From an uncultured Lachnospiraceae bacterium (GTDB lineage: Bacteria; Bacillota; Clostridia; Lachnospirales; Lachnospiraceae): 59,758 nt of DNA. Of the stretch, positions 1 through 59,758 are shown one piece after another. The stretch lies in assembly GCA_948470905.1 (NCBI GenBank), contig CAOKQK010000009.1, forward strand, positions 1 through 59,758. Direction: 5' to 3'. Both the position numbers and the translations under genes were made by a program. The notes below the pieces were generated by a model. It was not told where the DNA came from and did not search any database. It saw only the letters and a program-made list of their open reading frames with translations. How positions within the stretch are numbered: the first letter of the stretch is position 1; each line of letters begins with the position of its first letter.

Positions 1-856
1 CATTTAAGACTGCCTCCCTGACTTCCCCATCCAGTCCCTGACCAAAATAGTCCCTGGGGATTCCGATGCGCATTCCCTTTACATCCCTTTGCAGAGCTGA
101 TGTAAAATCCGTATCCTCCCTTTTTACAGAGGTAGAATCTTTGGGATCATGGGACGCGATCATCTCCAGAACCGCCGCACAGTCCTCCACATTTTTGGTA
201 ATAGGGCCGATCTGATCCAGCGAAGACCCATAGGCGACCAGCCCGTACCTGGAAACAGTGCCATAAGTAGGCTTCATGCCAACCACGCCGCAATAAGAAG
301 CAGGCTGCCTGATAGAGCCTCCGGTATCGGAACCCAGCGCAAAAAAACACTCTCCCGCGGCGACAGCGGCGGCAGAGCCGCCGGAAGACCCTCCCGGCAC
401 ATGCTCCGTGTTGTGAGGGTTCCTGGTCACGCCATATGCGGAAGTCTCCGTGGTAGAACCCATGGCAAACTCGTCCATGTTGGTCTTTCCAATGAGGACC
501 GCCCCTGCCCTTTCCAGGTTCAAGACCGCCTCCGCTGAATAAGCGGGCACGAAATTGCCCAACATCCTGGACGCGCAGGTGGTAAGCATGCCCTCTGTGC
601 AAAGGTTGTCCTTGACTGCCACAGGGACCCCCGCCAGGGCTCCCGTAAGCTCTCCGGAGTCAATCCTTTCCTGAACCTCCTCCGCCCTTTTCAGCGCCCC
701 CTCCCGATCAATTGTCACATAGCAGTGATACTCCTTCTCCGACCTCTCTATCTGAGAAAGAACTGCCGCCATCGCCGCAGCAGCAGTGGTCTTCTTCTCT
801 TTGATCGCCCTGCCAAGCTCCACCGCGCTCAAGCTTAAAAGCCCGCTGTCATCCAT
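1..856 (-). CDS. gatA: Asp-tRNA(Asn)/Glu-tRNA(Gln) amidotransferase subunit A (partial)
   Basis: Subunit A of the GatCAB amidotransferase, the amidase that frees ammonia from glutamine for conversion of Asp-tRNA(Asn) to Asn-tRNA(Asn) and Glu-tRNA(Gln) to Gln-tRNA(Gln). Read on the minus strand from ATG at 856, with a good ribosome binding site (AAGGAGGG), the protein runs 285 residues and is cut by the window edge; the family is usually near 490. Amidase signature residues are visible: the Lys of VAVKDN, the [12 protein letters not shown] serine-rich loop, and [12 protein letters not shown] with the catalytic Ser. It lies 51 bp after gatC in the same operon as aspS, and gatB would be expected next, outside the window. 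Confidence 0.95.
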
Positions 857-907
857 TTTGATCCCTCCTTATTCCAGTTCCCATTTATGGGAACCTGTCC
901 GCCTTCC

Positions 908-1201
908 TCACTCAAAAGTTTTCGGCACCACAAACATATTATCCTTTTCACCTGGCGCATTCCGCAGGATCCTGTCACTTTCGTCTCCATTGGTGACAAT
1001 GTCCTCACGGAACACGTTCTGCACAGGAAAGATATGGGACATGGGCTCTACTCCCGAAGTATCCAGCTCGTTCAGCTTGTCAATATAGTCCAGCATCCTG
1101 CCCATATCTCTCTTAGCAGCCTCCTTCTCCTCACCGGATAATTCCAGCTTGGCAAGGATGCCCACATATTCTATTGTCTCATCACTTATCACATTTGCCA
1201 T
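908..1201 (-). CDS. gatC: Asp-tRNA(Asn)/Glu-tRNA(Gln) amidotransferase subunit C
   Basis: Small subunit C (97 residues), which wraps around GatA and stabilises the GatAB complex. The open frame extends further upstream, but ATG at 1201 gives the canonical start MANVISDETIEYVGILAKLEL, preceded by a weak AGGCG. Family hallmarks are LAKLELSGEE near the N-terminus, the MLDYIDKLNELDTSGVEPM centre and a tail with R.D.V...D.... N-AP....FVVPKTFE. It sits between aspS and gatA on the same strand, which fits the tRNA-dependent transamidation operon. Confidence 0.93.
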   Translation of the reverse strand: MANVISDETIEYVGILAKLELSGEEKEAAKRDMGRMLDYIDKLNELDTSGVEPMSHIFPVQNVFREDIVTNGDESDRILRNAPGEKDNMFVVPKTFE

Positions 1202-1293
1202 TATACGCCTCGTTTCTGCGCTCCGCGCGCCCGCTTCCGGCGCCGCCTGCCTCTGCGACCGGCTGCTCCATTTTCCACATTTTTCCCGCATAT

Positions 1294-3057
1294 TTAATCC
1301 CGAACTCTGATATGCACTTCCCGAAGCTGCTGCTCTGTCACCTCTCCCGGTGCGCCGCACATCAGATCCTGGGCGGAGCCGCTCATGGGAAAAGCGATGA
1401 CCTCGCGGATATTCTCCTCGCCCCGAAGCAGCATCAGCATGCGGTCCACGCCGGGCGCCATGCCCGCGTGCGGGGGCGCTCCAAACTGAAACGCCTGATA
1501 AAGGGCACCGAATTTGTTCTTCAAAACCTTCTCATCGTAACCGGCAATGGCAAATGCCTTTACCATAATGTCTATGTCATGGTTCCTCACAGCGCCGGAG
1601 GACAGCTCCACGCCGTTGCACACAATGTCGTACTGATAGGCAAGAATATCCAGGGGATCCTGTGTCTCCAATGCTTCCAGCCCTCCCTGGGGCATGGAAA
1701 AAGGATTATGGGTAAAACCAAGCTGCTTCGTCTCCGGATCCAGCTCATACATGGGGAAATCATTCACATAGCAGAAACGGAAGGCATTCTTCTCAGTCAG
1801 TCCCAGCTTATCACCCAGCTCGTTCCGGATCTTTCCCGCGTAAAAGCATGCCCGCTCCTCCCTGTCCGCAATGAAGAAAATGGTATCTCCCGCGGACAGC
1901 CCCGCAAGCGTCCTGAGTTCGCCCTTTAGCTCCTCGGGAATGAACTTGTCAATGGGGCCTTTATAAGCAAGATCCTCCGCCACCTCCAGATAACCCAGCC
2001 CGCCCATGCCCAGGGAAACGGCAAACTGCAGCAGCTTCTCATGAAAGCCATTACTCATCTTGGCACTTACCTTGATGGCGCGGACCGTCCTGCCTAAGAA
2101 GGGCTTGAAGGTGCATTTCTGGAAAAATTCCGTCAGATCCATGATCCGCAGAGGATTTCGCAGATCAGGCTTATCCGTGCCAAATTCCAGCATCGCCTGC
2201 CTGTAGCTGATCACAGGATAAGGCGCCTTGTCAACTTTCATTCCCTCCGGAGCGAATTTTTCAAAGACTGCGGTGAGCACCTCCTCCCCCACGCGGAACA
2301 CATCCTCCTGGGTAGCAAAGCTCATCTCAAAATCAAGCTGGTAAAATTCTCCGGGAGAGCGGTCCGCCCGGGCGTCCTCATCCCGGAAGCATGGCGCGAT
2401 CTGAAAATACCTGTCGATACCGGAAACCATCAAAAGCTGCTTATACTGCTGGGGCGCCTGGGGCAGCGCGTAGAATTTGCCCTTATATTTGCGTGAGGGC
2501 ACAATATAATCCCTTGCCCCTTCCGGCGAGGAGGCACAGAGGATAGGCGTCTGAATCTCCACAAAGCCAAGCTCCGTCATCTTCTGCCTCAAATATGCGA
2601 TCACCTGGGAACGGAACAGGATATTGTCCCGCACTTTTGCATTTCTCATATCCAGATAGCGGTATATCAGACGTACTTCTTCCCTGGTTTCCCTGGAGGT
2701 CATCACCTCAAAAGGAAGCTGCTGATACACCTTCCCCAGAACCGTGATCTCATGAGCCTCCAGCTCAATAGTCCCTGTAGGAATCCTGGGATTGTAAGTC
2801 TCCTGATCACGCTTTTCCACCAGACCCTTAACGCTGATGCAGTTCTCTTTTGTAAGCCCTTTCAAAAGCTCTGGCCTGCGGATCACCACCTGCAGCACGC
2901 CGTACATATCCCGCAGGTCAATAAAGGACACCCCGCCGTGGTCACGGATGTTCTCGACCCATCCCGCCATCCTGAGATCCTGCCCGATATTCTGCTCTCC
3001 GATCCCGCCGATGGTCATGTCCCTGTAGCAATTCTTTACCCCTGTGGTCTTTTCCAT
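1294..3057 (-). CDS. aspS: Aspartyl-tRNA synthetase, probably non-discriminating
   Basis: Class II aminoacyl-tRNA synthetase of 587 residues, bacterial type: an N-terminal OB anticodon-binding domain, the catalytic core with motif 2 (FRDEDARADR), a GAD insertion of about 120 residues, and motif 3 (GMAPGVDRMLMLL). Start chosen at ATG 3057 because AGGAGAAGATT precedes it; the longer frame to 3147 lacks a site. His40 in IRDHGG is the position where His rather than Leu has been linked to relaxed tRNA(Asp)/tRNA(Asn) discrimination in other bacteria. Together with the gatCA genes directly downstream, this suggests it charges tRNA(Asn) with Asp for GatCAB to amidate. That role is inferred; the enzyme family is certain. 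Confidence 0.95.
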   Translation of the reverse strand: MEKTTGVKNCYRDMTIGGIGEQNIGQDLRMAGWVENIRDHGGVSFIDLRDMYGVLQVVIRRPELLKGLTKENCISVKGLVEKRDQETYNPRIPTGTIELEAHEITVLGKVYQQLPFEVMTSRETREEVRLIYRYLDMRNAKVRDNILFRSQVIAYLRQKMTELGFVEIQTPILCASSPEGARDYIVPSRKYKGKFYALPQAPQQYKQLLMVSGIDRYFQIAPCFRDEDARADRSPGEFYQLDFEMSFATQEDVFRVGEEVLTAVFEKFAPEGMKVDKAPYPVISYRQAMLEFGTDKPDLRNPLRIMDLTEFFQKCTFKPFLGRTVRAIKVSAKMSNGFHEKLLQFAVSLGMGGLGYLEVAEDLAYKGPIDKFIPEELKGELRTLAGLSAGDTIFFIADREERACFYAGKIRNELGDKLGLTEKNAFRFCYVNDFPMYELDPETKQLGFTHNPFSMPQGGLEALETQDPLDILAYQYDIVCNGVELSSGAVRNHDIDIMVKAFAIAGYDEKVLKNKFGALYQAFQFGAPPHAGMAPGVDRMLMLLRGEENIREVIAFPMSGSAQDLMCGAPGEVTEQQLREVHIRVRD

Positions 3058-3070
3058 AATCTTCTCCTCA

Positions 3071-3231
3071 TCATCCTGTTGACGTGTTCCATGACTGCTG
3101 GAAATTGCTTTCCTCTGCGGCATATTCCATTGCACGGGTCTGTGCATAAAAAAGCGCTTCTACGAAGCACTTGCAAATTCGCTTCGCGAATTCGGAATGC
3201 AGGCTCCTGACGGAGCAGTTTCCTATAAGGT
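3071..3231 (-). other. Leader segment between T-box terminator and aspS
   Basis: About 160 bp of untranslated leader. It contains small inverted repeats (AAGTGCTTCGTAGAAGCGCTT-like near 3148-3170 and GCGAATT/AATTCGC near 3175-3195) but no credible gene. Upstream of the T-box, 3571-3730 shows nothing I can assign beyond the expected promoter area. Confidence 0.4.
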
Positions 3232-3270
3232 AAAAATAATCCCGGAACACAGCTGTCACTGTATTCCGGG
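3232..3270 (-). terminator. T-box regulatory terminator
   Basis: Stem CCCGGAATAC / GTGTTCCGGG around a GTGACAGCT loop, followed on the minus strand by ATTATTTTT. It lies directly after the T-box core, so it is the conditional terminator of the aspS leader. Confidence 0.85.
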
Positions 3271-3570
3271 ACGAATGTCTTCCTACATCCGCGGTACCAC
3301 CCGCATTGATAAACCGGAGCCTCTGTCGAAGTCAGAATCCTGACCCTCAGCCAATCCCGGCCTATCCTCTCTCACGCTTAACGCACGCCACGTGCAAACC
3401 TAGTATGGGACAGCTCTGCCACATTCCTGCGACTGCCGCATAAGCCTCTCCCCGTTCGGAAAGCCTGCTCCAGAGTGTTCCCTATATCAGCTTTACGCTG
3501 ACAGCGCTCTCAGTCGGTGACGCCGTCTCCCTGTCGTTTCCCCTGAAAAGAGTCTCCTTCACTGCATTTT
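3232..3570 (-). ncRNA. T-box riboswitch leader of aspS-gatCA, possible two-codon (Asn/Glu) type
   Basis: The T-box core GGGTGGTACCGCGG is present on the minus strand at 3289-3302, followed by a rho-independent terminator at 3232-3270, 175 bp before aspS. Uncharged cognate tRNA would pair with the T-box bulge and favour the antiterminator. In the Stem I 3' strand the sequence GGGAACACTCTGGAGC (about 3467-3482) holds a candidate specifier GAAC (rc of 3477-3480), which can be read as GAA (Glu) or AAC (Asn). No Asp codon is clearly placed there; GAT a few bases upstream is the main alternative. Exact Stem I boundaries were judged by eye. Confidence 0.88.
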
Positions 3571-3730
3571 AAATATGTGAGTAATCCTACCACATTTTCC
3601 TGCTCTTTGCAAGATAAAGCTCAAAAATCCGTCAGTAAATGACAGTTCCTGTAACGGTTCAGAGACTTCTCTCAACTGTCACCAGTCCCTTAACCTGTCT
3701 GAACCGCTGCACAGCCCTGCAGGCAGCTGT

Positions 3731-4960
3731 CTACTTGATCCAGCCCCAGCATATCCCGAGGTATTCCGCACAAAAGTACATCCCGCGCAGCCAGGTCAGC
3801 AGTGCCCCCGCAAACAGCGGCCATTCCAGGTCTTTGCGCTCTTTTAATATTTTGCCTGCCAGGGACAGTATCACACAGATGCACAGCACCATGGTGCCGA
3901 AGGAAGCTCTGTCAGGATAATGCGGCGACAGCACGAACGCTCCCCATGACAGCAGGGCGCAGAACAGCAGCAGGACATTCCGTCTGCCAAGAGACTGCTT
4001 CAGCACAAATCTGCTGACAATGACCATGCCTCCCAGCACAAGCAGGGTAGGGAACAAATATTCCAGCGCCCCCTTGCATTCCGCGTAACTGCGCAGATAA
4101 AGCTTCCACACAAAACCATATTCCCCTCCTATCTGTCTGTTTCGCACGAAATTGCCCGGCGCCGCTATACACATGATGCTGCCCAGCAGACAGCCGACGT
4201 TGCCAAGCACCATCCACAGCCGGATCCCCCGCTTCTCCCTGACTGCCATAATGATCACAATCAGGCTTAAGATCCACACTGCCGGCCCCATGTTTTCATT
4301 GCTCCACCCTGCGAGAATACTCAGGGGAATGATCCACAACGTAATCCCTTTGAGATCCTTTTTCTCTGTCACCGTACCGGAGCCGCCTGCAGCCGCGGCT
4401 CCCTTTTCATCCGGCAGTTCCCTCAGATAACAAAAGCAAAAAAGCAGGATAAATACCGTGATATACAGATAGTTGGCAGCTCCCGACTGCCAGAACATGC
4501 TCATGCGCCAGTTGGCATTCAGCCCCAGGGGCATGGCGAAGGCTGTGAAATATGCCGCATACCTGCGGTTTCCGGACACAAGGCAGATCATTCCCGCAAG
4601 CAGAAGCATGAACACAACATTCAATATGTCCGCAGCCATTTCCCCTGCGCACAGAGTCAGCTGAAGGATCGTATGGGTCATTGTCCTGCCGCCCCAATTA
4701 TTATAATGCCATATCTGCGCGCTTATGATATCCCTCAGGGAAGATAATGGGCTGTCCTCATACAGCACCGTGGAATACCACAGATCGTCCATCATGAACG
4801 AAACTTCCCTGTGGGTCACAAATACCACCACAACAGACAAAACCATCAGCAGGCATGACACTGCCTGCAGCCCCGGAACTTTCTTCTTTCCTGTCTTCAT
4901 TCCTTCCAATATCCTCACACAGGCAGCCGCTTCCTTACGGAGACCTGCTGCCCCATACAA
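3731..4960 (-). CDS. Polytopic membrane protein, DUF6056-like
   Basis: A 409-residue integral membrane protein with about ten hydrophobic segments and no enzyme motif I can name. The region after the first helix (FMMDDLWYSTVL, then WHYNNWGGRTMTHTILQL) resembles the DUF6056 family of uncharacterised membrane proteins that look like glycosyltransferase-C type carriers with a short extracytoplasmic Asp-containing loop. The frame opens with TTG at 4960, 12 bp after dapL, with AAGGA three bases away. ATG at 4900 is an alternative, but its GGAAGG is almost touching the start. It is probably co-transcribed with dapF-dapL. Function unknown. Confidence 0.7.
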   Translation of the reverse strand: MYGAAGLRKEAAACVRILEGMKTGKKKVPGLQAVSCLLMVLSVVVVFVTHREVSFMMDDLWYSTVLYEDSPLSSLRDIISAQIWHYNNWGGRTMTHTILQLTLCAGEMAADILNVVFMLLLAGMICLVSGNRRYAAYFTAFAMPLGLNANWRMSMFWQSGAANYLYITVFILLFCFCYLRELPDEKGAAAAGGSGTVTEKKDLKGITLWIIPLSILAGWSNENMGPAVWILSLIVIIMAVREKRGIRLWMVLGNVGCLLGSIMCIAAPGNFVRNRQIGGEYGFVWKLYLRSYAECKGALEYLFPTLLVLGGMVIVSRFVLKQSLGRRNVLLLFCALLSWGAFVLSPHYPDRASFGTMVLCICVILSLAGKILKERKDLEWPLFAGALLTWLRGMYFCAEYLGICWGWIK

Positions 4961-4972
4961 GATTCCTTCATG

Positions 4973-6187
4973 CTACATTCTCCTGATCCTGTCCACCGCC
5001 TCTACGGTATTTTCATAGCTTCCAAAGGCTGTCAGCCGGAAATACCCTTCGCCGCTTGGCCCGAAGCCTGAACCGGGCGTGCCCACCACATTGACATTCT
5101 CAAGCAGCCTGTCAAAGAATTCCCAGCTGGTCAGCCCGTCCGGGGTCTTCAGCCAGATATAGGGCGCATTGATGCCACCGGAAACAGTGTAGCCTGCTTC
5201 CTTTAAGCCGTGATAAATATAGCTTGCATTGTTCATGTAATAGGCAACCTGTTCTTTCAGCTGTGCTTTTCCCTCCTGGGAATACACCGCCTCTCCCGCG
5301 CGCTGTACGATATAAGGAGCACCATTGTACTTGGTTCCGTGACGCCTTGCCCACAGGGAATGCAGTGCCACATCCCCGCATTTCAAGTCCCTGGGCACGA
5401 CAGTAAAGCCCAGCCTCACGCCGGTAAAACCTGCGTTCTTGGAAAAGGACCTAAGCTCAATGGCACAGTTTCTCGCCCCCTTACACTCATAAATACTGTG
5501 GGGAATATCCGGCTCGGATATATATGCCTCATATGCCGCATCATAGATAATGACTGCCCCCACCCTGCACGCATAATCCACCCATTTCTGGAGCTGCTGC
5601 CTCGTGACCGCAGCTCCGGTAGGGTTGTTGGGAAAACACAGGTAGATCAGATCCGGCGTCTCATCGGGAAGCTCAGGCGCAAAACCATTTGCCGCAGTGC
5701 AGGGCATATAGATCACATTGCTCCACGTCTCCCTGAACTTATCATACTCTCCCGCCCTTCCTGCCATCACATTGGAGTCCACATAGACCGGATAAACAGG
5801 GTCGCAGACCGCTATCCGGTTATCAGTGCTGAAAATTTCCTGGATATTTCCCGAATCGCACTTTGCGCCGTCGGAAATAAAAATTTCATCCGCCGCAATC
5901 TCACAGCCTCTCGCCTCATAGTCATTTTCGGCAATCGCCTTCCTCAGGAATTCATAGCCCAGATCGGGCGCATAGCCCCGGAAAGTCTCCGCCTTTCCCA
6001 TCTCATCCACCGCGCCATGAAGCGCCTGGATGATTGCCGGAACCAGAGGCTGCGTCACATCCCCAATGCCCAGCCTTATGATCTTTTTATCGGGATTTGC
6101 CGCGCTGTAAGCGCTGACCTTCTTTCCAATGGCGGAAAAAAGATAACTTCCCGGCAGTTTTAAGTAATTTTCATTTAATTTGTACAT
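4973..6187 (-). CDS. dapL: LL-diaminopimelate aminotransferase
   Basis: PLP-dependent class I/II aminotransferase (404 residues) that converts tetrahydrodipicolinate directly to LL-diaminopimelate with glutamate, bypassing the succinylase or acetylase routes. Characteristic segments are [14 protein letters not shown] near the start, [43 protein letters not shown], and the PLP lysine in [15 protein letters not shown]. The start overlaps the 3' end of dapF by 13 bp, so the last two enzymes of diaminopimelate synthesis are translationally coupled. The product feeds lysine and peptidoglycan synthesis. Confidence 0.96.
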
Positions 6188-7152
6188 GTGATCTCTCCCT
6201 CAAACACCGTGACGGCAGGCCCGGTCATATAGACCAGGTTCTTTTCCCTGTCCCACTCAATCTCCAGTTCACCGCCCAGCAGCCGGACAGTGATCTTATT
6301 TTCCGTCAGACCGTTCAATACGCATGCCACCGCCACAGCGCAGGCTCCCGTACCGCAGGCCAGCGTCTCTCCGGTCCCGCGCTCCCAGACACGCATAAAG
6401 ACATTCCGCCTGTCAGCCACCTCCACAAACTCCGTATTGGTGCGCTTGGGAAACCTCTCATGGCACTCAAAGCCCGGGCCGGTCTTCTCCAGATCAAGCC
6501 CCGCCACTCCCTCCGTAAAGATGACGGCATGGGGATTCCCCATAGACACACAGGTCATACGGTATTCTCTGCCATCCACCAGGATTGGAGCGTCCACCAA
6601 CATTTTCCCGGCTGCCTTCTGGGTTACAGACGCTTCCTGGCTTTCTGGCGCTTCCTGGTTTTCTGGCACCCTCTGGCTTTCTGGTGCCCCTTGGCTTTCG
6701 GGCGCTTCCTGGCTTTCTGGCGCCACAACAGGAATCAACACAGGATCCAGAATCGGGCTCCCCATGTTGACGCGGACCTTCCTGACAACGCCTCTGTCAC
6801 TCTGCATCCCGGAAGCTTTCTCCACCGTCAGATCCAGATACTTAATCTTTCCCGCACTGACTACTGTGATATGTTCAGAGTCCGTCAGGCCTTTGTCGAA
6901 GACAAACTTTCCCACACAGCGGATGCCGTTGCCGCACATTTCTGCCCTGGTACCATCCGCATTGAACATCTCCATCTCAAAATCAGCCTCTTTAGAAGGA
7001 TTAATAAAAATCACTCCGTCGCCGCCAATTCCAAAATGTCTGTCACTGAGCCTTCTCACCAGATCCGGCTTTTCCTCCTGTCTGATTTTTTCCGTAAAAC
7101 CATTGACATAGACATAGTCATTGCCACATCCCTGCATCTTTGTAAAACGCAT
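6175..7152 (-). CDS. dapF: Diaminopimelate epimerase with a hexapeptide-repeat insertion
   Basis: Converts LL- to meso-diaminopimelate. Both catalytic cysteines are present in their usual settings: MCGNGIRC in the N-terminal half and [11 protein letters not shown] near the C-terminus, together with the start [16 protein letters not shown]. Start at ATG 7152 with AGGAGGTATT in front. At 325 residues it is longer than the usual 270-280. The excess is a Glu/Pro/Ser/Gln-rich insert at about residues 144-175, made of APESQx repeats, placed between the [12 protein letters not shown] strand and the [14 protein letters not shown] strand. The insert should be a surface loop. The gene overlaps dapL and lies 50 bp after the ANTAR gene. 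Confidence 0.95.
6631..6720 (-). repeat. 18-bp minisatellite inside dapF (5 units)
   Basis: Five 18-bp units beginning at 6631, 6649, 6667, 6685 and 6703 (plus-strand unit CGCTTCCTGGCTTTCTGG with changes). They encode the hexapeptides [24 protein letters not shown] and APESQE. All units keep the reading frame. Confidence 0.9.
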
Positions 7153-7168
7153 AATACCTCCTGATTTT

Positions 7169-7198
7169 CAGTTCCGCCTCTTGTCTCCTACGCCCCCA
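7169..7198. repeat. Partial copy of the 105-bp structured repeat (left flank only)
   Basis: The stretch between dapF and the ANTAR gene matches the left flank of the structured element at 55663 (AGTnCCGCCTCT, five variable bases, CCTACGCCCCC) at about 24 of 28 positions. The hairpin part is absent, so it is a truncated copy. Confidence 0.5.
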
Positions 7199-7202
7199 CT
7201 GT

Positions 7203-7748
7203 TTACCTCTTCATTGCCAGCACCATCAGCGCCGTCTCCGCCATATTGGTCCCGCTGTCCATGCTGCATTTCTGCAGATAGCGGTGCGCCTCCTGTTCCG
7301 TTAGATGGTTTCTTTCCATCAAAAGCCTCTTTGCCTCCCTGATTGCCGTTTCTTCCTCCGCATTCCGCACTCTGGGTTGCAAACGCGCCCTGCGCCGGCG
7401 CCGCTCAATCCCCTCAGCCATCATACCCACTGTGCTGACAAGGTCATTCACCTTAAGAGGCATGGTCAGACACACAATGCCGCTTCCTTCACACTCACTG
7501 ACCAGGCGGCTGGAAGCGATCAGCAGCATATCAAATCCAGACGGCAAAAGCTCCTGCACCTCAGAACACACCATGTCCAGAAGCTTGTAACCGCAGATCA
7601 CAATGCCATCTTTCATTTCATCCGCCTGGCTGATGACCTGCGCACCCGTAGTACAGACGCCTGTCACCTGAAATCCACTGCGCATCAAAATATTCTTGAT
7701 GCCTTTGGCTTCCTCCAGCTTTGGCAGCGCTACAATAATGTTCGTCAA
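7203..7748 (-). CDS. ANTAR-domain response-regulator-like antiterminator
   Basis: A 181-residue protein with a receiver-like N-terminal half (about 1-115) and a C-terminal ANTAR RNA-binding domain (about 125-181) with EEETAIREAKRLLMERNHLTEQEAHRYLQK, the three-helix AmiR/NasT type. The phospho-acceptor Asp is not obvious in the receiver-like half, so it may be a pseudo-receiver. ANTAR proteins bind paired hairpins in nascent leaders and prevent termination. It follows glnA on the same strand, and glnA has a leader terminator, so glnA or other nitrogen genes are the likely targets (inference). The start is TTG at 7748, 8 bp after AAGGAGG. Confidence 0.85.
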   Translation of the reverse strand: MTNIIVALPKLEEAKGIKNILMRSGFQVTGVCTTGAQVISQADEMKDGIVICGYKLLDMVCSEVQELLPSGFDMLLIASSRLVSECEGSGIVCLTMPLKVNDLVSTVGMMAEGIERRRRRARLQPRVRNAEEETAIREAKRLLMERNHLTEQEAHRYLQKCSMDSGTNMAETALMVLAMKR

Positions 7749-7845
7749 ATGCCCACCTCCTTATTCTAAGCCAAACGGGACTCAAATGCCCCCAGAGCCA
7801 AGGACCCCGAAGCAGGTTGACAGATTGTCAATCCTGCAACGCGGC

Positions 7846-7900
7846 AAACTGAATGCGCCCATAGGACGTATGGTATTTGACCCTCACGGCATTCGCCAAA
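7846..7900. repeat. Dispersed hairpin repeat, copy A
   Basis: In the 210-bp gap between glnA and the ANTAR gene. Outer stem GAATGC (7852) / GCATTC (7890) encloses inner stem CCATA (7860) / TATGG (7870). A second copy is at 30391-30442, about 80 percent identical over 46 bp; it keeps the inner stem, while the loop and outer stem differ. Confidence 0.65.
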
Positions 7901-7958
7901 GCCTCAGAGAAGTAAGCTTCTCAGACTCCTCCTCTTTTCCCGCGGGAATAAAGAGCTT

Positions 7959-9290
7959 TTAATATCTGTACAGGTACTCCTGCAGCTCCCACTCAGACAC
8001 ATAGGCGCGGTATTTCTGCCATTCTTCTTCCTTCGCCGCAATATAATTCCTGGTGATGTGCTCCCCCAGCACATCTTGGATAAAAGTATCCTTTTTCAAT
8101 TCCTCCACGGCGTCTATCAGGGTTCCGGGAAGGCTTTCAATGTTCATTTTACTCCGCTCGTCTTCCCTCATTGTAAAAATATTAAAATCAACCTTAGCGG
8201 GCGGCTGGACCTTGCCTGCAATCCCATCCAGACCCGCCTTAAGGCAAACCGCAAGGGTCAGATAGGGATTCGCGGAAGGATCCGGACTTCTGAGTTCAAT
8301 CCTGGTCCCATTGCCGCCTCCTGCAGGAATACGGATCAAGGAGCTTCGGTTGATATCACTCCACGCGATGTAAACCGGTGCCGCGTAGCCGGGCACCAGC
8401 CGCTTGTAAGAATTAACCAGCGGATTGGTGACAGCCGCCATACCCTTAATATGCTTCATGATTCCGCCTATAAAATAATACGCTTCCCTGCTCAGCCCGT
8501 TTGGGTCGCTCTCGTCCTGAAAAATATTCCTGCCGTCCCTGTGCAGGGACATATTGATGTGCATGCCGGAACCATTGACACCGTACTTTGGCTTGGGCAT
8601 AAACGTGGCATGCAGACCGTGGCGCCTTGCAATCGTTCTCACCGCCAGACGGAATGTCATAATATTATCCGCCGTCACCAGCGCCTCATCATAACGGAAA
8701 TCAACCTCATGCTGCGCCGGCGCCATCTCATGATGGGAAGCCTCAATGATCAGCCCCATATCCTCCAGCGCCATAACTATTTCGCGCCTTGCATTCTCCC
8801 CGCCGTCCAAAGGCCCGATATCAAAATACCCCGCCTGCTCCCTGGTCTGTGTGGTAGGCATGGCGTTCTCATCCGTATTGAACAGGAAAAATTCACATTC
8901 CGGTCCCACCTCAAAGGTATAACCCATATCCTGTGCCTCCCTGACAGCACGCTTCAGCACCTGCCTGGGGTCTCCCTCAAAGGGATTACCGTCCGGGCGG
9001 TAAATGTCACAGATCATCCTCGCTACCTTGCCCTGCTGGGGTCTCCATGGAAAGATTTCCAAGGTGGACAGATCCGGGTGCAGGAACATATCGGCCTCCT
9101 CGATACCCACAAAGCCGGCAATCGCCGAACCGTCAAACATACATTTGTTGTCCAGCGCCTTCTCCAGCTGATTTGCCGTCACCGCGATATTTTTCAGATT
9201 TCCAAGCATATCCGTGAACTGCAGGCGGATAAATTCCACATCTTCCTCCTCCACCAGCCTCACAATATCGTCTCTCGTATAGTTTTTCAT
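7959..9290 (-). CDS. glnA: Glutamine synthetase type I (GSI-alpha)
   Basis: ATP-dependent ligation of ammonia to glutamate, forming a dodecamer in the cytoplasm. The 443-residue protein has the beta-grasp N-terminus (FIRLQFTDMLGNLKN), the metal-ligand region VGPECEFFLF, the ANREI-type helix, HHEMAPAQHEVDFRY, the NGSGMHINMSL segment, the ATP-site region NSYKRLVPGYAAP and the RIELRSPDPSANPYL block. Start at ATG 9290, after GGAGGAGAGG about 9 bp upstream; the longer frame to 9332 runs through the leader. Length and the clostridial setting point to GSI-alpha, normally controlled by feedback and by leader or regulator proteins rather than adenylylation. The upstream terminator and downstream ANTAR gene suggest attenuation control. 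Confidence 0.96.
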   Translation of the reverse strand: MKNYTRDDIVRLVEEEDVEFIRLQFTDMLGNLKNIAVTANQLEKALDNKCMFDGSAIAGFVGIEEADMFLHPDLSTLEIFPWRPQQGKVARMICDIYRPDGNPFEGDPRQVLKRAVREAQDMGYTFEVGPECEFFLFNTDENAMPTTQTREQAGYFDIGPLDGGENARREIVMALEDMGLIIEASHHEMAPAQHEVDFRYDEALVTADNIMTFRLAVRTIARRHGLHATFMPKPKYGVNGSGMHINMSLHRDGRNIFQDESDPNGLSREAYYFIGGIMKHIKGMAAVTNPLVNSYKRLVPGYAAPVYIAWSDINRSSLIRIPAGGGNGTRIELRSPDPSANPYLTLAVCLKAGLDGIAGKVQPPAKVDFNIFTMREDERSKMNIESLPGTLIDAVEELKKDTFIQDVLGEHITRNYIAAKEEEWQKYRAYVSEWELQEYLYRY

Positions 9291-9439
9291 GGCTAAAACC
9301 TCTCCTCCCTGACTATAGTTGCGTCCCTGCATTCCTGCGCCCCTTGAGAAAAAGGAAATTTGTTCCGCTTTCCGGGTGCCTCATCGCCCTGACCGCATGC
9401 TCCATCAGCAGCAAACTTCCATATACAGTCCTGTGCATG

Positions 9440-9478
9440 AAAAAAGGGCAGTCTTACTCCTGAGTTAAGAACGCCCTT
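9440..9478 (-). terminator. Leader terminator upstream of glnA
   Basis: On the minus strand AAGGGC(GT)TCTTA, a nine-base loop, then TAAGA(CT)GCCCTTTTTTC: a strong stem with a U-tract, 150 bp before glnA and about 6-10 nt after the predicted transcript start. An alternative pairing GGCAG (9480-9485) with CTGCC (9446-9450 region) would compete with the base of this stem. Confidence 0.75.
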
Positions 9479-9490
9479 GTCCTGCCTTTA

Positions 9491-9520
9491 AATATAACAG
9501 CCAACGTCTCCTTTTGTCAA
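9491..9520 (-). promoter_or_regulatory. Predicted glnA promoter
   Basis: Minus-strand TTGACA (9515-9520), an 18-bp spacer and TATATT (9491-9496). It would start the transcript near 9484, right before the leader terminator. Confidence 0.6.
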
Positions 9521-9603
9521 CGCAAAATCACACATATTTTCCAGTTCCGCCACATATTTATTATATAAATAAACATCATAACAAGAACTTAAGGGGAATA
9601 TGA

Positions 9604-10074
9604 ATGAGTGCTAAAACAAAAATTGTCGTACTTCACATGAAAGAACTGATTTATACCGGAATCTTTGCGGCGCTGGGGATTCTTTTCATAGCACTGCTGA
9701 TCATGATGTTCCTGCCCGGCAAAAAAGACAGCGATACGCCTGCCCAGGACCCGTCTGTCACAGAGACTTCTTCTCTCTACATACCCGGTATATATACCAC
9801 AGAGCTGGTACTGGGAAATCAGTCAATCGATGTGGAGGTCATCGTGGATAGGGCTTCCATTACCTCCATCCGCCTGGTCAACCTGAACGATGCTGTAACT
9901 ACCATGTATCCGCTGCTGCAGCCGACCTTTGACTCCATCTGTGAACAGGCTCTCACACTGCAGACATTGGAAAACATTACCTACAGCACTGAGAGCAAAT
10001 ACACCTCCCTGGTACTGTTGGAGGCAATCCAGCATTCCTTAGACAAAGCCTTCAACCCGAAAGCACAAAACTAA
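9604..10074 (+). CDS. Membrane-anchored protein of unknown function, FMN-binding-like C-terminal region
   Basis: A 156-residue protein with one transmembrane helix (about residues 15-37), a short low-complexity linker and a 100-residue outside domain. The domain begins IPGIYTTELVLGNQSIDVEVIVD, then ITSIRLVNLNDAV, and has conserved-looking small strands that recall the FMN-binding fold (PF04205). I do not see the flavinylation Thr motif, so no cofactor can be claimed. Start at ATG 9604, 8 bp after AAGGGG; an overlapping ATG at 9600 ends after four codons. It is the only larger plus-strand gene here, diverging from glnA and facing nadE with a 13-bp gap. Confidence 0.7.
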   Translation: MSAKTKIVVLHMKELIYTGIFAALGILFIALLIMMFLPGKKDSDTPAQDPSVTETSSLYIPGIYTTELVLGNQSIDVEVIVDRASITSIRLVNLNDAVTTMYPLLQPTFDSICEQALTLQTLENITYSTESKYTSLVLLEAIQHSLDKAFNPKAQN

Positions 10075-10087
10075 TGTGATGTACCGT

Positions 10088-12019
10088 TCACAGCGAAAGC
10101 TTTTCCACCTCGGAAAGCCAAAGATTCTCGCTGGCATCGGAGGGCATGCGCAGATCTCCCCTGGGTGAAAGCGCCACACTTCCTACTTTGGGTCCGTCCG
10201 GCAGACAGGAACGTTTAAACTGCTGCCGGAAGAATCTGCGGTAAAAAATCTTCAGCCAATTCAAAATCGTCCTGTTATCATACTGTCCCTGGAACGCAAG
10301 CTTCGCCACCCGATACACCTTCGCAGGGGGAAAACCGCAGCGCAGCACATAGTAGAGAAAGAAATCATGAAGCTCATAGGGACCTATCAAATCCTCCGTC
10401 TTCTGAGCAATCTCGCCATCTACCGGTGGCAGGAGCTCCGGGCTGACTGGCGTATCCAGCACATCCTCCAGAATTCCCCCAAGCTCACCTTCACCGTATT
10501 TCTCAGAATAATACTGTACCAGATGGTGAACAAGCGTTTTGGGAACACCCGCATTGACCCCATACATGGACATATGGTCCCCATTGTAGGTTGCCCAGCC
10601 AAGCGCCAGCTCTGACATATCTCCGGTGCCTATCACCAGCCCGTTTACACGGTTTGCAATATCCATGAGCACCTGCGTCCTCTCCCGAGCCTGCCCATTT
10701 TCATAAGTCACATCATGGTTGTCGATACTCTGCCCAATGTCCCTGAAATGGACCGCGACTGCTTCCCTGATATCTATCTCTTCCAGCGTAGTCCCCAGCG
10801 TTTCCGCCAGCCTGCGGGCGTTGTCACAAGTTCTGTCCGTGGTTCCAAAACAGGGCATTGTCACTGCAATGATCCCTTTCCTGTCCAGACCCAGCAGGTC
10901 AAAAGCCCGCACCGTCACAAGCAGGGCAAGTGTGGAATCCAGACCTCCCGATACCCCCACGACAGCTGCCTGGAGTTTTGTATGTTCCAGCCTCTTTTTT
11001 AAGCCGTACGACTGGATAGACAGAATCTCCTCGCAGCGCTGCCTGCGTTTTTCCTCATCTCCCGGCACAAAGGGCATACAGCTGAAAGTACGCTTCAGCG
11101 CAGTCTTCTCTATTGTCAGGTGAAAAGGCACCACCACATAATCCGCCAGGGACTTTTTGCCGAAACCTCCCATGCGCCGTCTCTCATGATCAATCCTCTG
11201 TACATCAATATCCCCGTAGATCGTAGTGGATGCAAAACGCTTAACCTGCTCCAGGATCGTGCCGTTTTCCGCAATCAGGTTATGTCCGCCAAACACCAGA
11301 TCCTGCGTGGACTCCCCCTCCCCGGCGGAACAATACACATAGCCGCAGATCATCTTTGCGCTGGAAGATTTTACTAAAAGCTCCCTGTACTCATCCTTGC
11401 CCACAGTCTCATTGGAGGCGGAAAGATTGGCAATCACCGTTGCCCCTGTCAGCGCATGGCTGATACAGGGCGAATCCGCCACCCAAAGATCCTCACAGAT
11501 TTCAAAGCCCACTGTCAGCTCCCGCAGGTTTTCACAGGTAAACAAAATATTGATACCAAAAGGAACCGCCTTCCCCTCGTACACATAGGAAACCGGCTTG
11601 GCATTACCCTCCGAAAAATGGCGCCCTTCGTAAAACTCCGCATAGGACGGCACATTCGCCTTGGGAACAAATCCCAGGACACTGCCGTTCCAAAGCACCG
11701 CAGCCACATTATAAAGAGCACCATCCATCTCCATTGGCAGCCCCACCGCCACCAGCACATTCTTATTCCGGGTCGCCTCTGCCACCCTGGACAGCTGCGC
11801 CAGCGCTTTCTCCAACAAAAGCTGTTGCATAAACAGGTCCCCACATGTATAACCTGTCAGACAAAGCTCAGGGAACACAATAAGTCTGGCTCCCGCCGCA
11901 TATGCCTCCTCCAGCTTTTCGCAAATCACCCCTGCATTATAGACAGGGTCAGCAACCTTAATCTTGGGCGTAGCTGCCGCCACCTTAACAAATCCCTGCT
12001 CCATGTTCCGCGCCGACAT
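10088..12019 (-). CDS. nadE: Glutamine-dependent NAD+ synthetase
   Basis: Final step of NAD synthesis: amidation of nicotinate adenine dinucleotide with glutamine. The 643-residue protein has an N-terminal nitrilase-fold glutaminase (about 10-290) with the Glu of VFPELCLTGY, the Lys of VPKANVPSY and the Cys of FEICEDLW, followed by an ATP-pyrophosphatase synthetase domain with the PP-loop GVSGGLDSTLAL and later STGDMSELALGWATYNGDH-type segments. Start at ATG 12019, with AGGA six bases upstream. The C-terminus ends in the usual SVALSPRGDLRMPSDA region. Complete, and not clearly in an operon with its neighbours. Confidence 0.95.
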   Translation of the reverse strand: MSARNMEQGFVKVAAATPKIKVADPVYNAGVICEKLEEAYAAGARLIVFPELCLTGYTCGDLFMQQLLLEKALAQLSRVAEATRNKNVLVAVGLPMEMDGALYNVAAVLWNGSVLGFVPKANVPSYAEFYEGRHFSEGNAKPVSYVYEGKAVPFGINILFTCENLRELTVGFEICEDLWVADSPCISHALTGATVIANLSASNETVGKDEYRELLVKSSSAKMICGYVYCSAGEGESTQDLVFGGHNLIAENGTILEQVKRFASTTIYGDIDVQRIDHERRRMGGFGKKSLADYVVVPFHLTIEKTALKRTFSCMPFVPGDEEKRRQRCEEILSIQSYGLKKRLEHTKLQAAVVGVSGGLDSTLALLVTVRAFDLLGLDRKGIIAVTMPCFGTTDRTCDNARRLAETLGTTLEEIDIREAVAVHFRDIGQSIDNHDVTYENGQARERTQVLMDIANRVNGLVIGTGDMSELALGWATYNGDHMSMYGVNAGVPKTLVHHLVQYYSEKYGEGELGGILEDVLDTPVSPELLPPVDGEIAQKTEDLIGPYELHDFFLYYVLRCGFPPAKVYRVAKLAFQGQYDNRTILNWLKIFYRRFFRQQFKRSCLPDGPKVGSVALSPRGDLRMPSDASENLWLSEVEKLSL

Positions 12020-12121
12020 CTCCTTTCCTGTTTTGCAAAATCCTGCTCAGCATTCCTGCTTCTCTTCCCATTTTGGCATATTGTACTTATACTGCTTCAT
12101 TCACATTCTTTCCATTTCCAT

Positions 12122-12994
12122 TCAATCTTTGATCAACGCTTCCAGCTCATCCACACTGAACTTATACGCTGTATTGCAAAAGTGACAATTTACCTCTATC
12201 TCCTGCCCTTCGTCAATCATATCCTGCATCTCCTTTTTCCCAAGGCTGACCAGAACCCTCTCTATCCTGTGCCTGCTGCAGTTACAATGAAAAACAGCAG
12301 GCATGGTACCCGTCATCTCCGGATTTAAACCATTTAAAATAATCTCCAACATCTGCTCCGGCGTGTTGCCCGCATCCAGCATGGCAGTCACGGAACCCAA
12401 ACACCCCAGATTCTTCTCCAGTCTGTCAATGACCGCCTCCTCCGCAAAGGGCATCAGCTGAATGATAAAACCTCCCGCCTGTCTTACAGTATTTCCGCGG
12501 TTCATCAGCACGCCGAGCCCAACCGAAGACGGAACCTGTTCGGAAACAGCGAAATAATATGTCAGATCCTCCGCAATCTCGCCTGTCTGAAGTGAAGTCT
12601 GCCCTATATAAGGCTCCTTTAAACCCATGTCCTTGACAACAGAAAGCATCCCCTGTCCCACGGCGGCAGCCACATCCAGCTTGCCGTTCTGCTTTGCCGG
12701 CACGATCACATCCGGCACCACCGCATAACCTTTGACCATTCCTTTTGCATCCGCTGTCACTGTGGCGCCCCTCATGGGCCCGTCCGATTTAATCTGCAAA
12801 GTCAGTAAGTCGTCTTCTCCTTTCAGCATACTGCCCATCATAACTCCCGCACTCAAAAGACGCCCCAGGGCTGCCGTGACTACAGGGCTTGTATTATGTG
12901 TCTCCCGCGCCTTCTCTACCAGCTCCCTGGTAGTGCAGGCAAAGGCTCTGATTTGAGCATCCGCCGCCACAGCGCGCACGATATAATCTGTCAT
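12122..12994 (-). CDS. hslO: Hsp33 redox-regulated chaperone
   Basis: A holdase chaperone activated by oxidation. The 290-residue protein shows the Hsp33 N-terminal fold (DYIVRAVAADAQIRAFACTT; THNTSPVVTAALGRLLSAGVMM) and the C-terminal zinc switch: CNCSRHR and, about 30 residues later, CHFC, giving the CxC...CxxC redox centre. Start at ATG 12994, preceded by AAGG; the frame continues upstream but without family similarity. It lies between nadE and a methyltransferase, with gaps of 100-130 bp. Confidence 0.95.
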   Translation of the reverse strand: MTDYIVRAVAADAQIRAFACTTRELVEKARETHNTSPVVTAALGRLLSAGVMMGSMLKGEDDLLTLQIKSDGPMRGATVTADAKGMVKGYAVVPDVIVPAKQNGKLDVAAAVGQGMLSVVKDMGLKEPYIGQTSLQTGEIAEDLTYYFAVSEQVPSSVGLGVLMNRGNTVRQAGGFIIQLMPFAEEAVIDRLEKNLGCLGSVTAMLDAGNTPEQMLEIILNGLNPEMTGTMPAVFHCNCSRHRIERVLVSLGKKEMQDMIDEGQEIEVNCHFCNTAYKFSVDELEALIKD

Positions 12995-13127
12995 ACGTAT
13001 AACCTTGCCTTTCTGAAACCTGCTCTCCCATATGCAAAAAAAGTTATGCCGCTTCTTAAAATTTCCCACTCCCAAAAATTACTCCAATGGCGTCCTGCTT
13101 TCCCTTTGGCAAAACGGCTTCCAGCCG

Positions 13128-13919
13128 TCAAATATTTTTACCGTGTTCCCCGGCAACCACATACACACGCTCGCTCTCCGCCCTCACCGCTTCCCCGGTA
13201 TCTGCATCCAAAAGTTCTTTCATAACCATGCCGGACCTCCCCAGCAGTTCACATATCTTCTCCACGGTATATCCCCTCTGAAAATGTGTCTCCGTAAATC
13301 TCCGAAACCGGTCGCCTTCTTCTCTCACAAACACCGTTAAGTCATACTCGTTGATCCCCTCCTCCGGGTCATACAGATTCTCCCAGATAAAACTACAGTC
13401 CTCCCGGTTCTCCGCTATGGTGGTATTGCCGATCACCTGACGATATTTGTATTCTGTATTGAAATCAAAAATGAAGATACCACCCGGATGGAGATAATTG
13501 TTCACCAGAGAAAAAATGCCAAGCAGCTCATCATCTTCCAGGATATAATTCAACGAATCACAGACACTGAAGACCGTTCCCACAGTGCTGTACAGCTCCA
13601 GTTCCCGCATATCCTGGCACAGATACAGAATCTCCGCCCCGCTTTTCTCCTTCTTTTCCATGGCTATATTCAGCATGGACTCTGACATGTCCACGCCGAT
13701 CATATCATAGCCTTTTTGATACATCAGCTCTGTCAGCGTCCCTGTACCGCAGCCCAGATCCACCACCAGGTTCCGCTCAGAGGCAAGAACCTCCTCCACG
13801 TTACGCTCCGGTTTGGACACGCCATATTTTTTTATCAGACTGTCAATCCTCTCCCCCCATTTCTCATAAGGGGTATCATCCATAAGTTCGTCATACACCG
13901 CCGCAAAGTCCTGATACAT
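13128..13919 (-). CDS. Class I SAM-dependent methyltransferase
   Basis: A 263-residue Rossmann-fold methyltransferase. Motif I is VDLGCGTGTL (about residue 50), motif II MIGVDMSESML, and an acidic post-motif VCDSLNYILEDDEL follows. The start MYQDFAAVYDELM is typical of a widespread clostridial family annotated as methyltransferase type 11/25, substrate unknown. Start at ATG 13919 with AGGAGA six bases upstream; GTG at 13937 is possible. No close operon partner. Confidence 0.85.
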   Translation of the reverse strand: MYQDFAAVYDELMDDTPYEKWGERIDSLIKKYGVSKPERNVEEVLASERNLVVDLGCGTGTLTELMYQKGYDMIGVDMSESMLNIAMEKKEKSGAEILYLCQDMRELELYSTVGTVFSVCDSLNYILEDDELLGIFSLVNNYLHPGGIFIFDFNTEYKYRQVIGNTTIAENREDCSFIWENLYDPEEGINEYDLTVFVREEGDRFRRFTETHFQRGYTVEKICELLGRSGMVMKELLDADTGEAVRAESERVYVVAGEHGKNI

Positions 13920-14063
13920 ATTAAATTCTCCTGTCACGCCGCCTGCTTAAGGCTTCTCCTGCCATGCTGCCTGTTGCCGGCTGATCACGACAGCCTTCCC
14001 CTCTTACGCTGCCTGCTCACAGCAGGCAGATCCGGCGTTTTCCAAAATTCTGTAATCCACATT

Positions 14064-14930
14064 TTACTCTCCCAGCTTATACGCCACAAAGAAGCCTGCC
14101 ACAAACGCAAGAATGCCTGTTATGGCGCTGACTACAGTCAGACCTGGAAAACTGCCCATCAGGTAAATGGCAAAGGGAGAGGCGACGATCAACCCGATGA
14201 TAGCATAATATGCATACATAGGGAACTTCTCAAAGATGATCTCCACCAATTTTGCAATGGCAAAAATACCGATCACAATGCCGATGCCAAAAGGGACCAA
14301 TATGCCCATGCCGGCAAGAATACCATCCATGTCCAGCGCCGCCAGGGCGGTAAAAAAGTTTTTGATGGCATCCAGCACAGGCTGGTAGAACCCCATCAGC
14401 ATCAGGATCATGGAGCCGCTGACGCCGGGAATTACCATGGTTGCAGAGGCAATCACACCAACCCCCAGAAGCTTCAGCACATTCACAAACCCAAAGGACA
14501 GGTCCGCTGCTACGCCCTCCGACTCACCCATTGCCGCCAGACCTACCACCAGGGCAAAGAAAAGCACCAATGTAATAATATGTCCCACTTTAGGTCTGCT
14601 GTCCTTCCCCTTTTTCCCGCTGCCCTTTACCTTTTTTAAAATGGCAGGAAGACCTCCCAATATCAGCCCCACAAACAGAAGATTGGTCTGAATGGGAATC
14701 TTCTCAAACATCTCGCTTAAGACAAAGGAACTCGCCGCAATTGCCACCACCATGCCTATGGCTATTGGAAGTACAAACATAACACTCTTTTTAAACTCGC
14801 TGAACAGATGGGTGATACAGTGAATCAGCTTGTCATAAATGCCCATAGCCACCATCATAGTGCCGCCGCTGACACCAGGAACAATATTGGCAATACCGAT
14901 TACAATACCTTTTAAAATACTCTTGATCAT
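14064..14930 (-). CDS. DUF368 membrane protein, candidate undecaprenyl-phosphate translocase
   Basis: A 288-residue polytopic membrane protein with the two DUF368 signatures: GIVIGIANIVPGVSGGTMMVAMGIYD at the N-terminus and the mirrored VIASATMVIPGVSGSMILMLMGFY in the middle, an internal duplication. Members of this family (PopT) have been shown to return undecaprenyl phosphate to the inner membrane leaflet, so a role in lipid-carrier recycling is likely. That assignment rests on the family, not on this sequence. Start at ATG 14930 with GGAGAGGA upstream. Confidence 0.88.
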   Translation of the reverse strand: MIKSILKGIVIGIANIVPGVSGGTMMVAMGIYDKLIHCITHLFSEFKKSVMFVLPIAIGMVVAIAASSFVLSEMFEKIPIQTNLLFVGLILGGLPAILKKVKGSGKKGKDSRPKVGHIITLVLFFALVVGLAAMGESEGVAADLSFGFVNVLKLLGVGVIASATMVIPGVSGSMILMLMGFYQPVLDAIKNFFTALAALDMDGILAGMGILVPFGIGIVIGIFAIAKLVEIIFEKFPMYAYYAIIGLIVASPFAIYLMGSFPGLTVVSAITGILAFVAGFFVAYKLGE

Positions 14931-15033
14931 AAAATATCCTCTCCTACTCTGCTATGTTTTTATTATATCAGCATAAGCTGCCGCTCATAACCATTTTGGG
15001 ATTTTAAAGTGCGGTTCGCTCATAATGTGCATT

Positions 15034-16104
15034 TCACTTATCCTGTCCGTTCTGTGCAATATAATCCCTCAGGAACCCGATCAGCCGATCCATCTCCTCA
15101 TCAGTCCCAATGGTAATACGCAGGAAATCCGAGATTCTCGGCTTATCCCAGTGCCGCACATAGATATCTTCCTCCCGCAACGCCTCAAAAAGCTGCCTTG
15201 CGGGAATTGTCTCATGAGAAGCAAAGATAAAATTGGCACTTGAATCTGGGAACGTAAACCCAAGAGCCCTCAGCTCCCCTTTTACCCGCTCCCTGGTGGC
15301 AACAATCCTTGCCGTAGTCTCCTTAAAGTAAGCGCCATCTCTGACCGCCTCCACACCCAGCACCTGCGCCGGAAGGTTCATGGTATAGGAATTAAAAGAA
15401 TATTTTACATCATTCAGGTATCCGATCAGCTTCTCGTTTCCGATGCAGAAGCCAATCCGCAGCCCTGCCATGGAGCGGGACTTGGAAAAAGTCTGCACCA
15501 CCAGGAGATTGTCATACTTCCTAATGAGTTGCAAAGCGCTGGTTCCTCCAAAATCTATGTAAGCCTCGTCAACAATGACCACTACATCCCTGTTTGCCTG
15601 AAGGATCTCTTCCACAGTGTCAAGGCTTTCCAGTAAACCAGTAGGCGCATTGGGGTTTGGAAAAATGATTCCGCCGTTGGGCTGCACATAGTCGCCGGGG
15701 CGTATATGCCAATTTTCATCCAAAGCACAAGTCTTGTAGGGAATCCTGTACAGCTCCGCCCATACATCATAAAATGAGTAAGTCACATCCGGAAACAGAA
15801 TAGGCTCCTTCCCATTGAAAAAGGTCAAAAACGCCATGGATATCACATCGTCCGATCCCACTCCCACAAACACCTCACAGGGCTCCACATGATAATATTC
15901 CGCCAGCGCCTCCACAAGCGGGGTAGTATAAGAATCCGGATAAAGCCGCAGTTTGTCACAGTCCAGCTGCGCCGCCAGTTTCTGCACGCCCGGCGCCGGC
16001 GGATAGGGGCACTCATTGGTGTTCAATTTGATCATGCCGGGTTTATTTGGCTGCTCACCCGCCACATAAGGCACCACCCTGCGTATGTTTTCTTCCCACT
16101 TCAT
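15034..16104 (-). CDS. hisC: Histidinol-phosphate aminotransferase
   Basis: PLP enzyme of histidine synthesis (histidinol-phosphate and 2-oxoglutarate to imidazole-acetol phosphate and glutamate, reversible). The 356-residue protein begins MKWEENIRRVVPYVAGEQPN and contains KLNTNECPYPPAP, FVGVGSDDVI, FPNPNAPTG, VIVDEAYIDFGG and the PLP lysine in TFSKSRSMAGLRIGF. ATG 16104 fits the family start, although its ribosome binding site is weak; in-frame ATG 16116 and GTG 16140 are alternatives. It stands apart from other his genes here, as often in Clostridia. Confidence 0.92.
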   Translation of the reverse strand: MKWEENIRRVVPYVAGEQPNKPGMIKLNTNECPYPPAPGVQKLAAQLDCDKLRLYPDSYTTPLVEALAEYYHVEPCEVFVGVGSDDVISMAFLTFFNGKEPILFPDVTYSFYDVWAELYRIPYKTCALDENWHIRPGDYVQPNGGIIFPNPNAPTGLLESLDTVEEILQANRDVVVIVDEAYIDFGGTSALQLIRKYDNLLVVQTFSKSRSMAGLRIGFCIGNEKLIGYLNDVKYSFNSYTMNLPAQVLGVEAVRDGAYFKETTARIVATRERVKGELRALGFTFPDSSANFIFASHETIPARQLFEALREEDIYVRHWDKPRISDFLRITIGTDEEMDRLIGFLRDYIAQNGQDK

Positions 16105-16210
16105 AACCTGTACCATCCAGGCATCACGCCTGCCTTTCACACTAAATTTCGCATGCCTTCAACCAGATTCCGGCTGTCTGCCCTAATCACTTCCGGCAGT
16201 CCTCCCGCGT

Positions 16211-16360
16211 CAACTGCTCATGGCAATCACCCTTCTGCTCCAATCGCTCACAGTAATCACCCTTCTACCCCAAGTGCTCACGGTGATCACCCTTCTGCTC
16301 CAACTGCTCATGGCAATTACCCTTCTGCTCCAGCTGCTCACGGTAATCCCTCACCTGGTC
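16211..16360 (-). repeat. 30-bp minisatellite at the 3' end of the glycosyltransferase gene (5 units)
   Basis: Units start at 16211, 16241, 16271, 16301 and 16331 (plus-strand unit CAACTGCTCATGGCAATTAC plus CCTTCTGCTC). They encode variants of a ten-residue repeat around EQLEQKG. The unit at 16331 is the native coding sequence; the others are copies with drift. Unit 2 carries CAG to TAG (16265-16267), the present stop codon. Confidence 0.9.
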
Positions 16361-17326
16361 CGGACAGCCCAGCGCCTCATAGCAGCGCACCAACCCTTCC
16401 AGCCCCTCCCTGCCGCCTGCAAGTATATTCAATAAAGGCTGTGTTTCATAGACAGCATTATAGTACCAGATTACAGCCTCATCATAATCCTGATGCTCCT
16501 CATAAAAATGCCCCAGCTCACAACAAATTTCCGAGCATTCTTCCCCTGCAAGCCCTTTTGTGGTATATTTAAAAAATGTTATCACCTCACCTGAAAGCCG
16601 CGCCGCCTTTGCAGCCACACAGCACGCCTGCGCCACTTCCTGGCTGTCACGCCCCGGATCCGCAGCAGCAGCGATAAAATACGGCAGCGCTTTGGCAAAG
16701 TCTTCCCCATCTCCCGCTATCATCAGCTCTCTTGCATAGAGATCAAACAGTCTCTTGGACAGCCTGGCACCTGTACCACAGTACCTTTCAAACAGTGCAA
16801 GATCACGCTTGGCATGGCTCTCACCAGGCAGGTGCGTTATTACTATGTCACTGTCATAGACAAGCGGCTCCAGCCGCACCACTTCATGAATAGGAGACTC
16901 CCAGACAAAACTTCGTTTACTCTTAAAAAGCTTGGGACGATACTCCTCATCGAAATTATAGACAGTGCCATACCGCAGCTGATTGCCATACTTCATCTGT
17001 ACAATCTCAATCTCCGGCAGTAATGTCTCCTTCAATTGCTGAAAACGCTTCCTGTTCTCCTCAGAAAGCACCTCATCCGCATCTGCAGAATAAATATATT
17101 CCATCTGTGCCTTAGAAAAAGCAAAGTTCCTCGCCGCGCTGAAATCATCTACCCACTGAAAATCATAAACCTTTTCCGTGTATCTGCGCGCAAGCTTTTT
17201 AGTTGCATCTGTGGAGCCGGTGTCAACGATAATAATCTCCTCCACCAAATCCGCTATTGTATCCAGGCATCTTTCCAATACCTTTTCTTCATTTTTTACA
17301 ATCATACACAGGGAGACAGTTATCAT
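16265..17326 (-). CDS. Family 2 glycosyltransferase with TPR-like C-terminal region
   Basis: The N-terminal GT-A domain (about residues 1-215) has SLCMIVKNEEKVLERCLD, IIIVDTGSTDATKKLA, FSAARNFAF and the metal-binding Asp box YSADADEVL. The C-terminal 130 residues are helical and TPR-like, in the arrangement of the SunS/WcaA-like transferases common in Firmicutes; acceptor and sugar are unknown. Start at ATG 17326 (MITVSLCMIVKNEE). The tail consists of ten-residue EQLEQKG repeats and ends at a TAG formed by a C-to-T change inside a repeat unit. Without it the protein would run 25 residues more, to TGA at 16187-16189. The catalytic part is intact. Confidence 0.85.
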   Translation of the reverse strand: MITVSLCMIVKNEEKVLERCLDTIADLVEEIIIVDTGSTDATKKLARRYTEKVYDFQWVDDFSAARNFAFSKAQMEYIYSADADEVLSEENRKRFQQLKETLLPEIEIVQMKYGNQLRYGTVYNFDEEYRPKLFKSKRSFVWESPIHEVVRLEPLVYDSDIVITHLPGESHAKRDLALFERYCGTGARLSKRLFDLYARELMIAGDGEDFAKALPYFIAAAADPGRDSQEVAQACCVAAKAARLSGEVITFFKYTTKGLAGEECSEICCELGHFYEEHQDYDEAVIWYYNAVYETQPLLNILAGGREGLEGLVRCYEALGCPDQVRDYREQLEQKGNCHEQLEQKGDHREHLG

Positions 17327-17347
17327 ATCAAACTCCGTTCTCTGCAT

Positions 17348-17696
17348 GCCTGCAAACGCATGCCCGCCTTCGGGCAGGATCTACCCTGCCCGACAGACAT
17401 GCCACACCACACCGGCAGTACCTTCTCAACCGGTATCACCCACTTCGCCGACAGGGCTTTGTCCAACCGATATCACCCACTTCACCGGCAGGGCTTTGTC
17501 CAACTGACATTACCCTCTTTTCCATACGCCAAACCACAAAAACCTGGCAACTATTTCTTATCATATCAAAAAGATGCTGATGACACAACCATTATCTAAC
17601 AAAATATTTTTATTTTTGTAACATGCTAGGCAACAGTTCACACTGCTGTTCACCCACGCCATTCGTAAAACACTCCCATGGTTCTTTACCACTGCT
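17348..17696. other. Intergenic region with 37-bp tandem repeat
   Basis: No gene seen. It contains a GC-rich hairpin (GCCCGCCTTCGGGC, 17356-17370), the 37-bp repeat at 17427-17515, and an A/T-rich stretch (17596-17625) that may hold the glycosyltransferase promoter. Confidence 0.5.
17427..17515. repeat. 37-bp tandem repeat, 2.4 units
   Basis: Unit 1 17427-17463, unit 2 17464-17500, partial unit 3 from 17501. Units 1 and 2 differ at three positions. The unit begins CAACCGGTATCACCCACTTC and ends CAGGGCTTTGTC. Non-coding. Confidence 0.85.
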
Positions 17697-18311
17697 TCAT
17701 CCCGTCGTGAACAGGATCAGTGTCATCCAGAAGGCTGCCGTGATATAGGGCATAAAGGGCACTGGTTCCTGAAGGTTTCCTTTACGGTTCAGATTGCGGC
17801 GGGCCAGCTGTGTCCCAAAGAGCAGCAGATAGGCAAGCAGCATATGTGTCAGAAGCCCTGCTACATCGAGCCCCAGAACCGTCTCTGCAAACGCGCAGAC
17901 ACAGAAGGCATAGCTGTCCGCAGTGCCATAGATGCGCTCTCGCAGCAACAGCTGTATTCCTATAAAAGTCAGCAGGATGCCCAGCATATCAAAAGATAGA
18001 AAGCCTCTCTCCATGAGCACCCTGCAGCGGCACCACAAAAGCGCCAGTGCCGCTGACAGAAAAATCCACCAGGTAAAATTATAAACCTGACAAAGAAGGC
18101 CGTCCATAACGCAGGCAAGCAGGAGGCTTCCGCCAATGACAGCCCACAAAAGCTTTTCTCTGACTGGACTGTCCCCTGCAATGACCATGATGCTGACGAA
18201 CTCTGCCGCTGCCCCTGCAAAGATCCACGGCCAGGATTTTCCCCTAAGCGGCAGCGGCTCGTCCCATTTACCGATCAGAAACACTCCCAGCGCAACAATT
18301 GCCAAGATCAT
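17697..18311 (-). CDS. A24-type prepilin peptidase, Tad system (TadV/CpaA-like)
   Basis: A 204-residue membrane protein with about six helices. The two aspartates expected of an A24 peptidase are likely Asp in ACVMDGLLCQVYN (first, normally D..x..IPN) and Asp in GTADSYAFCVCAF (second, normally GxGD). The second motif reads GTAD instead of GxGD, so it is divergent but keeps the key residue. It would cleave the leader of the Flp pilin and pseudopilins encoded upstream. The start ATG 18311 overlaps the stop of the adhesin gene by 4 bp (ATGA), so it is the last gene of the Tad operon. Confidence 0.75.
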   Translation of the reverse strand: MILAIVALGVFLIGKWDEPLPLRGKSWPWIFAGAAAEFVSIMVIAGDSPVREKLLWAVIGGSLLLACVMDGLLCQVYNFTWWIFLSAALALLWCRCRVLMERGFLSFDMLGILLTFIGIQLLLRERIYGTADSYAFCVCAFAETVLGLDVAGLLTHMLLAYLLLFGTQLARRNLNRKGNLQEPVPFMPYITAAFWMTLILFTTG

Positions 18312-21300
18312 CCTCTCAACCTCGTCCTGATTTCATCCAGTATGCTGTCCTTAACCTTGATCGTACGAATCGCCGGGTGCGCCTCCAGTTTCTTATCCCC
18401 CTTGTAAACGCGCACTGTGATCTCATAGTCGTTTCCCTCATTTGCATATAAAGGGATCATAAACTGTATTTTCTCATCCTCCTTATAATCTGGATATCCG
18501 CCATAATCAAAAGTCTGGTCGTATTCCGACAAAAATTCCGGGAATTCCACCTCCACCTTATCCACATAACCCCAGGCAGTGATGGAAAGGATTCCACTCT
18601 CTCCCCGTTTAAACACAGGATCATGCGGCGCCAGTATTCTCTCCACCTCCGCCTCCAGGGCAAATTCCGTCACATACCAGCTCTCCTTCGTCTCATTACC
18701 TACATTGTCAGACGCATAGCCTGTCACAACAAAGTCCCCGCTGAAAACAGGCTCCTTCTGGGTAATCTCCACCCGCACAATACCGTTTTCATCCGCCTTG
18801 TAAACAGCACTGCCAAAGTTGTCCAGATTTTCAATCTGCAAGTAAAAATCCCTGACGCCGGACAGCTCATCTGACGCCTTTGCCTCAATCACCACGGTTC
18901 CATCATTCCTGTTGATCAGTTCCATGGAGTGTAATGGCTCAAGACCCGTTATCACAGGCGCAGCCGCATCACCAATGAGCCATAGCGCATGTTCCGCATC
19001 CTGCTCCCTGGCAGAATACATGACACCTTCCCGGGTACTGGCACCTGCCGCCGGCGTCACCATAATAGTCTGGCCATCCCATACGCTGTCCAGCGTAAAG
19101 GCCTGGTAAAAATTGACATTCCTCGCCTGTCTGCTGCGGTTTGCGCCAATGAACATTGCGTCCTGCAAAATAGACTGCCCTTCCGTCTGCCTCTCAAATA
19201 AAGTACTCTCCAGAAAATCTTCCGAATCTAAAGGTATGCTGTAGGGCAGTTTCACACTGCATGTCTGCGTCTCCTCTTCTCCGCCCACATGCCTGATATC
19301 AAAGATCTGATGATCAATCTGATAATTTTCCCTTGCAGTCCCGTCCATCCTGGATCCATAAGAAAGCAGGAAGGGCGTAACACCATCTGCCTTCACATAA
19401 TAGGTTCTGTGATTCTCTGCCGGGTATACACTTTCGTGATCCCTGCTGCCCACAGCGCTGTCTATGAAAATATCCTCTGTATAAACCTGCCAGAAAAGCT
19501 CTTTGTCATCCATTCTGATTTCTACATGTACCGTTTCTGAAACATTACCCGCCCTGTCTACTGCTGCCAGGTGCAGATACCTTTCAAAAGGCTTCAGCTC
19601 CACCGTCACTTCCTCCTTTGTAAGAGGCTCCGCGGCATTAGCCGCATTGGAAGCTGTCACCACAGTAGCGGGATTTTCATCTACCACATAAAGATAACCC
19701 TTAAGCCCTGTCTTTAAAATATTTCGTGTAATATTGGAGGTACACATCAGTTCTCCTGTACGGCTGTGATAAGATTCCGCTCTAAAGTAGTACTCCGTCC
19801 CTCTGTCCTCCACCGGCAAAAATGTCACCAGCACATGACTGCTGTCCCTGACATTTTTTAATATACCGCTCTCCGCGATGGCAAAGGGCGCCGCGGTATC
19901 GAATGCCTTCACTCCCCCCAACTCCTGATCTTCAGTCAGCCCTACCTCCTCTGCCCTGATTGCTGCGCTTCCATTTCCACTCACACATCCTGCCGCACTG
20001 CTCTGTGTGACTGCATACTCTGTGTTAATATAACTGCTTCCGCCGTAAGCTGGCTTCGCAGAAATGCACTGCCCATCCTCCATTCCACAGATAATCCTGT
20101 CAGTCTGCATCACGATGGACTTTAATGCATCATGGTGGAATCCCGGGTCATCTCCATCCCGTACAGACCGTGCTTCCACATAGACTTTGGTAATGCCCCC
20201 GCCAAAGTCACAGCCAAGCCTCATTGTCATATCTATTCCTCCGGAACCCGTATTCCAGACATCCCATCCGTCGTCAGCATAGCTTCCCCTCCATATTTTT
20301 ATCTCAGATAGAATCCCGTCCTGACTGTAAGGTGCCCCGTCCCGATTCTGATAGATTTTCCCCGTGCTTAGATCTTCCAGTTCAACATGCACCCAGTTCC
20401 TTATTCCGTCAGTAACAGGATACACCTGAAAATGAAATACATCGTGTCCATCTACTGTGGGAGTCGCATCGATCAGGAAAGATGTCGTAAGACTGGAAAA
20501 AGTGTACTCTGCAAACATCCCAATCCACTTCTCATAAGATCCGAAGATGTCAAACTCGCAGCATAATTCATCCAGATCCCAGATGCTTTTGCCATTGTGG
20601 AAGGTTTGAGTACCCAGCAGCTGTTTCGCGTTCTGTTCCTTCAGCACTCTGCCATCCTGATCCATGATCTTCAAGCCTGTCTTTGAAAAGACCTGTTCTC
20701 CCCAGCTATTATCCCAGAAGAATTCTGTATACATGCTTTTGATTCCCTCTGCCCCAATCCCCGATGAACGAAACACTCCATGCCGTTCGGAATATGCGAC
20801 ATCTTCCGGTTCGCTGTCCCACTGCCAGATAAAAATACTCCCGTCCGCGTTAAAATCATATATATCCTCGGTCTTTGCCACCTCAGTTTTTCCCTCGGCG
20901 ATATAGTCCTCATCTATTTTTAAGCGACATTTTTTCTCATGGCGATGTACGATATGCTCTCCGGACATTCCTCCGAGATATCCTCCGCCGCCTCCGGACA
21001 TGCCGCCCGCACCGGCACTGCCGGATGAGACTAAATTAGTACCGGTTCCTCCCGGCTGCCCGTCCCCCGCAGGGCTGGCGCCTCCTCCTCCCCCCGCCGT
21101 CAGAAGGGTTCCCTTCAGGCTGGACGAAATCTGCGTCATGCCGCCTCCATTTCCAAACGATGTTCCCTGACCGCCTCCGTTTGCGCCGTTTTTCCCACCC
21201 ACGGTAACGATGAGCTGTTCGCCTTTTGAAAGATAAAACTTCCCTGAGACGCTTCCTCCCAAACCGCCTTTATGTATATCATAATCCCCGCCCTGTGCTC

Positions 21301-22912
21301 CGTTTGCCGTCAATGTATAAAATCCCGGCGAGGAGATTGTGATAGTTTTGACAGTGGGACTTCCATTTTCTCCTTCAAAGGAAACTTCTGTGTCAATACC
21401 CTCCTCCGCGCCCACAAACGCAGACATACTGGATATCTGTTCATATTGCTTCCCACCATCGGCACTCTGATAAAGCTTATAGATTTTGTTCACATTATCC
21501 GGCTGTGTCCACCTTAAATCCACTGCCCCTTTTCCATCCCAGTCTTCATAATTGTCCTCCGAATACAGGCGCAGTTCCACCCATTTCGCATAAAGTGTCA
21601 CATCATCAGCAGGCATGTAGGAATCACCGCCAAAACCCACATACCTTGTCAGTCCTTCATCCAGATACCACCCTCCAAAGGAGCTGTCCTCCTTTCCAGG
21701 TGTCGGAAGGATGACAGGATTGAATGTGTAGACTGCCACTGCTCTGTCGGTGGCATCCATATCGCCGAAGAACTGATAAAGATTCCCCGTCAGCAGCCCG
21801 TGCATGGGCGCGCCAATCTCCCAGCGCTCAAAGAAACATGTACCATTCATGGGCGGGATAAAGCTGCCCCCGTTTGTCTCAAAAGATACCGTACGTCCAG
21901 CAGGCGGAGTCACATAATCCCCTTCCAGAGAATAAGACTCCCCATAAGCTCTGCGCACAGGATTTTCACCGCTGTAGCTTCCCCCTGCAGCATCGAACAC
22001 AAGATTGGACTCCACACGCTTCCACTGCGCATACAATGTCACAATCCCCCTTCGGGCAGCACCATAATAATTTTCTTCTGTGAGATTATAGATTTCTTCC
22101 CCGTCCGCAAAAAAAGTCCCTGTGCCGTCGGGCTTTGTGTTCCACCCCTGAAACTTATAGCCTGTCCGCAAATATCTGTTCAAGGAAAGCGTCTTTACGG
22201 GCGTGACCGGGCTGCCCTCAAACATATCCGCATTATTGTACATATGAAGGCTGTCCGCCATATATCCCTTGGCGTCATCTGCATTCCTATCATACTCCAC
22301 CTTGTACCTGTTGTAAGATATGCTTTGGCAGCTGTGCTCAACCGCCCTTCCCTGCTCAAGATGATTACAGCTGGGGCACAGATAATAATAGTCCATCCCC
22401 AGCGGAATCTCTGTGATAGTGCGTGCCGCCTCCCTGCTCATATATACGTTCATCCTGATTGGCTCAAGACAGTCTGCACAGTACGCAAACCAGCCGGAAA
22501 AGTACGGACGCCAGCAGCGGTCCTTTACCAATGGAATACCGTGATAATATTCTCCCAGCGCCTGGATATCCACGCCCTGGATACACTTGGGATTCTCCCA
22601 TGCAATCTTCCATTGTCCCACCGGCATCACACCGCTTCTGTCATAGGCATAATAATGTTCCCCGGTTTTGAGCTCACGCAGCGAGGAAGGCACTCCTGTG
22701 CTGAAATCCGCCTCTCTTGGCGCAAACCAGAATCCGGGCTGCCCTGTGACGTCATATCCCGAAAGCCCCTGATCTGTCGTCCACGCCTTTCCATCCGGAG
22801 CAAACCCCACATAGGGGCTTGTAAAAATACTGCCGGCTTCTGCCGTTTCCCCTGAAAAAAGCACTGTAAGTACAGCTGAAATTATCCCCAAAAGATAGCT
22901 TGTCCTTTTCAT
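18308..22912 (-). CDS. Giant secreted adhesin-like protein of the Tad locus
   Basis: A 1534-residue protein with a signal peptide (about 1-26). Order of parts: an unknown N-terminal region with a possible zinc-binding Cys set (YCADC, LCPSC, HSC; about 160-210); two clear InlB/Listeria-Bacteroides B-repeats (GYKFQGWNTKPDGTG...LYAQW and SFGGWYLDEGL...LYAKW) with a degenerate one between; a fibronectin-III-like segment; a glycine-rich domain like PF12810 (about 560-650); a long lectin-like central region; and several Ig-like repeats to the end. There is no LPXTG, C-terminal helix or lipobox, so attachment must be by another route. It overlaps the prepilin peptidase start and follows cpaB by 32 bp, which suggests pilus tip or surface adhesion. 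Function inferred only. Confidence 0.75.
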   Translation of the reverse strand: MKRTSYLLGIISAVLTVLFSGETAEAGSIFTSPYVGFAPDGKAWTTDQGLSGYDVTGQPGFWFAPREADFSTGVPSSLRELKTGEHYYAYDRSGVMPVGQWKIAWENPKCIQGVDIQALGEYYHGIPLVKDRCWRPYFSGWFAYCADCLEPIRMNVYMSREAARTITEIPLGMDYYYLCPSCNHLEQGRAVEHSCQSISYNRYKVEYDRNADDAKGYMADSLHMYNNADMFEGSPVTPVKTLSLNRYLRTGYKFQGWNTKPDGTGTFFADGEEIYNLTEENYYGAARRGIVTLYAQWKRVESNLVFDAAGGSYSGENPVRRAYGESYSLEGDYVTPPAGRTVSFETNGGSFIPPMNGTCFFERWEIGAPMHGLLTGNLYQFFGDMDATDRAVAVYTFNPVILPTPGKEDSSFGGWYLDEGLTRYVGFGGDSYMPADDVTLYAKWVELRLYSEDNYEDWDGKGAVDLRWTQPDNVNKIYKLYQSADGGKQYEQISSMSAFVGAEEGIDTEVSFEGENGSPTVKTITISSPGFYTLTANGAQGGDYDIHKGGLGGSVSGKFYLSKGEQLIVTVGGKNGANGGGQGTSFGNGGGMTQISSSLKGTLLTAGGGGGASPAGDGQPGGTGTNLVSSGSAGAGGMSGGGGGYLGGMSGEHIVHRHEKKCRLKIDEDYIAEGKTEVAKTEDIYDFNADGSIFIWQWDSEPEDVAYSERHGVFRSSGIGAEGIKSMYTEFFWDNSWGEQVFSKTGLKIMDQDGRVLKEQNAKQLLGTQTFHNGKSIWDLDELCCEFDIFGSYEKWIGMFAEYTFSSLTTSFLIDATPTVDGHDVFHFQVYPVTDGIRNWVHVELEDLSTGKIYQNRDGAPYSQDGILSEIKIWRGSYADDGWDVWNTGSGGIDMTMRLGCDFGGGITKVYVEARSVRDGDDPGFHHDALKSIVMQTDRIICGMEDGQCISAKPAYGGSSYINTEYAVTQSSAAGCVSGNGSAAIRAEEVGLTEDQELGGVKAFDTAAPFAIAESGILKNVRDSSHVLVTFLPVEDRGTEYYFRAESYHSRTGELMCTSNITRNILKTGLKGYLYVVDENPATVVTASNAANAAEPLTKEEVTVELKPFERYLHLAAVDRAGNVSETVHVEIRMDDKELFWQVYTEDIFIDSAVGSRDHESVYPAENHRTYYVKADGVTPFLLSYGSRMDGTARENYQIDHQIFDIRHVGGEEETQTCSVKLPYSIPLDSEDFLESTLFERQTEGQSILQDAMFIGANRSRQARNVNFYQAFTLDSVWDGQTIMVTPAAGASTREGVMYSAREQDAEHALWLIGDAAAPVITGLEPLHSMELINRNDGTVVIEAKASDELSGVRDFYLQIENLDNFGSAVYKADENGIVRVEITQKEPVFSGDFVVTGYASDNVGNETKESWYVTEFALEAEVERILAPHDPVFKRGESGILSITAWGYVDKVEVEFPEFLSEYDQTFDYGGYPDYKEDEKIQFMIPLYANEGNDYEITVRVYKGDKKLEAHPAIRTIKVKDSILDEIRTRLRG

Positions 22913-22944
22913 TTTTCAACTTACCCCCACCTGTTCTTCCCTTA

Positions 22945-23676
22945 TCAGTCACACACCTTTACTGCCCTCAGACTCCCGCTGGCAAGTCCGGTGTAAAAGT
23001 CCTCAATGTCCCGCTTGTCCAGATAAATGTTCAGCCGCTGCGCAGCCGTAGTCCTGTCCGCCGCCTCAATGCTCTTGCCGGAAATATCGAACGCCTGCTG
23101 TATGTATATCGATTCCCACGCAAGCACAGCCTCCTGATCCTGTACATAATAAATGTGGATCCTGTCCCCTGCGCGCAGGACGCCCCCTGCAACCTGGTAC
23201 ATATCTTCCGCCTTAAAACCTGCGATCACCGGATCATCCAGCCCGCTCCTGATACTTTCCAGAGACTCAAACATCCCTTCCGTCAGCAAAACTCCCGGTT
23301 CTATGTCGTACACTGCCGCCATGCCATACAACTGTTCCGGAGTACTCAGGGCCGTAGCTGGAATACAGGCTTTATCCAGCTCCTTTTCCACAAAATACTC
23401 TCTATAATTGTCCTCTGTTATCATCTGTCCTTTATGTATGACCGCTGCCGCAGTATAAATAACCCCCTTCTCATACTGGGCCAGGATGCTTTTCTCCATC
23501 TGTATCATACATACGAACACAGCTGCCGCCGCAATCAATGCCGCGATCGTCCCTCCTGTCTTTACCCTTGCCCGCCGCTCCTCAGGTGTCATCTCCTTCG
23601 ACGCCCTTCTTCCCGTCTTCTTTTCTACGGAGGCATTATTTTCACTCACTCCATGCCTTACTTTCCTGTCTCTCAT
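22945..23676 (-). CDS. cpaB: Flp pilus assembly protein, CpaB/RcpC-like with SAF domain
   Basis: A 243-residue protein: basic cytoplasmic N-terminus, one transmembrane helix (about 42-62), then an outside SAF domain (AAAVIHKGQMITEDNY, ALSTPEQLYGMAAVYDIEPGVLLTEGMF) and the RcpC-type C-terminal part (RAGDRIHIYYVQDQE). SAF domains of CpaB are thought to bind the cell-wall polymer around the pilus. Start at ATG 23676 with AGGGAGGTGTAGG in front. It lies between a pseudopilin and the adhesin gene. Confidence 0.85.
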   Translation of the reverse strand: MRDRKVRHGVSENNASVEKKTGRRASKEMTPEERRARVKTGGTIAALIAAAAVFVCMIQMEKSILAQYEKGVIYTAAAVIHKGQMITEDNYREYFVEKELDKACIPATALSTPEQLYGMAAVYDIEPGVLLTEGMFESLESIRSGLDDPVIAGFKAEDMYQVAGGVLRAGDRIHIYYVQDQEAVLAWESIYIQQAFDISGKSIEAADRTTAAQRLNIYLDKRDIEDFYTGLASGSLRAVKVCD

Positions 23677-23853
23677 TCCTACACCTCCCTGTCCGCTTCA
23701 GTGAATGTTAATTTCAATATTTGGAAATTTACTTCCAAACCTGTACCCTATCTTAAGTTCCACCTGCGGAAACCTGTTCCGATTCCGCACTGCAGATCCC
23801 TTTACAGGGGAAAATATTTTGGACCTCAATAACGCAGACACCTGTTTCCTGTT
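23677..23853. other. Gap between pseudopilin and cpaB genes
   Basis: About 177 bp without a gene. Part of it (23755-23820, CCTGCGGAAACCTGTTCCG then CCCTTT...GGGGAAAA) resembles 28388-28480 upstream of tadA, another sign of dispersed intergenic repeats in this locus. Confidence 0.4.
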
Positions 23854-24483
23854 TTACCTGGAAATATCCGCCAGATTCCCCTTATGCGCCGTCACTGTTA
23901 CTCCAAAAAAGCTCTCCACCTCAAATGTGATCTCGCTGTATACTGACGTGGTTTCAACAGGGATCCCATTAGGCGCTGTCACGTTCCCGGGCGTTTCCTG
24001 CCAATGTGTCATCTGCCCGGTCTCGTCAAAATGGTATACCGCCACTCCGCCGTCCCCTACATTATAGACAATATAACGTACAATCCTGACCGGTCCCTGT
24101 ACAAGACTTCCCGCCTGTCCTTCCCATGCATCATTTAGATTTAAATTATTCCTGACTGCCCACCGGTAGGTGCCATATGCCTCCTCCGGTCGGGCAATCA
24201 GTATATTGTGTGAAATCCCGTACTCCTGCACATCCACTACTGCGGATGCCAGGTTGGAAGCCGCAAGCGCGTCCTCCAGATACAGGGAGGCGGCGCGGTA
24301 ATGCTCCAGCTGCAGGACTGCGCAGAGCATTACCCCCAGGAACAGGGTAATGAACAAACCAGCCATTCCTCCTGTCTGACCGCCTTTCTTTCCTGTAAAA
24401 AGCCTTTCGGAAAAAACGCAGGCTTTAAGAGCATCTCTTTTCTCAGTGCTTTGCCGTAGAAACTCTCTTTTCCGTAAAAGCAT
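23854..24483 (-). CDS. TadE/TadF-like pseudopilin
   Basis: A 209-residue protein with a basic stretch followed by a prepilin-like segment at about residue 34: KKGGQTG then GMAGLFITLFLGVML, a single hydrophobic helix, and an outside C-terminal domain of about 150 residues. This is the layout of TadE/TadF minor pilins. Start at ATG 24483 with a strong AAGGAGG three bases upstream, overlapping the preceding gene by 41 bp. The assignment rests on layout and operon position more than on sequence identity. Confidence 0.7.
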   Translation of the reverse strand: MLLRKREFLRQSTEKRDALKACVFSERLFTGKKGGQTGGMAGLFITLFLGVMLCAVLQLEHYRAASLYLEDALAASNLASAVVDVQEYGISHNILIARPEEAYGTYRWAVRNNLNLNDAWEGQAGSLVQGPVRIVRYIVYNVGDGGVAVYHFDETGQMTHWQETPGNVTAPNGIPVETTSVYSEITFEVESFFGVTVTAHKGNLADISR

Positions 24484-24799
24484 AGACCTCCTTCAAATTC
24501 CCCTGCAGCAGTAATATAATAGGCTCCCCATAACCTGCCTGCACGAAGGTAGTCCCCTCCAGCTGCAGATCTGTCACGCCTGCGCCGGCAAGCTCCGCAC
24601 AGAGCTCCTCTCTGTCCTCATCCGTGAGCATTCCCACAGTCTCCATACGCAGGATATATTTCCGCGCAATCTGGCTGACCTCCGTTTTCTGACCAATCAG
24701 GCTCACAATGTCCATATAAACCAGCATCAGCGCTGTCATTGCCAGGACACAGACGCCCGTCGTCACCAGGTCTCCCACATTGCCTTTTTCCTTTGTCAT
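24443..24799 (-). CDS. Small TadE-like pseudopilin
   Basis: A 118-residue protein: a short N-terminus ending KEKG, then the helix NVGDLVTTGVCVLAMTALMLVYMDIV, and a small outside domain. The KxKG|N..D pattern before the helix suggests cleavage by the prepilin peptidase of this locus. Start at ATG 24799 overlaps the Flp stop (ATGA), with GGAG seven bases upstream, so it is translationally coupled to the major pilin. Confidence 0.68.
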   Translation of the reverse strand: MTKEKGNVGDLVTTGVCVLAMTALMLVYMDIVSLIGQKTEVSQIARKYILRMETVGMLTDEDREELCAELAGAGVTDLQLEGTTFVQAGYGEPIILLLQGNLKEVYAFTEKRVSTAKH

Positions 24800-25044
24800 G
24801 GATTCACTCCTGTCAGTATCTTCTGCGCTTCGCTGGTCAGCGCCTGCACGATCGTTTCAATAAAGACCTTCAGGCTGTCCTTCATCACCACGCACAGAAG
24901 CAGCGCTATGACGCACAGTCCCACTGTCACAAGTATGCCGTCAATGCCCGCCTCCTTCTTCATTCCTTTTGCAAGCAGGCTTCCCGCCGCTCTCTTTACT
25001 TTGCTTCCACAACTTGTCAACCAGATTTTCATCCAAACTTCCAT
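24796..25044 (-). CDS. flp: Flp-type major pilin
   Basis: An 82-residue prepilin. After a basic leader of about 30 residues comes GMKKEAGIDGILVTVGLCVIALLLCVV, a Flp-like single helix with a Gly just before the mature end, then a short C-terminus. In most Flp pilins a Glu stands at mature position 5; here an Asp occurs at position 2, so it is a variant. ATG 25044 follows AGGAGATTTATT. It is the first of three coupled pilin-like genes after tadC and most likely forms the fibre. Confidence 0.75.
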   Translation of the reverse strand: MEVWMKIWLTSCGSKVKRAAGSLLAKGMKKEAGIDGILVTVGLCVIALLLCVVMKDSLKVFIETIVQALTSEAQKILTGVNP

Positions 25045-25095
25045 AATAAATCTCCTTTTCTTTCTTGATTATGTTTTTAATCGTGTCATTTTCTT

Positions 25096-25203
25096 ATTTC
25101 CAGCTCCGTCTCTATGCTCTGGCCCTCTTTGCGGAAAGAAATTTTCATCTGCCCAGATGGCAGCTGTAATTTCCTTTCGGGGCGTCTCCGCTCCGAGGCT
25201 GTA
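25096..25203. repeat. Structured 105-bp repeat, copy 1
   Basis: Fills the gap between tadC and flp. Inner stem GGAAAGAAATTTTCA / TGTAATTTCCTTTC and right-side GGGGCGTCTCCG. Compared with copy 2 at 55663, paired positions change on both arms (GGAAGG/CCTTCC against GAAAGG/CCTTTC), which preserves the fold. Confidence 0.75.
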
Positions 25204-25223
25204 TGCAAGTTCCACCTCTAACC

Positions 25224-26099
25224 TTAAAAACCAGAAGCCTCCCTGAGCATGTGGGTGACACAGGCATACAGTGCGATAGCCAGCACCACCGCCAGCATTG
25301 TCAGCTGGTAAAAGGTAATGCTCCTGTCCAGCTTTCCTTTTTTGCGGTTCAGCACCACTTCCTCCATGTCCTTGATCTGTTCTCCCAGGTCTCCCAGCAG
25401 CTCCACCGCCTGTCCCGACTCCAATGCCTGCAGCACAATAATACATAGCGAATCCACATAGCGGTTATCAAATTTTGCCTGAAAGCCGTTGATTGCATCA
25501 TAAATATCAGCCCTCATGACAATGTCTCCTGCAAGCTCCAGCAGCGCCGTGCGGAGTCTTTTCTCCTGCACATTTCCATAGCATTCCGCCAAAGCGTCCG
25601 TAACATAAACTCCCGCCTTGATCTGGATCTCCATGGCGTGATAGACCAGTTTCAGCTCCGGCAGCAGTCTCTGATTATCCTGATGGTTCATGTACACCAA
25701 AAGTCCCATTGGCATGAAATAAATCATAACCCCGCCTAACAGTGCAAGCTCCCATGACGTATCCGCCAGCACCGCCATTCCCAGCGCCGCAAGCACAAGC
25801 TGCACCGCGAGCATTCTGACCGGATTGATCTTTTTGCCATAATGAAAGCTTCCTCCGTTTTTGACAATCCATTTCTCTTTTCTCTGATACCAGTTATACG
25901 TCCGTCTGCTGCCTTTGAGCAGCCCTGTCAGCTCCTGATAGGTGCCAAACAGCTTCCGCTCGGGGTGATAATTTCCGCACAGTATCTTCACCAAAGCGAA
26001 TACAAGTATGCCCACACAGGGCGGCAGCAGCCTTAATCCCCAGTAAATAAACGTTTTCCTCACCTCCCTTCCAGCGCCCCATGGCGGCATACGGTTCAT
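25224..26099 (-). CDS. tadC: Tad pilus inner-membrane platform protein TadC
   Basis: A T2SSF-type platform protein that works with TadB on the cytoplasmic membrane to drive Flp pilus assembly. Helices lie near residues 15-35, 110-150 and the C-terminus; the GspF-like helix LPELKLVYHAMEIQIKAGVYVTDAL and the later LLGDLGEQIKDMEEVVLNRKKGKLDRSITFYQ mark the family. I chose ATG 26099 (MNRMPPWGAG), preceded by AGGGACG. The frame also opens at ATG 26201, but that start has no ribosome binding site and its first 34 codons overlap a dispersed repeat. Gap to flp 180 bp. Confidence 0.8.
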   Translation of the reverse strand: MNRMPPWGAGREVRKTFIYWGLRLLPPCVGILVFALVKILCGNYHPERKLFGTYQELTGLLKGSRRTYNWYQRKEKWIVKNGGSFHYGKKINPVRMLAVQLVLAALGMAVLADTSWELALLGGVMIYFMPMGLLVYMNHQDNQRLLPELKLVYHAMEIQIKAGVYVTDALAECYGNVQEKRLRTALLELAGDIVMRADIYDAINGFQAKFDNRYVDSLCIIVLQALESGQAVELLGDLGEQIKDMEEVVLNRKKGKLDRSITFYQLTMLAVVLAIALYACVTHMLREASGF

Positions 26100-26164
26100 C
26101 GTCCCTGTCTGCCTGCAGCAGTTTTTTTGATTCTTTGTCACCTGCACAAGCTGTTTTAGACATT

Positions 26165-26231
26165 TCCTAACCTGGACAAGCCATAACCAAAATTTTGCCA
26201 TTTTGCGCAGGATTTCGTTGTTTAGTGCCTA
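26165..26231 (-). repeat. 67-bp dispersed repeat, copy X1 (between tadB and tadC)
   Basis: On the minus strand it starts TTAGGCACTAAACAACGAAA at the tadB stop and ends GGCTTGTCCAGGTTAGG. It matches 28519-28585 (plus strand) at about 55 of 67 positions without gaps. The core shared words are ACAACGAAATC, TGCGCAAAA, GCAAAATTT and GGCTTGTC. Confidence 0.8.
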
Positions 26232-27170
26232 ATAGTTGACCCGGCGGAACTGACCGACGAACAGAACACAGATCACACCAAGGATGCACAGCCCAACCCT
26301 GCCGGGCAGGCTCTCCAAAAGCAGCTGCGCTATTGGCACCTGTACCAGGGATCCCACTGCCGCAAGAATGACCAGCGACAGCACCAGCAGCAGTACCATA
26401 TTGATCAACGCTTCCTGCAGCATGCCTTTCCGCTCCTGTGTCACCCGAAGATATTCCCGAAGGCTTCTCTTGCTGCCTGCCACCAGGGCAGTCAGGTCCG
26501 CGCAGTATCGGATACTGACCTCCATATTCCGCGCCAGCTCTTTGAATTTAGGGTGCTCGATCTTCTCCGCCATTGACAGGAGCGCCAGTCCGGTATCACC
26601 TGTCAGCTGAGCCTCGTAGCAACAGGACTCCAACGCGCCCTTTAAGGGCTCCTCCATGTATCTGCTGACCTGCTGCAGTATCCCGGTGATCTCTCCCGCT
26701 GTGATGCTGTAATTGCCCAGAAAGTCCAGAAGCTTCATCAGATGTCCGTTGACCTTCTTCAGGTTTGCCGTGCGCATCCATCGGAATATGACCTTCTCTA
26801 CGCCGAAAAATGCAAAGAGCCCCACACACCCTGTCAGCAGGCTGGCCTGAGAGAACAGCAGGGCTGCCAGACATGCCCCTGCGGCCAGGTTACATACAAT
26901 CCACAGCTCAACCGTCAGGTTGGGAAAACGCAGACGGATCCCTGTATAATTCAGCTCTCTTTCCATGGCATTCCACCAGGTATGCCTGCTCTGGAGCTGC
27001 ATCAGCTTTTTCCTGTCCTCCAGGCTTCTCTTTCTGGTCCGCTCATCCATCTCCAGCTGTGTTCTCTTTAAAAGCTGTTCCAGCCTTTCATACAGCCTGT
27101 TCTTCCGAAACAGCATCAAAAAGCCCATGAGCAGCATAACAAAAATACCTGCCAGCATTCCCTCTCTCAT
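26229..27170 (-). CDS. tadB: Tad pilus inner-membrane platform protein TadB
   Basis: A 313-residue T2SSF-type protein: an N-terminal helix, a cytoplasmic basic region, helices near 85-130, the GspF-like region LLDFLGNYSITAGEITGILQQVSRYMEEPLKGAL and C-terminal helices MVLLLVLSLVILAAVGSLVQV and GLCILGVICVLFVG. Partner of TadC in the assembly platform and docking site for the TadA ATPase. It begins directly after the tadA stop (27171), so it is tightly coupled. Its stop lies at the edge of dispersed repeat X1. Confidence 0.85.
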   Translation of the reverse strand: MREGMLAGIFVMLLMGFLMLFRKNRLYERLEQLLKRTQLEMDERTRKRSLEDRKKLMQLQSRHTWWNAMERELNYTGIRLRFPNLTVELWIVCNLAAGACLAALLFSQASLLTGCVGLFAFFGVEKVIFRWMRTANLKKVNGHLMKLLDFLGNYSITAGEITGILQQVSRYMEEPLKGALESCCYEAQLTGDTGLALLSMAEKIEHPKFKELARNMEVSIRYCADLTALVAGSKRSLREYLRVTQERKGMLQEALINMVLLLVLSLVILAAVGSLVQVPIAQLLLESLPGRVGLCILGVICVLFVGQFRRVNY

Positions 27171-28295
27171 CTACGCACCTCCCGTCTCCAAACCCAGATT
27201 CCTCTCAAATATTTTCCTGTAATCCAAACTCCTCCTTTCTTCATTCCATTCCCCGCATTCAAAAATCTCCTTGACCCGGTAATGCTCCATGAACACCAGC
27301 GTCTTAAAGCAGTCCATCATCTTCATCAGCTCATCTCTGGAATAACGGCTCTCATACATGGCATAGTCCACCAGCTTGTCAGGCGCCCTGTCCGCAGACG
27401 GCGCGTGGATGGTCGCTGCACAGATCTGCCCTGTGTATGCCGCGTTCAAAAGATACAATGCCTCCGCGCCCTTGACCTCCCCGATGATAAAGAAATCCAC
27501 ATCCATGGTCAGTCCGGCAATACTGATCTGCTCCAGGTCATAGTTCACCTTCTGTTCACCTGTACCCGGCAAAGAATGCAGGAACATCATATCCGGGTGG
27601 GACATGGTCGTCAGCTCATCCGCCTGCTGCGTCACCAGCACCGCCATATCATCCGGCAGAGTCTCTTTCAGAGCGTTGAGCAGCGTGGTCTTCCCAGAGG
27701 AATTGCCGCCGCAGATAAGGGTAGATCCCTGCCTGAAACGACAGACCAAAAGCTCCGCCGTCTCCCTGTCCAGCATACCCTGCCCGATCAGTTCGTTTAT
27801 CCGCGGAAAGGTCTTTGGCACCTTCCGGATACAGAGATATGGCTCACTATAGGTATTTACTAACGGCATGGAAAGCGTAAAACGAAGAATAAAGTTTGGA
27901 TGACTTTCATTGTCCGTGAATCTTTGGATCGCATTTAGATTTGAAATGTTGACCTGATTTCTTGTAGCAATATAATCGATGAACTGCCTATACTCCCTGG
28001 GCGAGGCAAATGCAACCTGCGCTGCCATCCGCCGCCCTTTTTTCTTGATGCGGATATTGTCATAGCCCACCACGCGGATATCGGAAACATCCCTGTCGTC
28101 GATGAGCACGGAAAGCCTGGAATAGCCGAAAATATACTGTTCAAACTGTTCCAAAAGCCGCTCACGGCGCTGCCCGTCCAGATGGTAATAAGCAGTCACG
28201 TGCCGCGCTGCCTCCTCCAGGAACCCTTCCCTGGAGATCTGCCCCTTCTTCATCTGCATAAGCGACTGCTGTTTCCCTGTGGTATAATCCTCCAC
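27171..28295 (-). CDS. tadA: Tad pilus assembly ATPase TadA/CpaF, unusual start
   Basis: Secretion ATPase that powers Flp pilus assembly. Walker A CGGNSSGKTTLLN (about residue 193), the Asp box and Walker B IAGLTMDVDFFIIGEVKGAEA, and the His box CAATIHAPSA are all present. The frame is open from 28356, but the only standard starts are GTG 28295 (no ribosome binding site) or later. The upstream AGGAGGG is followed by ATG 28351 in another frame. In-frame ATT at about 28342 stands 9 bp from AGGAGG and would add about 16 residues (KTEYGSAEEELLQKL). So either a rare start is used or one base is missing. No TadZ/CpaE gene is seen. Confidence 0.82.
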   Translation of the reverse strand: MEDYTTGKQQSLMQMKKGQISREGFLEEAARHVTAYYHLDGQRRERLLEQFEQYIFGYSRLSVLIDDRDVSDIRVVGYDNIRIKKKGRRMAAQVAFASPREYRQFIDYIATRNQVNISNLNAIQRFTDNESHPNFILRFTLSMPLVNTYSEPYLCIRKVPKTFPRINELIGQGMLDRETAELLVCRFRQGSTLICGGNSSGKTTLLNALKETLPDDMAVLVTQQADELTTMSHPDMMFLHSLPGTGEQKVNYDLEQISIAGLTMDVDFFIIGEVKGAEALYLLNAAYTGQICAATIHAPSADRAPDKLVDYAMYESRYSRDELMKMMDCFKTLVFMEHYRVKEIFECGEWNEERRSLDYRKIFERNLGLETGGA

Positions 28296-28364
28296 CAGCT
28301 TCTGCAGCAGTTCTTCCTCCGCAGAACCATATTCAGTTTTAATTTCTTCATCCCTCCTCTATTC

Positions 28365-28384
28365 AATTGCCGTCTGCGGCAATT
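28365..28384. repeat. Palindrome shared with 55784-55803
   Basis: AATTGCCGTCTGCGGCAATT forms a near-perfect hairpin. The same 20-mer with one change (T to C) occurs at about 55784-55803, in both places followed by TGT.CC. Confidence 0.7.
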
Positions 28385-28518
28385 TGTTCCAGCCTGCGGA
28401 AACCTGTCCCGACCTGCGGGAGCTTATTTCGCCCTCTGCACCTTTATGTCCCTTTGGCGGGAAAAATTTCCCATATGCAGAAAACACATATGCAACCTTC
28501 TTCCAGGACGTATCGTCC

Positions 28519-28585
28519 TTAGGCGCTTGACAACGAAATCTTGCGCAAAACTGCAAAATTTCGGTTCCGGCTTGTCTGGGTCAGG
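28519..28585 (+). repeat. 67-bp dispersed repeat, copy X2 (tad leader)
   Basis: Plus-strand copy of the element at 26165-26231, in opposite orientation; about 82 percent identical. Confidence 0.8.
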
Positions 28586-28721
28586 CTGTTTACCCTGCTG
28601 CCGCAAAACTGCAGTTCTCATAAAACATTGGATACCGACCGATTCCGGCCTGATGAAAACACTGATAATACTATTGATAAAACAGATACTTAGCCGTCGA
28701 CGAATTTTACTAAGTAGTGAT

Positions 28722-28750
28722 ATCATATACCCGTTAGGGAATAATGTCAA
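28722..28750 (-). promoter_or_regulatory. Promoter of the tad operon
   Basis: Minus-strand TTGACA (28745-28750), exactly 17 bp, TATGAT (28722-28727). Just downstream is the imperfect palindrome CACTACTTAGTA (28709-28720), which could be an operator over the start site. Confidence 0.75.
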
Positions 28751-28794
28751 GACCTAAAAATTTTTTTAGGATATTTTTATAAAGGGGGATAATA

Positions 28795-28959
28795 ATTGTA
28801 TTAGCTAAAGATAAGAATTTTACAAATTCAGCACAATTGGAGAAAGAATTGTCTATCTAATTATACCGTTCCTTAACGCCCGAAGACAAAATACGGATTG
28901 AAGAACGGATTTTGACTCTTCATGAGCTCCATGATATGCAAAACGATGGGGACAAATAA
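28795..28959 (+). pseudogene. Decayed small gene of about 53 codons
   Basis: Reading from ATT at 28795 (after AAAGGGGGATAAT) gives VLAKDKNFTNSAQLEKELSI, a TAA at 28858, then LYRSLTPEDKIRIEERIL and a stop at 28957. The charged helical content on both sides of the stop, the good ribosome binding site and the terminator that follows suggest a small gene that lost its ATG and gained a stop. Family unknown; small helical proteins of this kind occur in integrative elements. Weak evidence. Confidence 0.35.
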
Positions 28960-28992
28960 ACTTTCCAATAATCAATGGACGGTTTTTGTCCC
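28944..28992 (+). terminator. Terminator after the decayed small gene
   Basis: ATGGGGACAAA ... TTTGTCCCCAT stem followed by ATTTTTC on the plus strand. It may work in both directions, since the DUF4143 ATPase gene ends at 29010 on the minus strand. Confidence 0.65.
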
Positions 28993-29009
28993 CATATTTT
29001 TCAAAAAGA

Positions 29010-30209
29010 TCAGTACTCCTCCCGCAGCAGGAAATCCGCCAGATGCATGATCTTTATACCGTTAATATTGCCTGTTGCAAGCTCGTCAAGGGTGACGATG
29101 TATTTTGGATAATGATCCCTGATCTCCAGCAGATTTGCCGTCTCGCGGTCGGATTCCTCGGGAATGCTGCGGCATACCTGCACATAGATACGCTCGTCAC
29201 GGCGCACTGCCACAAAGTCGATTTCTTTTGTTTCATTCTTGCCGATATAGACCTCATAGCCCTTCCTGCGGAGTTCAAAGTAGACAATGTTTTCCAGCAT
29301 GGCTGCCAGGGCTGCGGGGTGAAATCCCATCATGCAGTATTTGAGAGACGCATCGGCAAGATAAAACTTCTCCTGCGTTTTCAGCACGGATTTTCCCTGC
29401 AGGTCATATCGTCTGCATCGGTAGATCACAAAAGCTTTTTCCAGCCATTCCAGATAATTATAAACGGCTTCCACAGAAAGGGAACGCCCCTGGCTTTTCA
29501 CAAATTTTACGATAGCGTTAGCGGAAAAAGTCTTGCCCACATTTTCCACCACGTACCGCACCACACGATTGAACAGGTCAAAATTAGCGATATTGTGCCG
29601 CCTTACGATATCGCCCGTGATTACCGAATGATAAATTCCTTCCACAATCTGATATGCCGCTCCTTCATCGAAGCCGCCCAGCGCAACGATAGGAAACCCT
29701 CCCAGCCTGATATACTCATTCAAGAGCTCCGCAGTCGAACATCCATTCTGTTTCCTGAACTCCATATATTCCGCAAAAGAAAGGGTAAATACAGGGATTG
29801 AAATATACCGTCCTGTCAGGTAGGTGGATATTTCTCCTGACATCAACCTGGAATTTGAACCGGTTACATATATATCTGTATCATAATTTTCCAGCAGGCT
29901 GTTGACAGCTTTTTCCCATCCGGCTACCTCCTGTATCTCATCAAGCAAAAGGTAATAGTGCCCGCCATTCATCATTTTGTCTTTTATTCCATTGTACATA
30001 TCTTTTTCAGTCATATCATCGTCAAAATCTTCTGATGTATAGCGCATGCTGATAATATGGTCTGCATCCACGCCGCTTTTCAGCAAATCCTCCCTCAGCA
30101 TTTCCAAAATCGTAGATTTACCACAGCGCCGGATACCTGCCAATATTTTCACCAAAGGTATGTCACGGTAAATTCTCAGTACATTCATATAATGAGTTCT
30201 AATGATCAT
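29010..30209 (-). CDS. AAA-family ATPase with DUF4143 domain
   Basis: A 399-residue protein: an N-terminal AAA_14 domain with Walker A GIRRCGKSTIL (about 27), Walker B YYLLLDEIQE and sensor-like VTGSNSRLM, then a winged-helix and a DUF4143 C-terminal part (LADASLKYCMMGF, LENIVYFELRRKGYEVYIGK, ETKEIDFVA), which has a PD-(D/E)XK-like layout. The family is very common in gut Firmicutes and Bacteroidetes, often next to mobile DNA; its cellular role is not known. ATG 30209 follows GGGAGATTGTC. It stands alone between a decayed gene and a dispersed repeat. Confidence 0.88.
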   Translation of the reverse strand: MIIRTHYMNVLRIYRDIPLVKILAGIRRCGKSTILEMLREDLLKSGVDADHIISMRYTSEDFDDDMTEKDMYNGIKDKMMNGGHYYLLLDEIQEVAGWEKAVNSLLENYDTDIYVTGSNSRLMSGEISTYLTGRYISIPVFTLSFAEYMEFRKQNGCSTAELLNEYIRLGGFPIVALGGFDEGAAYQIVEGIYHSVITGDIVRRHNIANFDLFNRVVRYVVENVGKTFSANAIVKFVKSQGRSLSVEAVYNYLEWLEKAFVIYRCRRYDLQGKSVLKTQEKFYLADASLKYCMMGFHPAALAAMLENIVYFELRRKGYEVYIGKNETKEIDFVAVRRDERIYVQVCRSIPEESDRETANLLEIRDHYPKYIVTLDELATGNINGIKIMHLADFLLREEY

Positions 30210-30390
30210 GACAATCTCCCTTTTGTTTTTATTTTTATCAGTATAGCAGAAAAACTTTCAGTTTACCAATAGTTTTTTCTATATTTTCACAAAAAATCTA
30301 CCTATGCAATTGCTGACCTGACAGACCGTCTGCATTGCGGCCCAAAACCCCGGGGCAAACAATGAAACATCAAGCCCGCAGCTCTGCAGA

Positions 30391-30442
30391 GCGCAATGCG
30401 TCCATAAGACATTATGGTATATGACACTCGCGGCACGCAACG
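30391..30442. repeat. Dispersed hairpin repeat, copy B
   Basis: AATGCG then CCATA (30402) / TATGG (30413), then TATATGACACTCGCGGCACGCA. Partner of copy A at 7846. The inner stem is invariant and the outer TGCG/CGCA pairing differs in sequence from copy A. Confidence 0.65.
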
Positions 30443-30474
30443 TGGTATCAGCCGCACAGGCAGAAAATTTATAG

Positions 30475-30503
30475 TTGTAGTTTTCCAGATTTAGTGGTAT
30501 ACT
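30475..30503 (+). promoter_or_regulatory. Promoter of the 38-residue membrane peptide gene
   Basis: TTGTAG (30475-30480), 17-bp spacer, TATACT (30498-30503), 35 bp before the ATG. Confidence 0.7.
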
Positions 30504-30538
30504 TTTCTTATCTTATAAAGTGTACAGGAGGTCTGATC

Positions 30539-30655
30539 ATGTTTGTCTTATTAGCAGGCGGTTTTCTGATAATTGTTTTCGCAGTCATCGTGTCTGTGGT
30601 TTCCAGTGTGGCGGCGGCTGTGGCAGCGGACTCCGATGAATCCGCAGAAGATTAA
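30539..30655 (+). CDS. Small hydrophobic membrane peptide, 38 residues
   Basis: Starts MFVLLAGGFLIIVFAVIVS, a single transmembrane helix, followed by VVSSVAAAVA and an acidic end (DSDESAED). AGGAGG stands seven bases before ATG 30539, there is a good promoter upstream, and a terminator begins 2 bp after the stop. That complete unit makes it a likely real gene although it is very short. I do not recognise a family. The hydrophobic helix with an acidic tail would fit a regulator of a membrane protein or a type I toxin-like peptide, but no antisense RNA is evident. Confidence 0.65.
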   Translation: MFVLLAGGFLIIVFAVIVSVVSSVAAAVAADSDESAED

Positions 30656-30656
30656 A

Positions 30657-30690
30657 ACGACCGGATTTTTATTTCCGGTCGTCTGTCGTA
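30657..30690 (+). terminator. Terminator after the 38-residue gene
   Basis: CGACCGGA / TCCGGTCG stem with an AT-rich loop (TTTTTATT). The tail is short, so it may also end the serine hydrolase transcript on the other strand (that gene stops at 30700). Confidence 0.55.
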
Positions 30691-30699
30691 ATTCCTGAT

Positions 30700-31869
30700 T
30701 CAGTTTTCAAGGGATCCATAGACTGCCATGCGCAGTTTTCTTACAGTGGACAGCACATCTGCGCCGCAGCGCTGTACAAAGTACAGTATGACCAGGTCTT
30801 CATGAGGATCCATGGTCACATAATTGCCCGTCCAGCCGTCCCAGCCGTATTCTCCGGGGGATGCGATCGTTCCTGCCGTCCCCTGGTCTGTCAGCACTCT
30901 CATCAGGCAGCCATAGCCATAACCTTTGGCGCTGTCCCAGTCGAGGCTCTGCCTCTGTTTTTCACTCAGCCGGTTCTGCCCCATGAATTCCACGGTTCTG
31001 CGTCCCAGGATATGTTTTCCCTTATAGCTGCCTCCGTGGACCATCATGGAAGCGAAATGACTGTAATCGTCCAGCGTGGACACCAATCCGGCGCCGCCGG
31101 ACTCAAAAGCTACGTCTTCTCCAAAGTATTCCCCCAGGTGGCTGTCCGTGTGGGGCACAAAGCTGCCGTCCTCCAGCACGTCATAATACTGCGCAAGACG
31201 CCCCTGCTTTTGCCCGGGGACAAAGAAACCGGTATCCTCCATCTCAAGGGGAGCAAAAATTTCCTTTTTTAAGAATTCTCCGAAGGTCATGCCTGACACC
31301 GCTTCTATGATTCCGCCCAGCACATCCGCCGAAAAGCCGTAAAGCCATCTCTCCCCCGGCTGAAAGCAAAGAGGTACGGAAGCAATGCCCCTCATGTATT
31401 CCCGGGTGTCCACCCGCTCTCCCGCCCGTCTGCGGCGCACAAATTCCTCCACCACCGCCTTCATCCTCCTGCCGGGTTCGTGGGCTTCGTCGGGATAGGT
31501 GATGCCGGAAGTCATGTTGAGCAGGTCGTAGACCGTGTTCCGGCGTTTGGCCGGAACCTCTGTCCCGTTCCTCCACACCTTCTGTCCGTGGAAGCAGGAC
31601 AGATACTTTGACACAGGATCCCACAGATCCAGCTCACCCCGCTGGGCAAGGATCATGACCGCGGCGGCGGTGACAGGCTTCGTCATGGAATACAGGCGTA
31701 TGATGGTATCACGCCCCATGGGAATCCCCCGCTCTGCGTCCGCCTGCCCGAAAGCGCCGTGATAAATCTCCTGGCCTCTGTGGATCACCAGCGCGCTGGC
31801 TCCTTTCACATTTCCTTCCGTGACCTCTTTCCGTACAAGTTTATCCATTGTTGCCTTGAAATCGTACAT
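30700..31869 (-). CDS. Serine hydrolase, class C beta-lactamase/esterase family
   Basis: A 389-residue PBP-like hydrolase without a signal peptide, so probably cytoplasmic. The catalytic SxxK is SMTK in IIRLYSMTKPVTAAAVM (about residue 66), followed by LLNMTSGI, the YGFS segment standing where YxN is found (as in EstB-type esterases), and HGG near residue 280. It is likely an esterase or a D-amino-peptidase-like enzyme rather than an antibiotic-resistance enzyme. ATG 31869 follows GGAAGGGC; the frame extends to 31953, but that part is built from 21-bp repeats. Not clearly tied to the neighbouring pectin genes. Confidence 0.82.
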   Translation of the reverse strand: MYDFKATMDKLVRKEVTEGNVKGASALVIHRGQEIYHGAFGQADAERGIPMGRDTIIRLYSMTKPVTAAAVMILAQRGELDLWDPVSKYLSCFHGQKVWRNGTEVPAKRRNTVYDLLNMTSGITYPDEAHEPGRRMKAVVEEFVRRRRAGERVDTREYMRGIASVPLCFQPGERWLYGFSADVLGGIIEAVSGMTFGEFLKKEIFAPLEMEDTGFFVPGQKQGRLAQYYDVLEDGSFVPHTDSHLGEYFGEDVAFESGGAGLVSTLDDYSHFASMMVHGGSYKGKHILGRRTVEFMGQNRLSEKQRQSLDWDSAKGYGYGCLMRVLTDQGTAGTIASPGEYGWDGWTGNYVTMDPHEDLVILYFVQRCGADVLSTVRKLRMAVYGSLEN

Positions 31870-31899
31870 TTGTATCTGCCCTTCCCAATATGATTTTAT

Positions 31900-32015
31900 G
31901 TTGTCTATGACGCTTTTGGTGTTGTCTGTTATGTTTTCGGCGTTGTCTGTCATGCTTTTGGCGTCGTCTGTTATGCTTTTGGCATTTTCTGTTATACTTA
32001 TAGTGTTGTCTGTTC
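31900..32015 (-). repeat. 21-bp minisatellite upstream of the serine hydrolase (5.5 units)
   Basis: Units start at 31900, 31921, 31942, 31963, 31984 and 32005 (plus-strand unit GTTGTCTGTTATGCTTTTGG plus C). Read in the hydrolase frame, they encode ITDNAKSM-like heptads. They lie in the presumed 5' untranslated region. Confidence 0.88.
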
Positions 32016-32100
32016 ACTACCAGTTCAGACAGCCCCTTCCGGAAAATGATAGATCCATCTCAAGGGTGATTATAATCATCCTGCAATTATTGCGACACGC

Positions 32101-32261
32101 TTAGGAGCTGTCAAGAAATAACTTTTAATTTGGCGCAGGATAAATCCGCATAGGCAAGGAGGAAGAAGGAGGCGTACCGGGGTACGCTGACTGATAACGA
32201 CGCAGTTCTATGTGGATTTAGACAAGTCAAATTGAAAGATTATTTATTGACAGATCCTTAT
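32101..32261. mobile_element. MITE-like element with imperfect terminal inverted repeats
   Basis: Left end TTAGGAGCTGTCAAGAAATA and on to 32132; right end 32227-32261 is its inverted copy (GGATCTGTCAATAAATAATC on the minus strand). Inside lies a second inverted pair AAATCCGCATAG / CTATGTGGATTTA and the perfect palindrome GCGTACCGGGGTACGC (32172-32187). No coding capacity. The element folds into one long hairpin, as expected for a non-autonomous transposon or a REP-type element. No clear target duplication. Confidence 0.7.
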
Positions 32262-32367
32262 TATGTCTTCTGCATTCTCTGCTTATAATTTTACATGCTC
32301 ATTTTGCGTCAGAGGCTGTCGCTAAATGGCTTTCCAGCCGGTACGGCATTTTTCATGTATTTATGGC

Positions 32368-34524
32368 TCACTCCGCCTTCACGTCCTTACTCAGGAGCAC
32401 GGAAAGATTCGCAGGCTGATTGTATGCGGTATTCTGCCATGCCACGCCCTCTCTGTATGCCCTGTCCTCCAGCATGCAGGTTATCACATGCTCCGTGGGG
32501 ATGTCCGTGGAATAAAGGCGTATCCTGCCGGCATCCTCACTGCTGCGGACAATAAACTCCTCACGCCAGTCCCCGCAGATATCCGCTACCAGACCGGCAT
32601 TTCCCTTTGTTCCATTGTTTAAGGCAGTGCCGTCCGCCTGCAGCAGCACATTGGTCTTCAGATTCTCCCAGTCCCACTTCTGCACCTGGGGAACATTTGC
32701 TTCACTGTTATTATAATCAAACAACTCCATCAAAAGGTCTCCGTCCCAGAAGATGGAGAAATTCATGCTGGGGCGTGCGCTGGGATAAATAATATTGCCC
32801 TGACAGTCGAAAGTCGCGTCGTTGGCAGCCCCCCATGCCTCTGCGCCCGGGTAGCGCGGGTCGATATCCGCCGCCATACCGCGCCCGGTATCCTTGGAAT
32901 TCTTATAATGCCACAGGATTTCCCCCGTCTCTGCATCGTGCATTTCTATGGCTCCCGGAGCCTCATGCACCTGGAGGACTTCAAGCCTGCCGTCACCGTT
33001 CCAGTCACTGACATGCATGGCGTCGCCGTGTCCCAGCCTGGTGGCATACATGGGCGTACCGTCATGATCCATGGTCAGCGAGCCGTAGATGATCTCGTCA
33101 TAACCGTCGCCGTCCACGTCGTTTACGGACAGGCCGTGGTTGCCCTGCCCTGCATAGTGGGAGCCGGCGGCAGCGTCAAAATACCACTTCATCTGCAGCC
33201 TGCCGTCCGCCAGCTTCCATGCGGTCAGCGCCGTCCTGCCGTAATAGCCCCTGGCAAAGATGGCGCATGCCGTGCCGTCGTCCACATAGGCGGTCGCCGC
33301 CAGGAACCTGTCCGCGCGGTTTGCATTGCTGTCACCCCAGCTGCTGACGCTGTATGTACCCTTTTCCTCGCTTATGATCTCACCCCTGGCAGGAATGTAA
33401 TCCACGGTGTCAATGATCTCTCCGGTGTCGCCCCTGAATGCCGTCAGATATTCGCGCCCTTTAAGTATGCGTCCCGACGAACCCTGATCCCGGTAATCAT
33501 ACTCCTGGTTCTTGGGATGCTGGGAAATGTCAAGGGACGCCATGCTGACTGCCCCCACATGCCCTGTCTCCTTTAAGCTGCTGTCGTAGGTGGTAGTGCC
33601 GTCCGCTGTCTTGCAGATGAGCTCCGCCCTGCCGTCCCCGTCGTAATCCCACACCTGAAACTGGGTATAATGTGCGCCGGAGCGGATATTCAGCCCTAAG
33701 TCTATACGCCACATGAGCTCTGCCCTGCCGGTGGCAATATCAATATCATAGGCATCCAGTATGGTAGTGCCCGTATAACCATTCTGAGAATTGTCCTTGG
33801 AATTATCAGGATACCACTTTACGATCAGCTCCAGCTGGCCATCTCCGTCCAAATCGCCCACCGACATGTCATTGGCGGTATAATTTGCCTTTGCCTTATC
33901 GGGCATGACCTGCGTCTCCGGCACCTTCAGGGCAAACTCCTGATATCCGGCATTCCAGGCTGTGGTACTCTCCCCATTTACAGAAATGCCCTCACTTGCC
34001 TTCAGCGTATAGGTATCTCCGGCCTTGCCCTCTTTGTCCATATAATTCGTCAGGGAACCGGTGTAAATCTCCCTGTCGTTTCTGGAGAGAGTGAATGTAA
34101 TCTTGTCGGAATCCGCCTCATAGCTCCTCCAGCTGACAAACACACCATCCGCCGCCTTCACTGCCACCATCGCCCTGTCCGAATAGCTCTCCGCAGGCGC
34201 ATATTTCCCTGTCGGTACATTCTCACCGTAGATCGTCTCCGACGGGTCAGGGGTTGCCTCCGGTGTCGGCTCCGGCGTCGGTTCCGCAGGCACCGCCGTG
34301 GCTGTCACCTCCGGCGCAGATGTATTTTCAGGAACAGAACCGCTATCCGGCTCCCCGTCCTCCTTCCCGCCGCATGCCGCCATGCCCAGGACCATACATA
34401 CCGCAATCGCCGACGTCATCGCCCTGATTCCGGCGGGACAGCGCCTGTGATTTCCTCTGCCGCGGCCCAGATCCCGTCCCCCGCTTCCTTTTTGTCCTTT
34501 ATTCCAGATTTTACTCCATCCCAT
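32368..34524 (-). CDS. Rhamnogalacturonan lyase, polysaccharide lyase family 11, lipoprotein
   Basis: Cuts the rhamnogalacturonan I backbone outside the cell by beta-elimination (YesW/YesX type). After a long basic N-terminus comes a lipobox (VLGMAAC, Cys about residue 51), a Pro/Thr/Glu-rich linker (EPTPEPTPEATPDPS) and a PL11 domain of about 600 residues. Its beta-propeller holds calcium-site loops GDLDGDGQLE, DYDGDGRAE, DVDGDGYDE and DWNGDGRLE. ATG 34524 is 14 bp from AAAGGAG; ATG 34419 (MTSAIAVCMVLGMAAC) is an attractive alternative start. It has its own promoter at 34664-34692. It would make unsaturated oligosaccharides for the importer and the GH105 enzymes upstream. Confidence 0.93.
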   Translation of the reverse strand: MGWSKIWNKGQKGSGGRDLGRGRGNHRRCPAGIRAMTSAIAVCMVLGMAACGGKEDGEPDSGSVPENTSAPEVTATAVPAEPTPEPTPEATPDPSETIYGENVPTGKYAPAESYSDRAMVAVKAADGVFVSWRSYEADSDKITFTLSRNDREIYTGSLTNYMDKEGKAGDTYTLKASEGISVNGESTTAWNAGYQEFALKVPETQVMPDKAKANYTANDMSVGDLDGDGQLELIVKWYPDNSKDNSQNGYTGTTILDAYDIDIATGRAELMWRIDLGLNIRSGAHYTQFQVWDYDGDGRAELICKTADGTTTYDSSLKETGHVGAVSMASLDISQHPKNQEYDYRDQGSSGRILKGREYLTAFRGDTGEIIDTVDYIPARGEIISEEKGTYSVSSWGDSNANRADRFLAATAYVDDGTACAIFARGYYGRTALTAWKLADGRLQMKWYFDAAAGSHYAGQGNHGLSVNDVDGDGYDEIIYGSLTMDHDGTPMYATRLGHGDAMHVSDWNGDGRLEVLQVHEAPGAIEMHDAETGEILWHYKNSKDTGRGMAADIDPRYPGAEAWGAANDATFDCQGNIIYPSARPSMNFSIFWDGDLLMELFDYNNSEANVPQVQKWDWENLKTNVLLQADGTALNNGTKGNAGLVADICGDWREEFIVRSSEDAGRIRLYSTDIPTEHVITCMLEDRAYREGVAWQNTAYNQPANLSVLLSKDVKAE

Positions 34525-34940
34525 AAACTGTTTTCCATCTCCTTTTTAATCTGTCTATGACCTTTTCTTTAACAGTTCAGCGACCTGTCTAAAATGTTAC
34601 CATTTTCCCTGTCTGTGCAGGCTACCAGGCAGAAAAGCTCCCTCCAGTGCCTGCTGTAGTTTTATTTTATATGAATGCGGCTCAATTTGCAACCCAAATG
34701 AAACATACAGACAAGGATTTTGGCGCTGTCTTCGCAGGAGGGGCCGTCTGAGCTGTTGCCCGGCACTACAATTCACATACCGCCGGCAAGCGTGGTCCAG
34801 CCTGGCTGGACGCACCGCACAAAAAGCCACAGCCTCACCTTCCGGCGCTGCCATGGCTTTTGTTATTCCAGAGGGTCTAATCCCCCGTCAGCCTGCTGCG
34901 GGGCCTTTGATTTTATCTTTCTGTCCTGACAAAAGAAATG
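34525..34940 (-). other. Intergenic region upstream of the PL11 gene
   Basis: About 415 bp without a gene. It holds a GC-rich inverted repeat (GCCTGCTGCGGGGCC near 34900) that may end the GH28 transcript, the promoter of the lyase, and an extended -10-like TGGTAACAT (34590-34598). Confidence 0.5.
34664..34692 (-). promoter_or_regulatory. Promoter of the PL11 lyase gene
   Basis: Minus-strand TTGCAA (34687-34692), 17 bp, TAAAAT (34664-34669). About 140 bp before the lyase ATG. Confidence 0.6.
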
Positions 34941-36497
34941 CTATCCGCGGATCACCTCGTCCACCGCCTCAAGGTCCAGCGGCTCCCCGTCACATCCCTC
35001 TATAACCACATTCTTCATGGTGAGCTTCTCGATGTTGCGGGCAAAAATTCCTTTCCTGCAGGCAGACTCGCAGCCTTCCATCATCGCCGCCCTTCCCGGC
35101 TGTGCATCCTCTGCGTAGGTGATATGCACGTTCTCCATCTCCACATGCTCGATTTTCTGCTCAGGCAGCCCATAGAAGTACACGCCTGCCACATGGGTAT
35201 CGGCGCATTCCACATTGCGGATATGCACATCCTTTACAGAGGGGGTGCGGTCGTCCACCGGAAGCGGTGTCTTGGAGGACACATACTCGGTCTTGCCGTC
35301 GGTTCCGCAGTAATAAAAGCTGTTGATGACAAAGGCGCTGCGCACATGCTCCATCCGGATATTGTCAAACATAATCCCCCTGAGTACGGAATCCTTGCCT
35401 CTGCCGCGCCTTGTCTTGACGCGCAGCCCTCTGTCCGTATGGTAGAAGACACAGTTTTTGATCTGGATATCGTCCACGCCTCCGGAGATCTCACTGCCGA
35501 TGGTCACAGCTCCATGACCCTTGTTCATATAACAGTTTCTCACTATGATGTGCCTGGAAGGGGTCTTGTATTTTTTGCCCATGTACATCTTGCCGGACTT
35601 GATCGCTATGCAGTCGTCTCCTACAGAGAAATACACGCCTGCAATCTCCACATTTTCACAGGATTCCGGATCGATACCATCTGTGTTGTGGGAATCCGCC
35701 GGAGACTGGATGGTAATATCCAGGAAACGGATATCTCTGGAAAAGCAGGGATGCATGTTCCAGCAGGGAGAATCCTTTATGGTAATACCCTGCAGGACCA
35801 CATTTTCACAGTTGTTCAGGAACATCATCTTGGGCCTTGCGGGATCTCCCTTCCTCTTTTCCACATTCCACCAGTTCTCAAAATCCGCGCTGCCGTTGAT
35901 GGAGCCTCTGCCGCAGATGACCACGTTCTTCACCTGGATGCCCGTCAAAATGCTGGCAAAACTGTCCAGCGGATTGCCCTCCCAGGAAGCGATGAGATAC
36001 TCGCCTGTCTCGTCATAGCTCTGGATTCTGCCGGGGAGCACCGGCAGCTTCGTCTTGTCGGGAATGGCGGACAGTTCCGCGCCTTCCGCCAGTTCGATAG
36101 TCAGGTCGCTCTTTAAAAATAAGTTGGTAAACCGGTACTCACCCCTGGGTACAAGCACCCGGCTGTTCTGAGGGCAGCACATGATAGCTGCCTGCAGGGA
36201 CGCCGTGTCATCCGAAACGCCGTCACCCTTTGCGCCGAAGTCCCTGACATTCAGAGTCACAAACTCGTACTTCGTCCGCACTTCCCTGGTTTCCGATACC
36301 TGTCCGTCCCGCCTGACGGCAACCTGATAGACGGTGTCCGGCGCCAGCCCGTATACGGTCTGGATCACCTTCTCCGTTTCCATGTATTTTTCCCCGTTGA
36401 TCACAATCTCGTATCTGTCGGAATTATAGTAGACATTGTCCTCCAGAAGCTCAAGCACAAAGCTTCTCGCCGTGGTAAAAATCACCTGAAAATCCAT
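34941..36497 (-). CDS. Glycoside hydrolase family 28 (polygalacturonase/rhamnogalacturonan hydrolase type)
   Basis: A 518-residue cytosolic enzyme with no signal peptide: a fibronectin-III-like N-terminal domain (about 1-80) and a right-handed beta-helix. The four GH28 signatures are NTDGIDPES, VGDDCIAIKSG, GHGAVTIGSE and DRGLRVKTRRGRG, so the three catalytic Asp and the His/Arg/Lys set are all there. It hydrolyses galacturonic-acid linkages, probably exo-acting on imported oligogalacturonides or rhamnogalacturonan pieces. Start at ATG 36497 after GGGGGTGC. It follows a GH105 gene by 160 bp on the same strand. Confidence 0.93.
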   Translation of the reverse strand: MDFQVIFTTARSFVLELLEDNVYYNSDRYEIVINGEKYMETEKVIQTVYGLAPDTVYQVAVRRDGQVSETREVRTKYEFVTLNVRDFGAKGDGVSDDTASLQAAIMCCPQNSRVLVPRGEYRFTNLFLKSDLTIELAEGAELSAIPDKTKLPVLPGRIQSYDETGEYLIASWEGNPLDSFASILTGIQVKNVVICGRGSINGSADFENWWNVEKRKGDPARPKMMFLNNCENVVLQGITIKDSPCWNMHPCFSRDIRFLDITIQSPADSHNTDGIDPESCENVEIAGVYFSVGDDCIAIKSGKMYMGKKYKTPSRHIIVRNCYMNKGHGAVTIGSEISGGVDDIQIKNCVFYHTDRGLRVKTRRGRGKDSVLRGIMFDNIRMEHVRSAFVINSFYYCGTDGKTEYVSSKTPLPVDDRTPSVKDVHIRNVECADTHVAGVYFYGLPEQKIEHVEMENVHITYAEDAQPGRAAMMEGCESACRKGIFARNIEKLTMKNVVIEGCDGEPLDLEAVDEVIRG

Positions 36498-36547
36498 ATT
36501 TGCACCCCCTTGCGCGCTTCAGCACGCATATCAATCATTATTCTTGT

Positions 36548-36579
36548 CAATGGAATTCTTTTCTGAAAGGATTCCATTG
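36548..36579 (-). other. Hairpin between GH105 and GH28 genes
   Basis: CAATGGAAT / ATTCCATTG stem extended by CTTT/AAAG around a short loop, in the 159-bp gap. Without a U-tract it is more likely an mRNA-processing or stabilising hairpin than a terminator. Confidence 0.5.
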
Positions 36580-36656
36580 TATGGATATTTATTTTCAAAT
36601 CTGCACCTTCCTGTCCGTTTCAGCGGACATTCATTCAAAATTCGCCCTCTCGATCC

Positions 36657-37778
36657 TTAAATCTCACTGATCATCTGCTTTCCCAGCAGATACTGTGCAT
36701 ATGCCATAAAGAGCGCTGCAATCGCCTTGTTGTCGTTGACCACATTGGGTTCGGACAGATAATATGCCACGCTGCCGTCCCTGCGGTGATCCTTTTCGGG
36801 GCCTAAGCCTGCGACTCTGCAGCAGTCCTTTAATTCAAAGCCTTCCGGGGTCCTTGAAAGCTTTCTCTCGATGACATTGTCCAGAATCTCCTCACCGACC
36901 TTCCAGTATTTCTCAGGCAGCAATACCTTCTGGCGGCACGCCTTCATAATAGACGCCGCCAGCATGGCGGAACCTGAAGTTTCCTGGTAGTTGCCTTCCT
37001 CGTCGGGAAGGTTCAGCACCTGGTAAAAGAGCTTAGTCTCTTTGTCCTGATAGCGCAGAAGTCCCTTGATCCCCTCTGTATACAGGTCGCTGAGCCCGCG
37101 ATAATCCTCATAGATGGCGATGGACATGGCCTCCAGGGTATCCACAATTGCCATCTGATACCATGCGGTGGCACGGAGCCAGAAATTTTTGGAGCGTCCT
37201 GTCACAGGATCCGCCCAGAAAACCTCCCGGGATTCATCATAGCCATGGTAGTAAAGCCCTGCTTCTTCATCAAACATATACTTCCGGACATTGTAAAACT
37301 GGCTGGCAATGTCTATGTAATGCTCCTTTTTGCCGAGCTTTGTGTCATATGCCATGAAGAAAGGCTGTGCCATGAAAAGCCCGTCCAGCCACACCTGGTT
37401 GGGGTAAATCTTCTTGTGCCAGAAATTGCCGGATGCCGTCCGGGGATGGTTCAGAAGCTGTTCCATCAGCAGATCCGCCGCCTTCCTGAACTTCTCCCTG
37501 CCTGTTTGTTCACAGGCAAAGAGCAGCGCCCTTCCCGGAGCCACATTGTCCAGATTATAATCTTCTTTTCTGTAATGCTGGATAGAACCGTCCTCCAGCA
37601 CATATTTGTCCATATAGCCGATGACAAAGTCTCTGAAAAGCTCCTTACCGGTAGCCTGGTACAGCTGTATTGCCGCAATCAGGATGCATCCGTCCTCGTA
37701 ATTCCATTTGTCAAACCTGACCTTGGAAAAATCCTTGTAATAGTCCTCGATAAAGGACTCCATGCGCTCTTTGTTCAT
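36657..37778 (-). CDS. Unsaturated rhamnogalacturonyl hydrolase, GH105 (YteR-like)
   Basis: A 373-residue (alpha/alpha)6-barrel enzyme that removes the 4,5-unsaturated galacturonyl group left by the PL11 lyase. Recognisable segments are KWNYEDGCILIAAIQLY, PNQVWLDGLFMAQPFFMAYDT with the catalytic-region Asp, WADPVTGRSKNFWLRATAWYQMA and the closing DGSVAYYLSEPNVVNDNKAIAALFMA. No signal peptide, so it acts in the cytosol. ATG 37778 has GGAGGTAA in front. It is one of two GH105 genes in tandem. Confidence 0.92.
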   Translation of the reverse strand: MNKERMESFIEDYYKDFSKVRFDKWNYEDGCILIAAIQLYQATGKELFRDFVIGYMDKYVLEDGSIQHYRKEDYNLDNVAPGRALLFACEQTGREKFRKAADLLMEQLLNHPRTASGNFWHKKIYPNQVWLDGLFMAQPFFMAYDTKLGKKEHYIDIASQFYNVRKYMFDEEAGLYYHGYDESREVFWADPVTGRSKNFWLRATAWYQMAIVDTLEAMSIAIYEDYRGLSDLYTEGIKGLLRYQDKETKLFYQVLNLPDEEGNYQETSGSAMLAASIMKACRQKVLLPEKYWKVGEEILDNVIERKLSRTPEGFELKDCCRVAGLGPEKDHRRDGSVAYYLSEPNVVNDNKAIAALFMAYAQYLLGKQMISEI

Positions 37779-37873
37779 TCATTTACCTCCGTATATGCTT
37801 TACTTGACAATCCTTTCACTGGATTTTATGGCAGGCTCCCATCCCCGTAAGACATCACTGAAAAAACAGGCTC

Positions 37874-39082
37874 TCAAATCTCTCCGCTTCTGAGCACCTC
37901 GGAATATGCCATGATAAACGGCCCGCTGCCCTTGCCTTCATCTGTGAAATAATATTCTGTCTCTTCATAATTGTTGCTGCCATTGGCGCTGGCCTTGAGG
38001 TAGATATCCCTCAGCCCGCCCTCATCAAGCTTCTTTTCCACAAGCCCCACAAAGGCTTTGATCCCCGCCTCCCCATAGGAGCTGTCCAGCCAGCCCTTTC
38101 TGACACCTTTCAGGATGGTGTAGCTGATCATGGCGGTCCCGCTGGTCTCCAGGCGGTTGGTTTCTGTCACCGGCATATCCGCCAGATTTGCCCAAATACC
38201 GCTCTCATCCTGATATTTCAGCATGCCGTCCACAAAGAGCTTCAGCGCCGCCTTTCTTTTCTCCAGATATTTGTCCGGCAGCACTTCCATCACATCCACC
38301 ATCGCCATACCATACCAGCCTATGGCGCGTGTCCAGAAGAAACTGCACACATCCTCACGGCCGTTTCCCGCGTGATAGTACATGCCGTTGGGCGCCAGCA
38401 GCGTCTCAGCAACCCAGTCAAGCCTCTCCTGTACCAGCGCAAGCTGCCCCTGGTCGCCAATCCTCGCCGCATGGTGCGAAAGGAAGGGCTGCAGCATATA
38501 GATGCCGTCCAGCCATATCTTGTAGCGCGGCTCCTTCCTCCAGCTGTGCCAGTAATTATGTCCCAGCCCGGCCGGCATATTGTCCAGACATGGCGTATGC
38601 CCCTCGCTGTTCACATAGCTCTCATCCGTCAGGTGACGGTACAGCAGCGAAGCAACCTGCCCATAAGCGTCATGACCCCTGGAAAATCTCTCAAAGAGAG
38701 CTGCCGTCTTGTAGCAGTCGGCACCGTGGCAGTCCACATAGCCCGCCCTCTCAAAGTCCAGCGCGAAGCTTCCGTCCTCCTCTTTTTTCATAAGCCCGTC
38801 CAGGTACGTCTTCACATAGTCATAGCAGGCTTTGCCCCTTTCACTGTCCGGCTCCGCCTCATAGATGTCGTAAAGCCCTTCCATCACCACGCCGTTATAA
38901 TAACTGTAATCATACAGAAATCCCTTGTTGCTCAAGGGGGAACGCTTCTCATTATCCCATGTAAAGAAGCGGTCCTGTGCGGCAAGCACCTGCTCCGGAA
39001 TGTTGACCGAAGACTTGATCGTCAGTCTGTCAATATAACTGCCTGCCTTCTCCACTGCGGCTTTTACCTGTTTTGCATCCAT
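37874..39082 (-). CDS. Second GH105 family hydrolase (YesR-like)
   Basis: A 402-residue cytosolic (alpha/alpha)6-barrel protein. Segments in common with the family are FLYDYSYYNGVVMEGLYDIYEA, RYKIWLDGIYMLQPFLSHHA, SFFWTRAIGWYGMAMVDVMEVLP, LETSGTAMISYTILKGVRKGWLD and GKGSGPFIMAYSEVL. It is clearly different from the GH105 protein downstream, so the two probably act on differently substituted unsaturated oligosaccharides. ATG 39082 follows AGGAGGTAGGGCA. Confidence 0.9.
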   Translation of the reverse strand: MDAKQVKAAVEKAGSYIDRLTIKSSVNIPEQVLAAQDRFFTWDNEKRSPLSNKGFLYDYSYYNGVVMEGLYDIYEAEPDSERGKACYDYVKTYLDGLMKKEEDGSFALDFERAGYVDCHGADCYKTAALFERFSRGHDAYGQVASLLYRHLTDESYVNSEGHTPCLDNMPAGLGHNYWHSWRKEPRYKIWLDGIYMLQPFLSHHAARIGDQGQLALVQERLDWVAETLLAPNGMYYHAGNGREDVCSFFWTRAIGWYGMAMVDVMEVLPDKYLEKRKAALKLFVDGMLKYQDESGIWANLADMPVTETNRLETSGTAMISYTILKGVRKGWLDSSYGEAGIKAFVGLVEKKLDEGGLRDIYLKASANGSNNYEETEYYFTDEGKGSGPFIMAYSEVLRSGEI

Positions 39083-39142
39083 TGCCCTACCTCCTGATGT
39101 TCCATTTTCCGCCTGGGGGGACTTTTCTGCCCTTTTTGCGCC

Positions 39143-39823
39143 TTACGCCAGCATCTCCGCGTAGCATCCGCCCAGTTCTCTCAGCCCTTCCGCAACCAGG
39201 CTGCCCATCCTGACTGCGCCTTCATAGTGAAGGTGTGTATTGTCCTTCATCTCTTTTGTATAATTTTCATAGCTGCCTACGGGAAAATACATGAACCATT
39301 TCCGGCTCTCCAGATCGCCAGTCTGCTCATAGAGCACCCTGCTCTTTTCGGTCAGGTCGATCAGGGCGATCTGCTCTCTCTCCGCCAGCTCTTTCACTGC
39401 CGCCGGATACTCTCCGTGGCTGTTCTCTATGGTGCCGTCCTCACAAAACAGCCTCCTGGAAAGGGGGGTGATCAGCACAGGGATCACTCCTTTTTCCCTT
39501 GCAGTATTCACATATCTCATCAGATATTCCTGATATGTAGTAAAGGGATCCGTGTGACGGTCCTCCTTTGGCTTTTCATCGTTATGTCCAAACTGGATAA
39601 AGAGAAAATCCCCTTCCTCCATCACCTCTATGGCAGGCTCAAAACGCCCTGCATCGTAAAAACTTTTGGAACTTGCCCCATTCTTGGCAAAGTCAAACAC
39701 TACATATTCTCTTTTGATATATCGGTCAAATTCCTGCCCGATCCCGGTCTGGGGATAAGTGCCTGCCCCATTGAATGCTACGGTGGAATCTCCCACCCAG
39801 ATAAGTTTCTTTATTTTTTTCAT
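39143..39823 (-). CDS. Rhamnogalacturonan acetylesterase, CE12-type SGNH hydrolase
   Basis: A 226-residue SGNH esterase. Block I is WVGDSTVAF with the catalytic Ser, block II NGASSKSF, block III IQFGHNDEKP, and block V DNTHLHYEGA with the Asp-His pair. No signal peptide, so it removes acetyl groups from imported rhamnogalacturonan fragments in the cytosol, as YxiM/RhgT-type enzymes do. It lies between the GH105 pair and the solute-binding protein gene on one strand. Start MKKIKKLIWVGDS at 39823. Confidence 0.88.
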   Translation of the reverse strand: MKKIKKLIWVGDSTVAFNGAGTYPQTGIGQEFDRYIKREYVVFDFAKNGASSKSFYDAGRFEPAIEVMEEGDFLFIQFGHNDEKPKEDRHTDPFTTYQEYLMRYVNTAREKGVIPVLITPLSRRLFCEDGTIENSHGEYPAAVKELAEREQIALIDLTEKSRVLYEQTGDLESRKWFMYFPVGSYENYTKEMKDNTHLHYEGAVRMGSLVAEGLRELGGCYAEMLA

Positions 39824-39895
39824 TTTATTTTTCCTGCTTCTTTAACCATTTATTCCCGCGGGCAATGGGCCATAAGTCCAGAGTCCCTCTTTTGG

Positions 39896-39933
39896 AAAGG
39901 GGCTCCCTCTGCAGGTACAGTGGGAACCCCTTT
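39896..39933 (-). other. Hairpin after the solute-binding protein gene
   Basis: AAAGGGGTTCCC / GGGAGCCCCTTT stem without a U-tract, 37 bp after the stop of the solute-binding protein gene. Such hairpins often protect the 3' end of highly expressed binding-protein mRNA. Confidence 0.55.
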
Positions 39934-39969
39934 ATCATACAAGCCTTATTGTTTTAACTGATCTGTGTC

Positions 39970-41523
39970 TTACATGTCTTTAATGACTGTTCCGTCATAG
40001 ATACCCTGTGTCTCAGCCTGGATAGCCTCGAAAGCCTCCTTGGGAGTTGACTCCAGAGACAGGATCTTGTTGCATGCGCCGCCGATACCGATCTTGCAGT
40101 AAGCTCTGGAATAATCAGATCTCATATCCTCATACATGAGCTTGAACATTTCAACGGAGCCCTCATCCTGCAGGGTCAGCTCTGTCTCCGTATCATAGAC
40201 ATTCTGAGCAACCTTGCTGGTACGGTTTGCGATTGCTACCAGGACAGCCGCAACTTCTTCAGGATTCTTGGTGCCGTTTACGATCATCTGCAGGTCTACG
40301 GAGTAGGTAACGCCATGGCAGGTATCATTAGCCGCTACCGCATTGGGTCCCAGAGGGCAGGGCAGAAGCCCGAAGCTGTACTTTGTCTCTATAGGAGAGG
40401 AGGAGTTGCCGGTAAGCTTCTGCAGGTCGCCGTAGAAGTCAAAGTAGAACACGCACGCGCCGTCCTCAAAGAACTTCTCCGCCTTTGCGGAATTCTTTGC
40501 CTTCTCAATACCGATGCTGCCTGCAAGCGCCTTGCCGTCATTGGGAGCCATATAACCATCCTGGCGCAGCTTGTAAATCCAGTTAGCCGCCTGGAGTGCA
40601 GAATCCTCAAGTGCTGTGAACTGCATCTTGCCGTTCTCGTCACGTCTTCCGGTAGCAGCGTTGTTAGAGGACATTACCATGGGGAAAAGCAGGTTCTCCT
40701 TGCCGTAGCCGCAGGGTGTCACAGTGCCGCCGGACTCTGTCTTGATCTTCTCGCACATCTGCTCAAAAGTCTCCCATGTCCATGTACCGTTCTTAACCAT
40801 CTCATAAATATCGCCAAGCTTATACTCCTCGGCAAGATCAATGTTAAAGAGCAGAGCATTGCGCAGGTCATTGGAGCTGTTCTGCGTAACGAAGTTCACA
40901 CCGTACTGAACGCCGTTGTAAACGCCATAATCAGACTGAGGCTTCCAGGGATTGGTGTCAACCTTGATGATGTCCTTGATCGCGGGATCGTTCAAATCCA
41001 TTACCAGACCCTGGGAAAAGATCTTATCAGTATACGTATCGGACACGCCCTGGTCAACAATATCGTATTCCACAGCTCCACCCAGCTTATCGTCATTGAG
41101 TTTGTTTACCACATCCTTGCTCTTGATCTTAGTCGCCTCAATGGTGCAGTTGTAATCCTTCTCAATCTGATCCAGAATGTCAATGACCGCACGATCCTTG
41201 TCTGCTGTAGTCTCCTTGCCGTTCTCATCATACTTGCGCTCGTATTTCCAGTCTACGGAGCAGGCAATCTTAATGACACGTCCCTTCAGATCCATGGGTG
41301 TCTCGACGAAACCGTTGTACTGTTCCGCCAGAAGCTCGCCTTCTGACTTGGCGGACTCTGTGGGTGCAGGCGTTGCCTGAGTCTCGGGTGCCGAAGTATT
41401 GCCGCCCTGCGGAGCCGGCGTAGCATTGCTTCCGCTGCTGCCGCTTGCAGGTTCGTTACCGCACGCTGCCATTGAAAATACCATGGCAGATGCCAGCAAA
41501 ACAGATAATACTTTTCTTTTCAT
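39970..41523 (-). CDS. Extracellular solute-binding protein (family 1), lipoprotein
   Basis: A 517-residue sugar-binding lipoprotein. Signal peptide and lipobox MVFSMAAC (Cys 21), a Ser/Gly/Pro/Thr linker to about residue 60, then a type 1 SBP fold. The domain reads IEKDYNCTIEATKIKSKDVVNKL near its start and GVTYSVDLQMIVNGTKNPEEVAAVLVAIANRT near its end, like the YtcQ/LipO group. It probably captures rhamnogalacturonan oligosaccharides and passes them to the permease pair at 41825-43718. No ATPase gene is nearby, so a shared MsmX-type ATPase is assumed. Confidence 0.88.
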   Translation of the reverse strand: MKRKVLSVLLASAMVFSMAACGNEPASGSSGSNATPAPQGGNTSAPETQATPAPTESAKSEGELLAEQYNGFVETPMDLKGRVIKIACSVDWKYERKYDENGKETTADKDRAVIDILDQIEKDYNCTIEATKIKSKDVVNKLNDDKLGGAVEYDIVDQGVSDTYTDKIFSQGLVMDLNDPAIKDIIKVDTNPWKPQSDYGVYNGVQYGVNFVTQNSSNDLRNALLFNIDLAEEYKLGDIYEMVKNGTWTWETFEQMCEKIKTESGGTVTPCGYGKENLLFPMVMSSNNAATGRRDENGKMQFTALEDSALQAANWIYKLRQDGYMAPNDGKALAGSIGIEKAKNSAKAEKFFEDGACVFYFDFYGDLQKLTGNSSSPIETKYSFGLLPCPLGPNAVAANDTCHGVTYSVDLQMIVNGTKNPEEVAAVLVAIANRTSKVAQNVYDTETELTLQDEGSVEMFKLMYEDMRSDYSRAYCKIGIGGACNKILSLESTPKEAFEAIQAETQGIYDGTVIKDM

Positions 41524-41824
41524 TTTTTTCTCCTTTCAAAAACTCATGGAAATTATTTGATACATCATATATAAAACACAGGTTTGCTTCGGCTGTGAAC
41601 CGGATCTCCTCCCCTGACCCGGCTCACAACGCCTTATGCGCCTGTATTTTACCATAATCACTGACCGCTCCCGGTACAGATGTCCATCCTGACGTTTCCT
41701 GCTTGAATAAGGATGTAATCATTTTACCATAGATTACGTGCGCTTCAGCGCACATGGAATCAGAAGTTGACACAATGTCCTTCTGTGTCAACATTTTACC
41801 ATATTTTCATCACCGGCGCAAGCA
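41524..41824 (-). promoter_or_regulatory. Leader of the solute-binding protein gene with triplicated ATTTTACCAT
   Basis: 300 bp without a gene. The plus-strand word ATTTTACCATA occurs at 41646, 41721 and 41793, spaced 75 and 72 bp; on the minus strand it is TATGGTAAAAT, an extended -10-like word. Between the copies are hairpins GTGCGC/GCGCAC (41738-41753) and a 9-bp stem GTTGACACA/TGTGTCAAC (41766-41792). This suggests several promoters or operator-plus-hairpin units that raise binding-protein expression over the permeases. Confidence 0.5.
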
Positions 41825-42751
41825 TTAACCCGTGATGCCGGACCGCTCCACGCCCTGGATGATAAACTTCTGTCCGATCAGGTAGACCAGCATGATAGGC
41901 AGGACACAGAGGACCGCCGCCGTATTATTGTACTGCAGCACCATGACTTCTTCCTCGCCGCCGTCCACATTGCTGATCATATTCGCCAGGAGGCTTGTGC
42001 CTCTCTGGAAACGCTGGGTGAAGGTGGTGTCCGTCCACTGCCATGCAAAGGAGATCAGGAACACCGTCACCATCATGGATACGGAGTTGGGCAGCATGAC
42101 CCTGAAGAAGGTCTTGAAAGCACTGCACCCGTCAATAAGCGCCGCCTCCTCCAGCTCCTTGGGCATGTTCCGGAAGGTCTGGCGGAACATAAAGATATAT
42201 AATCCGTTTCGGATACCCATTCCTGTCAGAGCCATAATGATGATAGGCCAGTATGTGCCGATCAGGTTAGCTCCCCCGTAAAAGAAACGGAATCTCAGGA
42301 ACAGGGGGATGATCAGGGTCTGGGGCGGTACAAGGAGTTCCATGATCACCAGAGCGAAAATGATCTTGCTCCCCCGGAACTTAAATCTGCCGAAGCCATA
42401 GCCGGCCAGCCCGCAGACCAGCACCTGCAGCCCCGCAATGAGGGCCGAATACAGGAATGTAACAGGAAAGGACTTCTGCCATGAAAGCTGGCTCAGCACG
42501 TTCTTAATATTAGCCAGGGTAAAATACTTGGGAATATATTTCACCGCCGGATCCAGGTAATCCTCAAAGCTCTTGAATGCATCTATCGTCTTGAGCAAAA
42601 AGGGATAGATAATGGTATAACAGCAGCCAATGAGGATGATTGCGCGCACGATCTTCCAGCCTATACTCATCATTCCATGGAGAGAAAACCATTTTCTCGC
42701 CCATCTCTTAAAATTAAATTCATTTTTGATTTTCGTCTTTGTCTTAGTCAA
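41825..42751 (-). CDS. Carbohydrate ABC transporter permease, MalG type (pair A)
   Basis: A 308-residue six-helix permease. The EAA loop for ATPase docking is ELEEAALIDGCSAFKTFFRVMLPNS (about residues 200-225), and the C-terminus ends KFIIQGVERSGITG, as in the MalG/LacG group. The frame starts with TTG at 42751, overlapping the previous gene by 8 bp and preceded by AGGGTGACG. Partner of the permease at 42744. Confidence 0.9.
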   Translation of the reverse strand: MTKTKTKIKNEFNFKRWARKWFSLHGMMSIGWKIVRAIILIGCCYTIIYPFLLKTIDAFKSFEDYLDPAVKYIPKYFTLANIKNVLSQLSWQKSFPVTFLYSALIAGLQVLVCGLAGYGFGRFKFRGSKIIFALVIMELLVPPQTLIIPLFLRFRFFYGGANLIGTYWPIIIMALTGMGIRNGLYIFMFRQTFRNMPKELEEAALIDGCSAFKTFFRVMLPNSVSMMVTVFLISFAWQWTDTTFTQRFQRGTSLLANMISNVDGGEEEVMVLQYNNTAAVLCVLPIMLVYLIGQKFIIQGVERSGITG

Positions 42752-43718
42752 GATACGTCACCCTCTTTGATAGAATTCCGGTTACAAGTCCCAGCACAAC
42801 AATTACCACAACAAAGTAAATCCACGACAGCGCCGAAGCGTACCCATATTTCGCACCGCTGAAGCCCTGCGCTTCTATGTACTCCATGATGCCGTAAACC
42901 GGATTGGTAAAGGTCGAGATCACAGTATAGACCACACATACCAGCAGGGATGGTGTCAGCATGGGGAAAGTAATCTTCCAGAACTCCTCCCACTTGGTTG
43001 CTCCCTCCATCTTTGCCGCCTCGAAGACCGAAGGGCTGATGGCCTGCAGTGCGCTTAGGAATATCAGGATCTGTACACCTGATGCGTTCAGGATCCCATA
43101 CATGTTGGTCAATACCGTCCCGATCATATTGGTCAGGCTTGCGGGCAGGCCCATGAGCTGCAGGAGCCCCGCCACATTAAACAGGGTCGAGAAGCCAATC
43201 TGGTCAAAGGTGCCTGTTGCGGAAGCCTCTTCCAGGGAACCGTTCATGGCGTTGAACATCTCGTTCGCATCTTCCATATCTGCCACAATACCCATGGAGA
43301 GCACCACCGGCAGGAAGAAGATCACACGGCAGATGCCCCTTCCCGCGAATTTCTGGTTCAGCACGTTGGACATAAAGAAGCTGAACAGGATAATGACTGC
43401 TGAGTCAAAGAACATACCCCGGATTCCGCTGATGAAAACCGGTATGAAATTAGCATCCGTCAAAAAGGCGTCATAAAAATTCTTCAGCCCCACATATTCC
43501 ATCTTGACGCCGCCAAAGTCAATGCTCACATTGTTAAAAGCATATACAAGGGAGTTGACCAGCGCCGGAAGGAAGATAAATAACATCCCTATGAGCACAG
43601 GCAGTACAAATATATAGCCCGCCATATTCTTTCTGTCGGAGAGCATCATGCCCTTCTTCTTTTGGGGTCTGGCTGCTTTTGTCTCCTTGGAGTTTGTCGC
43701 TTTTTGTTCTTTTGCCAT
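42744..43718 (-). CDS. Carbohydrate ABC transporter permease, MalF type (pair A)
   Basis: A 324-residue permease with a Lys/Glu-rich cytosolic N-terminus, six helices and the docking loop SPSVFEAAKMEGATKWEEFWKITFPMLTPS. I chose ATG 43718 (MAKEQKATNSK), seven bases after the stop of the DUF5696 gene and with AGGTGACG as the binding site. It contains an unusually long insertion in the second outside loop (DMEDANEMFNAMNGSLEEASATG). Works with the permease at 41825. Confidence 0.88.
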   Translation of the reverse strand: MAKEQKATNSKETKAARPQKKKGMMLSDRKNMAGYIFVLPVLIGMLFIFLPALVNSLVYAFNNVSIDFGGVKMEYVGLKNFYDAFLTDANFIPVFISGIRGMFFDSAVIILFSFFMSNVLNQKFAGRGICRVIFFLPVVLSMGIVADMEDANEMFNAMNGSLEEASATGTFDQIGFSTLFNVAGLLQLMGLPASLTNMIGTVLTNMYGILNASGVQILIFLSALQAISPSVFEAAKMEGATKWEEFWKITFPMLTPSLLVCVVYTVISTFTNPVYGIMEYIEAQGFSGAKYGYASALSWIYFVVVIVVLGLVTGILSKRVTYLD

Positions 43719-43725
43719 AGCTGCG

Positions 43726-46365
43726 TCACCTGCCTTCCACAACCAGCCATGAAAGCGCCTCTACGGTCCCGCCGGGAACCTTGCTGCTCTCATTGCCATA
43801 GTTGACATAAATCTTTGTGCCGTCCTCATAGGTGACACAGTTCACATCTTCCGTGAGATGCTCATGTCCCACGATCCTCGCATTCTGCAGATGTCCTATC
43901 TTGGAATTGAGGTTCTTGTAATCCTCCAGGATCTTCTCTATCTGCGTTGTGTAATTGACGGAGAAGAGATCCTCATAGTTTGTGTCTATCAGATTCAGCT
44001 GATTGTCATAGATCAGCAGATAGTTCAGTCCCGCGCCGCTCTCTATCGCCTCCAGCACCGCCTTGTCCGCGTTGGCAGACTGGTTAATGCTGCTGCAGGT
44101 GAAGGGGATATAGCCCTTTAATACCATGCCCACAAAGGGTATGCTGTAGCTCTCGATCCTCTGATGGCTGGAGCTGGTAGGCACGTTCACCAGGGACTTC
44201 GCATAGGGCAGCACATAGTCATTGCCCACATCAAGCTTCAGCTCGTAGCCCGCTTCCGTATACTGTGCCAGCATCTGTTTGGTAAGGTGCTGCGCTGTCT
44301 GCCTGGTCACGCCCTCCTTGGCGCTGTAGTTGCCGTTTAAGTGGGCGCCCACAGATTCCAGATACAGCTTTTTCGTACCGACCTTGGCAAAATCCTTTAA
44401 GAAGCCTGTGGTCATCTTCTCCCACCGCTGGGGATTCACCAGCCATGCCACAGATGAGAAATTGCCCACCTGGTTGGTATCATCGGAAGTTATCCCCACC
44501 AGCACGGAGCTCTTGGTCAGGTATTTGGACACGTCCTCCGTCCCCCGGATACCGTTGCCCTTCTCAAAGATCTCCAGAGGGTTTACTCCCGCATAGAGGG
44601 TATCCCCCTGGGAGTTAAGGGTGGAATCCAGAGTCTGATAGCCCTTCAGGCCTCCTATGCCCTTCTCTATCTTTACCTTCTTAAGCGCTTTCTGCTCCAT
44701 GCCGCCGTTCACCAGGCCGCTGTAGATCACGTCCACATCGTTTATGCCGTTCTCATGCAGGATATCCATGATGACCTGCGCCTGTTCAAAGGTCGTCACC
44801 GCATAGTCCACATCAATGGGGATCCCGATCTCGTTCACCGTCTTCTTCATGGAACCCAAAAGCTCTACGTCCAGTCCCCAGCTTGTGTCATCTGCCGTCT
44901 GTCTCTCAAGAGCGCCTGTCTGCACCAGATACTGCTGATAATACGCTGCCATGCCGGCATAATCCGCCCCATCCCCGTTCAGGAAATGATATCTCACGGT
45001 GTAGTCCACATTGGCTGTATTCTGATAAAAGTCCAACAGCACTCCCTGAATACCGAAGTTATCTACCACATGATAGATAAAATAGGGATATACGATATTG
45101 TAGGCTATGGAAGCACTGTTCACCTGCGCGGACATGCCGCCCACCGCCGCCCCGTTTTCCACAATCCCAAAGACCGCATGGTCTCCCGACTTGACGCCGA
45201 ACACAGGGAAGGTATTGTTGATGGCAATGCTGGTCCCCTCCAGGAGTACCACCGCCTGATCCTGTCCGTAAAAAGAGACATCCATCTTGTTCATGGCGTT
45301 GGAGACAATATTGTTCTCAATGATGGAACCGCTTCCGTCCGGCACAAAGAGATAACCCTCGTCTGACGGCTTCGCAGCCCCAAAGCATTTCAACAGCTCT
45401 ATCTTAGTGATAAAATAGCCTTCCGTCTCCTCGATGGCATCTACATCCACCGATACCAGCAGGTCTCCGCCGGACAGCCTGTAACGCACCGGGATCCGGA
45501 AGAATGCAGGCTTTGAACCCGCCGCGGTCTCGCCCAGCTTCTCTTTCTCAGCTGCCTTAACCGTCTCATCAATGCCCAGTACTGTGTATACTGCCAGCAT
45601 GTTATTGGTGACTCTCGCGGTAAGATTGTCGTTCACCACATAGATCGTCCCCAGCTCCTCAATGCTGGGATACAGCCTCTTGTACGTCGCCTGATCCTCC
45701 GGGGTCATTTCCTCGTAAGTATACTTGTAATAGTTGTTCACCATATCCCTGTAATTAAAGGTTGATATGGTGCCTTCCTCCAGCAGCTTGTCGAGCTGTT
45801 CCACATAGCCCTCAAAGGTTTCCTTTGTGAACACCTCCACAATGGGAGACTCCTCCATACTGGTTCCTATGCCGTAGCTCACAGTCAGGGTATCACCCTC
45901 CACATTCCAGCTCACCTGATTCTTATCCGGGGAATATGCGTCCGGATAGGATGCCATGGTCATCTTGGTCTGAAGGCTTGTGTAATATTCCACCGCTACC
46001 TGGCTGAGCAGGACTCTCTTTGCCTCTTCGCCAAGACTCTTGATCGCGGCTTCATCCATGTCATAAAAAGCCGGATTGGACAGGTTGAGCTTGCCTGTAG
46101 TCTTCTCGTACACTGCTATGTCATATTGTTTGCCGATATACAGCTCCAGATAATCATTCTGCAGAACCAGCTCAAAGTTTGCCAGCGTCGCCTCTACCTC
46201 ACTGCTCTTTTTTACTTCCTTTGCAGAAACCGGATATACGATCGCCTCCTCGCGGGACTCATAATCCGCACGGACCTCGTTGTTTACCACATCTACGATA
46301 CCACAGCCCGACAGTCCCAAACAAAGCACCAGGGAGAGCATTGCCGCATTCTTTTTCCATTTCAT
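43726..46365 (-). CDS. DUF5696 lipoprotein, probable glycosidase-like fold
   Basis: An 879-residue surface protein. Signal peptide with lipobox LGLSGCG (Cys about 21), an N-terminal beta-rich part (to about 420), then an alternating helix/strand region with the feel of a TIM barrel (IPIDVDYAVTTFEQAQVIMD, GINDVDVIYSGLVNGGM, KLYLESVGAHLNG, YELKLDVGNDYVLPYAKS) and a small beta domain at the end (TYEDGTKIYVNYGNE). This is the layout of many glycoside hydrolases, but catalytic residues cannot be named and DUF5696 has no known function. It lies between the two importer halves, with gaps of 18 and 7 bp. Confidence 0.75.
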   Translation of the reverse strand: MKWKKNAAMLSLVLCLGLSGCGIVDVVNNEVRADYESREEAIVYPVSAKEVKKSSEVEATLANFELVLQNDYLELYIGKQYDIAVYEKTTGKLNLSNPAFYDMDEAAIKSLGEEAKRVLLSQVAVEYYTSLQTKMTMASYPDAYSPDKNQVSWNVEGDTLTVSYGIGTSMEESPIVEVFTKETFEGYVEQLDKLLEEGTISTFNYRDMVNNYYKYTYEEMTPEDQATYKRLYPSIEELGTIYVVNDNLTARVTNNMLAVYTVLGIDETVKAAEKEKLGETAAGSKPAFFRIPVRYRLSGGDLLVSVDVDAIEETEGYFITKIELLKCFGAAKPSDEGYLFVPDGSGSIIENNIVSNAMNKMDVSFYGQDQAVVLLEGTSIAINNTFPVFGVKSGDHAVFGIVENGAAVGGMSAQVNSASIAYNIVYPYFIYHVVDNFGIQGVLLDFYQNTANVDYTVRYHFLNGDGADYAGMAAYYQQYLVQTGALERQTADDTSWGLDVELLGSMKKTVNEIGIPIDVDYAVTTFEQAQVIMDILHENGINDVDVIYSGLVNGGMEQKALKKVKIEKGIGGLKGYQTLDSTLNSQGDTLYAGVNPLEIFEKGNGIRGTEDVSKYLTKSSVLVGITSDDTNQVGNFSSVAWLVNPQRWEKMTTGFLKDFAKVGTKKLYLESVGAHLNGNYSAKEGVTRQTAQHLTKQMLAQYTEAGYELKLDVGNDYVLPYAKSLVNVPTSSSHQRIESYSIPFVGMVLKGYIPFTCSSINQSANADKAVLEAIESGAGLNYLLIYDNQLNLIDTNYEDLFSVNYTTQIEKILEDYKNLNSKIGHLQNARIVGHEHLTEDVNCVTYEDGTKIYVNYGNESSKVPGGTVEALSWLVVEGR

Positions 46366-46383
46366 TTTCTTCTGCCCTCCATT

Positions 46384-47013
46384 TTAATAAGTCATCCGCC
46401 GGATCGCCTCATCCGCAACCGTGGATATAAAGCCCAGCACCTCCTGGAACATGGCGAAAACCATCACGATCAAAAGTGCGATGACCACCATTCCCACTAG
46501 GGTAAACGCAAGCACTACCACCGTCCTGGTCAAAGTGAAGTGATGTGTTGTCAGCATACCCGTCACCAGAAGGAACGCCACCCACACGAAGGACAGACCG
46601 CCCAGCATGGAATAAAAGGTCGCCTCTCTCTGGATAAAGATATTGCTCACCACCACCATGATCATCTGCAGGATAATGTATGGCGTCAGCGAATATGCCG
46701 TAAACATCATAATGTCCTTGAAAGTGCCCTTGCCGTCGCTTAAACAGGTCAGGCACCAGTTTGCCAGACACCAGGCGAAGAACAGGAACAGCGAGGATAC
46801 CACCGTCCTCATAAAGTTGTAATTGATGCTGACTCCTCCGAAAAGGTAGCCCGTCTTCAGATTGCTTATGATCTGTACCAGGATCGTCGCCGCAAGCAGG
46901 ATGAACGCCGTTTTCAGGCTTCCTTCCTTCTCGTACTTGATATCCCAGAAGCCCTTGAACGGATGAACCGTCAGATACAGAGCATACTTTAATTCCTTAA
47001 GCGTCTGCTTCAT
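46384..47013 (-). CDS. Yip1-family membrane protein
   Basis: A 209-residue protein with a cytosolic start (ALYLTVHPFKGFWDIKYEKEGSLKTA) and five helices, the pattern of the bacterial YIP1 domain family. Role unknown; members may organise membrane complexes. ATG 47013 overlaps the stop of the NHL gene by 4 bp, so synthesis of the two should be coupled. Its place between the NHL/TPR protein and the DUF5696 lipoprotein suggests a joint complex (inference). Confidence 0.8.
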   Translation of the reverse strand: MKQTLKELKYALYLTVHPFKGFWDIKYEKEGSLKTAFILLAATILVQIISNLKTGYLFGGVSINYNFMRTVVSSLFLFFAWCLANWCLTCLSDGKGTFKDIMMFTAYSLTPYIILQMIMVVVSNIFIQREATFYSMLGGLSFVWVAFLLVTGMLTTHHFTLTRTVVVLAFTLVGMVVIALLIVMVFAMFQEVLGFISTVADEAIRRMTY

Positions 47014-48533
47014 TCTTCACCATCCCCTCCGTATGTTACCAGCTCGCCTCTGACATAACGCCTCACCCTGACAAAAATTCCCTTTCCTATGAAAAGAGCG
47101 ACCAATATCAGTATTCCGCCGACAATGTAAGGGAATCTCACGGACATGTTATCCTTCCTGATCTTCTCCTTCGCGTCGGAGTATGAAGCCCTGTCGTCCG
47201 CGAACTCATAGTAGTCCATTGCCTCCCTGTAATTCCCATTATTGAACTCCGCATTGCCCAGCCCCACATAAGGATAGGAAAAATTGGAATTCAGTTCTGT
47301 CACCTGTTTCCAGCAGGCGTTTGCCTGGTCATAATCACCTGCCTGGTAATAGCCTTCCGCGTCGATGAGAAGCTGCCCGTAAAGGGTAGGTTCAAAGATC
47401 ATCATACAGGAAAGCCCGCTGTCCAGCACATAGATGTTGTTGCCGATATAGTCGATGGCGATAGGCGTCTGTGTCTCCCCCTTCGCCGTCCCGTTGCCGC
47501 CGAAAGTGTAAAGCATGATGCCGTTGTTATTATAAGTAAATATCCTTCCCAGCGAACTGTCCAGCATGGAATAGATATCGTTGGGGCCAAGCCCTACATC
47601 CACGATCCTGGAGGGACTGGAGGACCACTGCAAATCTCCCACAGGAGGAAAATCCCCGTTTCTTGCCAGAACGTCCGAACCCTTCATGTTCAGCTTCTTG
47701 ATGGGGGTTATTTTGCCGCTGGTGTCGCCGCTGGTGACAACAGCCGCCAGATCGGACGCCGACAGTGCCGAAATAGTTCCCCAGATAAAGTTATTCTCGT
47801 CTATCTTGATATTATTGTACTCCGTGGGCACATAGGTCGTCATCTGCGCCCTCTGGGCATCTGTATAGAATTTGCGCAGGAACTTCGTGAAAGCGTCCAC
47901 AGATACGGACGGCGCTCCCGTGTAGCCGGTGAAAAATCCCTCGCTGCTGAACTGCATAAGGCCGGAGTTGATATTTCTCGCCACTACGTTAATACGTCCC
48001 GCGCTGTCCGCCACCACCCTGGTGGGAAGGAAGCTCTCCAGCGTGGTGCCTACCAGGTTCTCCGGCTTCAATACCTCCAGGGACACATTCCCCTTCCAGT
48101 CGGACACCAGCACCCTTGAATTCTCCGTATCCGCTATATAGACCACATCGCTTGCGGAGATAAAGATTCCCTCCGGCTTCTTCAATTTGGACGTGCTTCC
48201 GTCAGGCATCTTAAACTCCTGAAGGCTGTCAATATAATTCATCTGATGGTCAAAACGATAGATGATCCCCAGCGAGGTATCCAGCAGATAGATGTGTTCA
48301 TCCGTCACGCACATATCCGCCAGCCTGCCTATTGCATTGCCGTTGACGGTGCGCAGATCCACCATCCTGGAGTACTCGTAAGCGTCCGGCGATTCCAGCT
48401 GAAATCCCCACTTGCCGTAAATGTAGGTCGCACTGGAAGACTCCTCGGTATAGTAGGCTTTCGTCTCCAGACCGCTCCCTATGAGAAGCGCTGCCGCAAG
48501 GCCTATCGCCAAGCCTCTTTGTTTTCCTTTCAT
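47010..48533 (-). CDS. Membrane-anchored NHL-type beta-propeller with TPR repeats
   Basis: A 507-residue exported protein. Signal peptide (about 1-27), six or so NHL-like blades (LKKPEGIFISASDVVYIADTENSRV; GRLADMCVTDEHIYLLDTSLG; IAIDYIGNNIYVLDSG), two TPR units (AEGYYQAGDYDQANACWKQV, GNAEFNNGNYREAMDYYEFA), one C-terminal helix and a short basic cytosolic tail. The propeller and TPR should lie outside, held by the C-terminal helix. Likely a scaffold or polymer-contact subunit of the paired importer cluster. Start at ATG 48533 with AAAGGAGTGAGG. Confidence 0.8.
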   Translation of the reverse strand: MKGKQRGLAIGLAAALLIGSGLETKAYYTEESSSATYIYGKWGFQLESPDAYEYSRMVDLRTVNGNAIGRLADMCVTDEHIYLLDTSLGIIYRFDHQMNYIDSLQEFKMPDGSTSKLKKPEGIFISASDVVYIADTENSRVLVSDWKGNVSLEVLKPENLVGTTLESFLPTRVVADSAGRINVVARNINSGLMQFSSEGFFTGYTGAPSVSVDAFTKFLRKFYTDAQRAQMTTYVPTEYNNIKIDENNFIWGTISALSASDLAAVVTSGDTSGKITPIKKLNMKGSDVLARNGDFPPVGDLQWSSSPSRIVDVGLGPNDIYSMLDSSLGRIFTYNNNGIMLYTFGGNGTAKGETQTPIAIDYIGNNIYVLDSGLSCMMIFEPTLYGQLLIDAEGYYQAGDYDQANACWKQVTELNSNFSYPYVGLGNAEFNNGNYREAMDYYEFADDRASYSDAKEKIRKDNMSVRFPYIVGGILILVALFIGKGIFVRVRRYVRGELVTYGGDGEE

Positions 48534-48537
48534 ATCC

Positions 48538-49425
48538 TCACTCCTTTATACCGGATGTAGACATCGTCTCAATGACGTTTGACTGCGAAATAATAAACAC
48601 AATGAGCGGAGGCAGCATCATCAATATCTGGATTGCCGCTCCCACACCCTGACGTGCGATACCGCTGGTGGAAATCTGGCTCAGCGCATAAGACAAGGTC
48701 TTCTTTTCCTCGGAGTAGATATAGGGGGTAGCTCCCGTCATCCACAGACGCTGCGTCTCCAGGATCAGCAGGGTTGCAGTCGCAGGCTTCACCAACGGCA
48801 TGACGATGGTCCTGAATTTCCTCCACTCGGAAGCCCCGTCCAGATCAGCGCTCTCCAGCAGGGACATGGGCACCATCTGATCCATGAACTGCTTCATCAG
48901 GTACAGACCCAGCGTGGTGGAGAATGCCGGAAGGATCACCGCCGCATAGCTGTCGATCAGGTGCAGGCTGTTAATGATCAGGTAGTTGGGGATTGCAAGC
49001 ACTGCTCCGCTGAACATCAGGGAAGTACGGATGATCACAAAGATCGTCTTGGATCCCGGGAACTTATACTTGGACAGCGGATACGCAGCCATGCTTGCCA
49101 GCGTGATATGTCCAAAGGTACCGACTACAGTGATAAACAGCGTATTAAATATGTAACGGATCATGGGCACCCACGTATCCGACATCAGTGAAAACAGATC
49201 CCGATAGTGCTTCAGGGTAGGATTCACCGGCAGGATGTTCGGCGGGAATTTCCACAGCTCACTGTTTGGTTTCAGTGACATGGACACCGCGTAGATCAAA
49301 GGCAGCATCATCAGCAGGGTAAAGGTGGTTAGAAATACCACCATTGCGATATCGCCGCCGCGGGAACGTGACAGTCTCCCAAGCTTTTTGTATTTTTTCG
49401 TTTTTTCTGCACTCAACTTATTCAC
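48538..49425 (-). CDS. Carbohydrate ABC transporter permease, MalG type (pair B)
   Basis: A 295-residue permease with six helices, the docking loop LLESADLDGASEWRKFRTIVMPLVKPA and a C-terminus ending SQSNVIETMSTSGIKE. The GTG start at 49425 overlaps the stop of the MalF-type gene by 8 bp. It differs clearly from the pair A permease, so the two importers are not a recent duplication. Confidence 0.9.
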   Translation of the reverse strand: MNKLSAEKTKKYKKLGRLSRSRGGDIAMVVFLTTFTLLMMLPLIYAVSMSLKPNSELWKFPPNILPVNPTLKHYRDLFSLMSDTWVPMIRYIFNTLFITVVGTFGHITLASMAAYPLSKYKFPGSKTIFVIIRTSLMFSGAVLAIPNYLIINSLHLIDSYAAVILPAFSTTLGLYLMKQFMDQMVPMSLLESADLDGASEWRKFRTIVMPLVKPATATLLILETQRLWMTGATPYIYSEEKKTLSYALSQISTSGIARQGVGAAIQILMMLPPLIVFIISQSNVIETMSTSGIKE

Positions 49426-50395
49426 CTACCTTGTTAATACACTTCTGGATGAACTGGTTCAGGAAAATCATAAGCAGGAACAACATCGTGGCAATTGCCG
49501 ACGAATACCCCATCTCATACCGCGCCGTACCGTAATCCTCCAGATGCTGCATGATCGTGTGGGCGCTGTAGTTGACCGAAGGATTGCCCGCCAGTCCGCT
49601 GATGATGCTGCCTATGTTGAACGCGCCGGTAATGCTCATGACCGCGCCGAACAGAAGCTGGGGCTTCATAAGCGGCAGTGTGACATACCAGAGCTCCTGC
49701 CAGCGGTTCTTGATGCCGTCCATGGCGGCGGCTTCATAATACTCCCTTCCGATACCCTGAAGGCCTCCGATGAAGGAGAGGAAGGACGTTCCAAGGCTGC
49801 CCCACAATACCACCAGGATAATGATGGGCACCACCCAGTTCTCGTTCTCAAGATATTTGATTCTCTCGTCGATGATCCCCCATTCCAGCAGCCAGGCGTT
49901 CAGAAAGCCCTGGGCATCGCTGCTGAAGAAGATCTTGAAGATCGTGGTCATGCCCCCTGCCAGCGACGGTGCATACAGAAGCACCGTAAGCACCACTCTG
50001 GCCGCATGGGGAAGCTCGTTGATGAACCATGCCATGACAAGGGAGATGATATACCCCCCCGGCCCCGTGATCATGGCGAACATGATCGTATTGCCCAGAG
50101 CCTTCACGAACAGGTCATCCTGCATGAACATCCGGTAATAATTGTTAAAGCCCACAAAATTCGGCTTCTCCAGCATGTTGAAATCCGTAAAGCTGAAAAA
50201 GATGGAGATCAGCACCGGGCACACCGTAAAGATAAAGAAAAGTATACAGTATGGCGCGATGAACAAATATTTGCTTCTGTTTTTTTTCACTTCCCGCCAG
50301 GTGTTCTGAGCATCCCTCCGGAATCTGTCCTTAAATGCCAGATTATCATAAACCACCTTGCCTGACGGCCTGCCGCCCTTTGTCTTAGCTGCCAT
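49418..50395 (-). CDS. Carbohydrate ABC transporter permease, MalF type (pair B)
   Basis: A 325-residue permease. Helices are spaced as in LacF/MalF, with the docking loop YYEAAAMDGIKNRWQELWYVTLPLMKP. Start at ATG 50395 (MAAKTKGGRPSG); its ribosome binding site GGAGGAG forms the last codons of the upstream binding-protein gene (GAG GAG TGA), so the genes are coupled. The longer frame to 50467 lies inside that neighbour and is rejected. Confidence 0.9.
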   Translation of the reverse strand: MAAKTKGGRPSGKVVYDNLAFKDRFRRDAQNTWREVKKNRSKYLFIAPYCILFFIFTVCPVLISIFFSFTDFNMLEKPNFVGFNNYYRMFMQDDLFVKALGNTIMFAMITGPGGYIISLVMAWFINELPHAARVVLTVLLYAPSLAGGMTTIFKIFFSSDAQGFLNAWLLEWGIIDERIKYLENENWVVPIIILVVLWGSLGTSFLSFIGGLQGIGREYYEAAAMDGIKNRWQELWYVTLPLMKPQLLFGAVMSITGAFNIGSIISGLAGNPSVNYSAHTIMQHLEDYGTARYEMGYSSAIATMLFLLMIFLNQFIQKCINKVGE

Positions 50396-50399
50396 ATGA

Positions 50400-53342
50400 T
50401 CACTCCTCCAATTCCAAGCCAAACTCAGTACGCTTAATCCGGATCTCCTCGTTGACGTCGGCCGCATTGTTCATCAGAGCCGTCCGCGGGTTCACATTCT
50501 TATTGATCACATCAAGCTTGGCAAAATTTAAATAACGTGCAGTATAATATCCGCCTGCCACCTGCGGCATGCCCCGAAGATTGCCGATCTGCTCCTCTAT
50601 GGTCTTTCTGTCGTTGCCCGCCCAGGCGAACTTAAGCAGCGCCTCCGTGTTTGCCGTGTTGTAACGCGCCGCCGCACCCATGACCGCCTCCAGCTGTTCG
50701 CCGAACTCATACTGGGTATCAGCCTCCGTCCACCACTTCACAAATTTCCATGCCGCCTCCGGATTCTTACACTCATTCAGCATCAGGCACCCCTGGACGA
50801 TGATGGGAGCCACATTGTTGATGGAACCGTCCGCCTGCTCGATACCGGGCAGGGTGGTCATAGCCCACTTGCCCTTGATCTCGGGAGCCGAGATGGACAG
50901 CGTGTTAAAGGTAGTATATTCCGTGATGCCGATGGGCATCTCGCCGGTACGGAAGCGTGTGGCAAAATCATAATCCGTAGCCAGACCATAAAGCATATAG
51001 AAGTCCGTCCAATACTCGAAAGCATCCAGCGCCGTCTTGCTGTCCAACAGCGTGCGGGTAAATTTGGGCGAATAGAAGTCTCCGTTCATCTGATACAGGA
51101 ACATGGAGAAGCTCTGCATGCCGGCGGATTCGTCATTGCTGATCTTGCTCGGCAGGGCAAAGTCCATATTCTCCGCCTGCAGGGTCGCAAGGATTTCCGT
51201 GATACCCTTCCAGGTCTTCAAACTGGATACGTCGATCCCCAGATCCGCCATGATGTCCGTTCTGTAGAACAGCATCGGGAAGGACATGGTTTCCGGCATG
51301 GCATAGACACCGCCTTCATACTTAAAGGGATCTATGGCACTTTCCGGGAATCTCTTGATCACTTCCTCAAAATCATCAAACTGCGTCAGATCATAGGCCG
51401 CGCCACGGAGAGCGAAATCCACAGGCTCCGTCTGTGCCACCTGCAGCGCCAGGTCCGGCCCTCTCCCTGCAAAGACCGCCGTCTTCAGAGTGGATGCCGG
51501 CACAAGCTGCAGGTTGACATTGATGCCGTACTCCTTGGTAAAGCCGTCCACGATCATCTGGTTCAGCGCCATAGCCTGGTCACGGCCGCCCGTCAGGCCC
51601 GATCCGATCCATACAGTGATGCTCTCTCCTTCGCCCTCAGCGCTGGACAAAACCGTGTAATCGCCGGTAAAAGAAGTTATAAAGCCCATCACCTGGGCCG
51701 CCACTTTATTAAAGAAATTGTCGTTGCCGGATTTTACCTTCGTTCCGGCTTCCGCCACATACAGATAGTCCAGCATGAGAGGCTGCTCTCTCACAGAGCT
51801 GATCCACTGTCCGAAGTTGCCCACCAGATCCCTGTAACGCTTATAGAAACTGGCGATCTGATTAGGCTGGGAATACATTTTATGTACGATGGAAATCAGC
51901 TGCTCCAGCTGGGCGCTTAAGGATCCTCTCTCGCCTGTGGACTCGATCATGGCGTCGCAGATAGCCTGCAGCCTTGCTTCGTCCTCCTCAAGCTCCTTCA
52001 AGGTATCCGGCAGGTACAGCGCGATCTGGTAATCCCTGTCCACGTCGGGCGTGGTGCTCAGGATAGCCAGCAGCTCCAGGTTCACCGCCGACAGGCTCTC
52101 CAAGATGGAATCCGCCTCCGTCAGGATCGGGACCACATCCCCAAGGGTATTCTTCAGAGTCACGGTATGAGTTCCCGCCTCCAGATAGAACAGCCAGGGC
52201 TCGCTCTCATCACTCTCGCCGAAGGAGAATGTCTGCCAGTCATCTCCGAAGTAAAAATGTACGTTCTCCGCCTCTTTAAAAGGAAGCTTTCCGTCTATGT
52301 ACAGGGAGCGGTTGAAGTAGAGCCCCTGCAGGAAATTCTGCATCGCCCTGACACCCAGATTATAATAGCCGCTCTGGGGAACCTCAAATTCCCATGTGAT
52401 CCATTGGTTGGAATACTGCCAGGATGTACCGCCGATCGTGTTCAGCAGCTTCTGTGTATAGCTGTAAGGCGAATTCTTGGTAGAGGTGGTATCCGCCTTT
52501 GCATACAGGGTAGGATCGCTCTTTTCCAGCGTGTTCTCCGCCTCGATGATGCGGATGCCGTTCTCCAGCGCGCCCTTCACTTCCTGTGCCCCCTGGACCC
52601 TGGTTGCGGCAAGGGTATCCGCGTAGGATGCGGGCGCCACATTCTCGCTCACCAGAGCCAGGGAGGCGATCGCCATGGGCTCCTTGACAGACTCCAGCGT
52701 CAGCGTATGCTTCCCTTCCGACAGATAAAAGTAGAGCGCCGGCGTATAATATCCCATGGAATCGGTCACATAAGCGGAACGCCATCCGTTCTTCTCCACC
52801 TGATTGGGACGGTTCAGCAGCCCGCTGGGGTTTAACACCTGATCCACATAGACCCTGGTGAACTCCACGCCCTCCGCCTCGTCATAAGGCAGGCTGCCGT
52901 CAATATACAGATTTCTCTCAATCTCACTGCCGTAACCCTCCACTGTATAATAATCCAGTGCGATGGCATACAGCCCCGCTTTCGGCACTGTCACGTTCCA
53001 TGTAACAGTGTCCTCGTCGGTGGTCAGAAGTGCGCTGCGCCCCTCGTAAGTCTCCATTGCGGTCTTTCCCAAGCTGCCTGCGGCCTGATCCTTCAGCAGA
53101 TCAACCTCAATAACGGATCCATTGTAATCCGCCTCTCCATACTGGCCGATATAGCTCACATACTTGTTGCCGTTGTAGCTTTTGTCCGCCTGAAAGACGA
53201 TATTGCCCGCTCTCGCGCCCTCTTCCCCCCCTGTCAAAAGGGAGAACAACAGCACAACAACGGCAATACATACCACCACAACTGCCGCCTTCTGCCACTT
53301 TTTCATGCTTTTCCACTTTTCAGATAAACCTAATTTTCCCAT
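50400..53342 (-). CDS. Large membrane-anchored solute-binding protein with two carbohydrate-binding-like modules
   Basis: A 980-residue fusion. After a short basic start comes one transmembrane helix (about 18-38) instead of a lipobox. Two beta-sandwich modules follow (about 45-260 and 260-430), each with the marks of CBM6/35-like domains (TWNVTVPKAGLYAIALDYYTVEG; ITWEFEVPQSGYYNLGVRAM; RNLYIDGSLPYDEA and RSLYIDGKLPFKEA; a Gly-x-HTLTL end). Next is a helical stalk (about 440-560) and a family 1 solute-binding domain (about 585-980). ATG 53342 has AGGAGA nine bases upstream; GTG 53369 lacks a site. It feeds the permeases at 48538-50395. Confidence 0.85.
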   Translation of the reverse strand: MGKLGLSEKWKSMKKWQKAAVVVVCIAVVVLLFSLLTGGEEGARAGNIVFQADKSYNGNKYVSYIGQYGEADYNGSVIEVDLLKDQAAGSLGKTAMETYEGRSALLTTDEDTVTWNVTVPKAGLYAIALDYYTVEGYGSEIERNLYIDGSLPYDEAEGVEFTRVYVDQVLNPSGLLNRPNQVEKNGWRSAYVTDSMGYYTPALYFYLSEGKHTLTLESVKEPMAIASLALVSENVAPASYADTLAATRVQGAQEVKGALENGIRIIEAENTLEKSDPTLYAKADTTSTKNSPYSYTQKLLNTIGGTSWQYSNQWITWEFEVPQSGYYNLGVRAMQNFLQGLYFNRSLYIDGKLPFKEAENVHFYFGDDWQTFSFGESDESEPWLFYLEAGTHTVTLKNTLGDVVPILTEADSILESLSAVNLELLAILSTTPDVDRDYQIALYLPDTLKELEEDEARLQAICDAMIESTGERGSLSAQLEQLISIVHKMYSQPNQIASFYKRYRDLVGNFGQWISSVREQPLMLDYLYVAEAGTKVKSGNDNFFNKVAAQVMGFITSFTGDYTVLSSAEGEGESITVWIGSGLTGGRDQAMALNQMIVDGFTKEYGINVNLQLVPASTLKTAVFAGRGPDLALQVAQTEPVDFALRGAAYDLTQFDDFEEVIKRFPESAIDPFKYEGGVYAMPETMSFPMLFYRTDIMADLGIDVSSLKTWKGITEILATLQAENMDFALPSKISNDESAGMQSFSMFLYQMNGDFYSPKFTRTLLDSKTALDAFEYWTDFYMLYGLATDYDFATRFRTGEMPIGITEYTTFNTLSISAPEIKGKWAMTTLPGIEQADGSINNVAPIIVQGCLMLNECKNPEAAWKFVKWWTEADTQYEFGEQLEAVMGAAARYNTANTEALLKFAWAGNDRKTIEEQIGNLRGMPQVAGGYYTARYLNFAKLDVINKNVNPRTALMNNAADVNEEIRIKRTEFGLELEE

Positions 53343-53459
53343 TGAGCACTTTCTCCTGAATCTCTTCACTTCTAGGTAAACGTTTTATGCAAAATGATAT
53401 GAAAGTTATAAAACTTTAATATAAATTTTATCATTTTCACCAACTTGTGCAATGGTGCA

Positions 53460-53489
53460 TATTGCTCATGACATTGCAGATATTGCTTT
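53460..53489. promoter_or_regulatory. Predicted AraC-type operator upstream of the paired importer operon
   Basis: Plus strand: TTGCT, five bases, CATTGCA, one base, ATATTGCTTT. The same 28-bp arrangement occurs at 59411-59438 before the AraC gene; 22 of 22 fixed positions agree. It lies 120 bp before the binding-protein gene. Between them are TTGCAC and TAAAAT/TATATT words that may be the promoter, and AAACGTTTAC (53382-53391), a LacI/CcpA-like half palindrome. Confidence 0.65.
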
Positions 53490-55644
53490 ATATATACTTC
53501 TGCAGTCCTTCCGCCTCCACAACCCAATCCTCCGGGAAGCCGGGAGCCTTGCATTCGCAGCCTTCATAGCCCTCTGCCAGCATGGGAACCGCCAACAGCA
53601 GGGAGCCGTTGCCCGGCAGATAAAGAGGCAGGTCCTTTCTGAGCACCTGGCGGTTATTGCCGCTTGCCACATAATTGTTCTTGGGGGTATCCTTCAACAG
53701 GATATCCAGCGCCTGTGCCGGTTTTCCCAGGCGCACCGCCGTCATTGCCATCACCGCGAAATCCCAGCCCCAGAGCGAGGGATAGCTCCAGCACTCCAGC
53801 ACTTTCTGCAAGGTATTGTCCATGATCCCGCGGCTTATGCGCTCATCCGCAAGGACCCCGTAGGACATCAGCATGGAGGGATGGTCATGATTCTGCACCG
53901 TGTAGGTGGTATGGCATTTCTCATGAGCCAGATAAACCCCTTCTTCCTCAGTCAGGGACGCCATCCCGCTGCCCACTTCCTCCCACCTCGGGTCATATTC
54001 CATGCCCAGCTCCTTAGCCCAGCGCACCGCCACTTCCAAAGTGTACTGCCAGTAAGACACCTCAAACGCAGGGTTCAGAGTCTCCTCCGGCTTATGGCAC
54101 TCCTGCACGGGGATCACCGGCGCAACCAGCTCATAGCATCCCTTCTCCTGGTTATACACCGCAATATCCGCCATGAAATCCGCCGTTTCTTTCACAAGAG
54201 GCCAGTACTTCCTGCGGAAATCATCGTCATGATTCTCCCTAAAGCACAGTTCCAGCATGAAAATGATATGCGGCTGCTGCCAGAGAAGCATGGGCGCCAC
54301 CTTGGAAGGGCTGTCTATGCCCTCCAGGGCGATCATCTTGGGCCACCTGCAGCCCTTGTAGCCATTGCGCGCCGCGTTCTCCCGTGCCTGCTCCATGTGC
54401 TCCAGATACCAGGGAAGGCTTCTCTCCAAAAGCTCCGTGTGCCCCCAGAGCGGCGCCCATGCGCAGTGCCAGAAATACATCTCCAGATGCATCTTGCCGT
54501 ACCAGCTGTTGCAGGTAAGCCCCGTCTCCTGAGGCGGCGCGGACCCGCAGGAATTCACCGCCAGCAAATACATGGAAAGGAGGATCCTCCTCTCCAGCTC
54601 CTCCGCCCTGGGATCGGGGCTGTTGTGGAGCTGTAATATCGCCCCCTTCTCCCAGAAATTCTTCCAGTACAGACGGCTGTCCTCCAGCACCTGCGAGGCA
54701 CTTGGCTGCGGGACATCCATCCCCATGGCGCCATCTGGCTGCGGGACATCCGGCCGCCCGGCGTTGTCCGCCTGCGCTCCGCCCGACCGGGCAGCGTCTC
54801 CGCCTTCCGTGCCAAAGTCTCCCTTCAGGAAGCTCACGCTCAGCTCCAGCGTGTCGCTCTCCGCCTTTACACTGAGGCGGTGCTGTGCCGGCGCGGACAC
54901 CTTCACCCCCTCCCCAAAGGCAAGCCTCACATAATAGACATCCCTGTCCAGGGTGCGCTTTAACAGCACAGACTGTCCGTCCTGCCTCACCACCTCCGTG
55001 CCGTGGAGGTCAGGGCTGTCAAAATCCGCCCCGCTCTTTGCAGGCGACCCATAGGGGAACGTGAACGCTACGGACAGCCCCTCCCGCAGCAGGGAAGATT
55101 TCACCTGGATGCCGATGGTGTCATAGCTGCCGCCCTCCGGACCGTTGTCACAGGCAGTCTCCACCTCACAGCGCTTCCCGTCCAGCAGGAAGCTGCTCTT
55201 TAAGATACCGCTGTACAGGTCAAGCTCCTGACGGATCCCCGTCAGCCGGTCCGCGCGGATCTCCTTATCTTCATATTCAAAGCCTATCCTGGCCAGGTCC
55301 AGCCTGTGGGGATTCTTGCGCAGCCATTCATACACCTCCTCATTGCCCGGTTTGGAATTCTTGGGATAGACAACCTTCCGTCCGTTATAGTCGAATTCCG
55401 TCATCACCAGATCCTTTAAGGTATAATCATACCGCTCCCCGCTCACAGGCTTTGTGTGCCATCCCCACTGGGACATGGTACACAGAGGACAGGTATCCAG
55501 ATATTCCTCATAAAGGGTCTGCAGCCCGGTCACATCCGCCGTAAAGGCAAGCTCCCCATTTCCCACCGTAAGAGGCGAATCCACGTCCACCGCCTCAAGG
55601 ACCGGGTTGTGCCGGGACACCAATGCATGTCTGTCTATTGCCAT
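53488..55644 (-). CDS. Six-hairpin glycosidase, GH65-like
   Basis: A 718-residue protein: an N-terminal beta-sandwich (about 1-280) and an (alpha/alpha)6 barrel (about 300-640) with WYGKMHLEMYFWHCAWAPLWG, LPWYLEHMEQARENAARNGYKGCRWPKM and VIPVQECHKPEETLNPAFEVSYW, which recalls uncharacterised GH65-type proteins. No signal peptide, so a cytosolic exo-acting enzyme on imported oligosaccharides is likely; the sugar is unknown. A low-complexity insert (about 278-315, with DVPQP twice) separates the two domains. ATG 55644 has AGGAGGATTATGAA. It could also be called an alpha-L-rhamnosidase-like clan GH-L/GH-M protein. Confidence 0.75.
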   Translation of the reverse strand: MAIDRHALVSRHNPVLEAVDVDSPLTVGNGELAFTADVTGLQTLYEEYLDTCPLCTMSQWGWHTKPVSGERYDYTLKDLVMTEFDYNGRKVVYPKNSKPGNEEVYEWLRKNPHRLDLARIGFEYEDKEIRADRLTGIRQELDLYSGILKSSFLLDGKRCEVETACDNGPEGGSYDTIGIQVKSSLLREGLSVAFTFPYGSPAKSGADFDSPDLHGTEVVRQDGQSVLLKRTLDRDVYYVRLAFGEGVKVSAPAQHRLSVKAESDTLELSVSFLKGDFGTEGGDAARSGGAQADNAGRPDVPQPDGAMGMDVPQPSASQVLEDSRLYWKNFWEKGAILQLHNSPDPRAEELERRILLSMYLLAVNSCGSAPPQETGLTCNSWYGKMHLEMYFWHCAWAPLWGHTELLERSLPWYLEHMEQARENAARNGYKGCRWPKMIALEGIDSPSKVAPMLLWQQPHIIFMLELCFRENHDDDFRRKYWPLVKETADFMADIAVYNQEKGCYELVAPVIPVQECHKPEETLNPAFEVSYWQYTLEVAVRWAKELGMEYDPRWEEVGSGMASLTEEEGVYLAHEKCHTTYTVQNHDHPSMLMSYGVLADERISRGIMDNTLQKVLECWSYPSLWGWDFAVMAMTAVRLGKPAQALDILLKDTPKNNYVASGNNRQVLRKDLPLYLPGNGSLLLAVPMLAEGYEGCECKAPGFPEDWVVEAEGLQKYI

Positions 55645-55662
55645 TTCATAATCCTCCTATTC

Positions 55663-55770
55663 CAGTACCGCCTCTGCACTCCTACGCCCCCCTTGGTCTG
55701 GAAGGAATTTCCATCTGCAAAGACCGCAGCTGAAAATTCCTTCCCGGGGCGTATCCGTTCCGAGGCTGTT
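55663..55770. repeat. Structured 105-bp repeat, copy 2
   Basis: Between the GH95 and GH65-like genes. Outer stem ACGCCCC (55684) / GGGGCGT (55746), inner stem GGAAGGAATTT / AAATTCCTTCC, tip with CATCTGC / GCAGCTG. Left flank matches 7169-7198; the whole matches 25096-25203. Confidence 0.8.
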
Positions 55771-55783
55771 TTTTTATTCCAAT

Positions 55784-55803
55784 TGCCGCCTGCGGCAATT
55801 TGT
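55784..55803. repeat. Palindrome shared with 28365-28384
   Basis: AATTGCCGCCTGCGGCAATT, directly after the structured repeat and 9 bp from the GH95 stop. The run of T (55769-55776) before it, together with the stem, could also act as a terminator. Confidence 0.65.
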
Positions 55804-55811
55804 ACCGCCGT

Positions 55812-58271
55812 TTAAATTTCTATTTCCGCCGTCTCCCCCGCCTGCAGCTTAAGCAGCAGGGTTCGTCCGTCTCCGCCGGGATTTCGCCCCGGACATCCGC
55901 CGCCAGCCATCTTCACCCGGGCATCCGCCGCCCACTCCGGCAGGATCACAGAGACCGCTGTCTCTCTCTGGGCATGCAGCACGGCGTGCAGCTTCCTCTC
56001 CCGCAGGTTCCAGCTCATGCTCACCGTGCCTGCCATAAAGCGGAAATCCTGAAACGATCCCTCTCCCAACCTCTCAGGCAGCGCGGGAAGAAGCTTGACA
56101 CAGTCCCTGTCGGCAAAGAGCAGACACTCCTGCAGCGCCTGCACAATCCCCATGGCAGCATCCAGCTGCACCGGCGCCGAGGAACCTTTACCCAGGGTCA
56201 GTCCCATGCCGCGCCAGTCATTGTGCAGCGTAAAGAAATTCCGCAGCAGACACGCCTTATCCATGGTGTCCAGACATTCCATCACCCGCTCCGGCCTCTG
56301 GAGCCTGGCGTAGATACATGCCATGTGAGACAGTGACCAGCCGGTCTGTGCCCCCAGGATCCTTTTGTCCACCGCCTTCTCAAAAGCCTTCACCTGTGCC
56401 TCATCGTCCCTGCCCCGCACAATCTCCGTGCCGGGGAAAAGAGGATAAATATGGGACAGATGCCTGTGGTTATAGCGTTCCTCCAGCCCGTCCTTCTGCC
56501 ACTCCCTCACATCGCCGTCCTCCGTGACCCCATAGGCAGGCAGATGGGCGATGATATCCCTCCAAAGCTCCCGCTTCTCCTGATAGAGCCCCGTCTCCTC
56601 CGACACCTCCAGCAGGTTCGTGAACAGCTCCTTCATGATGGCAATGTCCATGGTGGCATTCTCCACGGAAGGACATGGGTGCGCCATGTCCGGATTCTCC
56701 GGCGGGATCAGGTTCCCCGGCGTGTTCTCCGGCGACACGGAAGGGTAGATCCGAACCATCCCCCGCTCATCCCGGACAATATAATTCTCATAAAACAGCC
56801 CCGCCTCATACATAAAAGGCAGGATTTCTTTTTCCAGAAGCTCCCTGTCCCCGGTGTAAAGGTAATATCGGTAAAACATCTGGGACAGCCAGCCCGCGCA
56901 GCCGATCCAGTTGAGGATCACCGGCACGATCTGGGTGGGATAACAGCTCTCCGGCGTAGTCCCCGCAGGCAGGTATATGCCAGGCATTCCGAAAAGCTTC
57001 TGTGCGCACTCCCGGAAAGCCGGCATCCTCTGCACATAATAACCGATCAGCGTCCGCATGGTATAGCCCAGATTGCCGGGCAGCGTGTGCCAGTAGATCA
57101 TCTCCACATTCTCATTCGCCATATTGTGGGGCCAGTTCATCTTATAACGCCCGTGCCACAGCCCATACAGAGGAAAAGGATTACCGTCCTCCCTGGTGCC
57201 GCTTATCATCAGATATCTTCCAAACTTCCACTGCTTCTCCAGAAGCTCCGGAGACGCCTCCTCATCAAAGGCTTCCGCAATCAGATCCTCATTGCAGGTA
57301 TCCTTCTTCCGGGACAGAGACAGCTCCGCGCTCCGGTAAAGGGGTCTGTGCAGCCGCACATGCTCCGCAAGCCTGGCATCATAATCAAAGAGATCCTCCC
57401 GGGAAAGCCCTTCCGCCCAGGCTTCCCCCAGCATGGGCGGAAGCTCCCTGTGGGAAAATACCACCGGCTTCACCGCCAATGTCACCCACGCCGCGCCTTC
57501 CACCAGAAGCCTCCCCTGCCGCTTTGACACACTGCCGTCCGTCTCCAGCCCTCCCAGCAGCCCGTACCAGGTGCCGTCCTCATGCACTGCCTGGAAACCG
57601 AAAAAGCTGCCCTCCGCAAAGCTGGAAGGCTCCTGATTTTCCCACTTTTTCCTGGTGTCGTCCTCCCAAGTCTCGTGGCGTCCCGCGCCTGCCAGGAGCG
57701 TAAAGGGCTTCCCGTCTGTGCCGATCTTGACAAAGACCATGTCCCGCTCTCTGGACACAAACACCTTCCTGTAAAAAGCCTGCTTCCCCTCCTGCCATGT
57801 GACCTCTATCTCACCGGTGTCCATATGTACCATGCGGCGGTAATGCCTGAAAATATCCCGCCCGTCCATCTCCAGAGTCAGATCCCCCACCGGGATGGGA
57901 TTGCCGAGCCTTGGCGCATAGCCCTGTTCCTTTAAGGCGTTGGCGCCGTACCAGTTCCCCTCCCAGTACTCGCCCCTGTCAATCGCCTCCCTGGTCAGGG
58001 CCAGCGTCTCATGCACGTCAGGCAGCTCCTGCCTTTTGCCCCGCTCCCAGAGCCTGGCGTGGTTGACGGCAATCCGCTCCTGGCTGATGCCCCCGTAGAC
58101 CAGCGCCCCGATCAGCCCGTTTCCCGCAGGCGCCGCCTCCCGGTACATATCCCTGTGCCAGCCCGCCGGGGAATGCATCACCAGTGTGTCCCCTGCTCCA
58201 ACTGATGGTTTTTCTTTTATCCCATCGCCCAATCTTCCATTTTCTGTCCCACTGCTCATCTCATCACTCAT
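55812..58271 (-). CDS. Glycoside hydrolase family 95-like (alpha-L-fucosidase/galactosidase type)
   Basis: An 819-residue cytosolic enzyme with an N-terminal beta domain and an (alpha/alpha)6 barrel. Family marks are PAGNGLIGALVYGGISQERIAVNHARLW at the start, LWHGRYKMNWPHNMANENVEMIYW, YPSVSPENTPGN with the catalytic-region Glu/Asn, RHLSHIYPLFPG and GWSLSHMACIYARL. GH95 holds 1,2-alpha-L-fucosidases and alpha-L-galactosidases; here it would remove L-sugars from pectic side chains, but the exact sugar cannot be read from sequence. ATG 58271 is preceded by CAGGATA. First structural gene after the AraC regulator. Confidence 0.85.
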   Translation of the reverse strand: MSDEMSSGTENGRLGDGIKEKPSVGAGDTLVMHSPAGWHRDMYREAAPAGNGLIGALVYGGISQERIAVNHARLWERGKRQELPDVHETLALTREAIDRGEYWEGNWYGANALKEQGYAPRLGNPIPVGDLTLEMDGRDIFRHYRRMVHMDTGEIEVTWQEGKQAFYRKVFVSRERDMVFVKIGTDGKPFTLLAGAGRHETWEDDTRKKWENQEPSSFAEGSFFGFQAVHEDGTWYGLLGGLETDGSVSKRQGRLLVEGAAWVTLAVKPVVFSHRELPPMLGEAWAEGLSREDLFDYDARLAEHVRLHRPLYRSAELSLSRKKDTCNEDLIAEAFDEEASPELLEKQWKFGRYLMISGTREDGNPFPLYGLWHGRYKMNWPHNMANENVEMIYWHTLPGNLGYTMRTLIGYYVQRMPAFRECAQKLFGMPGIYLPAGTTPESCYPTQIVPVILNWIGCAGWLSQMFYRYYLYTGDRELLEKEILPFMYEAGLFYENYIVRDERGMVRIYPSVSPENTPGNLIPPENPDMAHPCPSVENATMDIAIMKELFTNLLEVSEETGLYQEKRELWRDIIAHLPAYGVTEDGDVREWQKDGLEERYNHRHLSHIYPLFPGTEIVRGRDDEAQVKAFEKAVDKRILGAQTGWSLSHMACIYARLQRPERVMECLDTMDKACLLRNFFTLHNDWRGMGLTLGKGSSAPVQLDAAMGIVQALQECLLFADRDCVKLLPALPERLGEGSFQDFRFMAGTVSMSWNLRERKLHAVLHAQRETAVSVILPEWAADARVKMAGGGCPGRNPGGDGRTLLLKLQAGETAEIEI

Positions 58272-58332
58272 TATCCTGTCTTTGCCCCGTTTTTCTTAAT
58301 TTTCCATCACACACTTTACTGCGCTACTGCAG

Positions 58333-58466
58333 TCTTCCACCCGCTCCGTCTCACCCTGCTTCGTTCTTCCCTGCCTGCCCCTTCTCACTCTGTTTCGTCC
58401 CTCTGCCCGCTCCGTCTTGCTCCGCTTCGTTCTCCTGCCTGCCCCTTCTCACTCCGCCTCTTTCTT
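58333..58466. repeat. Tandem duplication of about 66 bp covering the end of the AraC gene
   Basis: Both units begin CCCGCTCCGTCT and contain CTTCGTTCT.CCTGCCTGCC then CCTTCTCACT. The second unit includes the last codons and stop of the AraC gene (58449-58466); the first is a non-coding copy. Confidence 0.75.
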
Positions 58467-59315
58467 CCTCTCCGCCACACTACTGATGTATTCCTTTGGC
58501 GACATGCCGGTTATCTTCTTGAATGTACGATAGAAATTGGAATAATCCTCATACCCAAGGTCACGCCAAACTTCATTGATAGGCTGCCCGTTCTGGAATT
58601 TGGTCTTGGCACTGAGAATCCTTTTGTAACGGATATAGTCAAACACCGTGAAACCTGTGACCTTCTTGAATTCATGGCAGAGATAATACTTACTCAGATA
58701 GAACCTTTTCGTCAGGTCATACAGCGTGATCTTTTCCTCCAGATGCTCCGAAATATACCGGACAATATCATCAATCTTCTCGCTGTGGGTCAGGCTGTCC
58801 TCTTCCTCCATCTCCCGCTGCCTGCTCTCGTCATAGACCCGGTTCACATCCAGAAGCATCCTGAGAAGCAGGCTGGTAAGCAGCACCTCCTTCTCAGGCA
58901 GGCTGGCAGAGTAATATTCCAGCATCTGCTGGAAATACTTGTCAAGCCCGTACTTCTGCACGCTTTCGGAATCTATCCTGTGCCCGTCCTCCAGCCTTTT
59001 CTCACGTTCAAAAAGCCGCAGGAGATTATATTTTTTCGTGCAGAAAGGCTGAAGGAACTCAGGCTTGAAATAGACGCAGACCCTCTCATATGCCTGATCT
59101 CCATTGACCATGACACAGTGGATGTCCTGATTGCTGATCAGCAGCATATCATAAGGCTCCAGATGATAAACCTTCCCCTCAATGCTGAAGGTGGCATCTC
59201 CCTGAAGCATAATATACAACTCATGCCTGTCGTTCATGTGGACCATATGCTTTTCATCTCTTTCCTGAGGCGGCGTATACTGCCTTTTGACAACAATGTT
59301 TTTCGACTTGTTCAT
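58449..59315 (-). CDS. AraC-family transcriptional regulator with cupin sensor domain
   Basis: A 288-residue regulator: N-terminal cupin (HMNDRHELYIMLQGDATFSIEGKVYHLEPYDMLLI, about 25-100), a helical linker, and a C-terminal pair of helix-turn-helix units (ITLYDLTKRFYLSKYYLCHEFKKVTG and INEVWRDLGYEDYSNFYRTFKKITGMSPKEY). It probably senses a sugar from pectin side chains and activates the adjacent genes. A 28-bp motif upstream of this gene and upstream of the importer operon is the likely binding site, which implies autoregulation. Start at ATG 59315. It heads the polysaccharide region. Confidence 0.92.
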   Translation of the reverse strand: MNKSKNIVVKRQYTPPQERDEKHMVHMNDRHELYIMLQGDATFSIEGKVYHLEPYDMLLISNQDIHCVMVNGDQAYERVCVYFKPEFLQPFCTKKYNLLRLFEREKRLEDGHRIDSESVQKYGLDKYFQQMLEYYSASLPEKEVLLTSLLLRMLLDVNRVYDESRQREMEEEDSLTHSEKIDDIVRYISEHLEEKITLYDLTKRFYLSKYYLCHEFKKVTGFTVFDYIRYKRILSAKTKFQNGQPINEVWRDLGYEDYSNFYRTFKKITGMSPKEYISSVAERKKEAE

Positions 59316-59410
59316 AATATCTGACCACCATCCGGCATATCACAATCCTGGGTTTCCGAGCTTTATTTTACCATTTTACTTTAAAACCCCCTCGATAGGA
59401 ATTGTTCTGT

Positions 59411-59439
59411 TTGCTTGACGCATTGCATATATTGCTTTC
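59411..59439. promoter_or_regulatory. Predicted AraC-type operator upstream of its own gene
   Basis: TTGCT, TGACG, CATTGCA, T, ATATTGCTTT on the plus strand, 96 bp before the AraC ATG and about 40 bp upstream of a possible -10. The same arrangement is at 53462-53489. Confidence 0.65.
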
Positions 59440-59705
59440 TGTTTGTTTTGATTTTCTATATTTAGTCAAACTTTTTTCACAAAAACTTTTTCAGCTTTTA
59501 AGTTTATCTCATCATTTTTACAATTTCAAGGTTTATATTGCCCTGTCTCGTAAAAACAATTCGCACACAAAGAAGCAATTTTGACAATTTTATTATTGCG
59601 CCGCCTATGCAACAATGGAAATATCCAAACAGTCTCTCAAACGAAAACACAGAGACAAAACAAGTTCCCGCAAACGGGCACTGCAACACCAGTCTCGCAA
59701 CTAAA

Positions 59706-59758
59706 GACGCCCCCGGAAGGAATTTCTGACGCGGCTGCGGCTGAAATTTCTTCCAGTC
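59706..59758. repeat. Structured 105-bp repeat, copy 3 (inverted, cut by window end)
   Basis: GACGCCCCC then GGAAGGAATTTC ... GAAATTTCTTCC. It matches the minus strand of copies 1 and 2, including GACGCCCC in front of the stem, with different tip sequence. Confidence 0.7.

Follow-up and report, generated by a model that had tools for sequence, protein, structure and literature searches.

The nine genes on the minus strand at positions 39970-53369 of the window (the whole 59,758-nucleotide stretch of uncultured Lachnospiraceae DNA analysed here) were confirmed as a recurring set with no chance neighbourhood. We base this on two observations: 64 of the 68 loci that have SBPB, PB1, PB2, NHL, PA1 and PA2 near DUF5696 share the window's gene order, and four of the gene types are shared by one and the same group of 31 among 150 family genomes. 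The set has a core, module A (NHL-YIP1-DUF5696-PA1-PA2, usually with SBPA), and a module B (SBPB-PB1-PB2) that is separable from it: some loci have no B, and in others it follows A. The favoured reading is that of a single machine. These data make it reasonably probable that the genes encode a conserved two-module surface machine of Bacillota, which would capture and import glycans.

Gene layout and conservation of the set

Open reading frames and Pfam matches gave the order SBPB, PB1, PB2, NHL/TPR, YIP1, DUF5696, PA1, PA2, SBPA (Table 1). The run from SBPB to PA2 (41825-53369, minus strand) is spaced by 18 bp or less or overlaps, with successive gaps of -68, -8, 4, -4, 18, -17 and -8 nt, followed by 301 nt before SBPA. 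The original prediction of eight close-packed genes and a trailing ninth was thus borne out by the coordinates. It put the outer end of the run at 53342, an ATG nine codons inside the SBPB frame; the frame starts at 53369. The likely start of PB1 is Met25 (about 50395), with which the -68 gap becomes about +4. The predicted parts (two binding proteins, two permease pairs, DUF5696 with a lipobox, Yip1, and an NHL/TPR protein with a C-terminal helix) match the Pfam and structure results, with the lipobox and helices read from the sequence. The 301-bp gap weighs against all nine genes being one unit, and the hairpin within it is possibly a processing or attenuation site. Terminator-like sites (20 vs 15.4 expected) and promoter-like patterns (25 vs 16.8 expected) in the pattern scan of the region were only slightly above chance.

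Table 1. Features of the nine-gene locus, with window coordinates and supporting matches
Feature	Position	Strand	Evidence
SBPB: anchor + CBM35-like + solute-binding protein	50400..53369	-	SBP_bac_8 5.6e-25, CBM_35 3.1e-07
PB1: CUT1-type permease, importer B	49418..50467	-	BPD_transp_1 8.1e-14; EAA-loop residues conserved
PB2: CUT1-type permease, importer B	48538..49425	-	BPD_transp_1 3.3e-10; EAA-loop residues conserved
NHL/TPR protein	47010..48533	-	Pfam NHL + TPR; AF2 mean pLDDT 69; Foldseek best E 8.9e-16
YIP1 membrane protein	46384..47013	-	Pfam Yip1 3.6e-15; fusions in related loci
DUF5696 lipoprotein	43726..46365	-	Pfam DUF5696 4.1e-157; PDB 5opq 1.3e-12, 5wzn 1e-9
PA1: divergent CUT1-type permease, importer A	42744..43742	-	BPD_transp_1 18.1 bits; AlgM1 1.5e-10
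PA2: CUT1-type permease, importer A	41825..42751	-	BPD_transp_1 5.3e-18
SBPA: lipoprotein solute-binding protein, assigned to importer A	39970..41523	-	SBP_bac_8 1e-10
Candidate hairpin, 10 pairs + weak T tract, in PA2-SBPA gap	41766..41792	-	pattern scan only

A DUF5696 search of 299 phylum genomes found 26 over the Pfam cut-off. The same search of 150 family genomes (149 genera) found 43, and 31 of these carried a full-length protein. The 31 genomes with full-length DUF5696 also had YIP1, the NHL/TPR type and SBPB, and none of the four turned up in the remaining 119. These negatives hold for the E limits of the reverse profile searches (YIP1 1e-3, NHL 1e-15, SBPB 1e-40); the first looks scored at most 4-20 candidates per genome, and copies may be missed. 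All 48 YIP1 places were within 5 kb of DUF5696. Of the weaker DUF5696-like places, the 15 over the cut-off were compared and listed apart, and none of them was near YIP1. Only 1 of 51 NHL places and 5 of 50 SBPB places lay away from DUF5696, mostly on contig fragments: three of the stray SBPB genes begin within 10 bases of a contig start, one is an N-terminal-only copy, and one (G349:C171) shares its contig with a partial NHL, the one stray NHL place. One half-gene of a split DUF5696 (G314) had no YIP1 on its contig.

We compared the neighbourhoods of 94 DUF5696 loci from 58 genomes, in which genes were assigned by iterated profiles built from the window proteins. Six short DUF5696-like loci (L162-L167), the gene split over two contigs (G314) and a partial hit (G349:C156) were left out. 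The first of the short loci, L162 (167 bits), had permeases nearby and no NHL or YIP1. Among the 94 loci, NHL was found in 91, YIP1 in 91, PA1 in 92 and PA2 in 91; the NHL+YIP1 pair and the PA1+PA2 pair were each found in 91. Every missing NHL, YIP1, PA1 or PA2 coincided with a contig end. This was the proposed search for conserved neighbourhoods of DUF5696, YIP1, NHL and permease pairs, and a failure of the three accessory genes to co-occur with permeases, which the prediction had named as its possible refutation, was not what we observed. Gaps of 30 nt or less separated DUF5696 from PA1 in 89 of 91 loci, NHL from YIP1 in 39 of 40, and fused NHL-YIP1 from DUF5696 in 47 of 50. Four of the 68 loci with all six partner genes depart from the window's order: L126, L153 and L154, in which the B trio has moved, and L159, at which PA1-PA2 precede SBPB rather than following DUF5696. 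These counts are inflated, since the loci and genomes are related and near-identical loci (L070/L071, L153/L154, L082/L084) were counted apart.

Module B was less constant (PB1 in 70, PB2 in 70 and SBPB in 69 of the 94 loci). Six core loci, in which at least 8 kb upstream was seen (for five also 8.5 kb downstream), keep NHL-YIP1, DUF5696, PA1 and PA2 and have no SBPB, PB1 or PB2, and on this we base the division into a core A and a separable B. All six are from one family, f61. In three further loci (L126, L153 and L154) the B trio is placed after PA2, and SBPB adjoins PB1 even where the trio has moved. SBPA adjoins PA2 in most core loci, and does so too in loci that have no module B. Because of these adjacencies we assigned SBPB to module B and SBPA to module A. 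The prediction of one envelope machine accordingly stands as a co-inherited envelope unit, but as one of two modules from which B can be separated.

The distribution is patchy, because G320, another member of the window's genus, yielded none of the set. A DUF5696 scan of named genomes found three loci, all in Paenibacillus, and one plasmid record. The plasmid, pNP243 of Butyrivibrio fibrisolvens D1, has the complete set, arranged as in the window. In this 243-kb record (NZ_CP146964.1) the cluster adjoins GH43, and a histidine kinase and a response regulator are near. The window's own genome holds a second complete copy (L003, on C45), with NHL and YIP1 fused into a 718-aa protein and a very divergent SBPA-like protein.

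Accessory proteins of the core

The NHL/TPR protein has a signal sequence and a C-terminal membrane helix, both read from the sequence, an NHL beta-propeller and a short TPR. Pfam NHL repeats, the AF2 model (usable for the propeller and TPR only) and Foldseek matches to NHL domains all place it among NHL propellers. YIP1, in which we read about five helices, scored 56.7 bits against PF04893 (curated cut-off 28.6) and belongs to that family. Among the 94 loci, NHL and YIP1 form a single reading frame in 50 and separate genes in 41. We mapped this on a tree of 91 DUF5696 proteins, which has several long branches and leaves 22 of its 88 inner branches open. The fused or split state changes 9 times on it, compared to about 30 in shuffles, and at least five changes are forced by well-supported branches. 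The place of the window protein on this tree is unsure because of the open branches and because it sits on one of the long ones. This recurrent fusion suggests that the two proteins work together and argues for their physical association. In most of the seven fused junctions listed, a K/R-rich linker follows the NHL membrane helix and YIP1 comes next, which fits a cytosolic linker.

The DUF5696 protein of the window has an LSGC lipobox, read from its sequence. A crude pattern search recognised a lipobox in only 19 of 95 DUF5696 proteins, so anchoring varies; in the sample shown, many others start with a hydrophobic stretch. An AF2 model from four sequences reached a pLDDT of 34 and was set aside, and the fold assignment therefore rests on sequence profiles. 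Against the PDB, the family profile matched DagB best among solved structures (5opq, 1.3e-12), followed by the GH129 enzyme NagBb (5wzn, 1e-9). Aligned by hhalign with a profile of five stand-alone GH129-like proteins, it gave a probability of 98.5 and an E-value of 1.8e-15 over 468 columns. By profile comparison, DUF5696 is homologous to GH129/DagB enzymes.

The active-site residues follow a different pattern. The motif LYLHLDGW is invariant in all five stand-alone relatives, and we take its aspartate to be the GH129 nucleophile; chain 5wzq has this aspartate replaced, along with other residues. In an alignment of 94 DUF5696 proteins of at least 700 aa each, Asp was found at this column in none, and the position held Thr, Gln, Ser, Lys or another residue (Ser549 in the window). 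DUF5696 is thus probably a GH129-type protein that lost its nucleophile. Other acidic positions are conserved, namely E775 (88/94), D739 (78/94) and D679 (71/94); in the window protein, residue 679 is Asn and residue 739 is Ser. DagB is described in the excerpted text of PMC5698469 as active with one of the two NagBb catalytic residues kept, so loss of one residue is no proof of inactivity. This activity, taken with E775 in 88 of 94 proteins, leaves room for different chemistry in DUF5696. The prediction that DUF5696 trims the polysaccharide as a glycosidase is disfavoured by the aspartate missing in 94 of 94, and a non-catalytic holding role, which it had also named, is better supported for the same reason. 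Five of the short loci (L163-L167), from genomes of the window's family, encode the stand-alone GH129-like proteins with LDGW intact. Two of these genes (L163 and L165) have an SBP and permeases near.

Importers, energy supply and flanking enzymes

Both pairs show two hallmarks of CUT1 importers: two permeases with an EAA loop per pair and extracellular solute-binding proteins (SBPA and SBPB) by Pfam. In their family matches, PB1, PB2 and the SBPB binding domain resemble ordinary CUT1 parts. PA1 is divergent, with a BPD_transp_1 score under the cut-off (26.4) and an AlgM1 match over residues 218-329. PA1-type matches in the 31 genomes scored at least 214 bits, and the next permeases scored at most 178 bits. 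The EAA-loop E/G/P residues are conserved at 96-100% in PA1, PB1 and PB2 (E241, G247 and P260 of PA1 at 99-100%). In PA2, E/A/A/D/G of the EAA region are conserved at 90-100%, and no Pro is conserved at 85% after it. Because these residues are kept in three permeases and largely in PA2, both pairs look ATPase-driven.

No ATPase was found beside either importer, in line with the original prediction. Pfam matched an ATPase in none of the nine proteins, and no MsmX-like ORF (E up to 1e-20) was found among 5626 ORFs of the window and the fetched loci. The host genome encodes three MsmX-like ATPases over the curated cut-off. The best of these (C1:56289-57395) stands alone on a 20-kb stretch that contains no CUT1-type permease.

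SBPB starts with a membrane anchor at its N terminus (read from the sequence) and has a CBM35-like domain at about residues 102-175 and a C-terminal ABC solute-binding domain at about 600-890. Its family profile matches many solute-binding proteins and, at residues 301-400, the cyclodextran-type glucanotransferase 5x7g, which presumably carries a CBM35-like domain at the matched region. Residues of about 301-400 are a possible second CBM35-like domain; a helical stretch is also present. The CBM35-like label is loose, since Pfam matched CBM_35 in only 4 of 31 SBPB relatives and Golvesin_C in 7 of 31. A 520-aa frame elsewhere (G412:C12:75226-76662) matches the N-terminal half of SBPB only and has no DUF5696 nearby. 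The profiles identified SBPA in only 65 of the 94 loci. Several SBPA-like ORFs stand in a row after PA2 at L074 and L078, which suggests binding-protein expansion. At L108 (G395:C51:27737-28561) several stop codons interrupt the PA1 frame and divide it between two ORFs, through decay or assembly error.

In the window, the nine genes have on one side an AraC regulator (58449-59315), GH95 and a 718-aa GH65-like protein (53488-55644, between GH95 and SBPB), and on the other side pectin enzymes (a GDSL esterase, two GH88/105-type enzymes, GH28 and PL11). The GH65-like protein had no Pfam match at 0.01 and a weak PDB similarity to GH65 phosphorylases (6.5e-08). The pectin enzymes and GH95 next to the window copy point to a rhamnogalacturonan or pectin substrate. 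To survey other copies, we picked 248 flanking ORFs (at most three per locus, same strand, 200-1500 aa) and scanned 86 and 73 of them, all of 290-1100 aa. Among the matches listed (the best 25 of 60 and 25 of 80 families) were GH26, GH130, GH10, GH43, GH3, GH31, GH67 and CBM65, as well as single pectin or alginate lyases. The matches listed also included the non-glycan families Prismane, RsmF, citrate synthase and arginase. Pectin as the general substrate was rejected, as flank enzymes vary between genomes and pectin is local to the window copy. The differing enzymes around other copies suggest that the machine would be generic, with its partners setting the substrate. CBM65_1 matched 10 of the 86 flanking genes (alignment A4). 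One fused-type clade (L106, L111, L133, L136, L137 and others) has a gene of 500-530 aa near PA2; from their length, we guess that these are the CBM65 genes.

Proposed machine and known systems

We propose that in module A an NHL/TPR propeller is held outside the membrane with YIP1 as its membrane partner, beside a surface DUF5696, the PA1/PA2 permeases and SBPA. Module B would consist of the membrane-anchored SBPB, with its CBM35-like sequence, and the PB1/PB2 pair. The CBM35-like part of SBPB and DUF5696 may keep polysaccharide fragments at the membrane, and NHL-YIP1 may be the scaffold that ties these holders to PA1/PA2. The solute-binding proteins would feed oligosaccharides to both permease pairs, and a common MsmX-type ATPase encoded elsewhere would drive them. 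The two importers may handle different products, as the original prediction had it. We infer the physical complex, the scaffold role, non-catalytic holding, ATPase sharing and the substrate from the comparisons above. A bolder form, which we offer tentatively and consider somewhat doubtful, is a Gram-positive utilisome counterpart. Here the NHL-YIP1 scaffold and DUF5696, as a dead-glycosidase clamp, would be obligate subunits of one or two CUT1 pairs, and binding proteins and enzymes would be swapped to suit the substrate. If true, large glycans would enter Bacillota by ABC import through one surface super-complex.

Other readings were weighed against this one. DUF5696 could have glycosidase activity and trim the chain ahead of import, using non-GH129 residues, given its homology to DagB and GH129 enzymes, the single NagBb catalytic residue that DagB itself has (in the excerpted account of that enzyme), and the frequencies of D739, D679 and E775. 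We consider this unlikely: the LDGW aspartate is present in 0 of 94 DUF5696 proteins compared to 5 of 5 stand-alone relatives, the window protein lacks Asp at both 679 and 739, and one protein type adjoins enzymes for very different glycans.

The ordinary CUT1 appearance of PB1, PB2 and the SBPB binding domain, together with the separability of module B, would suit two ordinary importers with NHL, YIP1 and DUF5696 as loosely associated passengers. However, the gene types turn up together in the same 31 of 150 genomes and NHL-YIP1 fusion recurs, both of which make this improbable, and the accessory genes stay with PA1/PA2 in core loci that have no module B. We give just as little credence to a module A that acts mainly as a glycan sensor reporting to regulators while module B does the uptake. 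The divergence of PA1, the histidine kinase and response regulator near the B. fibrisolvens cluster and the AraC regulator inside the window would agree with such a role, but PA1, and PA2 for the most part, retain the EAA residues for ATPase coupling, and module A is found without module B.

Under the favoured single-machine reading, DUF5696, a CBM35-like binding protein and a family of bacterial YIP1 proteins would gain functions. The gene set is fixed, easy to recognise and includes three subunits outside transport, and it would serve as a marker for glycan-importing loci. To our knowledge, the way in which Bacillota retain large fragments of plant glycans at the membrane and take them up is not as well understood as the SusCD route of Bacteroidota. 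The original prediction knew of no functional description, and in agreement none of the nine-gene assembly turned up in the open-access full texts searched (subscription papers and preprints lay outside this scope). The term 'DUF5696' was absent from these texts, and the excerpted text of PMC4765114 does not mention Yip1 or NHL.

The closest pectin systems are YesOPQ and YtcQP-YteP of B. subtilis, importers without an ATPase of their own that are linked to MsmX in pectin use (PMC5730181). In the excerpted text of that paper, importers for rhamnogalacturonan and polygalacturonan are served, or in the case of YesOPQ most likely served, by MsmX. Similar to the nine-gene set, each combines a binding protein with two permeases, no own ATPase is named, and two systems handle pectic substrates. 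A difference from the set is that the excerpt (PMC5730181) names no NHL, YIP1, DUF5696 or CBM35-like binding protein. NagBb (GH129 alpha-N-acetylgalactosaminidase) and DagB (3,6-anhydro-D-galactosidase) are homologous to DUF5696, which differs in having no LDGW aspartate in 94 of 94 proteins and in being encoded in a gene run with permeases. The alginate importer AlgM1/AlgM2 (PDB 4tqu), which takes in a polymer, is the best solved match of PA1 (1.5e-10), but the match spans only the last third of PA1, and AlgM1/AlgM2 has its own ATPase and is not known to include an NHL-YIP1 part. SusCD-type utilisomes of Bacteroidota couple surface glycan capture to import and use one design for many glycans. 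The nine-gene set has ABC permeases rather than a TonB receptor and outer membrane and is not known to be homologous to them; the likeness is functional. Overall, the parts belong to known families, and the assembly is a variant of CUT1 import.
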